The position numbers and the translations under genes were made by a program. From Bacteroidaceae bacterium (GTDB lineage Bacteria > Bacteroidota > Bacteroidia > Bacteroidales > Bacteroidaceae), in NCBI GenBank assembly GCA_017615245.1, contig JAGAAL010000041.1, positions 1 to 50,390 of the forward strand: DNA of 50,390 nt, written 5' to 3'. This document shows positions 1-50,390 of the stretch, in pieces (within the stretch, counting starts at the first letter, position 1; every line of letters starts with the position of its first letter). The notes under the pieces are model-generated. The model was not told the origin of the DNA. It did no database searches and was given only the letters and a program-made list of their open reading frames with translations.

Positions 1-545
1 AACATCACCAACGTCAAAACACCCCAGGCAAGGAGCCAGAAATACTGAGGTGTCAGCTCATAAATCCATACCGACAAGGCCAACAGAGCGCCACCCAATA
101 GAATGGTCAAAGCTAAACTCTTCAGCGTATCTACAACAAACAGGCGAGGCGTCACCTTGTTGAATCCAAACCGTTCTTCTACAACAAACGTATCATAGAT
201 GTCGAACGGTAGCGACACCAACCAACTGATAGCTCCGAAGAAACCAAAGAACAGCAACGTGCGCCAGATATTCGAATCTGTCGCCTGGCGGACCACCCCA
301 TCGAACCATCCGTAGGCTCCAAAGGCAAATAAACCAATCGCCAATACAGTTGTCACCAAACCCGAAACGAACCCCACCTTTTTATTAATACGGAAATACG
401 CCTGCTGTCGCGCGTAAGCCTTGTCGTCATACATTCCCTCTAAAACATGAGGAATAGGACGATGTGATGCCTTAATGTTCAGCAAGTCCAACAGCAAATC
501 AAACAGATATTCCCCGATTTGTATGATAATTATTAGCCAGTACAT
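1..545 (-). CDS. STE24-type M48 metallopeptidase, N-terminal part (cut by window edge)
   Basis: The 181 residues seen here begin MYWLIIIIQIGEYLFDLLL and continue off the window. They contain hydrophobic segments near residues 1-25, 60-80, 95-115 and 145-180, and the motif PFDIYDTFVVEERFGFNK. That motif matches the region before the catalytic domain in CAAX prenyl protease 1 / STE24 (Peptidase M48 N-terminal domain). The HExxH zinc site would lie outside the window. The start ATG is at 543-545, about 16 nt after the expected transcription start of a TATCTTTG box on the same strand. Family members are membrane zinc proteases, used in bacteria for membrane-protein quality control; bacteria do not prenylate CAAX proteins, so the exact substrate is unknown. 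Divergent from the tRNA-Lys gene. Confidence 0.85.
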   Translation of the reverse strand, partial: MYWLIIIIQIGEYLFDLLLDLLNIKASHRPIPHVLEGMYDDKAYARQQAYFRINKKVGFVSGLVTTVLAIGLFAFGAYGWFDGVVRQATDSNIWRTLLFFGFFGAISWLVSLPFDIYDTFVVEERFGFNKVTPRLFVVDTLKSLALTILLGGALLALSVWIYELTPQYFWLLAWGVLTLVM

Positions 546-567
546 TGCACTCTATTAAAAATTTTTG

Positions 568-575
568 CAAAGATA
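568..575 (-). promoter_or_regulatory. -7 box TATCTTTG for the M48 peptidase gene
   Basis: On the minus strand TATCTTTG followed by C fits the Bacteroidetes -7 consensus TAnnTTTG. It lies 22 nt before the start codon at 545. No clear -33 TTG is seen at the usual distance. Confidence 0.55.
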
Positions 576-598
576 CGTGATTTTTTTCGAAAAAGTTA

Positions 599-628
599 TT
601 GTCAATACAAAAAAACTTACTAACTTTG
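599..628 (+). promoter_or_regulatory. Bacteroidetes-type promoter of tRNA-Lys
   Basis: A -33 TTG (599-601), a 19-bp spacer and a -7 TAACTTTG box (621-628). The tRNA begins 67 nt downstream, so the precursor has a short 5' leader. Confidence 0.7.
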
Positions 629-694
629 CAGCCGCTTACGAAAGAAGCACAGGTTTAAAACCCTGAAAATTGCATTCGCAAGCTGATAAGGTTA

Positions 695-767
695 GACTCG
701 CTAGCTCAGTAGGTAGAGCATCACACTTTTAATGTGGGGGTCTTGGGTTCGAGCCCCAAGCGGGTCA
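695..767 (+). tRNA. tRNA-Lys (anticodon TTT)
   Basis: A cloverleaf can be drawn. Acceptor arms GACTCGC (695-701) and GCGGGTC (760-766) pair with one G-U, and the discriminator is A767. The D arm is around GCTC/GAGC. The anticodon stem TCACA/TGTGG encloses the loop CTTTTAA, with anticodon TTT at 728-730. The T loop contains GGTTCGAGCC. CCA is not encoded, as is common in Bacteroidetes. Followed at once by a terminator hairpin. Confidence 0.95.
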
Positions 768-770
768 CAC

Positions 771-797
771 AAAAAGGCGGAACTTCCGCCTTTTTTG
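771..797 (+). terminator. Rho-independent terminator after tRNA-Lys
   Basis: AAGGCGG, a short AACTT loop and CCGCCTT, followed by a T run at 791-796. Confidence 0.85.
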
Positions 798-850
798 TTT
801 TCATATCTGTTTGTTTTCGCTAAAAAATCATAAAAAGAAGGGTGTTTTCA

Positions 851-880
851 TTGTGGTATACAAAATTATTATTAATTTTG
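851..880 (+). promoter_or_regulatory. Promoter of rnpB
   Basis: TTG (851-853), 19-bp spacer, then TAATTTTG (873-880). The expected start of transcription is about 8 nt before the first paired base of the RNase P RNA. Confidence 0.75.
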
Positions 881-888
881 CAATTTGA

Positions 889-1281
889 AAGCAGTCGGAC
901 GGTCTGTCGCTGACATACGCTGGTATTTTAAAACGGTTCACAAAGCCACCAATACATCGGTATGTGAGAGGAAAGTCCGGGCAGCACAGAGCATTCCACT
1001 TCCTAATATAGAAGCAGTCCGCGAGGGTTGAGTAATGCAGAAGAAAACAACCGCCCCATCGGGGTAAGGGTGAGAAGGTGGGGTAAGAGCCTACCAGCGG
1101 TATGGTGACATGCCGGCTGTGCATCTTGGAAGCTGCAAGTTCATGTATAGTAGCGCTTGAGGGTTGCTCGCCCAAGCTACAGGGTAGAACGCTAGAGTTG
1201 TGTGGTGACACTCAACCAGGATAAATGACAGACCATCACGTTCGCGTGATGACAGAACCCGGCTTACAGGCTGGCTGCAAA
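889..1281 (+). ncRNA. rnpB: RNase P RNA
   Basis: The catalytic RNA of RNase P, which removes 5' leaders from pre-tRNAs. The universally conserved core sequence GAGGAAAGTCCGGGC is at 968-982, and the matching 3' core ACAGAACCCGGCTTA is near 1251-1265. Helix P1 closes the molecule: GCAGTC (891-896) pairs with GGCTGC (1273-1278). Length of about 390 nt is normal for a type A RNA. The -7 box just upstream supports the 5' end; the 3' end is set from P1 and may be off by a few bases. It lies between the tRNA-Lys terminator and an efflux operon that starts only 84 nt later. Confidence 0.93.
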
Positions 1282-1284
1282 GTC

Positions 1285-1331
1285 TATCCCCAACCCCTCC
1301 AAAAAGGAGGGGGAAGTGGGAGGAGGGGGAC
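1285..1331 (+). repeat. Fragment of a G/C-block palindromic repeat
   Basis: CCCCTCC-AAAAA-GGAGGGG forms a hairpin followed by a purine-rich block. It resembles the arms of the composite repeats at 9779-9895, 12301-12420 and 12754-12876. It follows rnpB directly and could slow or stop transcription, but no T run follows. Confidence 0.5.
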
Positions 1332-1364
1332 TCCCGAACTAATGTATAAAGTCTAAATAATGAT

Positions 1365-2702
1365 ATGAGAAAACTGATTACAATGGCTCTTGGAGCATGT
1401 ATGGCAAGCACAGGATTATATGCTCAGCGCCAATGGACGCTTCAAGAGTGTATCGATTATGCATTGGAGAACAACATTCAGCTGAAACAGAGTCGGCTGA
1501 CGAATGCACAAAATGAACTTGACGTAAAGCAGTCGAAAGCTGCACTATTCCCTTCCCTTTCGTTCAGTACGAACCAAAACGGTTCGTGGCGACCATTTAG
1601 CGAGTCGACTATCAACCTGACGAACGGTACCATGACAACCACACGAAACACAACAAGCTATAACGGCAGTTATGGTCTGAATTCAAGTGTAACTATCTGG
1701 AACGGCGGACGCAACACCAAGAACATCAAGAAGAGTGAATACTCTCAAGCGATGTCGGAACTCGACACGGAGCGTACGGCCAACTCTATTCAGGAACAGA
1801 TCACTCAGCTGTATGTACAGATTCTGTATCAAACGGAGGCAGTGAAGGTGAACGAGGAAATACTGAAGGCTTCGCAACAGCAACGCGACCGTGCTAAGAC
1901 AATGGTGGAGGTCGGTAGTCTGGCAAAGGTGGACCTCGTACAGTTGGAGGCTCAGGTGTCGCAGGACGAATACAACATCGTAAACAGCAAGTCGCAGTTA
2001 GAAAACAACAAGTTGCAGCTGAAGCAATTGTTGGAACTGATGGATAGTCAGGAATTCAATGTAGCGGTGGACAACGTGTCTGAAACCGCCGTTTTGGCAC
2101 CCATCCCCGACAAAGCATCTGTATATGCTGCAGCGTTGGCTAACCGTCCGGAAATCAAGAGCAGCAAACTGAATATGGAGGCAAGCGACCTGGCTATCGA
2201 GATTGCAAAGGCTGGTTATCTGCCTACCGTAAACTTGAATGCCAGCGTAGGTACGAGCAACTCAAGCGGCATCCATACAGCTTTCTTCAAGCAGGTGAAG
2301 ACCAACCTCAGCAACTCACTGGGAGTATCCGTTCAGGTACCTATCTTCGACCAGAAGCAAAACATGACCAATGTACGCAAAGCCCGTCTGACACAATACA
2401 ACAGCGAACTGCAGTTGCAGGATGCCCAGAAGACGCTGTACTGTACCATCGAAAACTACTGGCTAAATGCTTATACAGCTCAGCAACAGTATATCTATGC
2501 GAAGACAAACGTGCAGAGCATGCAGCAGAGCTACGACCTGGTGAGCGAACAGTTCCGGTTAGGGCTGAAGAACATCATCGAGCTGACATCGGGTAAGACC
2601 AACCTGCTGCAGGCCGAACAGCAACTGCTGCAAAGCAAATACACAACCCTGTATAATCTGGCGATGTTGAGATTTTATCAGGGAGAAGCGATAAAGCTGT
2701 AG
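1365..2702 (+). CDS. TolC-family outer membrane efflux protein
   Basis: The outer membrane exit duct of a tripartite pump. The 445-residue product has a signal peptide (MRKLITMALGACMASTGLYA, then Q), followed by WTLQECIDYALENNIQLKQS, the standard opening of the outer membrane efflux protein family. Two similar halves of long alpha-helical/coiled-coil sequence follow, one ending near residue 220 and the other near 445, as in TolC. Length is typical. It is the first gene of a four-gene set with MacA-like and MacB-like genes downstream (81-nt gap holding a repeat fragment), so it very likely serves that pump. No TAnnTTTG box is visible between rnpB and this gene; it may use an unusual promoter or rnpB read-through. 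Confidence 0.92.
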   Translation: MRKLITMALGACMASTGLYAQRQWTLQECIDYALENNIQLKQSRLTNAQNELDVKQSKAALFPSLSFSTNQNGSWRPFSESTINLTNGTMTTTRNTTSYNGSYGLNSSVTIWNGGRNTKNIKKSEYSQAMSELDTERTANSIQEQITQLYVQILYQTEAVKVNEEILKASQQQRDRAKTMVEVGSLAKVDLVQLEAQVSQDEYNIVNSKSQLENNKLQLKQLLELMDSQEFNVAVDNVSETAVLAPIPDKASVYAAALANRPEIKSSKLNMEASDLAIEIAKAGYLPTVNLNASVGTSNSSGIHTAFFKQVKTNLSNSLGVSVQVPIFDQKQNMTNVRKARLTQYNSELQLQDAQKTLYCTIENYWLNAYTAQQQYIYAKTNVQSMQQSYDLVSEQFRLGLKNIIELTSGKTNLLQAEQQLLQSKYTTLYNLAMLRFYQGEAIKL

Positions 2703-2741
2703 GAAGCCCCCCTCCCCTGCCCCCATAAAGGGGAGGGAATA
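2703..2741 (+). repeat. Short palindromic repeat fragment between tolC-like and macA-like genes
   Basis: CCCCTCCCC, a short middle part and GGGGAGGGA form a hairpin. It belongs to the same C/G-block family as the other repeats in the window and sits immediately after a stop codon. Confidence 0.45.
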
Positions 2742-2783
2742 GTTTAGTGTTTAGAATTTAGAGAAATAAACAAATACAAATAT

Positions 2784-4076
2784 ATGAACAAATCATTTAT
2801 CAAATCAGCAGCGCTGGCTGCTATCGTAGGCTTCACCTTCGCAGCATGTTCAAAGGACGCTAAGGTGACATACAACACCGATGTGGTGGCAAAACACGAC
2901 CTATCAACCAGTATCACCGCAACAGGAACGATTGAACCTGTGACACAGGTGGAAGTAGGTACTCAGGTATCAGGTATCATCGACAAGATTTATGTCGATT
3001 ATAACAGTGAAGTTCACAAAGGACAGGTAATCGCTGAGTTGGACAAGACAAATCTGCTCAGCGAACTGGCTTCGGCCAAGAGCAACCTGTCGAACTATCA
3101 GAGTAATCTGGACTACCAGACCTCGAACTATAACCGCTACAAGACTTTGTATGAGAAAGGACTTGTAAGCACGAACGACTATGAGAGTGCTCGTCTGAGT
3201 TATCAGCAGGCAATGCAACAAGTGGCAATGCAAAAGATGAGTGTACAAAAAGCACAGACAAACTTAGGCTATGCCACGATTACCTCACCTATCGACGGAA
3301 TCGTGTTGAGCCGTGAGGTAGAAGAAGGTCAGACCGTAGCATCAGCAATGACTACGCCTACCCTGTTCATCATCGCTCAGGATTTGACCAACATGCGCGT
3401 AATAGCCAAGATTGACGAAGCTGACATAGGCGGCGTAAAGGAAGGACAGCATGTGATGTTCACAGTTGATACTTATCCCGACGACCAGTTCGACGGAGCT
3501 GTAACTCAAGTACGCCAGCAAGCCACAACAGAAAGCAACGTGGTAACTTACGAGGTGGTCATCTCTGCTCCAAACGAATCATTGAAACTGAAACCTGGTC
3601 TCACAGCCAACGTAACCATCTACACGATGGAGATGCACGACATTCTGTCGGTTCCTTCGAAAGCGTTACGTTTCGCCCCCAACGAATTGCTGTTACAGGA
3701 TGACGAGAAGATTATCGACTGTGAAGGTATGGCAAAGGTATGGGTACGCGAGGGTAAGGACTTCAAGGCTATTCCTGTACAGGTAGGTCGCACCAATGGT
3801 GTCTTCACGGAGATTGTATCGGGTGTGAACGAAGGCACAGAAGTCATCACCGAGTTTGTGATGCCAGAAGAGGAAGTAGAGGAAACAACCGCATCAAACC
3901 CATTCATGCCAGGTCCACGTAACAACAACAGAAACCGTCAGGGTTCAACTGGTGCTGCAGGAGCTGGAGCTGGAAGAACAGGTGCAGGTGCTACTGGTGC
4001 AGGCGCAGCCGGAACAGGCAGATCGGGTGCAGGTGCTGCTGGAGGTACAGGCAGACCAATGGGCGGAGGCCGTTAA
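2784..4076 (+). CDS. macA: MacA-like periplasmic adaptor (RND/HlyD family) lipoprotein
   Basis: Membrane fusion protein linking an inner membrane ABC exporter to TolC. The N-terminus MNKSFIKSAALAAIVGFTFA followed by AC gives a lipobox, so it is probably anchored by Cys22. Next come a lipoyl/barrel-sandwich hybrid domain (GTIEPVTQVEVGTQVSGII, about residues 49-67), an alpha-helical hairpin (about 95-155), and beta-barrel and membrane-proximal domains (ITSPIDGIVLSREVEEGQTV, about 165-350). This order is typical of MacA. Odd feature: the last 45 or so residues are almost only Gly, Ala, Thr and Arg, a low-complexity tail not needed by the family. The gene is followed after 21 nt by the ATPase gene. 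Confidence 0.9.
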   Translation: MNKSFIKSAALAAIVGFTFAACSKDAKVTYNTDVVAKHDLSTSITATGTIEPVTQVEVGTQVSGIIDKIYVDYNSEVHKGQVIAELDKTNLLSELASAKSNLSNYQSNLDYQTSNYNRYKTLYEKGLVSTNDYESARLSYQQAMQQVAMQKMSVQKAQTNLGYATITSPIDGIVLSREVEEGQTVASAMTTPTLFIIAQDLTNMRVIAKIDEADIGGVKEGQHVMFTVDTYPDDQFDGAVTQVRQQATTESNVVTYEVVISAPNESLKLKPGLTANVTIYTMEMHDILSVPSKALRFAPNELLLQDDEKIIDCEGMAKVWVREGKDFKAIPVQVGRTNGVFTEIVSGVNEGTEVITEFVMPEEEVEETTASNPFMPGPRNNNRNRQGSTGAAGAGAGRTGAGATGAGAAGTGRSGAGAAGGTGRPMGGGR

Positions 4077-4097
4077 TCACACAAAAAGAAAAGAACC

Positions 4098-4853
4098 ATG
4101 AATGAAGATAAAAACAAGGTCGTCATTGAATTGGAGAACGTGAAGCGCTATTTCCATGTTGGGTCGGAGGTAGTGAAAGCCCTGCGTGGCGTATCGTTCA
4201 AAATTCACGAAGGCGAGTTTGTCACTATACAAGGCACATCGGGTTCGGGCAAATCTACCCTGCTCAACCAGTTAGGTTGTCTCGATACCCCCACCTCGGG
4301 CGAGTACTATCTTGACGGAGTGGCTGTAAGGAAGATGTCGAAAAGCCAACGTGCCCATCTGCGCAACAAGAAGATTGGTTTCATCTTCCAGAACTACAAC
4401 CTGCTGGCCAACACAACAGCTGTGGAGAACGTTGAACTGCCGCTGATGTACAACAGCAAGTATAATTCAAAGCAACGCAAGGAAGCTGCTATCAAGGCAT
4501 TGGAAGCGGTAGGACTGGGTGACCGTCTTTACCACAAGTCGAACCAGATGTCGGGTGGCCAGATGCAACGTGTTGCCATTGCGCGAGCTTTGGTCAACAA
4601 CCCTGCCGTACTGCTTGCCGACGAGGCTACAGGTAACCTCGACACACATACTTCGTTTGAGGTGCTGGTGCTATTCCAGGAATTGTATAAGAAAGGACAT
4701 ACCATCATCTTCGTGACCCACAACCCCGAGATTGCAGAGTATTCATCACGCAACATTTACCTGCGCGACGGAAAGATACGTGAAGATACCATCAACAACA
4801 ACATCAAATCGGCAGCCGAGGCATTAGCTGCGTTGCCAAAGGTGGAAGATTAA
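4098..4853 (+). CDS. MacB-type ABC transporter ATPase (LolD/MacB family)
   Basis: ATP-hydrolysing subunit of a MacB/FtsE/LolD-type exporter. Of 251 residues, visible motifs are Walker A GTSGSGKS (46-53), Q-loop FIFQNYNLL (about 96-104), ABC signature SGGQMQR (152-158), Walker B VLLADEAT (171-178) and the switch histidine in VTHNPE. In the classical E. coli MacB, ATPase and permease are one chain; here they are two genes, 6 nt apart, as usual in Bacteroidetes. Together with the preceding adaptor and TolC it should export a substrate (peptide, lipid or drug) that the sequence does not identify. Confidence 0.92.
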   Translation: MNEDKNKVVIELENVKRYFHVGSEVVKALRGVSFKIHEGEFVTIQGTSGSGKSTLLNQLGCLDTPTSGEYYLDGVAVRKMSKSQRAHLRNKKIGFIFQNYNLLANTTAVENVELPLMYNSKYNSKQRKEAAIKALEAVGLGDRLYHKSNQMSGGQMQRVAIARALVNNPAVLLADEATGNLDTHTSFEVLVLFQELYKKGHTIIFVTHNPEIAEYSSRNIYLRDGKIREDTINNNIKSAAEALAALPKVED

Positions 4854-4859
4854 AAGACA

Positions 4860-6074
4860 ATGAATATACTGAATCTATTGAAAGTGTCCCTACGTGCCGT
4901 AGCCAGCAACAAGCTGCGCTCGTTCCTCTCGATGCTGGGTATCATCATCGGTGTGGGAGCCGTCATTACGATGATGAGCATCGGACAGGGATCGAAGGAA
5001 AGCATCCGCGAGGAGTTGTCCACAATGGGAACCAACCTGCTTACTATCCGTCCGGGTGCTGATATGCGTGGCGGCGTGCGCCGTGACCCTGCACAGATGC
5101 AGACCTTGAAGCCTGCCGACTATGAAGCCATCATGAGCGAGAAGAAATACGTGACATACGTATCGCCCGAAGTGACTGCAAGCGGACAGGTAATCTATGG
5201 TAATAACAACACGACTGCGTCGATGTACGGAGAATCGACCGACTATCTGAAAATCAGGCAATGGGAAATGCAGGACGGTGATTTCTTCACAGAGGAAGAT
5301 ATACGTAAGTCGGGCAAGGTATGTGTAGTGGGTAAAACCATTGTTGACGACCTCTTCGGCGGAGGCGATCCCATCGGAAAGAACATCCGTTTCAAGTCAA
5401 TCCCTATGAAAGTGATTGGTGTACTGAAATCAAAGGGTTACAACAGCTGGGGAATGGACCAGGACAACGTTATCATAGCACCTTACACGTGTGTGATGAA
5501 ACGTATCTCGGCTCAGACCTACTACGGATCTATCATCTGCTCTGCCATCACCGAAGAGCTGTCTGACCATGCCATCGATGAACTGACCGACATCTTGCGT
5601 CGCTCGCATAAGATAAAAGAAGGTAGTGTTGACGACTTCAACATCCGTTCTCAGGCCGAGATGATGGAAACGATGTCGAATACGATGGACACCGTGACCA
5701 TGATTCTGGGTATTGCTGCAGGATTCTCATTGCTGATTGCCGGTATCGGCATCATGAACATCATGCTCGTGAGTGTGACAGAGCGCACCAAGGAAATCGG
5801 TCTGCGTATGGCCGTAGGTGCTACAGGCTTCGTCATCAGCGTACAGTTCCTGATTGAGTCTATCCTTATCAGCCTCACAGGAGGCATCTTCGGCGTGCTT
5901 TTAGGTATAGGTGCATCGAGCATCCTGCCCAAGATGGGTATGCCGAGCATCGTACCAGCATGGTCCATCTTCCTGTCGTTCGGTGTATGTGTTGTGATTG
6001 GTGTACTGTTCGGTTACATCCCTGCCCGCAAAGCAGCCAATATGGACCCAATCGATGCAATCAGACACGAGTAG
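4860..6074 (+). CDS. MacB-type ABC transporter permease (MacB-PCD plus FtsX domain)
   Basis: Membrane subunit of the exporter encoded upstream. The 404 residues begin with a first transmembrane helix around residues 18-40 (SFLSMLGIIIGVGAVITMMSI). A periplasmic core domain (about 45-270) follows, then the FtsX domain with three helices. These lie near MILGIAAGFSLLIAGIGIMN, FVISVQFLIESILISLTGG and SIFLSFGVCVVIGVLFGY. The sequences ERTKEIGLRMAVGA and PARKAANMDPIDAIRHE are family hallmarks. Last gene of the operon; its stop is followed by an interspersed repeat (6081-6160) rather than a recognisable terminator. Confidence 0.93.
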   Translation: MNILNLLKVSLRAVASNKLRSFLSMLGIIIGVGAVITMMSIGQGSKESIREELSTMGTNLLTIRPGADMRGGVRRDPAQMQTLKPADYEAIMSEKKYVTYVSPEVTASGQVIYGNNNTTASMYGESTDYLKIRQWEMQDGDFFTEEDIRKSGKVCVVGKTIVDDLFGGGDPIGKNIRFKSIPMKVIGVLKSKGYNSWGMDQDNVIIAPYTCVMKRISAQTYYGSIICSAITEELSDHAIDELTDILRRSHKIKEGSVDDFNIRSQAEMMETMSNTMDTVTMILGIAAGFSLLIAGIGIMNIMLVSVTERTKEIGLRMAVGATGFVISVQFLIESILISLTGGIFGVLLGIGASSILPKMGMPSIVPAWSIFLSFGVCVVIGVLFGYIPARKAANMDPIDAIRHE

Positions 6075-6080
6075 AGGGAG

Positions 6081-6160
6081 TTGAAAAATGCGATTAAGCG
6101 AGTGCAGAGTCGAATGTATTTGAACTTTGCCGAGCGAGAGCATTTTGGACGAAGTCAAAG
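6081..6160 (+). repeat. Interspersed repeat, copy 1 (inverted partner at 24052-24133)
   Basis: About 80 bp starting TTGAAAAATGCGATTAAG and including GCCGAGCGAGAGCATTTTGG. The minus strand of 24052-24133 is closely similar over the whole length, so this is a dispersed repeat family in the genome. It starts a few bases after the MacB-type permease stop codon. Confidence 0.8.
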
Positions 6161-6212
6161 TTGAAAATTGAAAAAACTCTTAACTCATAAGTCCTAACTC
6201 CTAACTTTTTCG

Positions 6213-6220
6213 TAACTTTG
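6213..6220 (+). promoter_or_regulatory. -7 box TAACTTTG upstream of the NifU-like gene
   Basis: Matches TAnnTTTG and is followed by C. The -33 element is not clear. It lies 61 nt before the start codon at 6282, leaving an AT-rich leader of about 50 nt. Confidence 0.6.
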
Positions 6221-6281
6221 CAAAAGATTTCGATATATATATATTAACAGCTATTAGTTATATAACAAATTTAGTTTAATT

Positions 6282-6983
6282 ATGGTTTATTCAAAAGAAG
6301 TACAAGAAATGTGCTGTGTGGCCAAAGGTCCTAACCACGGACCAGCTCCAATTCCAGAAGAAGGAAAATGGATTCAGGCAAAGGAGATTAAGGATATCTC
6401 TGGTATGACACACGGTATCGGTTGGTGTGCCCCTCAGCAGGGCTGCTGCAAACTCAGTTTGAACGTCAAGGAAGGTATCATCGAGGAATGTCTCGTTGAG
6501 ACCATCGGTTGTTCAGGTATGACTCACTCTGCCGCTATGGCATCTGAGATTCTTCCTGGCAAGACCATCCTCGAAGCGCTCAACACCGACCTTGTTTGCG
6601 ACGCCATCAACACCGCAATGCGTGAACTCTTCCTTCAGATTGTTTACGGACGTACTCAGAGTGCGTTCTCTGAAGGTGGTCTCGTTGTTGGTGCAGGTCT
6701 CGAAGACCTCGGCAAGGGACTCGTTTCACAGTGTGGTACACTCTATGGTACCAAGGCAAAGGGTACTCGCTACCTCCAGCTCACCGAAGGTTACATCACC
6801 AAGATGTTCCTCGACAGCGACAATCAGGTATGCGGTTACGAATTCGTTCACATGGGTAAGTTCATGGATGCCGTAAAGAAGGGCGTTCCTGCTGACGAAG
6901 CTCTCAAGAGTGTAACTGGTACATACGGCCGTACGAAACCAGAACAAGGTGCAGTTAAATCAATCGACCCACGTAAAGAATAA
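6282..6983 (+). CDS. NifU/IscU-like iron-sulfur scaffold-related protein
   Basis: The 233-residue protein is cysteine-rich in its N-terminal half: C11-C12, C49, C55-C56, C70 and C77. The stretch NVKEGIIEECLVETIGCSGM resembles the NifU N-terminal (IscU) scaffold domain, which holds clusters on conserved cysteines. The remainder, with GGLVVGAGLEDLGKGLVSQC and a C-terminal KSVTGTYGRTKPE, is peculiar to the NifU-like partner of GGGtGRT proteins. The downstream gene begins 14 nt later, after a good AAGGAGGAAG purine ribosome site. No standard isc/suf genes are nearby, so it is probably not the main Fe-S assembly scaffold. The family assignment is firm; the biochemical role is not known to me. Confidence 0.85.
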   Translation: MVYSKEVQEMCCVAKGPNHGPAPIPEEGKWIQAKEIKDISGMTHGIGWCAPQQGCCKLSLNVKEGIIEECLVETIGCSGMTHSAAMASEILPGKTILEALNTDLVCDAINTAMRELFLQIVYGRTQSAFSEGGLVVGAGLEDLGKGLVSQCGTLYGTKAKGTRYLQLTEGYITKMFLDSDNQVCGYEFVHMGKFMDAVKKGVPADEALKSVTGTYGRTKPEQGAVKSIDPRKE

Positions 6984-6997
6984 GGAGGAAGCAGACT

Positions 6998-8008
6998 ATG
7001 ATAAGAGAAGTGAAATTTGAATCACAAGACCGTCGTATCAAGCAGATACTTGCTGCATTGAACGAGAACGGCATTGCTTCGATTGAAGAAGCTAACGAAA
7101 TCTGCGAGAAGGCAGGTCTCGATCCCTATAAGACATGTGAAGAAACACAGATGATTTGCTTCGAGAACGCAAAGTGGGCATACGTTTGTGGTTGTGCTAT
7201 CGCCATCAAGAAAGGCTGCAAAGTAGCTGCCGACGCTGCCGAGGCAATCGGTATCGGTTTGCAGGCATTCTGCATCCCTGGCTCTGTTGCCGACGATCGT
7301 AAGGTAGGTCTCGGACACGGAAACCTCGCCGCACGTCTGTTGCGCGAAGAGACTCAGTGTTTTGCATTCCTCGCAGGTCACGAGTCATTCGCTGCTGCTG
7401 AAGGTGCCATCAAGATTGCTGAAATGGCAAACAAGGTACGCAAGAACCCATTGCGCGTTATCCTCAACGGTCTCGGCAAGGATGCTGCAATGATTATCAG
7501 CCGTATCAACGGATTCACATACGTACAGACCAAGTTCGACTACTACACAGGTAAGGTTGAAGTTGTGAAGAAGACTCCTTACAGCGACGGTCCTCGCGCC
7601 AAGGTGAACTGCTACGGAGCCGACGACGTTCGCGAAGGTGTAGCTATCATGTGGATGGAAGATGTTGACGTATCTATCACAGGTAACTCGACCAACCCAA
7701 CCCGTTTCCAGCACCCAGTTGCAGGTACATACAAGAAGGAGCGCGTGCTCGCTGGCAAGCCTTACTTCTCAGTAGCATCAGGTGGCGGTACTGGTCGTAC
7801 TCTCCACCCAGACAACATGGCAGCAGGTCCTGCATCCTACGGTATGACCGATACCCTCGGACGTATGCACTCAGATGCTCAGTTCGCTGGTTCTTCATCA
7901 GTTCCTGCACACGTTGAGATGATGGGCTTCCTCGGTATTGGAAACAACCCAATGGTAGGATGTACCGTTGCATGTGCAGTCAACGTAGCTCTTGCACTCA
8001 ATAAGTAA
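6998..8008 (+). CDS. GGGtGRT protein
   Basis: A 336-residue conserved protein named for its motif, GGGTGRT, seen here at residues 262-268, followed by LHPDNMAAGPASYGMTDTLG. It is cysteine-rich in the first third (C36, C47, C54, C64, C66, C74, C92) and has no signal peptide, so it is cytoplasmic. The end MVGCTVACAVNVALALNK is hydrophobic and small-residue rich. The family is found as a two-gene unit with a NifU-like protein, as here (14-nt gap). Function is unknown. The pattern suggests a metal- or cluster-dependent enzyme fed by the scaffold, which is inference. A hairpin terminator follows. Confidence 0.9.
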   Translation: MIREVKFESQDRRIKQILAALNENGIASIEEANEICEKAGLDPYKTCEETQMICFENAKWAYVCGCAIAIKKGCKVAADAAEAIGIGLQAFCIPGSVADDRKVGLGHGNLAARLLREETQCFAFLAGHESFAAAEGAIKIAEMANKVRKNPLRVILNGLGKDAAMIISRINGFTYVQTKFDYYTGKVEVVKKTPYSDGPRAKVNCYGADDVREGVAIMWMEDVDVSITGNSTNPTRFQHPVAGTYKKERVLAGKPYFSVASGGGTGRTLHPDNMAAGPASYGMTDTLGRMHSDAQFAGSSSVPAHVEMMGFLGIGNNPMVGCTVACAVNVALALNK

Positions 8009-8024
8009 TTTCATACACTTGCGC

Positions 8025-8068
8025 AATCCCCTCATCCTATTATATATATAATAAGGTGTGAGGGGATT
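8025..8068 (+). terminator. Terminator-like hairpin after the GGGtGRT gene
   Basis: AATCCCCTCA (8025-8034) pairs with TGAGGGGATT (8059-8068), and the intervening AT-rich TATTATATATATAATA extends the stem. The following T run is weak (CTTATCTTC). Confidence 0.65.
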
Positions 8069-8091
8069 CTTATCTTCTAACATTACAATCT

Positions 8092-9456
8092 ATGACCAAA
8101 CGATACCTGCTACTGACCTTATGCTCGCTGGCAAGCATCATCGCTTCGGCGCAAACCAATCCTTTCGGCAACGCACTCGTGCCCGACATGATTGCCGATG
8201 CCAGCATTATTGAAGTCGACGGAACCTTCTACTGCTACGCCACCACCGACGGATACGGCCGCGGACTCGACACGTCAGGCCCGCCTGTGGTATGGAAGTC
8301 GCGCGATTTCGTCAACTGGAGTTTCGAGGGCACATATTTTCCCCAAGCATACAACGAGAAGTACTGGGCGCCGAGCAAGGCTGTTGCCTTCCGCGGCAAG
8401 TGGTACATCTACCCAACTGTCAACGGGTACATGTATCCGGCTGTGGCCGACAGCCCCGACGGACCGTTCCGACTCATCAAAGGCGACACGTTCACCGTGG
8501 AGAACCGCCTGTGGGAGCGCGATAATGTGCATGCCATCGACACGGAGATATTCATCGACGACGACGGCACACCCTACGCTTTCTGGGGAAGTCGTAATGT
8601 GGTGAGGCTGAAACCCGACATGGCCACCATCGACACCATGTATCAGACCATCCCCACACGTCGCACCGAGTATTCCGAAGGCCCAATCTTCTTCAAGCGG
8701 AAGGGCATCTACTACTACCTCTACACCATCGGCGGCGACGAGCGCTACGAGTACTACTACCAGATGAGCCGCACATCGCCCCTCGGTCCTTGGACAACCC
8801 CCGAGCACGACCTCATATGCACCACAAACATAGAGACAGGCGTCTTCGGCCCCGGACACGGATGCGTGTTCAACGTCAGCGGCACCGACGACTACTACCT
8901 GGCATTCCTAGAGTTCGGGCGCAGGAGCACCAACCGCCAGACCTATGTGAACCGCATGGAATTCAACGACGACGGAACCATCCGTCAGGTATGCGTCGAC
9001 CTGAACGGCGTAGGATATCTGCACAAGAACGCGAAGCCCGGGCAGCTGAAAATCGTCAGCGCAACAGCATCGTCCGAGGCACCCGACCTGAAGATACGCC
9101 ACAATCAGGACGAGCGATGCCAGCGCACAGAGACCTTCGTGCCCGAGTTCGCCATCGACAACTCCAACGGTTCGCGGTGGATGGCAGCCGACAGCGACCA
9201 AGGAGCAACGATGATGATAGACCTGGGCAAGACAGTCAAGATAGGCAGCAGCGAGATTGCCTTCGTTCGCCCCACAGCCGGCCATGCCTACATGCTCGAA
9301 GCATCGCGCGACGGGCTGAAGTGGGAGCGCATCGCCGTACACAGCCTTGAGAAACGTTCACCGCATTGCGACAAGATAGGCAAACGTTTCCGCTACCTCC
9401 GCGTCACCATCACCGAGGGTGTGAAAGGCATCTGGGAATGGAAAGTATATAAATAA
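8092..9456 (+). CDS. Secreted glycoside hydrolase family 43 protein with C-terminal discoidin-like (F5/8C) domain
   Basis: Predicted to cleave terminal arabinose, xylose or galactose residues from plant polysaccharide outside the cytoplasm. Signal peptide: MTKRYLLLTLCSLASIIASA, then Q. The five-bladed propeller of GH43 runs from about residue 23 to 315. The catalytic acids are visible: D36 (VPDMIADASI, general base), D150 (HAIDTEIF, pKa modulator) and E196 (YSEGPIFF, general acid). The last 130 residues (FVPEFAIDNSNGSRWMAADS through KGIWEWKVYK) look like an F5/8 type C carbohydrate-binding domain. No sus genes flank it, so the substrate is unresolved. Base composition is higher in G+C than in the neighbours. 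The GH43 subfamily cannot be set by eye. Confidence 0.88.
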   Translation: MTKRYLLLTLCSLASIIASAQTNPFGNALVPDMIADASIIEVDGTFYCYATTDGYGRGLDTSGPPVVWKSRDFVNWSFEGTYFPQAYNEKYWAPSKAVAFRGKWYIYPTVNGYMYPAVADSPDGPFRLIKGDTFTVENRLWERDNVHAIDTEIFIDDDGTPYAFWGSRNVVRLKPDMATIDTMYQTIPTRRTEYSEGPIFFKRKGIYYYLYTIGGDERYEYYYQMSRTSPLGPWTTPEHDLICTTNIETGVFGPGHGCVFNVSGTDDYYLAFLEFGRRSTNRQTYVNRMEFNDDGTIRQVCVDLNGVGYLHKNAKPGQLKIVSATASSEAPDLKIRHNQDERCQRTETFVPEFAIDNSNGSRWMAADSDQGATMMIDLGKTVKIGSSEIAFVRPTAGHAYMLEASRDGLKWERIAVHSLEKRSPHCDKIGKRFRYLRVTITEGVKGIWEWKVYK

Positions 9457-9493
9457 CATACAGCAAAACAATAAACTATCAATCACAAACGAT

Positions 9494-9727
9494 ATGGAAG
9501 ACCTAGACAAATGGTGGTCATCGCTCACCATCACACAAAAAGAGCGCATAGCAACGAAAGCCGCGCGCAAAGCCGGCGACGAAACCGCCGACGTACACTA
9601 CCCCGCTTGTTCAGCATGGTGGAACGCCATCGACGACGAACGCCGCCAATGGATCTACACCCACTGTACCGACACCCACGGACTCCTGCTCCCCATATGG
9701 AACGAAGGCAAGAGCATGAGCTACTGA
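9494..9727 (+). CDS. Small hypothetical protein, Trp-rich, 77 residues
   Basis: I do not recognise a named family. The protein is polar, with five Trp residues and two Cys (C39, C58), no signal peptide and no membrane segment. It carries a helical-looking N-terminal segment TITQKERIATKAARKAG. It begins 38 nt after the GH43 gene with ATG and ends at a strong terminator, and codon use matches the neighbours, so it is likely expressed. It resembles short Prevotella proteins of unknown function, but I cannot confirm this. Confidence 0.65.
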   Translation: MEDLDKWWSSLTITQKERIATKAARKAGDETADVHYPACSAWWNAIDDERRQWIYTHCTDTHGLLLPIWNEGKSMSY

Positions 9728-9766
9728 AAAAGAGATGCGAGCCGACATCGGTTCGCATCTTTTTTG
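9728..9766 (+). terminator. Strong Rho-independent terminator
   Basis: AGATGCGAGCCG (9733-9744), loop ACAT and CGGTTCGCATCT (9749-9760), with T6 after it and an A run before it, so it may work in both directions. Confidence 0.88.
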
Positions 9767-9778
9767 TTGCTAAATTAA

Positions 9779-9895
9779 CTGCTCCCCTAAGATAGGGGAG
9801 CTGTCATGTAATGACTGAGGAGTATGATTGTGATGTCCTTTGACATACGCCCCCGCCCTAACGGGCACCCCCTCTAACTTAGAGGGGGAACTTGT
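9779..9895 (+). repeat. Composite palindromic repeat, copy 1
   Basis: A left hairpin CTCCCCTAAGATAGGGGAG, a middle segment with GGAGTATGA and GACATACGCC, and a right hairpin CCCCCTCTAACTTAGAGGGG. The same order of parts is seen at 12301-12420 (inverted) and 12754-12876. Located between convergent gene ends. Confidence 0.75.
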
Positions 9896-9948
9896 CGAAA
9901 CACCTTTCAACTTTCAACTACTCTACACTCACAACTCTAAACTTCCCG

Positions 9949-10902
9949 CTAGTTCTGGTCAACCACCGGAGGATTGTCGTCACCGCCGCCGCCCGGCTCG
10001 TCGCCTCCGCCCGTGCCTGGGTCGGGATTCGTTCCGCCGTTGTCGCCACCAGTATCATCACCACCACCCGATGGAGGATTGTCGCCGCCACCTTGCTCTC
10101 CACCATTCTCCCCGCCGTTGTCGTCGCTATCTTCGGGTGTCGTGCTGCCGCCACCACTGCCGCCTGAGCCTGTCGAGCCACTGCCTGCCATGGCATGCTG
10201 GCGCACGTAGTCGATGTTGCGGTTCAGTCGGTTGATGAGCAGGGCGAAGGGCTGAGGTTCGTCGCTCACCACGGCGAAGGAGTTGAGCAGGAGGATGAGG
10301 GTGCGGTACTCGGGATAGAGGGCCTCACGCGCCTTCTTCACTGCCTGAGCCTCGGGAGCCGCATCATTGCGGGCGGTCATCTGCTGGCGGAGTTCCACCT
10401 CGATGGCAGCCAGGCGGGTCATGACGGCGGTCAGTCCCAATGTCTCGGCATCGGCCTGGAGCGACGGGGTGGCATTCCATTCGCCGCACATCTGCTCCAC
10501 CTTCGACCACTCAGAAATCATGTTCTCCGTGGGGTCGATGCGGTGCTTGCGCACGAACTCGTAGTATCGGTTGGCAGCCGCCTTCTTCTCCGTGTCGAAG
10601 TCCATGCGGCGGTAGGCATCCACCATGCCCTTCACGCCATAGATGAGCTGGTCGCCCTCCGCGTCGAGGCTGGAGATGGCTGCTGTCTCCTCCGCCTTCA
10701 GCTGCTGGGCATAGACATCGTCGAGCGCAATGTAACGGGCGCGGTAGCTCTCCAACTGGCGGGCCAGCTTGGCTGGTGCCGGATTCTGCTGGGTGAAAAA
10801 CTCGTCGAACTGGTCGAGCGTGTACTTGCCCACGCTGATGCACACGGCGTTGGTCGTCTCACGGAGTTTGAACTCCTGAACTAATTTCGCAATTGTTTCC
10901 AT
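9949..10902 (-). CDS. DUF6261-like protein with Gly/Asp/Pro-rich tail
   Basis: The 317-residue protein has an all-helical part (about residues 1-230) with short charged helices such as QQMTARNDAAPEAQAVKKAR, and no signal peptide or membrane segment. The layout resembles the Bacteroidetes family I know as DUF6261; that assignment is from memory of the pattern and not certain. From about residue 238 to the end the chain is low complexity (Gly, Asp, Pro, Asn, Ser), probably disordered, and the DNA there is G+C-rich and repetitive. A five-unit 42-bp tandem array lies just upstream (10985-11193). Function unknown. The start ATG at 10902 is the first good one after the array; no consensus promoter is visible. 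Confidence 0.65.
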   Translation of the reverse strand: METIAKLVQEFKLRETTNAVCISVGKYTLDQFDEFFTQQNPAPAKLARQLESYRARYIALDDVYAQQLKAEETAAISSLDAEGDQLIYGVKGMVDAYRRMDFDTEKKAAANRYYEFVRKHRIDPTENMISEWSKVEQMCGEWNATPSLQADAETLGLTAVMTRLAAIEVELRQQMTARNDAAPEAQAVKKAREALYPEYRTLILLLNSFAVVSDEPQPFALLINRLNRNIDYVRQHAMAGSGSTGSGGSGGGSTTPEDSDDNGGENGGEQGGGDNPPSGGGDDTGGDNGGTNPDPGTGGGDEPGGGGDDNPPVVDQN

Positions 10903-10984
10903 AATAAGAGTAATTTTAGATTAATAAAAAAATTGCCTATTTTTAGGGCGTATAAGCGCCGAAATGTTAAAATCCGAATGGCAT

Positions 10985-11193
10985 CCCACGGGGGTGGAGA
11001 CCCTCCCGACGGTGTCGGGAAGCTTTCCCACGGGGGTGGAGACCCTCTCGCATTGTCGGGAAGCTTTCCCACGGGGGTGAAGACCTTCTCCGCATTGTCA
11101 GGAAGCTTTCCCACGGGGGTGAAAACCCTCTCCGCATTGTCAGGAAGCTTTCCCACGGGGGTGAAAACCCTCCCGACGGTGTCGGGAAGGTTT
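10985..11193 (+). repeat. Tandem array: five units of 42 bp (one of 41)
   Basis: Units start at 10985, 11027, 11068, 11110 and 11152, each beginning CCCACGGGGGTG and ending GGGAAGCTTT, CAGGAAGCTTT or GGGAAGGTTT. Units 1 and 5 contain the inverted repeat CCCGACGGTGTCGGG; the middle units carry GCATTGTC instead. The array is direct, without spacers of unique sequence. It lies in the 331-bp gap between two minus-strand genes, upstream of the DUF6261-like gene, and is followed by a run of 10 G at 11197-11206. Confidence 0.93.
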
Positions 11194-11233
11194 CATGGGG
11201 GGGGGGCTGGCTTATTTCACCATCACCTTCTTG

Positions 11234-12253
11234 CTACCGCTCCAACTGCCAAGTATTATTACTGCCTTCCGGCTTTGTGAGCTTCAAGCTCTTCATGCCG
11301 TCGCCCGTCCACGATGCATCGGGATTCACCTTTCCGTCGATGTTCACGTCGCCGCTGCTTGTGTCTTCAGCACCTTTGCCAATCGGAGGCACAGTGCTGC
11401 CGTTGCCGCCCGTAGCCTTGAGGCTTGTGATACCATTGGTGATGGTGAGACTCTCGAACTTGCCATATTTTTTGCCAATCTTATCATATTCAAGCCAGCC
11501 TGAGCTACCGATAGCAGGAGCTTTTTTCCACGTAGATATAACTTCAATGTTGCCTCCCGTAATCAATATCTTGCCACAAGAGCCTCCAGTTACACTTCCT
11601 ATAGCAACTCCATTATCCGATTGGGCAATAATTTTGCCTCCTATAATTGTGATATCGCCACACTTAGCTTCAGTTCCTGCACCGATACATGCCGCTTCCA
11701 AACCAACAGAGGCATAAATCACACCACCCTCAATACGGATGTTGCCACAGTCGGCATTGTCGTTAACGAAGAGGCTTTCACCATTATTATAGATAATACT
11801 GCCGCCTCCGCCAATGCTTGCAGCTCTTTCTGCTCTAACGATGAGTATACCTGTATTGCCACGGATGGTGAGCGTTTTTCCCACAGGAACATAAATGCCG
11901 GGATAGCAAGAACCGAGAGGTCTCACAATATTCGTCGTGCCGTCGGCCAGTACGATGGTGGCATCGCCTTTACAGGTGACAGCTGGCCAACAAGGACTTC
12001 CAAAGACAGCAGCACCCATAATCGTATCGCCTTTGAACGTCACCGTTGCGCCATCGGCAATCGATATCTTCACATCTTCCTTCAGTCTACCCGTCACCAC
12101 ATCGCCGTCGTTCAACGTAAGGTCGGAAGTGACAGTAGACAAATCAACATTTGGCACCACTTCATCATCATCGTCCTCCGAGCAAGCCGCAAAGCCCATC
12201 ACGAGAGCCGCAGCCATCAGTAAGAAAAAGAATTTCCGTTTCATAAGCTTCAT
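11234..12253 (-). CDS. Surface lipoprotein with beta-helix-like Gly-rich repeats
   Basis: The N-terminus MKLMKRKFFFLLMAAALVMG, FAAC and then SEDDDDE shows a type II signal with lipobox Cys near residue 24. The acidic stretch right after the Cys is like the lipoprotein export signal of Bacteroidetes, so surface display is likely. The body has repeated short strands of the type ITIIGGKIIAQSDNG, ILITGGNIEVISTW and IRIEGGVIYASVG, as in right-handed parallel beta-helices of adhesins and carbohydrate-binding proteins. It ends with a ...DVNIDGKVNPDASWTG segment. Function is unknown; cell surface binding is inference. M4 (12244) is an alternative start. Composite repeats lie upstream. Confidence 0.75.
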   Translation of the reverse strand: MKLMKRKFFFLLMAAALVMGFAACSEDDDDEVVPNVDLSTVTSDLTLNDGDVVTGRLKEDVKISIADGATVTFKGDTIMGAAVFGSPCWPAVTCKGDATIVLADGTTNIVRPLGSCYPGIYVPVGKTLTIRGNTGILIVRAERAASIGGGGSIIYNNGESLFVNDNADCGNIRIEGGVIYASVGLEAACIGAGTEAKCGDITIIGGKIIAQSDNGVAIGSVTGGSCGKILITGGNIEVISTWKKAPAIGSSGWLEYDKIGKKYGKFESLTITNGITSLKATGGNGSTVPPIGKGAEDTSSGDVNIDGKVNPDASWTGDGMKSLKLTKPEGSNNTWQLER

Positions 12254-12300
12254 TTGTTTAAATAGTTAATACTATGTTATTTGGTTGTTTAGTAGTTTTA

Positions 12301-12420
12301 AACTCCTCCGCTAAGTTAGCGGAGGGGGACCGCCTTGGCGGTGGAGGCGTATGTCACAACGCTCATTCATACTCCTTCCCCCCTTCGGGGTACTTCCCCT
12401 AACTTAGGGGAAGAGCAGAG
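12301..12420 (-). repeat. Composite palindromic repeat, copy 2 (inverted)
   Basis: On the minus strand: TTCCCCTAAGTTAGGGGAAG, then GAAGGAGTATGA, GTGACATACGCC and finally a hairpin TCCGCTAACTTAGCGGA. Same order of parts as copy 1. The middle contains an extra small hairpin ACCGCC-AAGGCGGT. Confidence 0.75.
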
Positions 12421-12483
12421 AACTATCTTAGCGGGGCAGTCATTATTTTCACTCCCCACGAGGGCAAAGCACAAGAAAGCCCG

Positions 12484-12648
12484 TCACAGCCCCTCTCTGG
12501 GGCCGTAACGAGCCGCATATTGGTCGGCGACAGCTCGCCGATGTGTTGCAAAAATACTACATGGGGGGGGTAAAATCACTACATCATATCCTCTGCCGCC
12601 CGTGGCGTCAGACCTCAGAAGCGCGGATATGGATGCAAGATGAAGCAT
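12484..12648 (-). CDS. Possible 54-residue protein under an orphan promoter
   Basis: Begins MLHLASISALLRSDATGGRG and ends AARYGPREGL. The ATG at 12646-12648 lies about 15 nt after the expected transcription start of a consensus promoter (12670-12701), which is the main support. The frame runs through 8 consecutive C on the coding strand (codons for Pro-Pro-Pro) and through the hairpin at 12524-12541. I do not recognise the protein. The region could equally be a non-coding RNA. Confidence 0.3.
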   Translation of the reverse strand: MLHLASISALLRSDATGGRGYDVVILPPPCSIFATHRRAVADQYAARYGPREGL

Positions 12649-12669
12649 ATAGCTATCGGTTTTCGGTGG

Positions 12670-12701
12670 CAAAGATAATAAAACTTTCCGAAACCGCCAA
12701 A
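12670..12701 (-). promoter_or_regulatory. Orphan consensus promoter (TTTG-N20-TATCTTTG)
   Basis: On the minus strand TTTG (12698-12701), exactly 20 bp, then TATCTTTG (12670-12677). A perfect match to the Bacteroidetes housekeeping promoter, in a stretch without an obvious large gene downstream. Confidence 0.7.
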
Positions 12702-12753
12702 CGATTTCGGGGAAAATGTGAAGAAAAGAGGAAGAACAGAGTGGGAATAGCAG

Positions 12754-12876
12754 CTCTCCTCCTAAGATAGGGGGAGTACGCCGAAGGCGGGAGGGAGTAT
12801 GATTCCCCCAACGCTCTATCACACTCCTCCACCATAAATGGTCCCCCTCCCCTGTCTTAGGAGAGGAGCTTTGCAG
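12754..12876 (+). repeat. Composite palindromic repeat, copy 3
   Basis: CTCCTAAGATAGGGGGAG, a small hairpin CGCCGAAGGCG, GGGAGTATGA, CACACTCCTCCACCA, then CCCCTGTCTTAGGAGAGGAG. Parts are in the same order as in copy 1, with the most divergence in the middle. Confidence 0.7.
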
Positions 12877-12882
12877 GCACAC

Positions 12883-12909
12883 AAAAAAAGCGGGGGCTTA
12901 CACCCCCGC
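12883..12909 (-). terminator. Terminator of the beta-propeller gene
   Basis: On the minus strand GCGGGGG, loop and CCCCCGC (12890-12909), followed by T7 (12883-12889). Lies 120 nt after the stop codon at 13033. Confidence 0.82.
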
Positions 12910-12940
12910 CTGTAATATTCCGCCCCGTCGGGGCTTTCAT

Positions 12941-13031
12941 TCTACTCCCCGCCCTAAAGGGTTTCTGTCCCCCGATAACGGGGGAACCGAAGGGGGTGTA
13001 AAGACCATTGAGGGGCCAGGGGGAGGGTCTT
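12941..13031 (+). repeat. Fragments of C/G-block repeats
   Basis: Contains CCCGCCCTAAAGGG, CCCCCGATAACGGGGG and GGGGCCAGGGGGAGGG, the same style of short hairpins as the composite repeats, but without the middle segment. Confidence 0.5.
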
Positions 13032-13032
13032 C

Positions 13033-14340
13033 CTACTGATAGTCCACACGGAAGATGTTGACGGCGTTGCCGCCTCCGCCCGAGCGTCCCTGCGAGGTGG
13101 TGAAGATGTAGCGGCCGTCTTTCGAGATGTCGAGGCCCACGGGGTAGCTGTCTACGCTGATGTGGGCGATGACCTTCATTTCCTTGGCATCGACGACGTA
13201 GAGCGCGCTGGCGTTGTTGCACGCAGCGAAGATGTACTTTCCGCTAGGCGAGAGCTCGATGGTGCGTGCTCCGGTGCCGACCTTGCAGTTGGTCCATCCG
13301 GTGATCTGTCCCTGACGGTTCTTCATCTGACGGGCTGCGTCGATGAACTTGTCAAGCTCGATGCGCTGCACGTAGCCGCCGCCGTTGATGCTGAGATAGA
13401 GGTAGCCGTTCTTGATGACGAGGTGGCGCACGTTGGCCATCATGCCGAGCATGCGTCCCAGGTATTCTCCTCGCTGGAGGTCGATGACTGCAATGCCGCC
13501 TCCACCGCCCATACAGCCTACGAGGAGGTAGTGGCTGTCGGGCGTGAAGACGGTGCCTCGGAGGGCATATCCGCTTCCGTTGTCACGATCGACGGGCGTT
13601 GTGAGGCTGTAGTGGAGGTCGAGCTGATGGTCGACGATGAGCACCGACTTGTGGTGCCATTGACGGGGGTCGGGGCTGGATATGTCGATAAGTCCGACGG
13701 TGTTGTTTCCCCAATGGGCAATGGCCACGTAACGGCCGTCGGGCGAGGTGGCAATCATCTTGGGCAGCGGACCGGTCTCCATCAGACGGATAATCTTGTC
13801 GGTCTCAGTGTCGATGATGGCAACGGCCGAGGGGTCTTGGGCGTTGATGTCGTAGTTGCGGCGGTAGTATGGCACCCAGAGGTACTTGCCATTGTGTGAG
13901 AAGGTGCTCTCGACAGGTTTGCCGAAGAAAGTGTTGAGCGCGATGCCGCGACCGTTGTAATGTGTGAAGGGATAAAGTCCCGACGGCTTGCTCCAGAGCG
14001 CAGCATCGGCACGCTCGTCGAACTTATGGTTGATGACGGCGAGCTTCTTGAACCCGTCCATCGAATAAGCCACCGTCTTCGCTCCCTCGAGCGAGTTGAC
14101 GTAGAACTTCTTTCCCGAGGGGTGTACGTTGACCGACTTTGGTGAATGGATGTCGGCATCGTACGTATTGGGGTCGGTGCTCGAATAGGCTATCTTCTTG
14201 CCGATGAGCGTCACGGTGATGCGACCGTCGTCGGACTTCACCGTGGTCCCGATTTTCGGATGAACTACCTGGGCCGGTGCGCTAAGCGATACGCACAACA
14301 TAGCTAAAGACAAAAGGCTAATGACTGAAGACTTCATCAT
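13033..14340 (-). CDS. Secreted YncE-like beta-propeller protein
   Basis: The 435-residue protein has a signal peptide (MMKSSVISLLSLAMLCVSLS, APA) and repeated seven-bladed-propeller strands of the form SPDGRYVAIAHWGNNTVGLI, SPSGKYIFAACNNASALYVV and SKDGRYIFTTSQGRSGG. These are typical of YncE / cytochrome d1-like / 40-residue YVTN propeller proteins. No heme-binding CxxCH motif or catalytic signature is visible, so it is likely a binding or scaffolding protein in the periplasm or on the surface. It stands alone: a terminator lies downstream, and upstream is the end of the C1B peptidase gene 48 nt away on the same strand. It may therefore be the last member of that transcription unit. Substrate unknown. 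Confidence 0.8.
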   Translation of the reverse strand: MMKSSVISLLSLAMLCVSLSAPAQVVHPKIGTTVKSDDGRITVTLIGKKIAYSSTDPNTYDADIHSPKSVNVHPSGKKFYVNSLEGAKTVAYSMDGFKKLAVINHKFDERADAALWSKPSGLYPFTHYNGRGIALNTFFGKPVESTFSHNGKYLWVPYYRRNYDINAQDPSAVAIIDTETDKIIRLMETGPLPKMIATSPDGRYVAIAHWGNNTVGLIDISSPDPRQWHHKSVLIVDHQLDLHYSLTTPVDRDNGSGYALRGTVFTPDSHYLLVGCMGGGGGIAVIDLQRGEYLGRMLGMMANVRHLVIKNGYLYLSINGGGYVQRIELDKFIDAARQMKNRQGQITGWTNCKVGTGARTIELSPSGKYIFAACNNASALYVVDAKEMKVIAHISVDSYPVGLDISKDGRYIFTTSQGRSGGGGNAVNIFRVDYQ

Positions 14341-14388
14341 GATTTACTTTACTGTTTCGTTAATATTCACTATCCACTTTCCGTTTTT

Positions 14389-15768
14389 TCACTCTTCACT
14401 CGCGAACATAGGGTCCCAGCATGGCAGGAGTGTAGGCTTTTGCAATGCTGCATCGAGCACTTTCGGACTCAGATACTGCCTCTTCACCACCAGGCGGAAC
14501 ATGTAGGCATCAAACCATTCGTCGGTCATGATAAGGTGGCCGTGATGACCGTAGGATGCTCCCCATGAGTTCTCCACCTCCCACTTCAGCGGCTTGCCGT
14601 CGGCATCGAGGTCAACGGCCTTGAGCGTCATGGCATGCGACGAGCCCGAGTCGAACGACATGATGCGCTGACGCTTGTCCATGCCGAACGTAACGCCGAG
14701 GATGCTGCTGTAGTCGTAGTTGTCGAGCGAGAGCAGACCGCGCTTTCCGTCCAATTCCTTGTTCACGTCGCACGAGAAATACATCATCGTCGAATCCTTG
14801 ATGCTCTCAATGGCAGCAGCCTTGATTTCGTCCATCGGCAGGTTGAGATACAGCCAGTTGTGTCCGTCGTAGGTGTGACGGTCGTACTGAATCTCATAAG
14901 TTTTCCAGTACTCACGGGTCGGGTCGTTCATCAGCATCACATAGTCAGCATTGAGATCCTCCCCGATCAGCTCGGCATAGAACGACTGCGGCGTGTAACG
15001 CTTCGGAGCTGACAGATACTTGCCGTCAGAACCCTTCGGTGCCCACGAGAACTCAGTGACAGGCTGTCCCAGTCCGAGCACCAACATGTGGTAGATTTCG
15101 CTAAGCATCTTCTCCTTCAGTCGCAACAGCTCTGCCCCCTTGAGCTTGCTGTCGCGCAACAGCAAACCATCCTCACGCAACTTTCGCTTCACGAACGAGG
15201 TGAACTTGCTCGTGTTGTTCGCCGTATAGTTCTCGGGCATCACTCCCGACGGCACTACTCCATACTTCGTCACCAAGTCGGCAACACCCGTGAAAGTGCC
15301 GCCATCGCTCAGCGGATTCTTGAACAACCACTCGACTGTCTTGTCGTCCATCGGCAGATTCTTCGTGTCGATGATGGCCTGAAGAAACAGATTGGACTTC
15401 TCCAACTGGTCGTAGAAGAAGAGATATATCTGTGAAAACTCCAATCCTTCGAGCTTATCACGGTTGATGACTTTGCTGCGCAACACATTCAGTCCCGTGA
15501 AGAGCCAGCATCGTCCCGAACTCTTCTGGTCGGTGATGCCTTTCGATGGAACACTGTTGCTGAAATAGGTATCTATCTCGGCCTGATTATCCTGACTGAG
15601 CGCCAGACTCTTCACGTCCGTCACACTCAGCGCATTACGGATGGCACGGTCGGAGGCAGTCATCTTGTTTTCCGACTGAAACTTCTGCAACAGCTCATTG
15701 GATATACCTTGAGCCGAAAGCGTAGCACTCACGAAAAGGCTACTGATGAGAATTGTTAGTTGCTTCAT
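14389..15768 (-). CDS. Secreted C1B aminopeptidase (bleomycin hydrolase / PepC-like)
   Basis: Papain-fold cysteine aminopeptidase that trims amino acids from peptides. The catalytic triad is present: C87 in SSGRCWLFTG, H378 in GSSHAMTLKAV and N400 in VENSWG. The preceding Gln of the oxyanion hole (Q81 in TDQKSSG) is also there. Length 459 fits the family. Unlike classical cytoplasmic PepC, this one begins with a signal peptide (MKQLTILISSLFVSATLSAQ), so it acts in the periplasm or outside. Its start codon overlaps the end of the NhaC gene by 29 nt, which implies translational coupling. It ends the C10 / S41-like / NhaC / C1B row, so it probably works on peptides made by the C10 protease. Confidence 0.92.
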   Translation of the reverse strand: MKQLTILISSLFVSATLSAQGISNELLQKFQSENKMTASDRAIRNALSVTDVKSLALSQDNQAEIDTYFSNSVPSKGITDQKSSGRCWLFTGLNVLRSKVINRDKLEGLEFSQIYLFFYDQLEKSNLFLQAIIDTKNLPMDDKTVEWLFKNPLSDGGTFTGVADLVTKYGVVPSGVMPENYTANNTSKFTSFVKRKLREDGLLLRDSKLKGAELLRLKEKMLSEIYHMLVLGLGQPVTEFSWAPKGSDGKYLSAPKRYTPQSFYAELIGEDLNADYVMLMNDPTREYWKTYEIQYDRHTYDGHNWLYLNLPMDEIKAAAIESIKDSTMMYFSCDVNKELDGKRGLLSLDNYDYSSILGVTFGMDKRQRIMSFDSGSSHAMTLKAVDLDADGKPLKWEVENSWGASYGHHGHLIMTDEWFDAYMFRLVVKRQYLSPKVLDAALQKPTLLPCWDPMFASEE

Positions 15769-17227
15769 GTATGTTTGGTTTTACTTTTATAGATGATACG
15801 ATGATACTCATGAGCGGGCTGATATAGTTGAAGAAGCAGAACGGCAGGTAGGCCAGCGTTGGTACGCCGAGCACGGTGCTCTGCGTCATACCGCAGGTGT
15901 TCCACGGCACGAGTACCGATGTCACCGTCGTAGCGTCTTCCGTCGTGCGCGAAAGCAGACGTCCCTCATAGCCCTTTTCCCTGTATGCGTTCTTGAACAT
16001 GCTCACCGTAAGTATGATGGAGATATACTGGTCGCACGTCAGTATGTTCGAAAGGATGCCCGAACAAGCCGTCGATGCGACTAAGGATGTCGTACCCCTG
16101 ATGGCACGAATGATGACACGGGTGAGGCTCTGCAGCATGCCGCTTGCAACCATCGCGCCTCCGAAACACATGGCACAAAGGATGAGCCAGATGGTATTGA
16201 GCATGCCTGCCATACCCGAAGTCGCCACTAGCTCGTTCACAGTTGCGCTTCCAGTGTCCACACTGGTCGACGTGAAGAAAGTCATCAACATACCCTTCAC
16301 ACACTGCCCCACCCTGCCCAGACCGAGCGAATCCGAGCCTGCCACAGTCACGAGGATGTCGGGCTGAAGCAACAGCGCACACAACCCAGCCAGCAGAGAA
16401 GACGCGAACAGCGTGATGAGCGACGGCACACGGCGAGCAATCATCACACCTGTCAGCACCGGTACCAGCAGTGTCCACAGCGAGATGTTATACGTTGCAG
16501 CCAAGTGCTCCGTGTATTCCTGCACCTGCACATCGCCATCTGACATAAAGAAGAAACCCGCAACGCCGAAAATAAGCAGTGCGACACACATCGACGGAAT
16601 CGTCGTCTGCAACATATAACGGATATGTGTAAACAGATTGACCTCGGCTACGCTCGACGCGAGCACGGTCGTGTCACTCAGCGGACTAATCTTGTCGCCG
16701 AAGTATGCGCCCGAGATAATCGCACCCGCCGACCAGTATTCCGGGATGCCCAGCGCGTTGCCAATACCTATCAGGGCGACACCGATGGTTGCGACTGTGG
16801 TCCACGACGACCCCGTCATCACCGAAACGACTGCGCATATCACGCACGTACACGCCAGGTAATACGTCGGCGACAAGATTTGAACGCCATAATATATCAA
16901 CGTAGGCACCACACCACTAATCATCCATGTCGACGACATCATTCCGATAATCAGCAGTATGCACAGAGACACCACAGAGCTGGAGACGGTCTCCACGATT
17001 CCGTTTTCGAAGTCCTTCCACTTGGTGCGATACACCAGCATCGAAATCGAGATGCATACAGCAGCCGCCATCAGCAAAGCAATCTGGGTGCCGCCACCCA
17101 ACGCATCGCTGCCGAACAACGTAATCATCAGCGCCATCATCCCGACCAGCACCGCAACCGGAATGAGTGCGACAAGAGGATGTGGAAGCCGTGCGCTCGT
17201 CGGATGTGTCAAAGGTATGTTGTCCAT
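15740..17227 (-). CDS. NhaC-family Na+/H+ antiporter
   Basis: Integral membrane protein of 495 residues with about 12 hydrophobic segments. The family-specific stretches are GSSWTTVATIGVALIGIGNALGI-like text near residues 138-160, then SAGAIISGAYFGDKISPLSD, and later DQYISIILTVSMFKNAYREK with VLVPWNTCGMTQSTVLGV. These match NhaC/YvsH transporters. Most characterised members exchange Na+ for H+, but some relatives carry amino acids or organic acids. Its position between a lipoprotein and secreted peptidases suggests that it could instead move a product of proteolysis. It begins 13 nt after the S41-like gene and overlaps the next gene by 29 nt. Confidence 0.88.
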   Translation of the reverse strand: MDNIPLTHPTSARLPHPLVALIPVAVLVGMMALMITLFGSDALGGGTQIALLMAAAVCISISMLVYRTKWKDFENGIVETVSSSVVSLCILLIIGMMSSTWMISGVVPTLIYYGVQILSPTYYLACTCVICAVVSVMTGSSWTTVATIGVALIGIGNALGIPEYWSAGAIISGAYFGDKISPLSDTTVLASSVAEVNLFTHIRYMLQTTIPSMCVALLIFGVAGFFFMSDGDVQVQEYTEHLAATYNISLWTLLVPVLTGVMIARRVPSLITLFASSLLAGLCALLLQPDILVTVAGSDSLGLGRVGQCVKGMLMTFFTSTSVDTGSATVNELVATSGMAGMLNTIWLILCAMCFGGAMVASGMLQSLTRVIIRAIRGTTSLVASTACSGILSNILTCDQYISIILTVSMFKNAYREKGYEGRLLSRTTEDATTVTSVLVPWNTCGMTQSTVLGVPTLAYLPFCFFNYISPLMSIIVSSIKVKPNIHEATNNSHQ

Positions 17228-17240
17228 ATGGTCAGGGGAA

Positions 17241-18482
17241 TTATAAAAGAATCGTAAGGATATACTGAATCATCACTTCGTACACGTTCCCGTAAGGATA
17301 GAGCATCGCGTAGGTCATTTCATCAACAGATTCGTCGGGCACAATGCCCTTCGAATAGTCGTAGCTGCCATCCTTGTCGGCAACGAATGCCACCGCAGGA
17401 TAGAGCGTAAACTGATAATCAGATGGGATGGCCTTGAGCATCACGTTCTGCCCCGCCGTCGTCGTACCGACCACCACGACATCATCGGGCGACATCGCAC
17501 GCAGCCCGTAAATCAGCCACTCGGCAGCTCCCTGCGTGTATCCACTTGTGATGAAGAATACCCGGAACTGAGCCGAACCCTCAATCGTGTAAGTCTGATT
17601 ATTCGCCGACTTCGCCGTGTTCCAATATGTGCGAAGGAACGTCCCCGCTTTGCTTCCTATTAGCTTCGCCACCTCGTGCACACACTCGATGGTGCCGCTG
17701 TTGCAAAGCCGCAAATCGACGATTAAGTCTGTCAATGGATACGTCATCATGCGCTGCAAGGCTGCAACAATCGTCTCGGTCTCGCTTAAGTTCGCCAGCA
17801 TGATGTAGCCCACCTCATCGTCGAACATCCGGCTGGTCATAACGGCAGACACCTCCACTCGTTCCGACTTCGGAAGGGAAACGGTGTCGGTAGCAGTCCA
17901 ATAGAACGACTCTTCGTCTCCATTCACTCCCAAACGGCTGACAATCAGCGTCCGGGCGCGACCGTTCACCAGATTCTTGATGACGGTCGAAGCCATCTTG
18001 TTGTTGTCCACCTGACCGATGAAGTCGTTACGCCGCAAGCCACAACGCTCAGCAGGCGAATTGTCATAGACCGTCACCACACGAGCATATTGCTTGGAAG
18101 TCTCACCCGTCGGGTCGTTCATCAGCACCACATCCATCCCATACGAATCGACATGATTGAAATAGCCGCACGGTAACGGGTCGCTCTCTATGGTGTCAAT
18201 CATACAATACGACCACTTATCGTTGGCCTTGCTCTGAGCCGTCAGTTTGGAAATAAAATCGGTAGGCTTGGCAAAATACTGCTGCCAGTCGAGGTCTTTG
18301 ATGCTGTCGCCCCACAGATACCATTCCGCCATCAACTCCTGCAACTGATGACAGCCTATAGTCTTCTCCTCGTACTCATAAGTGCGGTCCTCACCACACG
18401 CCGCAAGCATCATCGAAGCGAAAAGCACCACCGCCAACTTGAGCAGATGGGCCGTCAGGTTAATTTGCTTGGATATATTCAT
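17241..18482 (-). CDS. S41 (tail-specific protease)-like lipoprotein, catalytic residues missing
   Basis: Lipoprotein: MLAAC gives the lipobox with Cys29. A PDZ-like domain follows (ARVVTVYDNSPAERCGLRRN, about residues 133-152), then the S41 fold. That fold shows VGYIMLANLSETE, LIVDLRLCNSG (253-263) and the region that normally carries the catalytic pair. In Bacteroidetes S41 enzymes this reads TASASE and, about 25 residues later, TYGKN. Here it reads TQGAAE (316-321) and TAGQN (342-346). Both the Ser nucleophile and the Lys base are therefore replaced, and the protein is probably inactive as a protease. It could bind peptides or regulate the C10 protease, whose gene it overlaps by 23 nt. Length (413) is ordinary and the frame is intact. 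Confidence 0.82.
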   Translation of the reverse strand: MNISKQINLTAHLLKLAVVLFASMMLAACGEDRTYEYEEKTIGCHQLQELMAEWYLWGDSIKDLDWQQYFAKPTDFISKLTAQSKANDKWSYCMIDTIESDPLPCGYFNHVDSYGMDVVLMNDPTGETSKQYARVVTVYDNSPAERCGLRRNDFIGQVDNNKMASTVIKNLVNGRARTLIVSRLGVNGDEESFYWTATDTVSLPKSERVEVSAVMTSRMFDDEVGYIMLANLSETETIVAALQRMMTYPLTDLIVDLRLCNSGTIECVHEVAKLIGSKAGTFLRTYWNTAKSANNQTYTIEGSAQFRVFFITSGYTQGAAEWLIYGLRAMSPDDVVVVGTTTAGQNVMLKAIPSDYQFTLYPAVAFVADKDGSYDYSKGIVPDESVDEMTYAMLYPYGNVYEVMIQYILTILL

Positions 18483-21400
18483 AAACCTTCAATACGTCTT
18501 GAGTATCCACAGTGCCGTCACCGTTCACGTCGCCAGGAGTAGAATCAGATTCAGTCGAATTCTGTATATATTCATAAATCTTGAGCACATCCTGCGTATC
18601 GACACTTCCGTCGCCATTCACATCTTCTGGAGTGGTAACAGGAGCATAACCCGTCAGCGTCAGACGGAAATCATCAACCTTATAGAAACCGCCTTCACGA
18701 ATACCTATCGGCAGTTCGCCTGTCGTGACAAGGATGTCGTCAATACATGCTTCAACCAGATAGTGAACACCCTTCGGGCTGGCTTTCACCACCACAGTCG
18801 TATCGCCGGCAAACATGGTGATTTCGCGTCCCTCCGACGAACCCACCATCGCAGTCAGACGATAGTAGCCACGAGGTAAGCCAGTCACAACTTGCCTAAG
18901 CTCCGACCCCACACTGTCGGCCTGACAGTTATAGAGGAAACTGTTCCCGTCGGCTCCGGCACACATCAGCGCCAGTTCCGTATTTTTCTTCACTACTCCT
19001 GTCGTTTCCCAGCCAGTCTTCCCCGACTCGAACGATGGATTAGTGATGTAAGATGTATAGTCAACAAGCTCATCAGGGTTCGGGGCAGCCGCAATGTAAT
19101 TCCACGTCAGCGTATCCAGTTCACGGAATCTCGCACGTACATCCGAAATGGTCTCAGTCCGCTCCGTAAACACAATTTTCGCAGAGTCAACACGCTCACA
19201 CAACGCATCGGTCGCCGCTTGCGTAGCGTAGAAACCATACTCATCGATAGCGGCATAAGCAGCCGCAATGCGTTCAGCCAGCGACTGATAGCTGGGGTCA
19301 TAAGTAATCGACGAATAAGCACGGAAGTCCTTCGTGACATTCGTAGCGTAGAAGTATCCACGCAGAGCCTCCACAGCAGTTCCCTCATCCGCTAACGTGA
19401 AATACTGCTGGTCTTCGTCGTTCACCAGAAACGCACCCGCAGGAGTCGTGGTTGCCACGAATGTTCCCACAATCGCCGTGTCCACATTTTCCACCGGACC
19501 ACTGACCACCTTTGCGTTAGTGCCGTGAAGCGTCTGGCTACGTCCGCTCGACGTCATCACCAAGTAAGTATGCCCAGCCTCCAGTTCGCGCACATCAACT
19601 GTACGGTTGCTAATGCCACTCGATATGTGCGACTCCACGCGGCGGGCAATAATACCGTCAGGCACCCTTACGTCACACGGAACTGTAATCAATCCCCAAC
19701 GTCCGCTAGGCATATCTATACTCATCGTAGCATCTGTTGCCTTGAACTCACCCAGCGGGACGAAATCAAAGCCAGGCTTCAGCACCAACTGCTGACACAC
19801 TCCGCCTTTGATGACATTCTGCCCTGTTGCCTGAGAGTCGTCGCTCACATAATAGACCGCATTGGGGTTAGCCTCCAGCACCGGGATTTCCCCTATCTTG
19901 CTCACAGCCGTCAGGTCGAAGCTTGTGGCACCCTTGTAAGTCGCTTTCTTCGTCAGCGTGATAAAACGGTTAAGATCCCAGATGCCGCTCAGTTTTAGGC
20001 AGCCATTGGTAAAGTCAACCCCATTCAGTTCTCCTTCCCTCATGACAAAGCGGATGGTATGCGCATCAGCCCCGTGCAACACGTCATCCGTGTGCAACGC
20101 AGGAATCGTGTCGAGCATCACACCGTAATATAAGTTACCCACAGAAATCGGACAACTGCTCGTCGATGAGATCGTGATCGATACAGACCCTGTCGAGCGA
20201 GGTTCAACCGAGACTTTGCCGTACTTAAATCCAACGTAGTTGAACGTCTTCCCATCGTCAGTACTCTCATAGATAGCCATTCGGGGCGAACCTTCGAAGC
20301 CGTTGATACTCCTGTTTTCAATCTCAGCCTCAGCCGTAGCACGGTTATTGTAAATCACAGAGTAAGTCTCCCCATTGTGCACTTCGGTGTCGCTGCTGGC
20401 ATACAAGTTAACACCACCGAGCCATAGGTCGTTCGTCGGCGCTTCGCTCGTGGTTACATATTGTGCCAACACATTCAGATATTTATCCGTCACAAAGAAA
20501 TACATCTTTGAGGCATTCGTTACCTTGGCTTGCAGTTTCAGTCTCACCGCTGTGCCTTTATTGCTCAGCACAGTCTCTGTGTCCTTGTCCTTAGCTTCCG
20601 ACAATTGCGTTGGCTTCTTGTTCGTCGCGCTGGCAAACAGATAGATGCCGGAATAGTCGAGCGTACCGTGATTCTCTACGTCGATAGTAAAAGTGTTGGT
20701 GCGGTTGTAATAGACCTTCGGACGAATAGCAAATTCTGCCTTCAGGTTCTGCTTGCGGGGTGAAATACCGATGACATATTCCTGCCAAGAGTCGTTGAAG
20801 CCCCACGACGGACTTTTGCTTCGTGCCACAGTAAAGTAGCCGTCACCTTGACCGCCCCACCCTAAGTTGAAGTGGAAATAGCCGGTCTTGGCTTGATAGC
20901 CGTCGATCACGATGGCGTGTCCCTCAGCCTGAGTGTTACCGTTGTTGTCCTGATATTCGCGACATCCGGCATAGAGAATCGGAGCATCCTTCAATAGTTC
21001 GTTATAAAGCTGTGTGGCCCAGTTGTCGTCAGAAACTTCCGTTTCACCGCCGTGATCCTTGTACTTGTGCGTACCGCCGTTCATGCCGAAGATATTCCTG
21101 AACACATTAATGCAGTTCTCCGGATAACCCGCCGTACTCGAGCCGTATGTCAGACCTGCGCCGCCACCTACGATAGCCATCAATGTCGCTACAGCCGTGC
21201 GGTATTCTTCAGGTTCGGTGTTGTATTTCGTCCGCATCAGTTCCCATTTCAGTTGCGTCCCCTTCGGGAATGCTTTAGTGGCTTTCGCTTCGCTGCCATA
21301 CGTATAGCTGGAAGTAGCAGCCAGCGTAACATCCGTCAGGTCTTTGTGCCAGTAGTACAATACCTGCGCTGCAGCAGTCGCCACACATCCTGTCAGACAT

Positions 21401-21912
21401 TTGCCGCCTCCGTCTTTGCGGTCGGGACATAGGTTGCTATAAGGCCAGCCTTGGTCCCAATGGGTAGCGATGAGTGGAGCGATATCTACTCGTGCGGCGG
21501 CAGTCACCTCAGGCGCACGGCGCGACAGTTGGGTTTCCTGTGCATCCTCAATCATGCTGCCGTAATAGTCGAGATACCAGCGGAGGAACGGAGGCATATT
21601 AGCCTCGTCGAAATCGCCATACTCGGTATAGCCAAGCACTTCAGGCAGAGCATCATCACCGCTGACGATGACGAATCCTTGGTTCTCGCCCCTACTGAAG
21701 ATATAATAAGGAGCTACTGTCTGGTATGCAGGTGCCAGCCTGCGTCCGCTGATGTTGCGGCGGGCGGCTGTCTTCACCAGCTGCGGTTGTGAACTTGCCG
21801 ACGGCATGAATTGTGCAGCCAACAACCTCGCTTTTGTTACATCGATAGGATCGGCCATCAATGATGCAGAAAGCATCAAAGCACTGATTATGAGAGAAAG
21901 TTTCTTTTGCAT
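18460..21912 (-). CDS. Secreted C10-family cysteine protease (streptopain-like) with dockerin tail
   Basis: A 1150-residue exported protease. Signal peptide MQKKLSLIISALMLSASLMA. A propeptide similar to streptopain pro-domains (about 22-130) is followed by the catalytic domain (about 140-390): nucleophile C176 in TGCVATAAAQVLYYWH, H332 in EGHAIVIDGYQ and the structural NLGWGGQGDGYF. The middle 700 residues look like stacked beta domains. The last 56 residues (1095-1150) hold two calcium-binding dockerin type I repeats, VNGDGSVDTQDVLKIYEYIQ and VNGDGTVDTQDVLKVYEYIQ. It has no type IX sorting domain. It follows lepA by 62 nt on the same strand without a visible promoter between. Likely a propeptide-activated protease displayed through its dockerin. 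Confidence 0.92.
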   Translation of the reverse strand: MQKKLSLIISALMLSASLMADPIDVTKARLLAAQFMPSASSQPQLVKTAARRNISGRRLAPAYQTVAPYYIFSRGENQGFVIVSGDDALPEVLGYTEYGDFDEANMPPFLRWYLDYYGSMIEDAQETQLSRRAPEVTAAARVDIAPLIATHWDQGWPYSNLCPDRKDGGGKCLTGCVATAAAQVLYYWHKDLTDVTLAATSSYTYGSEAKATKAFPKGTQLKWELMRTKYNTEPEEYRTAVATLMAIVGGGAGLTYGSSTAGYPENCINVFRNIFGMNGGTHKYKDHGGETEVSDDNWATQLYNELLKDAPILYAGCREYQDNNGNTQAEGHAIVIDGYQAKTGYFHFNLGWGGQGDGYFTVARSKSPSWGFNDSWQEYVIGISPRKQNLKAEFAIRPKVYYNRTNTFTIDVENHGTLDYSGIYLFASATNKKPTQLSEAKDKDTETVLSNKGTAVRLKLQAKVTNASKMYFFVTDKYLNVLAQYVTTSEAPTNDLWLGGVNLYASSDTEVHNGETYSVIYNNRATAEAEIENRSINGFEGSPRMAIYESTDDGKTFNYVGFKYGKVSVEPRSTGSVSITISSTSSCPISVGNLYYGVMLDTIPALHTDDVLHGADAHTIRFVMREGELNGVDFTNGCLKLSGIWDLNRFITLTKKATYKGATSFDLTAVSKIGEIPVLEANPNAVYYVSDDSQATGQNVIKGGVCQQLVLKPGFDFVPLGEFKATDATMSIDMPSGRWGLITVPCDVRVPDGIIARRVESHISSGISNRTVDVRELEAGHTYLVMTSSGRSQTLHGTNAKVVSGPVENVDTAIVGTFVATTTPAGAFLVNDEDQQYFTLADEGTAVEALRGYFYATNVTKDFRAYSSITYDPSYQSLAERIAAAYAAIDEYGFYATQAATDALCERVDSAKIVFTERTETISDVRARFRELDTLTWNYIAAAPNPDELVDYTSYITNPSFESGKTGWETTGVVKKNTELALMCAGADGNSFLYNCQADSVGSELRQVVTGLPRGYYRLTAMVGSSEGREITMFAGDTTVVVKASPKGVHYLVEACIDDILVTTGELPIGIREGGFYKVDDFRLTLTGYAPVTTPEDVNGDGSVDTQDVLKIYEYIQNSTESDSTPGDVNGDGTVDTQDVLKVYEYIQAN

Positions 21913-21974
21913 GGTTTGGGGTTTAGGGGATTATAGAACCTATGGGGCTTGTCTGTCTTATATGACTTATCTGC

Positions 21975-23780
21975 TTATTCGTCGAGTTTCAGGACTGCGA
22001 GGAATGCCTTCTGTGGCACCTGCACATTTCCTATCTGCTTCATACGTTTCTTTCCTGCCTTCTGTTTTTCGAGGAGTTTGCGCTTACGCGACACGTCGCC
22101 ACCATAACATTTGGCGAGCACATCCTTGCGTACCTGCTTCACGGTTTCACGGGCGATAATCTTGCCACCGATTGCTGCCTGAATAGCGATGTCGAATTGC
22201 TGACGAGGCAACAGGTCCTTCAGTCGTTCACACATACGGCGACCAAGGGTCACAGCATTATCCACATGAGTCAACGTAGAGAGCGCATCGACACTTTCAC
22301 CGTTCAGCAGAATATCGAGTTTCACAAGTTTCGAAGGTCTGAAACCAGCACTATGATAGTCGAACGATGCATAGCCGCGGCTGATGCTCTTGAGTTTGTC
22401 GTAGAAGTCAATCACGATTTCGCCAAGCGGCATGAGGAACTGAATCTCCACACGGTTACCAGCAATGAACTCTTGTTTGATGAGTTCGCCGCGCTTGCTG
22501 AGACATAGCGTCATGATAGGACCGATATACGTTGCCGTAGTAATGACCGTTGCGTGGATGAATGGTTCCTCGACATGCTCTATGAGCGTCGGGTCGGGCA
22601 TACTCGACGGGTTGTGCACTTCCTGCGCGTTACCGTGCTTGTCATACACCATATACGACACGTTAGGCACAGTAGTGATGACGTTCATGTTGAACTCACG
22701 GTCCAGTCGTTCCTGTACGATTTCCATGTGAAGCAGTCCGAGGAATCCGCAGCGGAATCCGAAGCCCAGCGCCGCCGAACTCTCATGCTGGAACGACAGC
22801 GAGGCATCGTTCAGTTGGAGTTTCTCAAGCGACGTACGCAAGTTCTCGTAGTCTTCGGTCTCAATAGGATAAACGCCGGCGAAGACCATCGGCTTCACTT
22901 CCTCGAAGCCTTCGATAGCGCAGTCGCTGGGATTCGCTACAGTAGTGATGGTATCGCCCACCTTCACCTCCACAGCATTCTTGATACCCGAAACGATGTA
23001 CCCTACGTCACCCGTACGCAGTTCCTTACGGGGAATCATGTCCATCTTCAGCACACCGATTTCCTCAGCCAGATACTCCTTCTTCGTATTGATGAACCGC
23101 ACCTTCTCGCCTGGTCGCATCACACCGTTCACAATCTTGAAGTAAGCAATGATGCCACGATAGGAGTTGAACACAGAGTCGAAGATAAGCGCTTGCAGCG
23201 GAGCCTGCTCGTCACCCTTGGGATGTGGAATGCGGTCGATGACAGCATTGAGGATATCCTCCACACCCTCACCGGTCTTGCCCGATGCCAGGATGATTTC
23301 CTCGCGCTTGCAGCCCAACAGGTCGATGATTTCGTCAGCCACCTCGTCAGGCATCGCGTTCGGCATATCTATTTTGTTGATGACAGGAATGATTTCCAAA
23401 TCGTTATCGATAGCCATATAGAGGTTCGAGATGGTCTGTGCCTGCACACCCTGCGTAGCATCTACTACCAACAACGCACCCTCGCAAGCGGCAATACTTC
23501 GCGACACCTCATACGAAAAGTCCACGTGTCCCGGCGTATCGATCAGGTTCAGCACAAACTTCTTACCTCTTGACTCTAACCTCTCACCTCTATATTCATA
23601 TTCCATCTGAATGGCGTGGCTCTTGATTGTGATACCACGCTCCTGCTCCAAATCCATATCGTCCAGCATCTGCCCCTGGGTAATCTTGATGGTGTGAGTG
23701 AACTCCAGCAAGCGGTCGGCCAAAGTCGATTTCCCGTGGTCGATATGGGCAATAATACAGAAATTTCTTATCTTATCCAT
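21975..23780 (-). CDS. lepA: Elongation factor 4 (LepA), ribosome-associated GTPase
   Basis: Translation factor that back-translocates or rescues stalled ribosomes. All hallmarks are present in 601 residues: G1 AHIDHGKS (11-18), G3 DTPGHVDF (about 81-88), G4 NKID (about 135-138). The effector region and domains II/III/V follow, and then the LepA-specific C-terminal domain with [17 protein letters not shown] and [17 protein letters not shown]. No stop or frameshift. A consensus promoter lies at 23806-23837. The gene may continue into the C10 protease operon, 62 nt downstream. Confidence 0.98.
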
Positions 23781-23805
23781 GAATGATTACTTTCCATTTG
23801 AGCTG

Positions 23806-23837
23806 CAAAATTACTAAATAATTTTGACACCACCAAA
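23806..23837 (-). promoter_or_regulatory. lepA promoter
   Basis: Minus strand TTTG (23834-23837), 20 bp, TAATTTTG (23806-23813), ending 26 nt before the lepA start codon. Confidence 0.8.
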
Positions 23838-24051
23838 GAAATACACAAAAAATACGTTTCGCGTTTCAGTTGTTTCAGTTAAAAATAGAGCAATGAAAGT
23901 CAAAAGAAAATTTTATATTATAACTTCTGTCACTCCCCTCCTAATTTAATAGTTTAATTGGTTAATGTCTTAAGGAGTGCAGGAGTACAGGAGAGTAGGA
24001 GTGACAGACAGATGAATGCTGTTGTTAACTTGCAACTTTACACTTTACACT

Positions 24052-24133
24052 TTTTGGCTTTCGCCCAAAATGCTCACGCTCGGCATAGTTCAAGCAAGCT
24101 TGACTCTGCTCTCACTTAATCGCATTTTTCAAC
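24052..24133 (-). repeat. Interspersed repeat, copy 2
   Basis: On the minus strand starts TTGAAAAATGCGATTAAG and includes GCCGAGCGTGAGCATTTTGG. Partner of 6081-6160, without gaps over most of its length. Confidence 0.8.
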
Positions 24134-24250
24134 TACTCTAAACTCTACACACTCAACTCTACACTTTTATAACTTCTCTACACTCTTTCAACTACTATCA
24201 ACTATGAACTATCAACTATGAACTAATTCCTATACACCTCTTGCTCGACA

Positions 24251-24373
24251 CACATGTGAGACACCTTTTCGCATGTCCCTTAGTCTTGTTTCAGTCCAGA
24301 GGTAAACTTGACTTAGTCTTGAATTGCCCCTTAGGTTTTCCGCCCCCTCAAAAGCACTACAAAGGTACGAAAT
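24251..24373 (-). repeat. 123-bp structured element, copy 1
   Basis: Aligns with 50151-50273 without a single gap. Near-identical ends: CGCCCCCTCAAAAGCACTAC plus AAAGGTACGAAAT at the right, ACACCTTT..GCATGT at the left. The middle (24280-24323) is four 11-bp units related to TTAGTCTTGAA. Near the left end is a hairpin (24258-24279). Read on the minus strand it starts at a promoter (24360-24390), so it may be transcribed as a small RNA. Confidence 0.85.
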
Positions 24374-24390
24374 AATTCCGACATAACCAA
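24360..24390 (-). promoter_or_regulatory. Promoter of the 123-bp element (copy 1)
   Basis: Minus strand TTG (24388-24390), exactly 20 bp, then TACCTTTG (24360-24367). Directs transcription into the element, away from the palindrome. Confidence 0.6.
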
Positions 24391-24526
24391 GGATAAATGC
24401 AAGAAAATGATGCAGAAAATGTAATTTTGTAAACAAATATATTATTTTGTAAAGTACGGATGTCAATTTGTGGGTTACGATTGTAAACAAATGATTGGTA
24501 ATCACATGAGGGTACACACAAAAAAA

Positions 24527-24646
24527 ATTACAAATATTACATATTACATGCAACTCCACTTAATATCAAAAATTTATATATAATATCTATTATATATAAA
24601 TTCTATTATTTTACTCCAACCCGATGTAATATGTAATTTTTGTAAT
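24527..24646. repeat. 120-bp nested palindrome
   Basis: Outer arms of 23 bp (24527-24549 and 24624-24646) match at 22 of 23 positions. Inner arms of 15 bp (24571-24585 and 24588-24602) match perfectly. Both arm pairs share the same centre, between 24586 and 24587. The two unpaired segments between inner and outer arms are both 21 bp. The outer arm contains ATTACATATTACAT. Very AT-rich. Confidence 0.9.
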
Positions 24647-24790
24647 ATTTTTCTTGCCCACAGGTACCTACAGTGCATTTTAGGCTAAAAATGCCATGAA
24701 AAAAAATCTGCACATGAAGTGTGAAAAACGGGGGGTGATAGGCTGAAAATGTCTATTCCCCGCATTCTGTTGACGTTTTTTGTTGAAAAT

Positions 24791-24821
24791 TTGGTTGTAT
24801 GAAAGAAAAGTTGTATCTTTG
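24791..24821 (+). promoter_or_regulatory. Promoter of the His-rich protein gene
   Basis: TTG (24791-24793, part of TTTGG), 20 bp, TATCTTTG (24814-24821). The start codon ATG lies only 8 nt after the -7 box. Confidence 0.8.
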
Positions 24822-24829
24822 CAGTCGAA

Positions 24830-25198
24830 ATGAACAGGCAAGGCAGAAGAGTCGGTTTCTCATGGTTGCTGTTGTCGGTATTCGTATCGATGCTGCTACT
24901 GTCGGGAGTGCATCGCCATGAGGTTGTAGACCATGTGGCTATCGACTGTGTGGAGTGTGCCCACCATGTGCATCACCATGGCCATCTGTCAGCATCGGAC
25001 AACTATCTGGATGACTGTCTGCTATGTCAGTTCTTTCATTTTGTCTATATGGTAGCAGCCATAACGGCGCTGATACCTTTTGCTAACTTTTCACAAATCA
25101 GACGATGTGTTCTGAAAAGTAGGACGGAACAAAGACCTCCGTTGGTACTTTACACGCGTGGGCCGCCTTTAGATGCAAGGTGGAGAAGGTCGGTCTAA
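24830..25198 (+). CDS. Small His/Cys-rich membrane protein upstream of a TonB receptor
   Basis: The 122 residues comprise a signal anchor or signal peptide (SWLLLSVFVSMLLLSGV, about 11-27) and a central cluster of metal-like ligands. The cluster includes HRHE (28-31), CVEC (40-43), HHVHHHGH (45-52) and CLLC (63-66). A second hydrophobic segment (FVYMVAAITALIPFANF, about 71-87) and a basic tail complete it. Such short proteins often precede TonB receptors in Bacteroidetes. The ligand pattern suggests binding of zinc, copper or nickel, but no metal can be named. The start sits at the expected transcription start, so the mRNA is probably leaderless. The receptor gene follows 123 nt downstream. 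Confidence 0.75.
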   Translation: MNRQGRRVGFSWLLLSVFVSMLLLSGVHRHEVVDHVAIDCVECAHHVHHHGHLSASDNYLDDCLLCQFFHFVYMVAAITALIPFANFSQIRRCVLKSRTEQRPPLVLYTRGPPLDARWRRSV

Positions 25199-25321
25199 GA
25201 CCAAAAGTCTAAGGTCAAAGGCCAACTTTCAACTATCAACTTTTACATTCTACATTTTACATTAATGATGCAGTATGCATTATGTATGGTGCATGATGTC
25301 GTAATTTAACAGAATTACAGA

Positions 25322-27412
25322 ATGAAACAGATATATTTCATCCTGTTGCTGCTTTGGATAGGTGTAAAAGCTGCAGCACAGGAACAAAAGAATCAACAGA
25401 ACAATGAACACATGATGGACTCCACGGATATGTTTTTCCGCCACATACAACTGAACGACGTGGTGGTTACTGGCATCGTGGGTGACACCAAACTCAAGCA
25501 TTCTACGGCTCCCATCTCGATTTTATCGGTTAAGGAACTCCGTCAGACAACCTCGACTAACATTGTTGATGCTGTAGCCCATCAGCCTGGTGTGGCACAG
25601 ATTACGACGGGAAGTGGTATCTCCAAGCCTGTCATCCGCGGCCTGGGCTATAACCGTATCATCGTGATGAACGAGGGCGTGCGTCAGGAGGGTCAGCAGT
25701 GGGGTGATGAACACGGCATTGAAATCGATCCCCAGAACGTGAACTTTGTGGAGATACTGAAGGGTCCCGCTTCGTTGATGTATGGTAGCGATGCAATGGC
25801 CGGTGTGATGATATTGCATAGTGCACCCATTCAACCCGAAGGTGAGATGAAAGCGGACGTTGCGACAGAATTCCAGACGAACAACGGCCTGTTCGATTAC
25901 TCGCTCAACTTTGCGGGCAATCAGCAGGGTTTTGTCTGGAATGCTCGTTTCACTGACAAATACGCTCATGCTTATAAGAACAAGTATGATGGCTATGTAC
26001 CAGGCTCGCAGTTCCGCGAAAGGGCTGGACGCCTGATGATAGGGCTGAACAAACGTTGGGGATATTCACATCTGACAGCGACCATATTCCACCAGACACC
26101 CAGCATCGTGGAGGGTGAACGAGACGAAGAAACGGGTCAACTTACCTCAAGCCTTTCATCTCTTACTTCGTACAAAAAGACCCTTCCTTTCCAGCAGGTC
26201 TATCATTACAAGGCGGTATGGGACAACTCGATAAACATAAAGGATGGCATGCTGAAGGCTGTTGTGGGTTATCAGCAGAACCGCCGTCAGGAATTCGAAG
26301 ATGATGCCGATATGTACGAGTTGTACTTCAAACTACACACCGTCAACTACGACCTGCGCTACCTGTCGCAGGAGTTCGATGGTTGGAAGATGGCTGGAGG
26401 TATCAACGGCATGTGGCAGCAGTCGCTGAATCTGGGCGAAGAGATACTGATACCCGAATACAAGCTCTTTGACTTCGGTGCCTATGCAACCGTCAATAAG
26501 TCGCTCGGTTGCCTGACACTTAATGGGGGACTGCGCTTCGACAATCGACATCTTGACTTTCATTCGCGCAATTTCAATGGCTTGACGGGTAGTTTGGGAG
26601 TCGTGTGGAATGTCGGCGAACACCTGAACCTTCGTCTGAATCTGGCACGTGGCTTTCGTGCGCCCAACATGAGCGAACAGGGGAGCTACGGAGTACACGA
26701 GGGAACGCTTCGCTTTGAGATTGGCAATCCTGACCTGAAACCGGAATATAGTTGGCAGGCTGACCTCGGTCTTGACTTCACGTCGCAGTATGTTTCTGCG
26801 CAGTTGGCGCTTTTTGCCAACCGCATCGAACACTACATTTTTGCAAACCGGGTAGACCGCGTGATGGAAGAAGGGCTCCGTACTTATGAATATACTCAGG
26901 GCGACGCACGACTGCTGGGTTTTGAGGTAGGAGTGGATTTCCACCCCATCCACAGCATTCATTTTCAGAACACCTTCTCGCTGGTAGATGCCCGTCAGTT
27001 GCATGTCGACAAGGATGCAAGGTATCTCCCCATGACGCCAGCCCCACGCTGGACTTCGGAACTGAAATACGAACTGTCACACCACGGCCACAAACCTCTG
27101 AACAACGCCTATGTCGCCTTCAGTATGGAGTGTAACCTGGCACAGAACCATTATTATAAGGTGGATGATACAGAAACTGGGACACCCAGTTATACGTTGT
27201 TCAATATGTCTGCGGGTACAGACTTGAACATTCACAAAAAGAAGGTTGCCGAGATCTGTGTTACTGCTGAAAACCTGTTCAACCGAGCCTACCAGAACCA
27301 TCTGAGCCGTTTGAAGTATTGCGACACGAACCCTCTCACAGGTCGTCAAGGTGTTTACAATATGGGGAGGAACTTCATCTTCAAGGTGATTGTGCCAATC
27401 TTTGAAAATTGA
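25322..27412 (+). CDS. TonB-dependent outer membrane receptor, likely for metal uptake
   Basis: A 22-stranded barrel transporter powered by TonB/ExbBD. Signal peptide MKQIYFILLLLWIGVKAAAQ. A TonB-box-like DVVVT lies at 46-50. The plug domain (about 52-165) contains GVAQITTGSGISKPVIRGLG and VEILKGPASLMYGSDAMAG. The barrel ends in NLFNRAYQNHLSRLKY and terminal Phe-containing strand FIFKVIVPIFEN. It lacks the SusC-type N-terminal extension, and at 696 residues it is of the FepA/ZnuD size. The sequence SGISKPVIRGLGYNRI with EHGIEIDP is like zinc and heme receptors such as ZnuD. With the His-rich gene before it, metal uptake is the best guess. A terminator follows. Confidence 0.9.
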   Translation: MKQIYFILLLLWIGVKAAAQEQKNQQNNEHMMDSTDMFFRHIQLNDVVVTGIVGDTKLKHSTAPISILSVKELRQTTSTNIVDAVAHQPGVAQITTGSGISKPVIRGLGYNRIIVMNEGVRQEGQQWGDEHGIEIDPQNVNFVEILKGPASLMYGSDAMAGVMILHSAPIQPEGEMKADVATEFQTNNGLFDYSLNFAGNQQGFVWNARFTDKYAHAYKNKYDGYVPGSQFRERAGRLMIGLNKRWGYSHLTATIFHQTPSIVEGERDEETGQLTSSLSSLTSYKKTLPFQQVYHYKAVWDNSINIKDGMLKAVVGYQQNRRQEFEDDADMYELYFKLHTVNYDLRYLSQEFDGWKMAGGINGMWQQSLNLGEEILIPEYKLFDFGAYATVNKSLGCLTLNGGLRFDNRHLDFHSRNFNGLTGSLGVVWNVGEHLNLRLNLARGFRAPNMSEQGSYGVHEGTLRFEIGNPDLKPEYSWQADLGLDFTSQYVSAQLALFANRIEHYIFANRVDRVMEEGLRTYEYTQGDARLLGFEVGVDFHPIHSIHFQNTFSLVDARQLHVDKDARYLPMTPAPRWTSELKYELSHHGHKPLNNAYVAFSMECNLAQNHYYKVDDTETGTPSYTLFNMSAGTDLNIHKKKVAEICVTAENLFNRAYQNHLSRLKYCDTNPLTGRQGVYNMGRNFIFKVIVPIFEN

Positions 27413-27448
27413 AAAATAGAAAGATTGAGCGAAGTTAAATAGTAAATG

Positions 27449-27490
27449 AAAAAGAATCAGCGCGAGTCACTGCGCTGATTCTTTTCTTTT
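27449..27490 (+). terminator. Terminator of the TonB receptor gene
   Basis: AAGAATCAGCGC (27452-27463), 8-nt loop and GCGCTGATTCTT (27472-27483), followed by TTCTTTT; 12 perfect base pairs. Confidence 0.9.
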
Positions 27491-27641
27491 AACGTCGGTT
27501 GTTAAGAAAAATGAACAGAGACCGTTAACTTTAGTAAGTTGAAAATCAGGGCCTTTGAGAGCAAATGAGGGGAAGCACATTGTTGCCTCCCCTTTTATAA
27601 TGCCTTGCGTTGGGGGTGTTGAAAACTTTTTGTGTTTTTGT

Positions 27642-27672
27642 TTGGTGGAATAAAACCTTAATCGTATCTTTG
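27642..27672 (+). promoter_or_regulatory. Orphan consensus promoter
   Basis: TTG (27642-27644), exactly 20 bp, TATCTTTG (27665-27672). The first gene downstream is on the opposite strand and convergent, so the transcript would be non-coding or encode the 18-residue peptide MQRGKNEMCFSVTFLVSP. Confidence 0.65.
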
Positions 27673-27947
27673 CACCCTAGAGGTACACCAAAAACCGAGT
27701 GAAGTACAAAACCAAATAATGCAAAGGGGAAAAAATGAGATGTGTTTTTCTGTGACGTTTCTTGTTTCTCCCTAAAAAACGGCAAACACTTACAGGAAAA
27801 TGCCAACCTTGTGTGTAGCTCTCTCGTAGTTCCGAGCATTTAGCCTGCAAACTATTTGAATTCTGCGTGCAAACGAAAACTTCCAAAATGCCACATAATC
27901 GGCTGGCTCGAGCCAGCTATATATGACCAATTTGGGTTAACAAAATG

Positions 27948-28646
27948 TTAGTCTTCTGCTTTGGGGAACTGCCCCAATTTTCTCATCTGTTTAAGTATCT
28001 TTCGCTGATACTTATACATATACTTCGAGGGATGGGCACTATTTCTTTTAATTGGATTGGGCAACGATGCTGCAATGAGGGAACTGCGGTTGGTATCGAG
28101 GTCACGCGCATGACAGCCAAAGTGTTCGAGCGACACGGCTTCTGCTCCATAGATACCGTCGCCCATCTCGATGGTATTGAGATAGACTTCCATAATGCGA
28201 TGCTTCGACCAGAAGGTCTCGATGAGGATGGTGAAATAGACTTCGAAGGCTTTGCGTGTCCACGAAGAAGTTGGCCAAAGAAATACGTTTTTGGCTGTCT
28301 GCTGGCTGATGGTACTGGCCCCTCTTACTACCCTCCCCTTCTTTCTGTTTAATTTTATGGCGTACTTGATGGCATCGAAATCAAATCCGTTGTGCTGAAA
28401 AAAGTGTATATCTTCAGCAGCCCACACGGCTTGCGGAAGCGAGGGATGGATGCTGTCGAGCGGCACCCATCGATGCGCCAGTTTAAGCGGTCGGCCATCA
28501 GCAAACTGCTGCCCGAGACGGATGACCATGAGTGGCGATACGGGTACGGGACAGAAGCGATAGACAATCGTCAGACCTATCGACAGGACAAAGAATGCGA
28601 TGATAATCCAGAGGACGGCTTTGAAGAGTTTTTTCAATTTTTTCAA
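27948..28646 (-). CDS. mtgA: Monofunctional peptidoglycan glycosyltransferase
   Basis: Polymerises lipid II into glycan strands at the periplasmic face of the inner membrane. One transmembrane anchor near the N-terminus (AVLWIIIAFFVLSIGLTIVY, about 10-29) is followed by a GT51 domain with the conserved motifs: catalytic E78 in AAEDIHFFQHNGFD, RGASTISQQTAKN (about 109-121), the second acidic residue in the ILIETFWSKHRIMEVYLN segment, and GAEAVSLEHFG. It has no transpeptidase domain and its length (232) is right for MtgA. Stands alone, downstream of the OmpA lipoprotein gene on the same strand after a terminator. Confidence 0.93.
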   Translation of the reverse strand: MKKLKKLFKAVLWIIIAFFVLSIGLTIVYRFCPVPVSPLMVIRLGQQFADGRPLKLAHRWVPLDSIHPSLPQAVWAAEDIHFFQHNGFDFDAIKYAIKLNRKKGRVVRGASTISQQTAKNVFLWPTSSWTRKAFEVYFTILIETFWSKHRIMEVYLNTIEMGDGIYGAEAVSLEHFGCHARDLDTNRSSLIAASLPNPIKRNSAHPSKYMYKYQRKILKQMRKLGQFPKAED

Positions 28647-28720
28647 TTCTTTAATTTTTCAAGGGCTTTTCCATTCCCTTCTATTCCCTTCTGCTCAACT
28701 TGCGAAAGTTGAGTTATTTA

Positions 28721-28754
28721 AAAAAAGGATGCGTAACATCACGCTACACATCCT
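28721..28754 (-). terminator. Terminator of the OmpA lipoprotein gene
   Basis: On the minus strand GGATGTGTA, 9-nt loop and TACGCATCC (one G-U pair), followed by T7. Confidence 0.85.
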
Positions 28755-28819
28755 TCTGTAATGTAATACCAATTGAAAGGTTTTTAACCTAGTATAATCC
28801 TTTTAAAATGCATTCATTA

Positions 28820-29518
28820 TTATTGAGCTGCTTCCTTTTCTGCTGCCTCAATCATAGCCTTTGAAGCATAGAGGAATACCTCAACACGACGGTTCTGCTG
28901 ACGACCTGCAGCTGTGCTGTTGTCGGCAACTGGCTGAGTTGAACCAACACCACCAACAGACTTGATCTGTGATGCGCTTGCACCGCAAGACTTGAGGTAA
29001 GCCTCAACAGCCTGTGCACGCTTCTCTGAGAGTGGGTTGTTGATTGCATCTGTACCTGTGTTGTCGGTATGACCTACGATAGCAACATCGATGTCTGGGT
29101 TAGCCTTGAGCACGTCGGTAGCGAACTTCTGGAGAGAAGTCTTAGCTGCTGCCTTGAGGTCAGACTTGTTGGTATCGAAGAGGATACCTGAATCGAAAGT
29201 AACCTGTACTGCCTGGAGGCCGTTTGCATCCTGGATAGACTGAACCTGAGCGTTCTTAACTGCCTCAGCTGCTGCCTTAGCCTTGTCCATCTTCTTACCG
29301 ATAATAACACCAGCGCCAGTACCTACTGCACCACCTACTGCTGCACCGATAGCTGCACCCTTAGCGTCCTTACCAATCAAATAACCTGCGAGTGCGCCAA
29401 GAGCTGCACCGCCACCACCACCAAGGAGTCCACCCTTAGTAGTATTGTTCATGTTACCACATCCTGAGAGGATGATCATAGCACTAAGTGCTACTGCGAG
29501 AAATTTAAAATTCTTCAT
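28820..29518 (-). CDS. OmpA-family lipoprotein with glycine zipper
   Basis: The 232 residues start with MKNFKFLAVALSAMIILSGC, so Cys20 is lipidated. Residues 28-75 form a glycine-zipper region (GGGGGAALGALAGYLIG and GAAIGAAVGGAVGTGAGVIIG) that probably inserts in or lies against the membrane. Residues about 105-218 are an OmpA C-terminal peptidoglycan-binding domain: LFDTNKSDLKAAA, VGHTDNTGTDAINNPLSEKR and GRQQNRRVEV. The protein ties the outer membrane to peptidoglycan. Codon use is strongly biased to a few codons (CUG avoided, GCU/GUA/AAG favoured), as in highly expressed genes. It is probably abundant. Confidence 0.92.
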   Translation of the reverse strand: MKNFKFLAVALSAMIILSGCGNMNNTTKGGLLGGGGGAALGALAGYLIGKDAKGAAIGAAVGGAVGTGAGVIIGKKMDKAKAAAEAVKNAQVQSIQDANGLQAVQVTFDSGILFDTNKSDLKAAAKTSLQKFATDVLKANPDIDVAIVGHTDNTGTDAINNPLSEKRAQAVEAYLKSCGASASQIKSVGGVGSTQPVADNSTAAGRQQNRRVEVFLYASKAMIEAAEKEAAQ

Positions 29519-29675
29519 AATTTAAGCGATTAAAAAAAACTTGTTGCACAATTTTCGATTGCAAATATCGATATTTTTTTTTAAACAAAACTAATATTCT
29601 TCCTATTTTTTGAAAAAAAAGTAAAAAATTGCATATTTCACGCTGTTTTCTTTATGTAGATTATGATTTTATTCG

Positions 29676-29683
29676 TAAATTTG
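29676..29683 (+). promoter_or_regulatory. Probable proS -7 box
   Basis: TAAATTTG fits TAnnTTTG, 73 nt before the start codon at 29757. No good -33 TTG at the usual distance. Confidence 0.45.
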
Positions 29684-29756
29684 TACTCGATTTAGCGAAA
29701 GCTGATTGAAAGACGATAGTAAAAATGTTAAATAAGAACACACATTTTAATATATT

Positions 29757-31238
29757 ATGGCAACAGAACTTAAAGAGTTGACGAAACGAAGTGTCAACTA
29801 TTCGCAATGGTACAATGAATTGGTGGTAAAAGCTGAACTGGCAGAACAGTCGGACGTACGCGGATGTATGGTTATCCGTCCGTACGGATATGCCATCTGG
29901 GAGAAGATTCAAAGTGAGCTTGACAAGAAATTCAAGGAGACTGGCGTGCAGAACGCTTATTTCCCATTGCTCATCCCCAAGTCGTTCCTCAGCAAGGAAG
30001 CCGAACACGTGGAGGGATTTGCAAAAGAATGTGCCGTTGTAACTCACTACCGCCTGAAGACCAACGAGACACACGACGGCGTAGTGGTTGACCCTGCAGC
30101 AAAACTCGAAGAAGAACTCATCATACGTCCAACATCAGAAACCATCATCTGGAACACATACAAGAACTGGGTGAAATCGTATCGCGACCTCCCCATCCTG
30201 TGCAACCAATGGTGTAACGTGATGCGCTGGGAAATGCGTACCCGTCTGTTCCTCCGCACCTCGGAGTTTCTATGGCAAGAAGGACATACCGCCCACGCTA
30301 CTCGTGAGGAGGCAGAAGACCGTGCCAAACTGATGCTGAAAGTGTATGCCGACTTTGCCGAGCAATACATGGCTGTCCCTGTGATTCAGGGCGTGAAGAG
30401 CGAAACCGAACGATTTGCGGGTGCTCTCGACACCTATACCATCGAAGCAATGATGCAGGACGGAAAAGCGCTGCAAAGCGGAACGAGCCACTTCCTCGGA
30501 CAGAACTTCGGTAAGGCCTTCGATGTGACCTTCCTCAACAAGGAAAATCAGCAAGAGTATGCATGGGCTACAAGTTGGGGTGTATCGACCCGACTCATGG
30601 GCGCACTCATCATGACCCACTCTGATGACAACGGACTTGTACTTCCACCGCATCTCGCACCGATTCAGGTGGTCATCGTTCCTATCTGGAAGACCGACGA
30701 GCAGCTGGCATTAATAGATAATAAGGTGTCGGACATCATCGCCAACCTCAAAACACTTGGCGTGAGCGTGAAATACGACAACGACGACAAGAAACGTCCT
30801 GGCTTCAAGTTTGCCGACTACGAGTTAAAGGGAGTTCCTGTACGTCTGGTCATCGGCGCCCGCGACTTGGAGAACGGAACCGTGGAAGTGATGCGACGTG
30901 ACACACTTGAGAAGATAACCGTCAGCATCGACGGCATCGAAACCTATGTCAAGAACCTGCTCGAAGACATTCAGGCTAATATCTACAAGAAAGCACTCGA
31001 CTATCGCAACGCACATATCTACGAGTGTGAGAACTACGAAGAGTTCAAGGAGAAAATCAAGGACGGCGGATTCTTCCTTTGCCATTGGGACGGAACCCCT
31101 GAGACCGAAGCACAAATCAAGGAGGAAACGCAAGCTACCATACGTTGTGTGCCATACATGTTCGAACAGACACCTGGTACCGATATGGTAAGTGGCAAAC
31201 CTGCCAAATACAGAGTGCTCATTGCCAGAGCATATTAG
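29757..31238 (+). CDS. proS: Prolyl-tRNA synthetase, short (archaeal/eukaryotic-like) type
   Basis: Charges tRNA-Pro. 493 residues, class II aminoacyl-tRNA synthetase. Motif 1 region with [19 protein letters not shown], motif 2 with [20 protein letters not shown] and motif 3 with [19 protein letters not shown] are visible. An anticodon-binding domain (about 290-400) and the extra C-terminal domain ending in RVLIARAY complete it. It lacks the INS editing domain of the long E. coli form, as expected for Bacteroidetes. It starts the plus-strand row of genes that leads to clpC. Confidence 0.96.
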
Positions 31239-31292
31239 ACTTTAGACGCGAGACGTTAGACTTTAGTTTTTAGACGCCAGACTCATCCAACA

Positions 31293-32588
31293 ATGAAACG
31301 ACTCCTATTCATCACCCAACTACTGCTGCTGACCATCGTTATGGTGGCTCAGACGGAGACCGACTTCTCAAAACTGCTGAAATCGCTCGAAGGCATCAGC
31401 GACGTACAGACTCTCGAATCGTCTGTATTCAAAGAGAAGTATGTGATGAAGATTAGTCAGAATGTTGATGGCGACAATGCTGACAAAGGCACTTTCGACC
31501 AACGCATCTTCGTTTGTTTGCGCGACATCAACGCCCCGACTGTCATTGTGACAGAAGGCTACTCCGCATCCTATGGGCTGAATCCACGCTACGATATTGA
31601 GCTGGGGCGTCTCTTCGGTGCCAACCTCGTGTTGTGCGAATACCGTTACTTCGATCAGTCTGTGCCTGAGCCATGTAACTGGGACTACATGACAGTCGGC
31701 AACTCTCTTTGCGACCTGCACCATGTACGCCAGACTTTCGGAAAGCTGTTCAAGGGGAAATGGATTAGCACAGGAGCAAGCAAGGGCGGACAAACTACCA
31801 TGTTCTATCGGGCTTACTATCCAGACGATGTAGATGCAAGTGTAAGTTATGTAGCACCCCTCAATCGTGCCGTGGAAGACGGACGTCACGAAAAGTTCCT
31901 TGCCAAGAAGGCAGGAACGGCTGAAGACCGCGCGATGGTACTGAAAGCACAACAGGAGATGCTGAAGCGCAGAGACACGATGGTGCCATTGTTCCAAAAG
32001 TATTGTGACGAACATAAATACAATTTCTACCTGCCCATCGACGAGATCTACGACTATGTAGTCATGGAGTATGCGTTTGCACATTTCCAGTACGGCACCA
32101 AAGCCAGCCAGATTCCGTCGCTCACAGGACCAGACGAACCACTGTTCAACCACTTCATGCGAGTATCAGGTCCCGACTACTTCGCCTATCCCAACAAATA
32201 TCTGCCGTTCGACGTGCAGGCAGTACGCGAACTGGGCTACTACGGTTACTCGCTCAAAGGCCTGAAGAAATGGACAAAGGTGAAGAAGACAAAGGGCTAT
32301 CTCAACAAAATCATGCTCACTCCTGAGCTGCGCCACTATCAATTCGACCCTACGCTCTACAAGCACACAGTGAAATTCCTCAAGAAAGAAGACCCCACCA
32401 TGATTTTCATCTATGGAGAGGCCGACCCTTGGAGCGCCAGTGGTGTATGTACCTGGCTCGATTGCCGCAAGAAAGCCAATATGCGTGTCTACGTACAGCC
32501 TGGAGGAGACCATGGTTCCAACATCACCAACATGCCAGAGCCTGACAAGACAGACATCATGGACCGCCTGAAAAAATGGTTGCAATAA
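31293..32588 (+). CDS. Secreted S28/S37-like serine peptidase (tripeptidyl/prolyl aminopeptidase type)
   Basis: Alpha/beta hydrolase fold peptidase of 431 residues with a signal peptide (MKRLLFITQLLLLTIVMVAQ). Nucleophile S163 sits in the motif GASKGG. The acid is likely the Asp in YGEADPWSAS and the base the His in PGGDHGSN near the C-terminus. The order Ser-Asp-His and the text YRYFDQSVPEPCNWDYM match the PS-10/S37 and S28 families, which release tri- or dipeptides from N-termini, often at Pro. It lies 54 nt after proS and 68 nt before clpC. It probably belongs with the other secreted peptidases of this organism in feeding on protein. Confidence 0.85.
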   Translation: MKRLLFITQLLLLTIVMVAQTETDFSKLLKSLEGISDVQTLESSVFKEKYVMKISQNVDGDNADKGTFDQRIFVCLRDINAPTVIVTEGYSASYGLNPRYDIELGRLFGANLVLCEYRYFDQSVPEPCNWDYMTVGNSLCDLHHVRQTFGKLFKGKWISTGASKGGQTTMFYRAYYPDDVDASVSYVAPLNRAVEDGRHEKFLAKKAGTAEDRAMVLKAQQEMLKRRDTMVPLFQKYCDEHKYNFYLPIDEIYDYVVMEYAFAHFQYGTKASQIPSLTGPDEPLFNHFMRVSGPDYFAYPNKYLPFDVQAVRELGYYGYSLKGLKKWTKVKKTKGYLNKIMLTPELRHYQFDPTLYKHTVKFLKKEDPTMIFIYGEADPWSASGVCTWLDCRKKANMRVYVQPGGDHGSNITNMPEPDKTDIMDRLKKWLQ

Positions 32589-32589
32589 A

Positions 32590-32606
32590 TTGGCACGATA
32601 TTTGTA
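32590..32606 (+). promoter_or_regulatory. Sigma-54-like promoter upstream of clpC
   Basis: TTGGCACG, then ATAT, then TTGTA. The -24 GG and -12 G(T) are separated by exactly 10 bp, as in sigma-54 promoters (TGGCACG-N4-TTGCW), with one mismatch (TTGTA for TTGCA). Transcription would start near 32617, about 40 nt before the clpC start codon. No TAnnTTTG box competes with it. Confidence 0.5.
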
Positions 32607-32656
32607 GATGACGTACATATAACTAGAAGTTAAAGAAGTTAGTAATTGTACAGAAG

Positions 32657-35164
32657 ATGAAACTATCACTACCCTATTCGGACAAACTGAAGCAAATACT
32701 TTCGTATAGCAGAGAGGAAGCGATGCGACTGCACAACATGAGCATCGAACCTGAACACCTCATGCTGGGCATTATTCGCGACGGGGAGAACCACGCTTTC
32801 CGTATTCTGCAAAACGAGTTGCTACTCAACGTCCAAGAATACAAACACAATCTCGAAGATAATCTCAAACAATATGCGATGTCGACCGAAACCGCCGACA
32901 ACCTCGTGGTGGGTGAAGAGACATCGAACATTCTGCGACTTGGACTGCTCGAAGCTAAACTGCTGAAGAGCGACAGCATCAAGTCGGAACATGTATTATT
33001 GGGACTTATGAAACACAAATCGATTCCTGCCATGCAGTTCCTCAACAAGAATGGCATCTCATACAATAGTGTGCTGGCGACTCTCCAGCCAAAGCCTACT
33101 GCTCCGAAAGCCGAAATAGACTTCGACGACGAGGAAGAAGACGATGCTCCACCATCGAGCCGCAAATCAAACTCGACGGCTAAAGCTACCGATAAACAGA
33201 AACTGTCGGACACACCTGCCATCGATTCGTTTGGTGTCGACATCACTCGTGCTGCCCTCGAAGGCAAGCTCGACCCTGTGGTGGGACGTGAGAAGGAAAT
33301 CGAACGTATCGCGCAGATTCTCTCCCGACGAAAGAAAAACAATCCTGTACTCATCGGTGAGCCTGGTGTGGGCAAGAGTGCCATTGTTGAAGGACTGGCA
33401 CTCCGCATCATCAACCGCAAGGTGTCACGCATCTTGTTCGACAAGCGTATCATCTCGCTCGACATGTCGACTGTCGTAGCAGGAACGAAATACCGTGGAC
33501 AGTTCGAGGAGCGCATGCGTGCCATCATTAACGAACTGAAGGAGAACCCAGACATCATCATCTTCATCGACGAGATTCATAACCTCGTGGGTGCAGGCAA
33601 TCAAGCGGGTCAGATGGATGCAGCCAATATGATGAAGCCCGCATTGGCACGAGGCGAACTCCAGTGCATCGGTGCAACCACTCTCGACGAATATCGTAAG
33701 AGCATCGAGAAGGACGGAGCACTCGAGCGCCGATTCCAGAAAATCATCGTAGAGCCTACCAATGTGGAGGAAACCAAAACCATTCTCCACAATATCAAGG
33801 ATCGCTACGAGGCTCATCATAATGTCACTTATACCGAGGAAGCCATCGATGCATGTGTCAATCTGACAGAACGCTATGTGACCGACCGCTTTTTCCCAGA
33901 TAAAGCCATCGATGCACTCGATGAAGCTGGTTCACGCGTACATATCAACAACATCAATGTTCCGAAGGAGATTGAGCAACAGGAACAGCTCATCGATGAA
34001 GCTGTCCGTAGCAAAGAGCAGGCTGTGAAAGGTCAGGATTACGAACGTGCTGCTGACTTCCGTGACAAAGAAAAGACCCTGCGTGAACAGCTCAACAAGA
34101 TGAAAGCCGCATGGGAAAGCACGTTAGTTGAGAACCGTGAGACCGTAGATGCCGACAAAGTAGCAGAAACGGTATCAATTATGACAGGCATCCCTGTATC
34201 GAAGATGGCACAGGACGAAGGCATCCGTCTCAAAGGTATGCGTCAGGAGCTCAAAACCAAAGTCATAGCACAAGACGATGCTATCGACAAACTGGTCAGC
34301 GCCATCCAGCGTAGTCGTATCGGGCTGAAAGATCCGAACCGCCCTATCGGCACCTTCATGTTCCTCGGCCCTACTGGTGTGGGCAAGACATATCTCGCCA
34401 AGAAACTTGCTGAACACATGTTCGGTTCAAGCGATGCGTTGGTACGTATCGATATGTCGGAATACATGGAGAAATTCACCGTCAGCCGACTGGTGGGAGC
34501 GCCTCCAGGCTATGTAGGCTATGAAGAGGGAGGTATGCTGACAGAGAAAGTACGCCGCAAGCCCTACTCTATCGTGCTGCTCGATGAGATTGAGAAAGCA
34601 CATCCCGATGTATTCAACATCTTGCTGCAAGTGATGGACGACGGACGTCTTACCGACTCCAACGGCCGTACGGTCGACTTCCGCAACACCGTCATCATCA
34701 TGACATCCAACGTAGGAACGCGCCAGTTGAAAGACTTCGGACGCGGTGTGGGATTCTCTGCGATGGCCGGCATGGACGACAAGCAAGTAAGCCGCAGCGT
34801 CATCCAGAAAGCACTCAACAAGCAATTCTCACCTGAGTTCCTCAATCGCATCGATGAAATCATCACCTTCGACCAGCTCGACCTCGAAGCCATCACACGC
34901 ATCATCGATATCGAACTCGAAAGTGTGTTCCGTCGCATCGAGACACTCGGTTACCGGCTCACCATCGAGGCCTCGGCTAAGAAGTTCATTGCAGAAAAAG
35001 GATACGACAAACAATTCGGAGCACGCCCGCTACGTCGGGCCATCCAACAACATCTTGAAGATGGCATCTCAGAGATGATCGTTGAATCGGAGTTGCAACC
35101 CGGCAACACCATCAACGCCTACCTCGACGAAGAGCACATCAAGTTCAAGGTGCTGTCTGATTAA
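32657..35164 (+). CDS. clpC: ATP-dependent Clp protease ATPase subunit, ClpC type
   Basis: AAA+ unfoldase that feeds substrates to ClpP or acts as chaperone. 835 residues with the ClpC order of domains: two-repeat Clp N-domain (about 1-145), linker with acidic stretch, and D1 with Walker A GEPGVGKS (234-241) and Walker [13 protein letters not shown]-type middle segment ([20 protein letters not shown], about 457-476) distinguishes ClpC from ClpB and ClpA. D2 has Walker A GPTGVGKT (about 571-578) and a C-terminal ClpB-D2-small domain. A ClpP partner is not in the window. A sigma-54-like site stands upstream. Confidence 0.95.
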
Positions 35165-35211
35165 TTCATACATTATTCATCATTCACTTCACTTAAACAA
35201 CCAACTATTTT

Positions 35212-36642
35212 ATGGGAGGATTTTTCGGAACGGTATCAACCAAAGAATGTATCAACGATTTGTTCTACGGAACAGACTACAACTCTCACCTTGGAACTAT
35301 GAGAGGCGGTATGTCGACCTACAGCAAAGAAACAGGGTTCAACCGTTCTATCCACAACCTCGAATGTACGTATTTCCGTTCAGCATTTGAGGACAGTCTC
35401 GACAAATTCAAAGGCAACGCAGGTATCGGAATCATCAGCGATACTGACGCACAACCACTTTTGATGAACAGCCACCTCGGACGGTTTGCCATCGTCACCG
35501 TGGCCAAAGTCAACAACAAGGAAGAGCTGGCCGCCAACTTGCTGGACGAGAACATGCATCTCTCCGAGTTCAGCTCGGGCAAGATCAACCAGACAGAACT
35601 CATCGGACTCCTTATTATTAAAGGTAAGACGTTTGTCGAAGGTATCGAGAACGTGTTCCGCGAAGTCAAGGGATCATGCTCACTGTTGCTACTCACCGAA
35701 GACGGCATCATTGCCGCTCGCGACTCATGGGGACGCACCCCTATCGTCGTAGGACGCAAGGAAGACGCATACGCCGTTTCCAGTGAATCGACATCCTTCC
35801 CTAACCTTGGTTTCGAAGTCGAACGCTACCTCGGTCCAGGCGAAATCATACGTATGCAAGCCAATTACATCGAGCAACTACGCAAGCCCAACAAAGGCAT
35901 GCAGATATGCTCCTTCCTCTGGGTCTATTACGGCTTCCCCACCTCGTCGTACGAAGGTATCAACGTGGAAGACGTACGCTACCGCTGCGGAAAAATCATG
36001 GGCGAAAGCGACCCCACACCCGTCGACTGCTCGTGCGGCATTCCCGATTCAGGTACAGGTATGGCCATCGGCTATGCTGCCGGACACGGCATTCCCTACC
36101 GTCGCGCCATCTCGAAATACACACCAACCTGGCCACGTTCGTTCACTCCCAGCAATCAGGAACGACGTAACCTCGTAGCAAAGATGAAACTCATCGCCAA
36201 TCGCCAGATGTTGAAAGGTCAGCGCATGCTGTTCTGCGACGACTCCATCGTGCGAGGCACCCAGTTGCGTGACAATACCAAGGCGCTTTACGAATGCGGC
36301 GCTAAGGAGGTCCACATGCGCATCTCCTGCCCTCCCCTCATCTTTGGATGCCCGTTCATCAACTTCTCCCGCTCACAAGGTGACATGGAGCTGATTACCC
36401 GCCGCGTCATCAAAGACTTCGAGGGAGCGGAGAACACCAACATCGACAGCTACGTCAAGACCGACTCACCGGAGTACAAGCGCATGGTCGAAGAGATACG
36501 CAAGAGGTTCAACCTCTCGTCACTGCAGTTCAGCAAACTTGAGACACTCGTCGACAGTATTGGACTGCCCAAGTGCCAGATCTGCACACATTGCTTCGAC
36601 GGTAGCAGTCAATACACACTCGAAACGATTAACACTCAGTAA
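35212..36642 (+). CDS. PurF-like amidophosphoribosyltransferase homologue without the glutaminase cysteine
   Basis: Related to PurF, which makes phosphoribosylamine from PRPP and glutamine. The N-terminal Ntn domain starts MGGFFG where active PurF has MCG, so the Cys1 nucleophile is Gly. The PRPP site is complete (FCDDSIVRGT, 341-350). All four cysteines that bind the 4Fe-4S cluster in the Bacillus enzyme have counterparts: C233, C380, C458 and C461. So the synthase half looks intact while glutamine hydrolysis should not work. It may use free ammonia, or have a different or regulatory role. Length 476. A normal purF was not found in this window. Overlaps the ThiE-like gene by one base (TAATG) and shares a row with prs. 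Confidence 0.88.
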   Translation: MGGFFGTVSTKECINDLFYGTDYNSHLGTMRGGMSTYSKETGFNRSIHNLECTYFRSAFEDSLDKFKGNAGIGIISDTDAQPLLMNSHLGRFAIVTVAKVNNKEELAANLLDENMHLSEFSSGKINQTELIGLLIIKGKTFVEGIENVFREVKGSCSLLLLTEDGIIAARDSWGRTPIVVGRKEDAYAVSSESTSFPNLGFEVERYLGPGEIIRMQANYIEQLRKPNKGMQICSFLWVYYGFPTSSYEGINVEDVRYRCGKIMGESDPTPVDCSCGIPDSGTGMAIGYAAGHGIPYRRAISKYTPTWPRSFTPSNQERRNLVAKMKLIANRQMLKGQRMLFCDDSIVRGTQLRDNTKALYECGAKEVHMRISCPPLIFGCPFINFSRSQGDMELITRRVIKDFEGAENTNIDSYVKTDSPEYKRMVEEIRKRFNLSSLQFSKLETLVDSIGLPKCQICTHCFDGSSQYTLETINTQ

Positions 36643-37205
36643 TGAAAATCGCAGTAGCCACTTCACCTCTCTTCTTCGTGGAAGAAAACGCCATCCTTCA
36701 GGCTCTGTTCGAGGAAGGATTGGACATCCTGCACCTCTGCAAGCCGGATTCCGAACCCATCTTCTGCGAACGGCTGCTCACCCTCATGCCTCATAAGTGG
36801 TACTCGCGCATCATCACCAGCGACCACTTTTACCTGCAAAGCGAATACGGACTCAAGGGCATCCACCTCAGTCCACACAATCCCTCGGAGCCACACGGCT
36901 ACAAAGGCTACATCTCACGCTCTTGTACCACAGAAGACCTCGACCACGACCTTGACCGCTACGGTCACCTCGTGCTCGATGCGACTCTCTCGGCCATCGA
37001 GCAGGCAGTTCGCGAACGTAAGATCAACCATCACGTCTTCATGCGCGGCATCACCACCATCGACGGCGTTCAGTTTGCACGCGACTGCGGGTTCGGCGGA
37101 ATAGTTCTCGAAGACGTACTTTGGGAACGATTTGACTCCCATGAGTCGAATAATTTCAAAGAATTGATAGATTTATTCAAGATTTTCAAAAAAGCTGCTG
37201 ATTAA
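36642..37205 (+). CDS. ThiE-like (thiamine phosphate synthase fold) protein
   Basis: A 187-residue TIM-barrel type protein with the fold pattern of thiamine phosphate synthase: KIAVATSPLFFVEE, GLDILHLCKPD, SRIITSDHFYL, GLKGIHLSPHN, RSCTTEDL and DCGFGGIVLEDVL. Canonical ThiE needs a Lys/Arg-rich phosphate site and an Asp pair after the IHLG motif. These are not clear here, so it may belong to a divergent branch or have another substrate. No other thiamine genes are close. Its start overlaps the stop of the PurF-like gene (TAATG), so the two proteins are made together. The prs promoter overlaps the end of this gene. Confidence 0.75.
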   Translation: MKIAVATSPLFFVEENAILQALFEEGLDILHLCKPDSEPIFCERLLTLMPHKWYSRIITSDHFYLQSEYGLKGIHLSPHNPSEPHGYKGYISRSCTTEDLDHDLDRYGHLVLDATLSAIEQAVRERKINHHVFMRGITTIDGVQFARDCGFGGIVLEDVLWERFDSHESNNFKELIDLFKIFKKAAD

Positions 37206-37220
37206 TACAAAAAAAAAGCG

Positions 37221-37228
37221 TACCTTTG
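37221..37228 (+). promoter_or_regulatory. -7 box TACCTTTG for prs
   Basis: TACCTTTG followed by CA, about 16 nt after the ThiE-like stop codon. The -33 position reads CTG rather than TTG. It leaves an mRNA leader of about 80 nt before the ATG at 37314. Confidence 0.6.
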
Positions 37229-37313
37229 CAGTGACAAAGATACATTCCGTGTTCATTTGGACACCCGAAACAGATTTGCACTCGAAATAGAATCTCTATA
37301 TTCTCATCTTACA

Positions 37314-38279
37314 ATGGAAGATAATAAAGACTACAAAGTTTTCGCCGGCACCAACTCCAAATACCTCGGCGAACAGATTTGTCAACAATTAGGTTGCACC
37401 TTAGGAAACCTGGTACGCACCAATTTCTCAGATGGAGAGTTTGTCGTATCGTTCGAAGAGTCTGTAAGAGGCAAAGACGTGTTCCTCGTACAGTCGACAT
37501 TCCCCAACACCGACAACCTCATGGAGCTACTACTTATGATTGATGCCGCCAAGCGCGCATCTGCACGTCAAATCATCGCTATGACCCCTTACTTCGGATG
37601 GGCACGTCAGGACCGTAAGGACAAGCCACGTGTGCCGATAGGTGCCAAGGTGGTAGCCGACATGCTCAGCTGTGTGGGTATCGATCGACTCATCGTCATG
37701 GACCTCCATGCCGACCAGATTCAGGGATTCTTCAACGTACCGGTCGACCACCTCTACGCATCGCTCATTCTTCTTCCATACATCCGCCGCCAGCGGCTCG
37801 ACAACATCATCATTGCGGCTCCCGACGTAGGTGCATCGAAACGCGCAGCCAAGTTCTCCGACAAGCTCGGAGTGCCGCTCGTGCTCTGCTACAAAGTGCG
37901 CAAGAAAGCCAACATCGTCGACTCTATCCAGATTATCGGCGACGTGGCAGGCAAGAACGTCATCCTCGTTGATGATATGGTCGACACGGCAGGCACCATC
38001 ACGATGGCAGCCGACGAAATGAAACGCGCCGGAGCGCTCTCGGTACGCGCCGTAGCCAGCCACTGCATCATGAGTGGGCCAGCATCCGACCGCGTCACCC
38101 AGTCGGCTCTCGAGGAGATTGTCTTCACCAATTCTATCCCTTACTACGGCAACTGCAAAAAGGTGAAACAGCTCTCATGCGCCAAACTCTTCGCCAAGGC
38201 CATCGAAGGAATCGAACAAAACCGCTCACTCAGTTCGATGGTCGACTTCGACCTCGAATCCAACGGGCGACATCTATAA
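37314..38279 (+). CDS. prs: Ribose-phosphate pyrophosphokinase (PRPP synthetase)
   Basis: Makes PRPP from ribose 5-phosphate and ATP for purine, pyrimidine, NAD, His and Trp synthesis. 321 residues starting MEDNKDYKVFAGTNSKYLGE. The family motifs are FSDGE (near 40), the ATP-binding flap region TPYFGWARQDRKDKPRVPIG and the PRPP loop ILVDDMVDTAGT (about 218-229). The chosen ATG at 37314 is preferred over a TTG at 37257. The longer form would add 19 residues not typical of Prs and start inside the 5' leader. It sits next to a PurF-like gene that would use PRPP. Confidence 0.96.
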   Translation: MEDNKDYKVFAGTNSKYLGEQICQQLGCTLGNLVRTNFSDGEFVVSFEESVRGKDVFLVQSTFPNTDNLMELLLMIDAAKRASARQIIAMTPYFGWARQDRKDKPRVPIGAKVVADMLSCVGIDRLIVMDLHADQIQGFFNVPVDHLYASLILLPYIRRQRLDNIIIAAPDVGASKRAAKFSDKLGVPLVLCYKVRKKANIVDSIQIIGDVAGKNVILVDDMVDTAGTITMAADEMKRAGALSVRAVASHCIMSGPASDRVTQSALEEIVFTNSIPYYGNCKKVKQLSCAKLFAKAIEGIEQNRSLSSMVDFDLESNGRHL

Positions 38280-38324
38280 TCTATTTAACAATTAAACTTT
38301 CAAACCATTTAAACTAAAAGCCAT

Positions 38325-38483
38325 ATGGAAAAATACGTATGTGACGTCTGCGGGTACGAATACGACCCTGCAGCAGGAGACCCCGAGAATGGAGTAGAAC
38401 CAGGTACCGCATGGGAAGACGTCCCTGAAGATTGGGTATGTCCACTGTGTGGAGTCGGTAAAGACGAGTTCAGTGCCGCATAA
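38325..38483 (+). CDS. Rubredoxin
   Basis: A 52-residue electron carrier with a mononuclear Fe(SCys)4 site. The sequence starts [20 protein letters not shown] and has the two rubredoxin knuckles, CDVCGY (C6, C9) and CPLCGVGK (C39, C42), with the usual acidic composition and [11 protein letters not shown]. Rubredoxins in anaerobic Bacteroidetes pass electrons to rubrerythrin or reductases under oxidative stress. It is 45 nt after prs and 4 nt before the phosphatase gene, so it may be read from the prs promoter. Confidence 0.97.
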
Positions 38484-38487
38484 CAAA

Positions 38488-39567
38488 ATGAAGCAAATTA
38501 TCCTCTCATTCATCATGCTGGTTTCGTGTCCGATATGGGCGCAAACCAGCATTGAAGTTGTCAATATAGAGCATCCCGCTCTGCAGGCCTACTTGGCCGA
38601 CACCACATACGACCACAACAACGACATCGACGTCTCCGTCATCGCCCGCTATGCCGACAAAGAGCTGTATGGTCCACACCTCGACTGGCCGCAAGGCAAG
38701 ACACTGACGTGGACGCCAGTTGCTCCCACCGACCGCATCGCCGAAATCCGTATCACCCTCAGCGAGGATATCGACTTCCGCGATTCGCTCACCTATTTCC
38801 CCGCCACATCTGCCACCACCTACACCATCTACAACTTCATCCCCAACCGCACGTACTACTACAAAGCCGAGGAGCGGCATCTCGACGGCACAACGTCGTT
38901 GCTTACCTCAGGTGTGTTCCGCACCGAAGGACAGGTACGCATGATGCGCATCGAAGGTGCAGACAACGTGCGCGACATCGGCGGATGGCCCACACAGTTC
39001 GGCGTACCCATCAAGTATGGCAAACTATACCGTAGCGGACACCTCGACGAAGTATCGCCCGCCAGTTATCACGATTTTGTGGAAAACTGGCAGCTCGGAG
39101 CCGAAGTCGACCTGCGTGGCCTCTTCAAGACCGAGCCCCATCTCAGCGCCTCGAAACTTGGCAGCAAAGTACGGTTCACTCGCGTCATGTCGGACAGCTA
39201 CGCACTCGAATCGCAGCGCAAGCAATACGTCCGCTCACTCCGCTGGATTATCTTCCAGATGCGTCAGGGAAAAGTCGTAGACTGGCATTGCGGCGTAGGA
39301 TGCGACCGATGCGGCACCCTCAGCTTCCTTATCGAAGGCGTACTTGGCGTGAGCGAAGCCGACCTCTGCCGCGACTACGAGCTATCGTGCTTCCGCGGTC
39401 ACAAACGTCCTCGCAGCCACGTCGGATTCCGCAAACTCCTTCCCTTCATCAAGCAGCAAGGCCCTGCCGACAACCTTGCCCAATGTTTCTACAACTATTG
39501 GCTCGACAGCGGCATGACCATCACTGAACTGAATTATCTCCGTCAGGAAATGTTAGGAATCAAATAA
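38488..39567 (+). CDS. Secreted tyrosine-protein phosphatase (Y_phosphatase3 type)
   Basis: Signal peptide (MKQIILSFIMLVSCPIWAQ) and 359 residues. A fibronectin-like or beta domain (about 25-155) is followed by a dual-specificity-type phosphatase domain. Start of the domain: GADNVRDIGGWPTQFGVPIK, which fits the family's NxRDxGG motif. The CX5R phosphate loop is HCGVGCDRCG with C268 and R274. Family members dephosphorylate phosphotyrosine or phosphoinositides; the substrate outside the cytoplasm is unknown. ATG 38488 is the choice because an upstream in-frame ATG at 38449 lies within the rubredoxin gene and would spoil the signal peptide. A strong terminator follows. Confidence 0.88.
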   Translation: MKQIILSFIMLVSCPIWAQTSIEVVNIEHPALQAYLADTTYDHNNDIDVSVIARYADKELYGPHLDWPQGKTLTWTPVAPTDRIAEIRITLSEDIDFRDSLTYFPATSATTYTIYNFIPNRTYYYKAEERHLDGTTSLLTSGVFRTEGQVRMMRIEGADNVRDIGGWPTQFGVPIKYGKLYRSGHLDEVSPASYHDFVENWQLGAEVDLRGLFKTEPHLSASKLGSKVRFTRVMSDSYALESQRKQYVRSLRWIIFQMRQGKVVDWHCGVGCDRCGTLSFLIEGVLGVSEADLCRDYELSCFRGHKRPRSHVGFRKLLPFIKQQGPADNLAQCFYNYWLDSGMTITELNYLRQEMLGIK

Positions 39568-39596
39568 AAAAGGATGCACGAAGCATCCTTTTTTTA
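39566..39596 (+). terminator. Terminator of the phosphatase gene
   Basis: AGGATGC-ACGAA-GCATCCT (39571-39589), with a T run after (39588-39595) and an A run before, so it may work in both directions between convergent genes. Confidence 0.88.
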
Positions 39597-39628
39597 TGTC
39601 CTATAAGTCCAATAAGAACTATATGAAT

Positions 39629-39838
39629 CCGTCCGACTGCTCGGACAGCGATTCCGGCTTCTACTTTTCTCCGTCCGACTGCTCGGACAGCGATTCCGGC
39701 TTCTACTTTTCTCCGTCCGACTGCTCGGACAGCAATTCCGGCATTACTTTTTCGCTGTCCGACTGCTCGGACAGCAATTCTGGCATTACTTTTGCTCCGT
39801 CCGACTGCTCGGACAGCAATTCCGACATCTCGTTCTCA
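39629..39838. repeat. Tandem array: five units of 42 bp
   Basis: Units start at 39629, 39671, 39713, 39755 and 39797. Each starts (C/T)CGTCCGACTGCTCGG or nearly so and contains the inverted repeat GTCCGA-CTGC-TCGGAC. Units 1 and 2 are identical, and the later ones differ in the second half (GGCATTAC or GACATCTC in place of GGCTTCTAC). It lies between the terminator of the phosphatase gene and the stop codon of the next, convergent gene (39850). Because 42 is a multiple of 3, a reading frame of SPSDCSDSDSG-type repeats stays open, but there is no sign that it is a gene. Confidence 0.93.
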
Positions 39839-39849
39839 GGGATGGAGTA

Positions 39850-40923
39850 TCACCACTGTCTGAGTTTCTTGATGGCCTGACGCGTGGAAGACGACAGCGC
39901 AGGGATGTTGTGCGAGGTGGCGTACTCCTCAATCTTGTCGAGAGATACCGAGGAGCCATACGTCTCCTTCATTTCCTTCTTCTTGGCCTTCCACTCCTCC
40001 TTATTCATATAGTAGTGGTCGGTAGCATAGTTCTCAATGATGAACTTCACGTGGCTCTTCTTGTCGTTGTACTCCCAGTGGTCCGACTCCATGATGAAGC
40101 TGGTGATGTCGTAGTCCTTCTCCTCATTGTCGGCGTAGATGCGGGTGTACTGATAATCGTAGTCCATTTCCTTCCGTTTCTCCAACAGCTTTTTCTCTCC
40201 CTTGACCTCGTTGGCATACATCTGCATCTTGCCAGCATCAAGTGTCATGCGCATCTGATTAGCAGTGCCTACCAACTGACCGACGATGCCCTTCGAGTTG
40301 CTGTAGGTCTTATGGTTGGCTCCTTTGTCGGCTGTCGTCACGTAGTATTTGTCTTTCATCCGCTCTTCTATCTTCTGCAAACTGCCTATAGCCACCTTTC
40401 CTGCGCCCAAGTCTTTCGACCTGACGAACCATGTGGCAGCGGGTCCCATTTTCTGGCAATGCTCGGCGTAGGCCTGATAATAGCTGCCCTGCTCCAACTT
40501 CTTTTTCTGAGGGTCGTAGGCATTGGGCATGATGCCGCTGCGGAAGAAACAAAGTGAGTCGTTGCGATAGACATAGACGCGGTAAAAATCCTCGACGTAG
40601 ATATATGGCTTGGGCGTGATGACAATCTCGGCGATGCCGAAGTTCAGGTCTTCCATCACGACGCGCCCGTTGGAGAGCGAAGCCACGGTGACCAACTGAG
40701 GCTTGTAGGCTACATGCGTCAAAGCCACCTTCGCAGCTCCCTTCACATCGGCTATCACTCCGTCGAGGTCGGTCTTGCCGATATAGTTCCCGTCTTCAGT
40801 GAGTATGCTCACAAGGGGGATGCCCTGTCCGTCGCTATCGACGACCTGTAAGCGTTGTGCGCTTACGTTCATTGCAGCCATCATGGCGGCTGCGACCATC
40901 ATGAGAATCTTTTTCATTATCAT
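39850..40923 (-). CDS. Secreted protein with carboxypeptidase-regulatory-like domain
   Basis: Signal peptide MIMKKILMMVAAAMMAAMNV and 357 residues. Residues about 23-95 look like the carboxypeptidase D regulatory-like (CNA-B-like) domain: LQVVDSDGQGIPLVSILTED, GKTDLDGVIADVKGAAKVAL. The rest is mixed with many Tyr, Lys and Glu (YNDKKSHVKFIIENYATDHY) and I do not recognise it. No lipobox, no barrel end. Many Bacteroidetes TonB receptors have such a domain, but this protein has no barrel. It follows the CotH gene by only 9 nt, so the two are surely co-transcribed and may act together. Confidence 0.75.
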   Translation of the reverse strand: MIMKKILMMVAAAMMAAMNVSAQRLQVVDSDGQGIPLVSILTEDGNYIGKTDLDGVIADVKGAAKVALTHVAYKPQLVTVASLSNGRVVMEDLNFGIAEIVITPKPYIYVEDFYRVYVYRNDSLCFFRSGIMPNAYDPQKKKLEQGSYYQAYAEHCQKMGPAATWFVRSKDLGAGKVAIGSLQKIEERMKDKYYVTTADKGANHKTYSNSKGIVGQLVGTANQMRMTLDAGKMQMYANEVKGEKKLLEKRKEMDYDYQYTRIYADNEEKDYDITSFIMESDHWEYNDKKSHVKFIIENYATDHYYMNKEEWKAKKKEMKETYGSSVSLDKIEEYATSHNIPALSSSTRQAIKKLRQW

Positions 40924-40932
40924 TGGGGTTGT

Positions 40933-43323
40933 TTACAAATCGCTGAAGTATTGTTTGTCTTCCTCGGGAGTGATGGCGAGCAGGCGGCGCAGGTCGTTGA
41001 GCACCGTGAGATGTCGGTCGGCGAATCGGGCGCGGAAAGCCTCAATGTTTTTCTCCCATTGTTTGTAACTGAGCTGCGGCCATCGCTCACAGTTGCGCTC
41101 CATTTCGGGGCGGATGGTGTTGACGAGGGCATCGAACACAGCGGTAGCGTTCTTGGGCGAGAAGGTCTTGTGCATGTGGAGCGAGAGGCGCTCCATGAAC
41201 AGCTTGCGGAACTCATCGTTGGCAAGCAGGCTGTTGATCATGCGGTTGTGCAGCCCTCCCTGCTGGGCATCGCTGCCGCAACGCAGGTAGTAGGAGGCTG
41301 TCGGCTTGTTGCCCACCCACGTGGCATCAAGGTCGTAGAACACGAAGTACCAACGGCCGTCGCAGTCGGCATCATCGGAGCGCACCTGACGGATATTTCC
41401 CACGTCGGTGTTGCCCGAATATATCTCGCCAAGCTTGAAGTCAATCAAGCCCTGCAAGTCGACACGCTCACGCACATAGTCGTAACACTCCTTCTTGGCC
41501 ATGTTGTGGCTGCGGATGTAGTTCGTCAGTTTCTTATACTCCGCCTTGCTCCCCTCCTCCAAGTACTGGCTCGAGGCAACGATGGTGATGGAATCCTCAG
41601 ACACGCCGAGCTTACGCGCCACGAAATGCTTGTCGATTTTCTCGCGGAGGAAGTACAGCCCGAAGTAGCCGCCGTTGATATACAGCGCCACGGGGCGGTA
41701 GGCCTGAATGAGCAAGGTGGGACAATGGGGAGCCATGAGGCTGGTAAAGAATTCGTCGCGCACCATGCAGCGGTTCCAGTCCTGCGAACCAGAGCGGAGC
41801 ACAAGGTCGTTCAGTTCCACAGGGTCGCCCGTTCCGAAGAAGTCGTAGGTGAAATGGGAATTGCCGTAGCAGTTCTTAAACTTGACAGTAAACGACTTTT
41901 TGGCCTCGTAGCGCGAGAATCCCCCGAAAATCTTGAGACCGCAATCGGTGCTGAGGTCGCCAAACTCTACATGCGCATTACGGGTCCACGGCTTCCAATA
42001 GTTCGCGCCCAGATGCGGCCATGCAGAAGTGTAGCCCGGACCGTCGGCGTAGATGCCGCGGTTATAGTCGTAGAGGTCCGCCTCGTCGATGGTGATGTTC
42101 ACCACCGGCAACGTATGCGGCTCGTCCATCATGAAGGTCTTCGTCGTCACAGCGCTACGCATCGTCAACGAATCGCCCTCGGCAAAGGCACGCACCACGG
42201 TGGTCTGACTAATCGTCAACGAGTCAGGGAAAACGTCGGATAGGGCCAACGGCTCGCTCCCATCGATGGTGTAGCGGACAACACGAGAGTCAGCAAAAGC
42301 GGAGATGACTTGTCGAGCATCATGAGAAGCGGTCTTTCCCCCTTGGGAAGATATGAGAGGAGCTTGGGCTATGTATCTGAAAGGATGGGCCTTGTTCTCC
42401 CCGCCCCGCGTAGCCGATGCAAAGAAGTAGAAGCCCTTGCCGTCGTTCGTGCGTCCCACCGACGTACCCATATATGTCGACTTGGCGCACACGCCGTCGA
42501 CGAACTTACCATTGCATGCCAGGACAACCGTCTCTGCATCGCCCAGCTTCAGGGTCACAACCATCATCTGGCCAGGTAACAATTGCTCTACAGCCACCTT
42601 CTTTGCCTTTGGGCTGACAACTAACTCCGTAACCTTCGTCAGTTTCTTCATATCTTTACCAAGTGAAAAGCCTGTCAGGTCAATTGTATCGTTCGACACG
42701 TTCTTCAGTTCCACCCAGCAGTCCTTTCGCTTCTCGGCGCGGCTGAATACCTCCCAGATGAGCAGCGGGCTGTTGCGAAGCTCGTCGATCTGCCGGCAAT
42801 AAGACTCATAGCCCTCGGCATCGTTCTCGAAGCCCGGACTTTGCCAGCGCGTCACCTCGTACGTACCATCATCACAGCGGGCGTATGCCTCGTCGGCTGC
42901 CAAGGCAGGGTACTCCACCTCCGACACTACATCTCCGTCAGGCGACAGAAGCTGAAGGCAGGCACCCTTCTTGGGGAGCTTCAAGAAGACGATTGCCATC
43001 TCCTCTCCCTGCTTCCATGTGATGGGGAACGTAGATACTTTGCCGTTGTTTTTCTTGACAGCGAGCATAAAGCCATCAATCGCTAACTGCTCACCGTTCG
43101 CCGCTAACCGTTTTATCTCCACCCATTCGGCAGGCTCACCGCTTTCGTCGCACAGACCTGTGCGGTTGTTCGCCATCACCTCGTTAATCACTAACAAGCT
43201 GTCGTACGCCTCCCCTCCGTGTCCGAAGCCAAACACCGTTCCCTTCCTCGTTTCGCCGCATGCCATGAGCATCAGCAAAGCGAGCAGGGATAGCAGCAGA
43301 TATTTCAAGTCGTTGAGTTTCAT
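40933..43323 (-). CDS. CotH-family lipoprotein with lamin-tail and chitobiase-like domains
   Basis: Starts MKLNDLKYLLLSLLALLMLM, AC (lipobox, Cys22). First come two lamin-tail-type domains (LVINEVMANNRTGLCDESGE, EVFSRAEKRKDCWVELKNVS). A chitobiase C-terminal-like segment (DSRVVRYTIDGSEPLALS) follows, then the CotH domain: DLVLRSGSQDWNRCMVRDEF, ALYINGGYFGLYFLREKID and DGRWYFVFYDLDATWVGN. CotH proteins are atypical kinases that phosphorylate spore-coat or surface proteins in other bacteria. The ATG at 43323 is preferred over one at 43377 because a terminator hairpin (43361-43391) and the -7 box (43328-43335) lie before it. At 42330-42363 the frame crosses a repeat-like sequence. Confidence 0.88.
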   Translation of the reverse strand: MKLNDLKYLLLSLLALLMLMACGETRKGTVFGFGHGGEAYDSLLVINEVMANNRTGLCDESGEPAEWVEIKRLAANGEQLAIDGFMLAVKKNNGKVSTFPITWKQGEEMAIVFLKLPKKGACLQLLSPDGDVVSEVEYPALAADEAYARCDDGTYEVTRWQSPGFENDAEGYESYCRQIDELRNSPLLIWEVFSRAEKRKDCWVELKNVSNDTIDLTGFSLGKDMKKLTKVTELVVSPKAKKVAVEQLLPGQMMVVTLKLGDAETVVLACNGKFVDGVCAKSTYMGTSVGRTNDGKGFYFFASATRGGENKAHPFRYIAQAPLISSQGGKTASHDARQVISAFADSRVVRYTIDGSEPLALSDVFPDSLTISQTTVVRAFAEGDSLTMRSAVTTKTFMMDEPHTLPVVNITIDEADLYDYNRGIYADGPGYTSAWPHLGANYWKPWTRNAHVEFGDLSTDCGLKIFGGFSRYEAKKSFTVKFKNCYGNSHFTYDFFGTGDPVELNDLVLRSGSQDWNRCMVRDEFFTSLMAPHCPTLLIQAYRPVALYINGGYFGLYFLREKIDKHFVARKLGVSEDSITIVASSQYLEEGSKAEYKKLTNYIRSHNMAKKECYDYVRERVDLQGLIDFKLGEIYSGNTDVGNIRQVRSDDADCDGRWYFVFYDLDATWVGNKPTASYYLRCGSDAQQGGLHNRMINSLLANDEFRKLFMERLSLHMHKTFSPKNATAVFDALVNTIRPEMERNCERWPQLSYKQWEKNIEAFRARFADRHLTVLNDLRRLLAITPEEDKQYFSDL
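42330..42363 (-). repeat. Palindromic repeat-like sequence inside the CotH gene
   Basis: On the coding strand TCTTCCCAAGGGGGAAAG is a hairpin of the same C/G-block style, encoding SSQGGK. It lies between two domain segments. Confidence 0.4.
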
Positions 43324-43327
43324 GGTG

Positions 43328-43335
43328 CAAAGATA
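43328..43335 (-). promoter_or_regulatory. -7 box TATCTTTG directly before the CotH gene
   Basis: On the minus strand TATCTTTG (43328-43335), then CACC and the start ATG (43323). Only four bases separate the box and the start codon, so a leaderless message is expected. Confidence 0.65.
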
Positions 43336-43353
43336 CAAAATAATGCATAACTG

Positions 43354-43391
43354 GAAAAGAAATAGGCAGGAAAACATCGTTCCTGCCTATT
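43354..43391 (-). terminator. Terminator of the barrel/XRE/membrane-protein operon
   Basis: AATAGGCAGGAA (43361-43372), 7-nt loop and TTCCTGCCTATT (43380-43391), a perfect 12-bp stem, followed on the minus strand by TCTTTTCC. Confidence 0.82.
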
Positions 43392-43410
43392 ATTTCTACA
43401 CGCTACCTCT

Positions 43411-46185
43411 CTAATCGAAGGCATTAATGCGATAGCGGAATGAGATGACGAACATAGATGTATCACCATACGTGCGGCTCTCGTTCCACATGGTTCCGTC
43501 CATCGTAGCATTAAACCCGTTGTAGGAATTGAGGATGTCGCGCCAGTTTACACCGACGGTTGCCAGTTTACGTTTCAGGAAGTGATACTCTGCTCGAAGT
43601 CCTAACACACATTCCGTCTTGTTGGCTGCAGCCATCTCATAGCCGAACGGTTTGTTGAAGTTGCATTCGACACCCAGTTCCAATCCGAATGGTGCTTCAT
43701 AACTGATGTCGGCCTCCGCATTGATTGCCTGACCTTTTGTAGCTGTGGTCAGATAGTCACTCTTGCTGTTATTCATTGAGTAACCTACTCCTCCTTGCAT
43801 CATCCAGTACTTATTGCCGTAGCTTCCCGATATGCCTGTGCTGAAGTTATGATGTTTCGTTGCACTCTTCCTTGCTTCGTTGTCAGTCGTGTTCTGCACA
43901 TACGACACCCCGTGGTTGAACGAATGTGTGGCATTCATGCTGAGGGTGAAGTCGTGGATAGGAATCGTGAAGAATACATACTCACGTGTATTCCAGTTGC
44001 CGTTGATGTTGGCTGGCGAAGTACGACGTGCTGTTGTCGCCTTGTCGAACACTGTGAGTGTAGTGATTTGATTGTCTGTGAATCCATACGAGAGTTGCAT
44101 ACGCATGAGCGACCTAAACGTATACTCAAGATTGAAATTATGGTTGAACGCATTCTTCAGGTTCGGATTACCCACGAAGATATTCATTGGGTCGCTATAG
44201 TTCGTCACGTTCGAGAGTTGCTCCACACCAGGCAAAACATTCGAACACGTATAACGAAATGTGTACTTATCTTTCTTCACATTGAGCGTGTAGTTAGCAT
44301 TGAATGAGAGTTGAACACCTTTGCTTTCGATATGCTCGTTTCGGCCATACTGATCGTTATCAATGGTCATCTTACGAGGTGATGCATTTGCCGACAAGTT
44401 CAGTCGTGACTTCTTGTCACTATAGAAATACGACAGTTCGAACGAGTGTGAGAAGTTACGGTTGCGCTTATCGTAGTGAAGGCTGTCCACCTGTGCGTAT
44501 GAACCGTCAGCCAGGATATCCTCATAGTTCTGTGTGCTGGTGTTGCTGTCGAAACTCACACCATAGCCGATTGTCAAGAATGAGTTTACACGCGTGTCAT
44601 CATCATCATCACCCATGAAACCATATCTTCCTCCACCTCCTACTCTATGGCTGTAGCGCAGCATGATGTTATGCGAGTTGTTACGGTTCGGCAATAAGAT
44701 GCGGTGGTTTACGTCGCGAATACTGTCCAATTGCACGAATCGGCTGTACGACTTGTTGTACGATGTGTTCTTGCCGTCAGAGTGGTTGTACGAGTAGTCG
44801 AGACTCAGTTCGTTTTTGTGATCCTCGTCGAACGCATAGTTCAAGCTGAAGTTACTGCTCAGCGACTTGTTCTCACCATTCGAGGTATTAATCTGACGTG
44901 TGGTGCTCTGAAGGCCCTCACCTTCGTACGAGACGGAGTCAATTGACTCGCTGTAGCTGTCGTTGTCCGTCTTGTCCATATTGACATTCGCGTTGAAGTA
45001 CATCTTTTCGTTGATGCGACCATATCCGTTGATGCCCCCACTCCAGTTCTTGCTTTTGCTGCTGTTGAACGACTCGTTCATCGAGTTCTGTGTATATTCA
45101 GGCAAGAACTCCTTCGTGTAGCTATCGTTCTTCGTCTCGTTGCGGTTATAACTGTGGTTTAAATTTCCACCAACCGACCCCTTGTCGTTGAAGTTATAAT
45201 TAGCATACATGTTGCCGAATGTTCTCACCGTCTTCATCTGATAGGTACCATAGTCAGGAATGTCCTGCGTAGTGAAGTTGCCGTTCAACTCCAATCCTTT
45301 CTGTCTCCACAGACTCATACTGCCGCCAAATCCATAGTGGTTGAACTTCTCAGTAGTCGATGCAAACAGTTCTCCGAATATCGTACCCGACATCGGCTCC
45401 TTCGTCTCCATATCCATCACCATGTGCTTCTCGCTCTTCACATCGAGCGTATCTTTCAGTTCCTCATAGATACGCAGGCTCTTCAGTTTCTCGTGAGGCA
45501 TGTTGTTGAGCGCTATACTCATATCGTGTTTGAAGAATGAGTCACCGTTGAGCTTGATTTCCTCGATGTCCTTATCCATATAGGTCATCTTACCGTTTTC
45601 GTACTTCAATCCTGGCAAACGACGCACAAGGTCGAGCAATACACTACCCGACGGCATTTCGTACGCATCCGCATTGAAGATGACCGTATCGCCACGCTGA
45701 TACATTCGCTTCAATTCAGCTACCACCTGCGCCTCAGCAATCGTCATCGGTTTGCTTTCCAAAACAACAGAGTCAATCTTGATGTTGTACTTATCCACGC
45801 CGTTCTCCTTCGTCTTCTCAGGCGAATAGATTTTCTCGAACGTATCCATACCCACGTATGTAATCGTTACCTTCACACGCGTGTCTTTCAGACGCTCACG
45901 CAAACCCAACCACACATCAAACCTGCCGTCTTTCCACACCGACTGACCATCCATCTTCGTCGTGTCACCCAGACACACCACCTTCACGTTCGCACCCTGC
46001 AGCGGATAAGGCTTCGGCTCAAACTCGTCCGAACCATACACTTTACCTGTTACCTCGTACATCTGCTTATAAGCAGTACGCATATACGCATTCAACTCAG
46101 GCGAATCCCACTGAGCATACAGATTCATACACATTGCAACAACTGCAACCAAACTCAATACACGCTTCATATTAATCATTCTCAT
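43411..46185 (-). CDS. Outer membrane beta-barrel protein with N-terminal regulatory-like domain
   Basis: The 924 residues have a signal peptide (MKRVLSLVAVVAMCMNLYAQ), then a beta domain (about 40-140). A plug-like segment follows with SGSVLLDLVRRLPGLKYENG and LNNMPHEKLKSLRIYEELKD. A long barrel rich in Asn, Ser and Tyr ends in the terminal strand MFVISFRYRINAFD. It resembles the OMP_b-brl_3 / TonB-receptor-like family of Bacteroidetes without a clear TonB box. Whether it transports or only binds is open. The start may be M6 (46170), 1 nt after the XRE stop codon, or M1 (46185) with a 14-nt overlap; both mean translational coupling. Its operon partners are an XRE regulator and a small membrane protein. 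Confidence 0.85.
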   Translation of the reverse strand: MRMINMKRVLSLVAVVAMCMNLYAQWDSPELNAYMRTAYKQMYEVTGKVYGSDEFEPKPYPLQGANVKVVCLGDTTKMDGQSVWKDGRFDVWLGLRERLKDTRVKVTITYVGMDTFEKIYSPEKTKENGVDKYNIKIDSVVLESKPMTIAEAQVVAELKRMYQRGDTVIFNADAYEMPSGSVLLDLVRRLPGLKYENGKMTYMDKDIEEIKLNGDSFFKHDMSIALNNMPHEKLKSLRIYEELKDTLDVKSEKHMVMDMETKEPMSGTIFGELFASTTEKFNHYGFGGSMSLWRQKGLELNGNFTTQDIPDYGTYQMKTVRTFGNMYANYNFNDKGSVGGNLNHSYNRNETKNDSYTKEFLPEYTQNSMNESFNSSKSKNWSGGINGYGRINEKMYFNANVNMDKTDNDSYSESIDSVSYEGEGLQSTTRQINTSNGENKSLSSNFSLNYAFDEDHKNELSLDYSYNHSDGKNTSYNKSYSRFVQLDSIRDVNHRILLPNRNNSHNIMLRYSHRVGGGGRYGFMGDDDDDTRVNSFLTIGYGVSFDSNTSTQNYEDILADGSYAQVDSLHYDKRNRNFSHSFELSYFYSDKKSRLNLSANASPRKMTIDNDQYGRNEHIESKGVQLSFNANYTLNVKKDKYTFRYTCSNVLPGVEQLSNVTNYSDPMNIFVGNPNLKNAFNHNFNLEYTFRSLMRMQLSYGFTDNQITTLTVFDKATTARRTSPANINGNWNTREYVFFTIPIHDFTLSMNATHSFNHGVSYVQNTTDNEARKSATKHHNFSTGISGSYGNKYWMMQGGVGYSMNNSKSDYLTTATKGQAINAEADISYEAPFGLELGVECNFNKPFGYEMAAANKTECVLGLRAEYHFLKRKLATVGVNWRDILNSYNGFNATMDGTMWNESRTYGDTSMFVISFRYRINAFD

Positions 46186-46372
46186 CCAACTGAAATATTT
46201 CTTCTACCGGTTTACTAAACACACGGGCAAGTTTCAGCGACAGGGTCGTCGAAGGCACATAGTTGCCCTTCTCTATCGCATTGATTGTCTGGCGACTCAC
46301 CCCTACCAGTTCCGCCAGCTGCTGTTGCGTGAAATCCATAATGGCACGCTCCACCTTCAATCTATTCTTCAT
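46172..46372 (-). CDS. XRE-family helix-turn-helix regulator, 66 residues
   Basis: Small cytoplasmic DNA-binding protein. The Cro/C1-type HTH reads FTQQQLAELVGVSRQTINAI (about residues 14-33), with the family ending YVPSTTLSLKLARVFSKPVEEIFQ. Such 65- to 70-residue regulators usually pair with a membrane protein encoded next to them, as here (11-nt overlap with the gene before, 46362-46838). It overlaps the start of the barrel gene after it. It may regulate its own operon. No operator palindrome is obvious near the promoter. Confidence 0.93.
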   Translation of the reverse strand: MKNRLKVERAIMDFTQQQLAELVGVSRQTINAIEKGNYVPSTTLSLKLARVFSKPVEEIFQLDEND

Positions 46373-46838
46373 TGTTCCTGCGGAATTTATAGAGTGCCCA
46401 ATTATACTTTATAATAAAGAACAAGAAAGTAGAGAACGGATAGACCGCCATACAAATCAGGTACGACCCTCCATATATAAATAAGGTGGTGAGCAACACC
46501 AGTACCATGTTCACCATTAGCGCCCATACCAACGACTGCACACGGATGTGAGCAATGAACTCATCCTCCACCTTCTCACGAGAGAAAGCCACGAACACAC
46601 AACCCACACACATCAGCGTCATCACAACCTCAAACCATCCTGCATTCGCACTCTGAATGCCGAAATGAAACTTCTCAGGGTCAGCCTCCATTCCAGGAGT
46701 CAGACTCAACATCGGAATGCAGATGAAATCAGCCACAGGTTCCCATATCCAACAAGCCACATAATAGACCAAGGCTATCGCCAACAAAGCATAACCTATT
46801 TTCCGAAATACCGGAGAAAACAAATAATTCTTTACCAT
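46362..46838 (-). CDS. Small integral membrane protein (partner of XRE regulator)
   Basis: Four hydrophobic segments over 158 residues: IGYALLAIALVYYVACWIW, FEVVMTLMCVGCVFVAF, VWALMVNMVLVLLTTLFIYG and MAVYPFSTFLFFIIKYNW, with a charged segment SREKVEDEFIAHIRVQS between the second and third. No known domain is recognised. The arrangement with a short XRE regulator is like the DUF2178/YgzD-type pairs of other bacteria, but this is from context only. The start at 46838 is chosen because the longer form would start (TTG, 46868) inside the -7 box of the promoter. Confidence 0.78.
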   Translation of the reverse strand: MVKNYLFSPVFRKIGYALLAIALVYYVACWIWEPVADFICIPMLSLTPGMEADPEKFHFGIQSANAGWFEVVMTLMCVGCVFVAFSREKVEDEFIAHIRVQSLVWALMVNMVLVLLTTLFIYGGSYLICMAVYPFSTFLFFIIKYNWALYKFRRNNEE

Positions 46839-46865
46839 AGTTTCATGCGTTTTGTAATTCGAGTG

Positions 46866-46896
46866 CAAAGGTAAAGCAAATTTTTCATAATGTCAA
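46866..46896 (-). promoter_or_regulatory. Promoter of the membrane protein/XRE/barrel operon
   Basis: Minus strand TTG (46894-46896), exactly 20 bp, TACCTTTG (46866-46873). Full consensus. Confidence 0.85.
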
Positions 46897-46984
46897 GCAT
46901 CTTTGACAAAAAGTTATGCAAACTTAACTATATTTAACTATTTCATACACAAAAAAGACTAATTAAAGCATAAAATGTAGCCTC

Positions 46985-49966
46985 CTATTCATTCACCAAG
47001 AACTGCCCGTATTTCGTAATTCCTTCAGCTGACACATCGATTATGTTGCATACGGAGTTGTTGTAGAACTCGATGGAGGCCTGACCGAAGTTGTCTGTCG
47101 TGACGTTCGGATTCCAGTAGAGAGTGCGACGATAGTCCTTTATCTCTGGAAGTTTGGCTTTGCTGTAATCGGGATTATAGTACTCTACAGGCTTGGTGAA
47201 ACCTTGGAAATTGTACTCACGACCCACGGTGATGCGTGTCTTGTCGTCAGGGAAGGCGATGAGGTTGATGTAAGACTCTACGCCTCCACTTAGTGCCTTT
47301 GTCAGTCTTTCTCTCATTGACTTTGGCATTTCGTCTGCTCCTGCCGGAGGAATGACTCCTCCCTCTACTCCTCTATCTTGATGATAGTGCTCAAATGGAG
47401 TGGGTCGTCGAGGAGCATCACTCACAATCCAGATTCTATCAAGTATCGGCAGGTGTTCAATCGTGGTGATACGACCATTGAAGTCATTTATATTCCAGTT
47501 GATGCCAAACACCTGGGCTTCCTGATTATTCGCCGTATTCTCATATCTCAGTTTCACGTAATCCATGATAAGATAGAGATAGCTGACATCCTTGAATGCG
47601 TTATATTCTCCTTCTTCTCCAGCAACCTCTATGTAGTCTCTCCAATCAAAATAAAAAGTCTTGCCATCCATTAGCTGAATCTGCGGATAGTGGCCCTGAT
47701 CCCACAGTTCGTTCAGGAATTCCATGAAATCAATCTGCGCTACGGGCTTGTCTTTCTGCAGCTTTGCATGAGGACGTTTCTTGGACTTGATGTTCACCTG
47801 CGGAATCCATTCCGAGGCATAGATGTCCTCCTGATAGTCCTCCCAAGTGAGTTTCTTGTCTTTGACGATATCGGGCTGATAGGTTTCGTACCAGCTGTAT
47901 GCCTTGAGCGACTGTGGGTAGAACGTCTGTTTCCTTACAAATATCTTCGGGTCATGGCCCTGAACACTATCCGTTTTCACTTTATCCCCCTTGGCATATT
48001 GTGCCCTCAATGCCAGCTTTACATTCCCATAGAAAGGCTCGTAGGCTATCTGGAAATGACCTGCCGTATCTGCTTCCACGACTCCGTTAAACAGGTAGGT
48101 GTCGCCTTCCTTCAAATCATCGTTCAGGTTGAGCATCGAACAGGCGATGCGGATAGGCCGTTTCTCTTTTTTGAATAACTCCGTCAATGAAGTTCTGAGC
48201 GGAAGCGCATCACCATAGATGACCATCTTCTGTTCGGGAAGATAATCAAGCTGGAAATACTCAGGATAGTCGATGTATCGCCAGTCATAGCGTCGCCAAC
48301 CCTGCACCAGCATCAGCACATCGAGTGCCTGGCGGTGTTTCTCGTCATCTGCCTCGAAGTAATAGTCGGGATTCTCCACAAAGCCTTTCAGGTCGGATTC
48401 CAGCAGCAAGTTGGTCATGATGTTGCCTGTAGCAAACGACGGGTCGAGTTGGGCTTCGTCACGTACTGAGACAGAAAAGGTCTGGAACTTCAATGCATGT
48501 CCTTTTGCATCAGTAGCAAGCAGGTTCAGCTTTATCTTCTCCAAGGGTTGATAGGGACGGTTCGCTATGCCTGCCACCATCACCTTGGCTTTCGATTCAT
48601 AGGTTTTGTTGACAAAGAACAGACGGTCGGCATATACATTGCCCAAGGAATCTGTCACTACGACCTGATTCACACCTTCATCCAAGTCTTCAAGGGGGAT
48701 GGCAACCCCTCTCTTATCTCCCCCAAGGGGAGAAGATATTGTCCTTTTACCTCTGCAATAAATGTTCAAGGTCAGGCTCCGAGGCAGTCGGAACGTTTGT
48801 GCCACATCTATATACACTCCTTCCTCGTCCTGCTCCAACCAAAGACGTACACCCTCACGCTCTGCATCAGGCAGGTCGAAGGTGAATTTCTTGTCGGCAA
48901 ACTCAAAACGCACCTTGTACTTCTTGCCATGAAGCGGGGTCAGGACAAACATGCCTCTTCCTGCATGAATCGGACGAACGGAATCAATCGGCTCGCCGTC
49001 CTCGAGCAGTACGCCACTTACATTGAGACGTTCCAGCTGTTGGTTCATCGCTTCCCAAGCCACACGGCATTGCTGACCTTCCAGCATGTAGCCGCCTTCG
49101 GGGTAGAACCTGACATCGAACGCTGGTGTTTTCCAATCCACGCGATAGTCGCCCGCTGTAATCTTGGTCGGCATGATTTTCTGCATGTAATTGGATGCCG
49201 TATCAGGACAGCTATAGACAGGCAGGACGCGCGAAAACAGGTAATGATAGTCACGATACCTCTTCTGCATCCCATGAGGATCGAGCGAAATACCCAATTT
49301 GTGTTCGTCGTCCTCGGCTTGCAATATCTGGTGTGTAGCAGCCAGTCGGTCTTTCAATGGTTGCTCTGAAAGATGAAGGGTGTGATAGCCGCTCGCTTTG
49401 ATAATATCTGCATACTTCACATTGTCGGTATGATTCATTAGCCAGTCAGACAATGCATCGGCATAATCTCCACTGTACTGACTACCATTGATGCTCTTCG
49501 CCCCCCAACCATAATCCACACTTGATCTAAGGTCATACCAGGGTTTCACATAATCATACCCGAAATTCAGCATCCATTTCGTATAGGCACGCACTTCATA
49601 GAAACCGGCAAAGGTGGTATCGCAGATAGCAAAACACCCATCAGCCTGCCCCAATTTGTTGATTTCCAGTTGCTGACGCTCCATCAGGTAGCCCTGCTCG
49701 TTCAGCAGCTCCACATACAGAATACGGCTCAGCGGTTCAGGGCTGTTATCGTCTGCAAGTACCACGTATGCCTTGTACCAGATGGTATCACCCAGAAAGT
49801 AGCAATTGTTGTCGAAGTGCAGGTACACCTTTTCCTGTACTGGCAACACGCTCTTCGGCTTGTTGTCAGGTACGGATTCGACAAGCTCACTGTGTACGGA
49901 AGCAAAGGCGACTGCTGTCAGCAACCAACCAATTATTCCGAATAATAATAAGTACTTTTTTCCCAT
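46985..49966 (-). CDS. MG2-domain (alpha-2-macroglobulin-like) outer-envelope protein
   Basis: A 993-residue exported protein: signal peptide MGKKYLLLFGIIGWLLTAVA. Near the N-terminus, EKVYLHFDNNCYFLGDTIWY is the MG2-type domain opening seen in Bacteroidetes alpha-2-macroglobulin-like proteins. More beta-sandwich domains follow (FDVRFYPEGGYMLEG, VNQVVVTDSLGNVYADRLFF, KFQTFSVSVRDEAQLDP). No thioester CxEQ motif is present, so it is not a trapping macroglobulin. The C-terminal part (RTLYWNPNVTTDNFGQASIE) is like the last domain of that family. Residues 411-424 (ISSPLGGDKRGVAI) look like an in-frame palindromic repeat. The role in the envelope is unknown. Confidence 0.8.
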   Translation of the reverse strand: MGKKYLLLFGIIGWLLTAVAFASVHSELVESVPDNKPKSVLPVQEKVYLHFDNNCYFLGDTIWYKAYVVLADDNSPEPLSRILYVELLNEQGYLMERQQLEINKLGQADGCFAICDTTFAGFYEVRAYTKWMLNFGYDYVKPWYDLRSSVDYGWGAKSINGSQYSGDYADALSDWLMNHTDNVKYADIIKASGYHTLHLSEQPLKDRLAATHQILQAEDDEHKLGISLDPHGMQKRYRDYHYLFSRVLPVYSCPDTASNYMQKIMPTKITAGDYRVDWKTPAFDVRFYPEGGYMLEGQQCRVAWEAMNQQLERLNVSGVLLEDGEPIDSVRPIHAGRGMFVLTPLHGKKYKVRFEFADKKFTFDLPDAEREGVRLWLEQDEEGVYIDVAQTFRLPRSLTLNIYCRGKRTISSPLGGDKRGVAIPLEDLDEGVNQVVVTDSLGNVYADRLFFVNKTYESKAKVMVAGIANRPYQPLEKIKLNLLATDAKGHALKFQTFSVSVRDEAQLDPSFATGNIMTNLLLESDLKGFVENPDYYFEADDEKHRQALDVLMLVQGWRRYDWRYIDYPEYFQLDYLPEQKMVIYGDALPLRTSLTELFKKEKRPIRIACSMLNLNDDLKEGDTYLFNGVVEADTAGHFQIAYEPFYGNVKLALRAQYAKGDKVKTDSVQGHDPKIFVRKQTFYPQSLKAYSWYETYQPDIVKDKKLTWEDYQEDIYASEWIPQVNIKSKKRPHAKLQKDKPVAQIDFMEFLNELWDQGHYPQIQLMDGKTFYFDWRDYIEVAGEEGEYNAFKDVSYLYLIMDYVKLRYENTANNQEAQVFGINWNINDFNGRITTIEHLPILDRIWIVSDAPRRPTPFEHYHQDRGVEGGVIPPAGADEMPKSMRERLTKALSGGVESYINLIAFPDDKTRITVGREYNFQGFTKPVEYYNPDYSKAKLPEIKDYRRTLYWNPNVTTDNFGQASIEFYNNSVCNIIDVSAEGITKYGQFLVNE
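48695..48736 (-). repeat. Palindromic repeat inside the MG2-protein coding sequence
   Basis: On the coding strand CTTCTCCCCTTGGGGGAGAT is a hairpin (CTCCCC-TT-GGGGGAG-type) followed by AGAGAGGGGTTGCCATCCCC. This is the style of the intergenic C/G-block repeats, kept in frame. Confidence 0.6.
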
Positions 49967-50019
49967 ACGTTCGTTCCTCCTCTTTTATATATAACGCACA
50001 AAGTGCGAAAAGTCAAGTG

Positions 50020-50049
50020 CAAAGATACACTTTTTTTCACAGAAACCAA
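50020..50049 (-). promoter_or_regulatory. Promoter of the MG2-protein gene
   Basis: Minus strand TTG (50047-50049), 19 bp, TATCTTTG (50020-50027). A purine-rich GAGGAGGAACG follows 10 nt before the start codon at 49966, a rather good ribosome site for this group. Confidence 0.82.
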
Positions 50050-50150
50050 AATAACCTTCACTTTTTGCCATAAGGTAAATACTGCTATTGAGATTTAAAA
50101 GCGACCTGTCACTATGACCGGAGCGAAGCAGGGGTACTTCTGGCTAAGCA

Positions 50151-50273
50151 CATATGTGAAACACCTTTCCGCATGTTTCTTAACCTTTCTTTAACCCAGT
50201 ATTAACCCTGAATTAACCCTGAATTGCTCCTTCGGTTTTTCGCCCCCTCAAAAGCACTACAAAGGTACGAAAT
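50151..50273 (-). repeat. 123-bp structured element, copy 2
   Basis: Ungapped match to 24251-24373 (offset exactly 25900). Here the internal part (50180-50223) is four 11-bp units of the type TTAACCCTGAA, more uniform than in copy 1. The hairpin is GAAACA/TGTTTC (50158-50179). A -7 box TACCTTTG (minus, 50260-50267) is kept, but without a -33 TTG. Confidence 0.85.
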
Positions 50274-50390
50274 ACTTTTGTAAAAAACATATATTTTTTG
50301 AAAATAAACGTGTGACATTGTGACATGTGACATTAATAATTTCTATTTTGCAAACTCGACTTTACAACCAATATAAATAATTCAATACTA

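Follow-up and report, generated by a model that had tools for sequence, protein, structure and literature searches.

MITEs and mobile promoters are short, dispersed, mostly non-coding sequences that carry promoters. Leaders bound by TRAP contain repeated triplets with a period of about 5 nt, which form equal short sites for an oligomeric protein. Among the multicopy small RNAs FopS and GibS of Bacteroides, FopS are reported to be represented in Rfam and to end in a Rho-independent terminator hairpin (PMC11697453). The element analyzed here is likewise short, dispersed, mostly non-coding and promoter-bearing, but differs from MITEs in being continuous with a gene in some of its copies. It shares with FopS and GibS the organization as paralogous multicopy RNA genes, the Bacteroidota promoters and a conserved 5′ part, whereas it lacks an Rfam match and a terminator and has a gene behind it (PMC11697453). 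The element was not assigned to these small RNAs, because no Rfam match and no terminator hairpin were found at the unit. The mechanism proposed below resembles that of TRAP leaders in that equal short leader sites would be read by an oligomeric protein, although the period is 11 nt here and the binder only a candidate.

Within the window (the whole stretch of DNA that was analyzed, 50,390 nt), a sequence-only reading had described a 123-bp element that occurs twice. Positions 24251–24373 and 50151–50273 indeed aligned without a gap, and a genome search paired 24236–24377 with 50136–50277 (142 nt each, 79% identity, E 6e-29). The match is therefore real, but the likeness extends past the 123 bp, and the count of two holds for the window whereas the assembly contains eight copies. 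The middle part, which had been called loosely similar, turned out to be a tandem array of 11-nt units in exact register. On the minus strand the unit consists of a promoter, a 5′ block, three or four 11-nt units and a hairpin, in this order. The promoter of copy 1 reads TTG-N20-TACCTTTG; both the −7 box proposed for the minus strand of the two copies (24360–24367 and 50260–50267) and the TTG at 20 nt from it in copy 1 were confirmed, the latter by a promoter-pattern scan, which found no TTG-N17-21-TAnnTTTG at the element in copy 2. The 5′ block, beginning with TGTAGTGCTTTTGAGGGGGCGAAAAACC, can be folded into a hairpin, P1. The features are as follows:

24236..24377, minus strand: first copy of the promoter-leader unit, aligned to copy 2 without gaps (E 6e-29)
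24388..24390, minus strand: TTG of the −33 element of copy 1, with a 20-nt spacer to the −7 box
24360..24367, minus strand: −7 box TACCTTTG of copy 1; predicted transcript start near 24353
24325..24356, minus strand: 5′ hairpin P1 of copy 1, arms 24350–24356 and 24325–24331, predicted by folding
24280..24323, minus strand: four-unit 11-nt array of copy 1 (lag 11 best, at only 13/22)
24258..24279, minus strand: form-A hairpin of copy 1 (alignment and covariation count)
24571..24602, no strand assigned: perfect AT-rich palindrome upstream of copy 1 (palindrome scan)
23806..23836, minus strand: consensus promoter belonging to lepA itself, downstream of copy 1 (promoter-pattern scan)
50136..50277, minus strand: second copy of the promoter-leader unit, aligned to copy 1 without gaps
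50260..50267, minus strand: −7 box TACCTTTG of copy 2 (promoter-pattern scan)
50180..50223, minus strand: four-unit 11-nt array of copy 2 (lag 11 at 20/22)
50158..50179, minus strand: form-A hairpin of copy 2 (alignment and covariation count)
50045..50121, minus strand: remainder of the leader and DUF6266-like stub of about nine codons, copy 2 (79 nt aligned at 85% with the C58 copy by blastn)
50020..50049, minus strand: own consensus promoter of the gene at 46985–49966, downstream of copy 2 (promoter-pattern scan)

Elsewhere in the window, two tandem arrays with a period of about 42 bp and about five copies each (10984–11194 and 39628–39828) consist of GC-rich, inverted-repeat-like units, and positions 12890–12935 match the Acido-Lenti-1 RNA of Rfam barely above the cut-off (38.7 versus 37 bits).

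The eight copies in the assembly, which is 62% complete, are distributed over the window's contig C23 (two copies) and contigs C56, C25, C55, C58, C18 and C61 (one each). Across 16 other genomes of the genus, with at most 150 first-look candidates scored in each, the sister genome G006 yielded a single strong copy at E 2.9e-15 together with a weak hit, G011 gave just a weak hit (E 0.0099), and the other 14 gave no hit; at this depth, strong copies were confined to the own genome and one of the 16 others. The absence of further copies, which the sequence-only reading would have taken as a sign of chance or of a dead repeat, was thus not observed. Lag 11 was the best lag in all nine strong copies (from 13/22 in window copy 1 to 20/22 in window copy 2, with only 13–14/22 in window copy 1, C18 and G006), and each contains the 11-nt tandem array in sense orientation. 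No general 11-nt periodicity was seen in the window and seven own stretches, where the only two lag-11 clusters were both the element. A second leader family, faintly like the element and built of TGTTTACCTCT units, precedes homologues of the protein P0002 described below in G011 C12, G006 C2 and partly G006 C1; no such homologue was seen behind the leader of this type in G003 C17. In genome G004, a two-copy leader (L048 and L057) opens like the element, with T(G/A)TAGTGCTTTTGA or a near match to it, and differs from the element in the remainder.

The leader is continuous with a DUF6266-like start codon in four of the nine copies. Only in C58 does it run into an intact gene, which encodes P0002 (402 aa). 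The first 52 codons of P0002 remain in C25, as part of an ORF with a CHU_C domain at its end, and stubs of about nine and of seven to eight codons remain in window copy 2 and C56, respectively. The other copies are orphans with no gene of that kind behind them. P0002 had no Pfam match and did not reach the cut-off of DUF6266 (PF19781), which Pfam describes as a protein family of unknown function, while four of the eight P0002 relatives scanned passed that cut-off and L199 fell slightly below it; hence the name “DUF6266-like”. The genes behind the arrays described below are members or relatives of DUF6266, from which P0002 and its nearest relatives differ in being longer (about 400 aa) and in having a C-terminal region common to other proteins. 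The last ~100 residues of P0002 also occur in proteins with other N-terminal types, some of which appear by eye to be HU-type DNA-binding-like; such loci include L188 (own C56:52448-52768) and L198–L209 in G011, several of them at contig ends. A model built from the relatives detected DUF6266-type genes in 50 of 393 Bacteroidales genomes. No paper naming DUF6266 was found in a literature search that covered mainly open-access journal papers, and a search of the same scope for the repeats, leaders and array unit gave nothing relevant. We regard the identity of the element as promoter and 5′ leader of a DUF6266-like gene as highly probable.

The continuity with a start codon bears directly on the earlier suggestion of a conserved small RNA. 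A free-standing small RNA family would account for the element's own promoter, the two predicted hairpins and some covariation. However, four copies run on into the start codon of a gene, no terminator-like site lies by the end of the unit, and none of the 4227 Rfam families matched at the gathering cut-off in the element in the window, at 20 array loci or at L316, L039 and L041. Copy 1 had no terminator-like site on either strand; the sole site at copy 2 (50007–49995, minus strand) is over 140 nt beyond the element and adjoins the following gene. The suggestion is thus unsupported as far as a free transcript is concerned, and we regard such a family as very improbable. Laxer Rfam scans gave two sub-threshold hits, which look like chance and were discarded.

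The hairpin that had been described as covarying is the 3′ one, with the stems GGGACA/TGTCTC in copy 1 and GAAACA/TGTTTC in copy 2. This form A is found in both window copies, C56, C25 and C55, whereas the other three own copies (C58, C18, C61) and the G006 copy have a different hairpin, form B. In the five form-A copies all 35 of 35 cells pair, and two of the seven pairs show changes on both sides. Their covariation score was reached by 9 of 500 shuffles; the number of double-change pairs was reached by 73 of 500, so that five sequences are a small sample. The covariation of form A is weakly supported as genuine, and small. It does not extend to the 5′ hairpin P1, in which 98.4% of cells are paired across the nine copies with no double change. 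Only part of the copies gave single-sequence folds of higher stability than their shuffles (z = −3.1 in window copy 2, −3.2 in C58 and −2.6 in C61, versus −0.4 in window copy 1 and −0.2 in C56). A short reading frame was noticed by eye in form A (MRKGVSHVCRARG...); it is not kept in form B.

The sequence-only reading had also considered a structured mobile unit. This comes close: the element is present in multiple copies, has its promoter in eight of nine (C61 is the exception) and lies before unrelated genes such as lepA, a serpin gene and prfA. Copies could have been retained as mobile promoters because they drive the next genes. In line with this, all eight own copies point in the same direction as the next gene, and the only TTG-N17-21-TAnnTTTG upstream of the C18 serpin gene, the C56 gene and the G006 gene is that of the element. 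Against it, a full consensus promoter intervenes between element and start at lepA (window copy 1), the gene after window copy 2, the C55 gene and prfA (C61), and the C61 copy has no element promoter. With respect to the terminal inverted repeats and target duplication of MITEs, the upstream ends are cut by contig ends in four own copies and no empty site was found at lepA. In two relatives the lepA start was not located; in the 10 where it could be read, nothing there matched the element and upstream synteny was not kept, so that an empty site was not demonstrable. Retention as a mobile promoter appears quite improbable to us. Each window copy is followed by a consensus promoter that belongs to the next gene itself; for this reason the window copies are probably relics, and they are likely to be inert. 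Two lepA upstreams from other genomes (L399 in G015 and L400 in G016) contain tandem arrays of quite different units, with a period by eye of about 22 nt (twice 11), before a gene other than DUF6266.

The upstream regions of P0002 relatives contain 11-nt arrays with varying unit sequence. Scoring lag 11 at ≥17/22 within 400 nt as positive and windows further upstream as controls, we found lag-11 repeats upstream of 29 of 60 Bacteroidales DUF6266 loci versus 3 of 111 control windows. This set of 61 loci (27 + 30 + 4 extra, one skipped for its short upstream) was assembled with no motif filter, and eight of the 60 (L190, L191, L195, L199 and L273–L276) are the genes that prompted the test. At the same loci lag 22 gave 19 positives and every other lag at most three. 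A hold-out sample, comprising 40 (not all) of the matches for which no locus had been fetched, with one skipped, contained arrays at 11 of 39 loci versus 6 of 195 control windows, with five further loci at 16. An earlier count on genes picked by motif, which for that reason missed loci, array-poor ones among them, had given 26 of 52 versus 3 of 76 control genes, 3 of 416 random windows and 0 of 52 in each of 20 sets of shuffled upstreams. Other short-period repeats also occurred in the controls: lag 7 was seen in 5 of 111 windows and 8 of 76 control genes, and six of 195 windows showed lag 9. After merging of alike upstreams, 24 of 64 clusters were positive; this count and those of unit and strand below rest on the motif-chosen set and the hold-out. 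About half of the DUF6266 genes have no array at the threshold, and the Bacteroides-like genes L261, L262, L263, L278 and L282 were negative. Array lengths range from three to 11 units (11 in L191). The 1.57 Mb examined contained 31 strong lag-11 arrays, of which 19 lie within 420 nt before a DUF6266 start, five in leaders of the element or the second family (L239, L241, L243, L244, L249) and seven elsewhere. One lag-11 array (L034 2180–2229; own C6:46181-46230) has units like those of the DUF6266 leader on own contig C8 and adjoins a gene other than DUF6266.

Rotating 47 arrays to one register gave the consensus unit AYCAASTCCRT, with 6.2 bits of information versus 3.4–3.9 in shuffled units. 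The array is strand-locked, as CAAGTC occurred 47 times in sense and three times in antisense among 93 upstreams. The pattern AYCAAGNCCRTAYCAAGNCC had 13 matches at 10 places in nine of the 393 Bacteroidales genomes, and the backward control pattern had none in the same genomes. At eight of the 10 places a DUF6266 ORF follows after 38–92 nt in the same orientation; the two others (G626 C35 and G556 C25) lie before other genes. Since the pattern was derived from DUF6266 upstreams, this search tests specificity and not completeness. Of 31 array loci, 14 have a TAnnTTTG no more than 120 nt upstream of the array and eight have one between array and start, so in the latter the array may lie outside the main transcript. 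In L403, L406 and L410 it follows the apparent end of the previous gene (by eye) and would therefore be transcribed there. The arrays showed no common RNA fold in single-sequence predictions, where regular pairing with an inverted array was seen only in L272.

These observations raise the question of whether the array acts as RNA or as DNA. As DNA, it could be a row of operators or iterons spaced by about one helical turn, at which a DNA-binding protein would control the promoter, or it could serve replication initiation or recombination in a small mobile element that includes DUF6266. The eight loci with TAnnTTTG between array and start agree with this, as do nearly loopless AT-rich inverted repeats 110–241 bp upstream in six of 13 leaders, with perfect arms in window copy 1, C25 and G006 C5 and a few mismatches in G006 C2, G006 C1 and G011 C12. 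Such palindromes are limited to window copy 1 and C25 within the window and seven own stretches. In five of the seven palindrome-less leaders the contig end comes first (129–196 bp upstream in window copy 2, C55, C58 and C18; 149 bp in G003 C17); at C56 and C61 no palindrome was found upstream. Gene neighborhoods in part also agree: DUF6266 lies beside an SSB gene in L320 and beside sub-threshold Rep_trans matches in L320 and L321, and an integrase-like ORF was seen by eye in L325 and L327. However, no replication gene is visible around most of the DUF6266 loci inspected, sites kept at exactly 11 nt for as many as 11 units (L191) would move out of phase with a helix of 10.5 bp per turn, and the strand lock of 47 to three also speaks against this role. 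A transcribed row of sites is favored because of the strand lock and the strict period of 11, while a role as DNA keeps some weight because the order of promoter and array is mixed and palindromes occur. We consider the DNA role unlikely on balance, and action of the array in cis at the RNA level a tentative proposal.

The DUF6266 gene stands alone in own C8, in tandem in L317 and L318, and before an Amidase_2 gene in L319. In the viral contigs L324 and L325 it precedes holin-, endolysin- and lipoprotein-like genes (by eye). Some of its contigs are short (L320, 5.0 kb; L321, 11.6 kb; L325, 4.3 kb), and such contigs with SSB/Rep_trans or holin/lysin/integrase-like ORFs possibly represent a small mobile element. 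Searches of viral contigs with P0002, A4 or one canonical protein gave no match; a narrow alignment gave three loci and an array pattern one contig. Phages and plasmids, searched with one canonical protein only, gave no match.

Altogether, we lean toward the explanation that the promoter and leader of a DUF6266-like gene have been copied around the genome, mostly becoming separated from the gene, and, more tentatively, that the array tunes the DUF6266 message as a row of sites at the RNA level. The array, which would usually be transcribed, may present equal candidate sites to an oligomeric sequence-specific RNA-binding protein, for which DUF6266 itself or a host RRM protein would be candidates, and its binding would tune translation or stability of the DUF6266 message. 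A bolder version, which we regard as improbable, is that DUF6266 proteins are polymerizing nucleic-acid-binding proteins that coat their own leader with one protomer per 11 nt, either to regulate themselves or as the signal by which a small mobile element is recognized; the orphan arrays, the window's among them, would then be gene-less units that are still recognized or moved in trans. Under the explanation we lean toward, a set of dispersed repeats in this genome, several of them at contig ends, is accounted for as stray leaders of one gene. The strand-locked array of 11-nt units, present upstream of roughly half of the genes surveyed, offers a first handle on the function of DUF6266, because the array can be cloned and its binder searched for.
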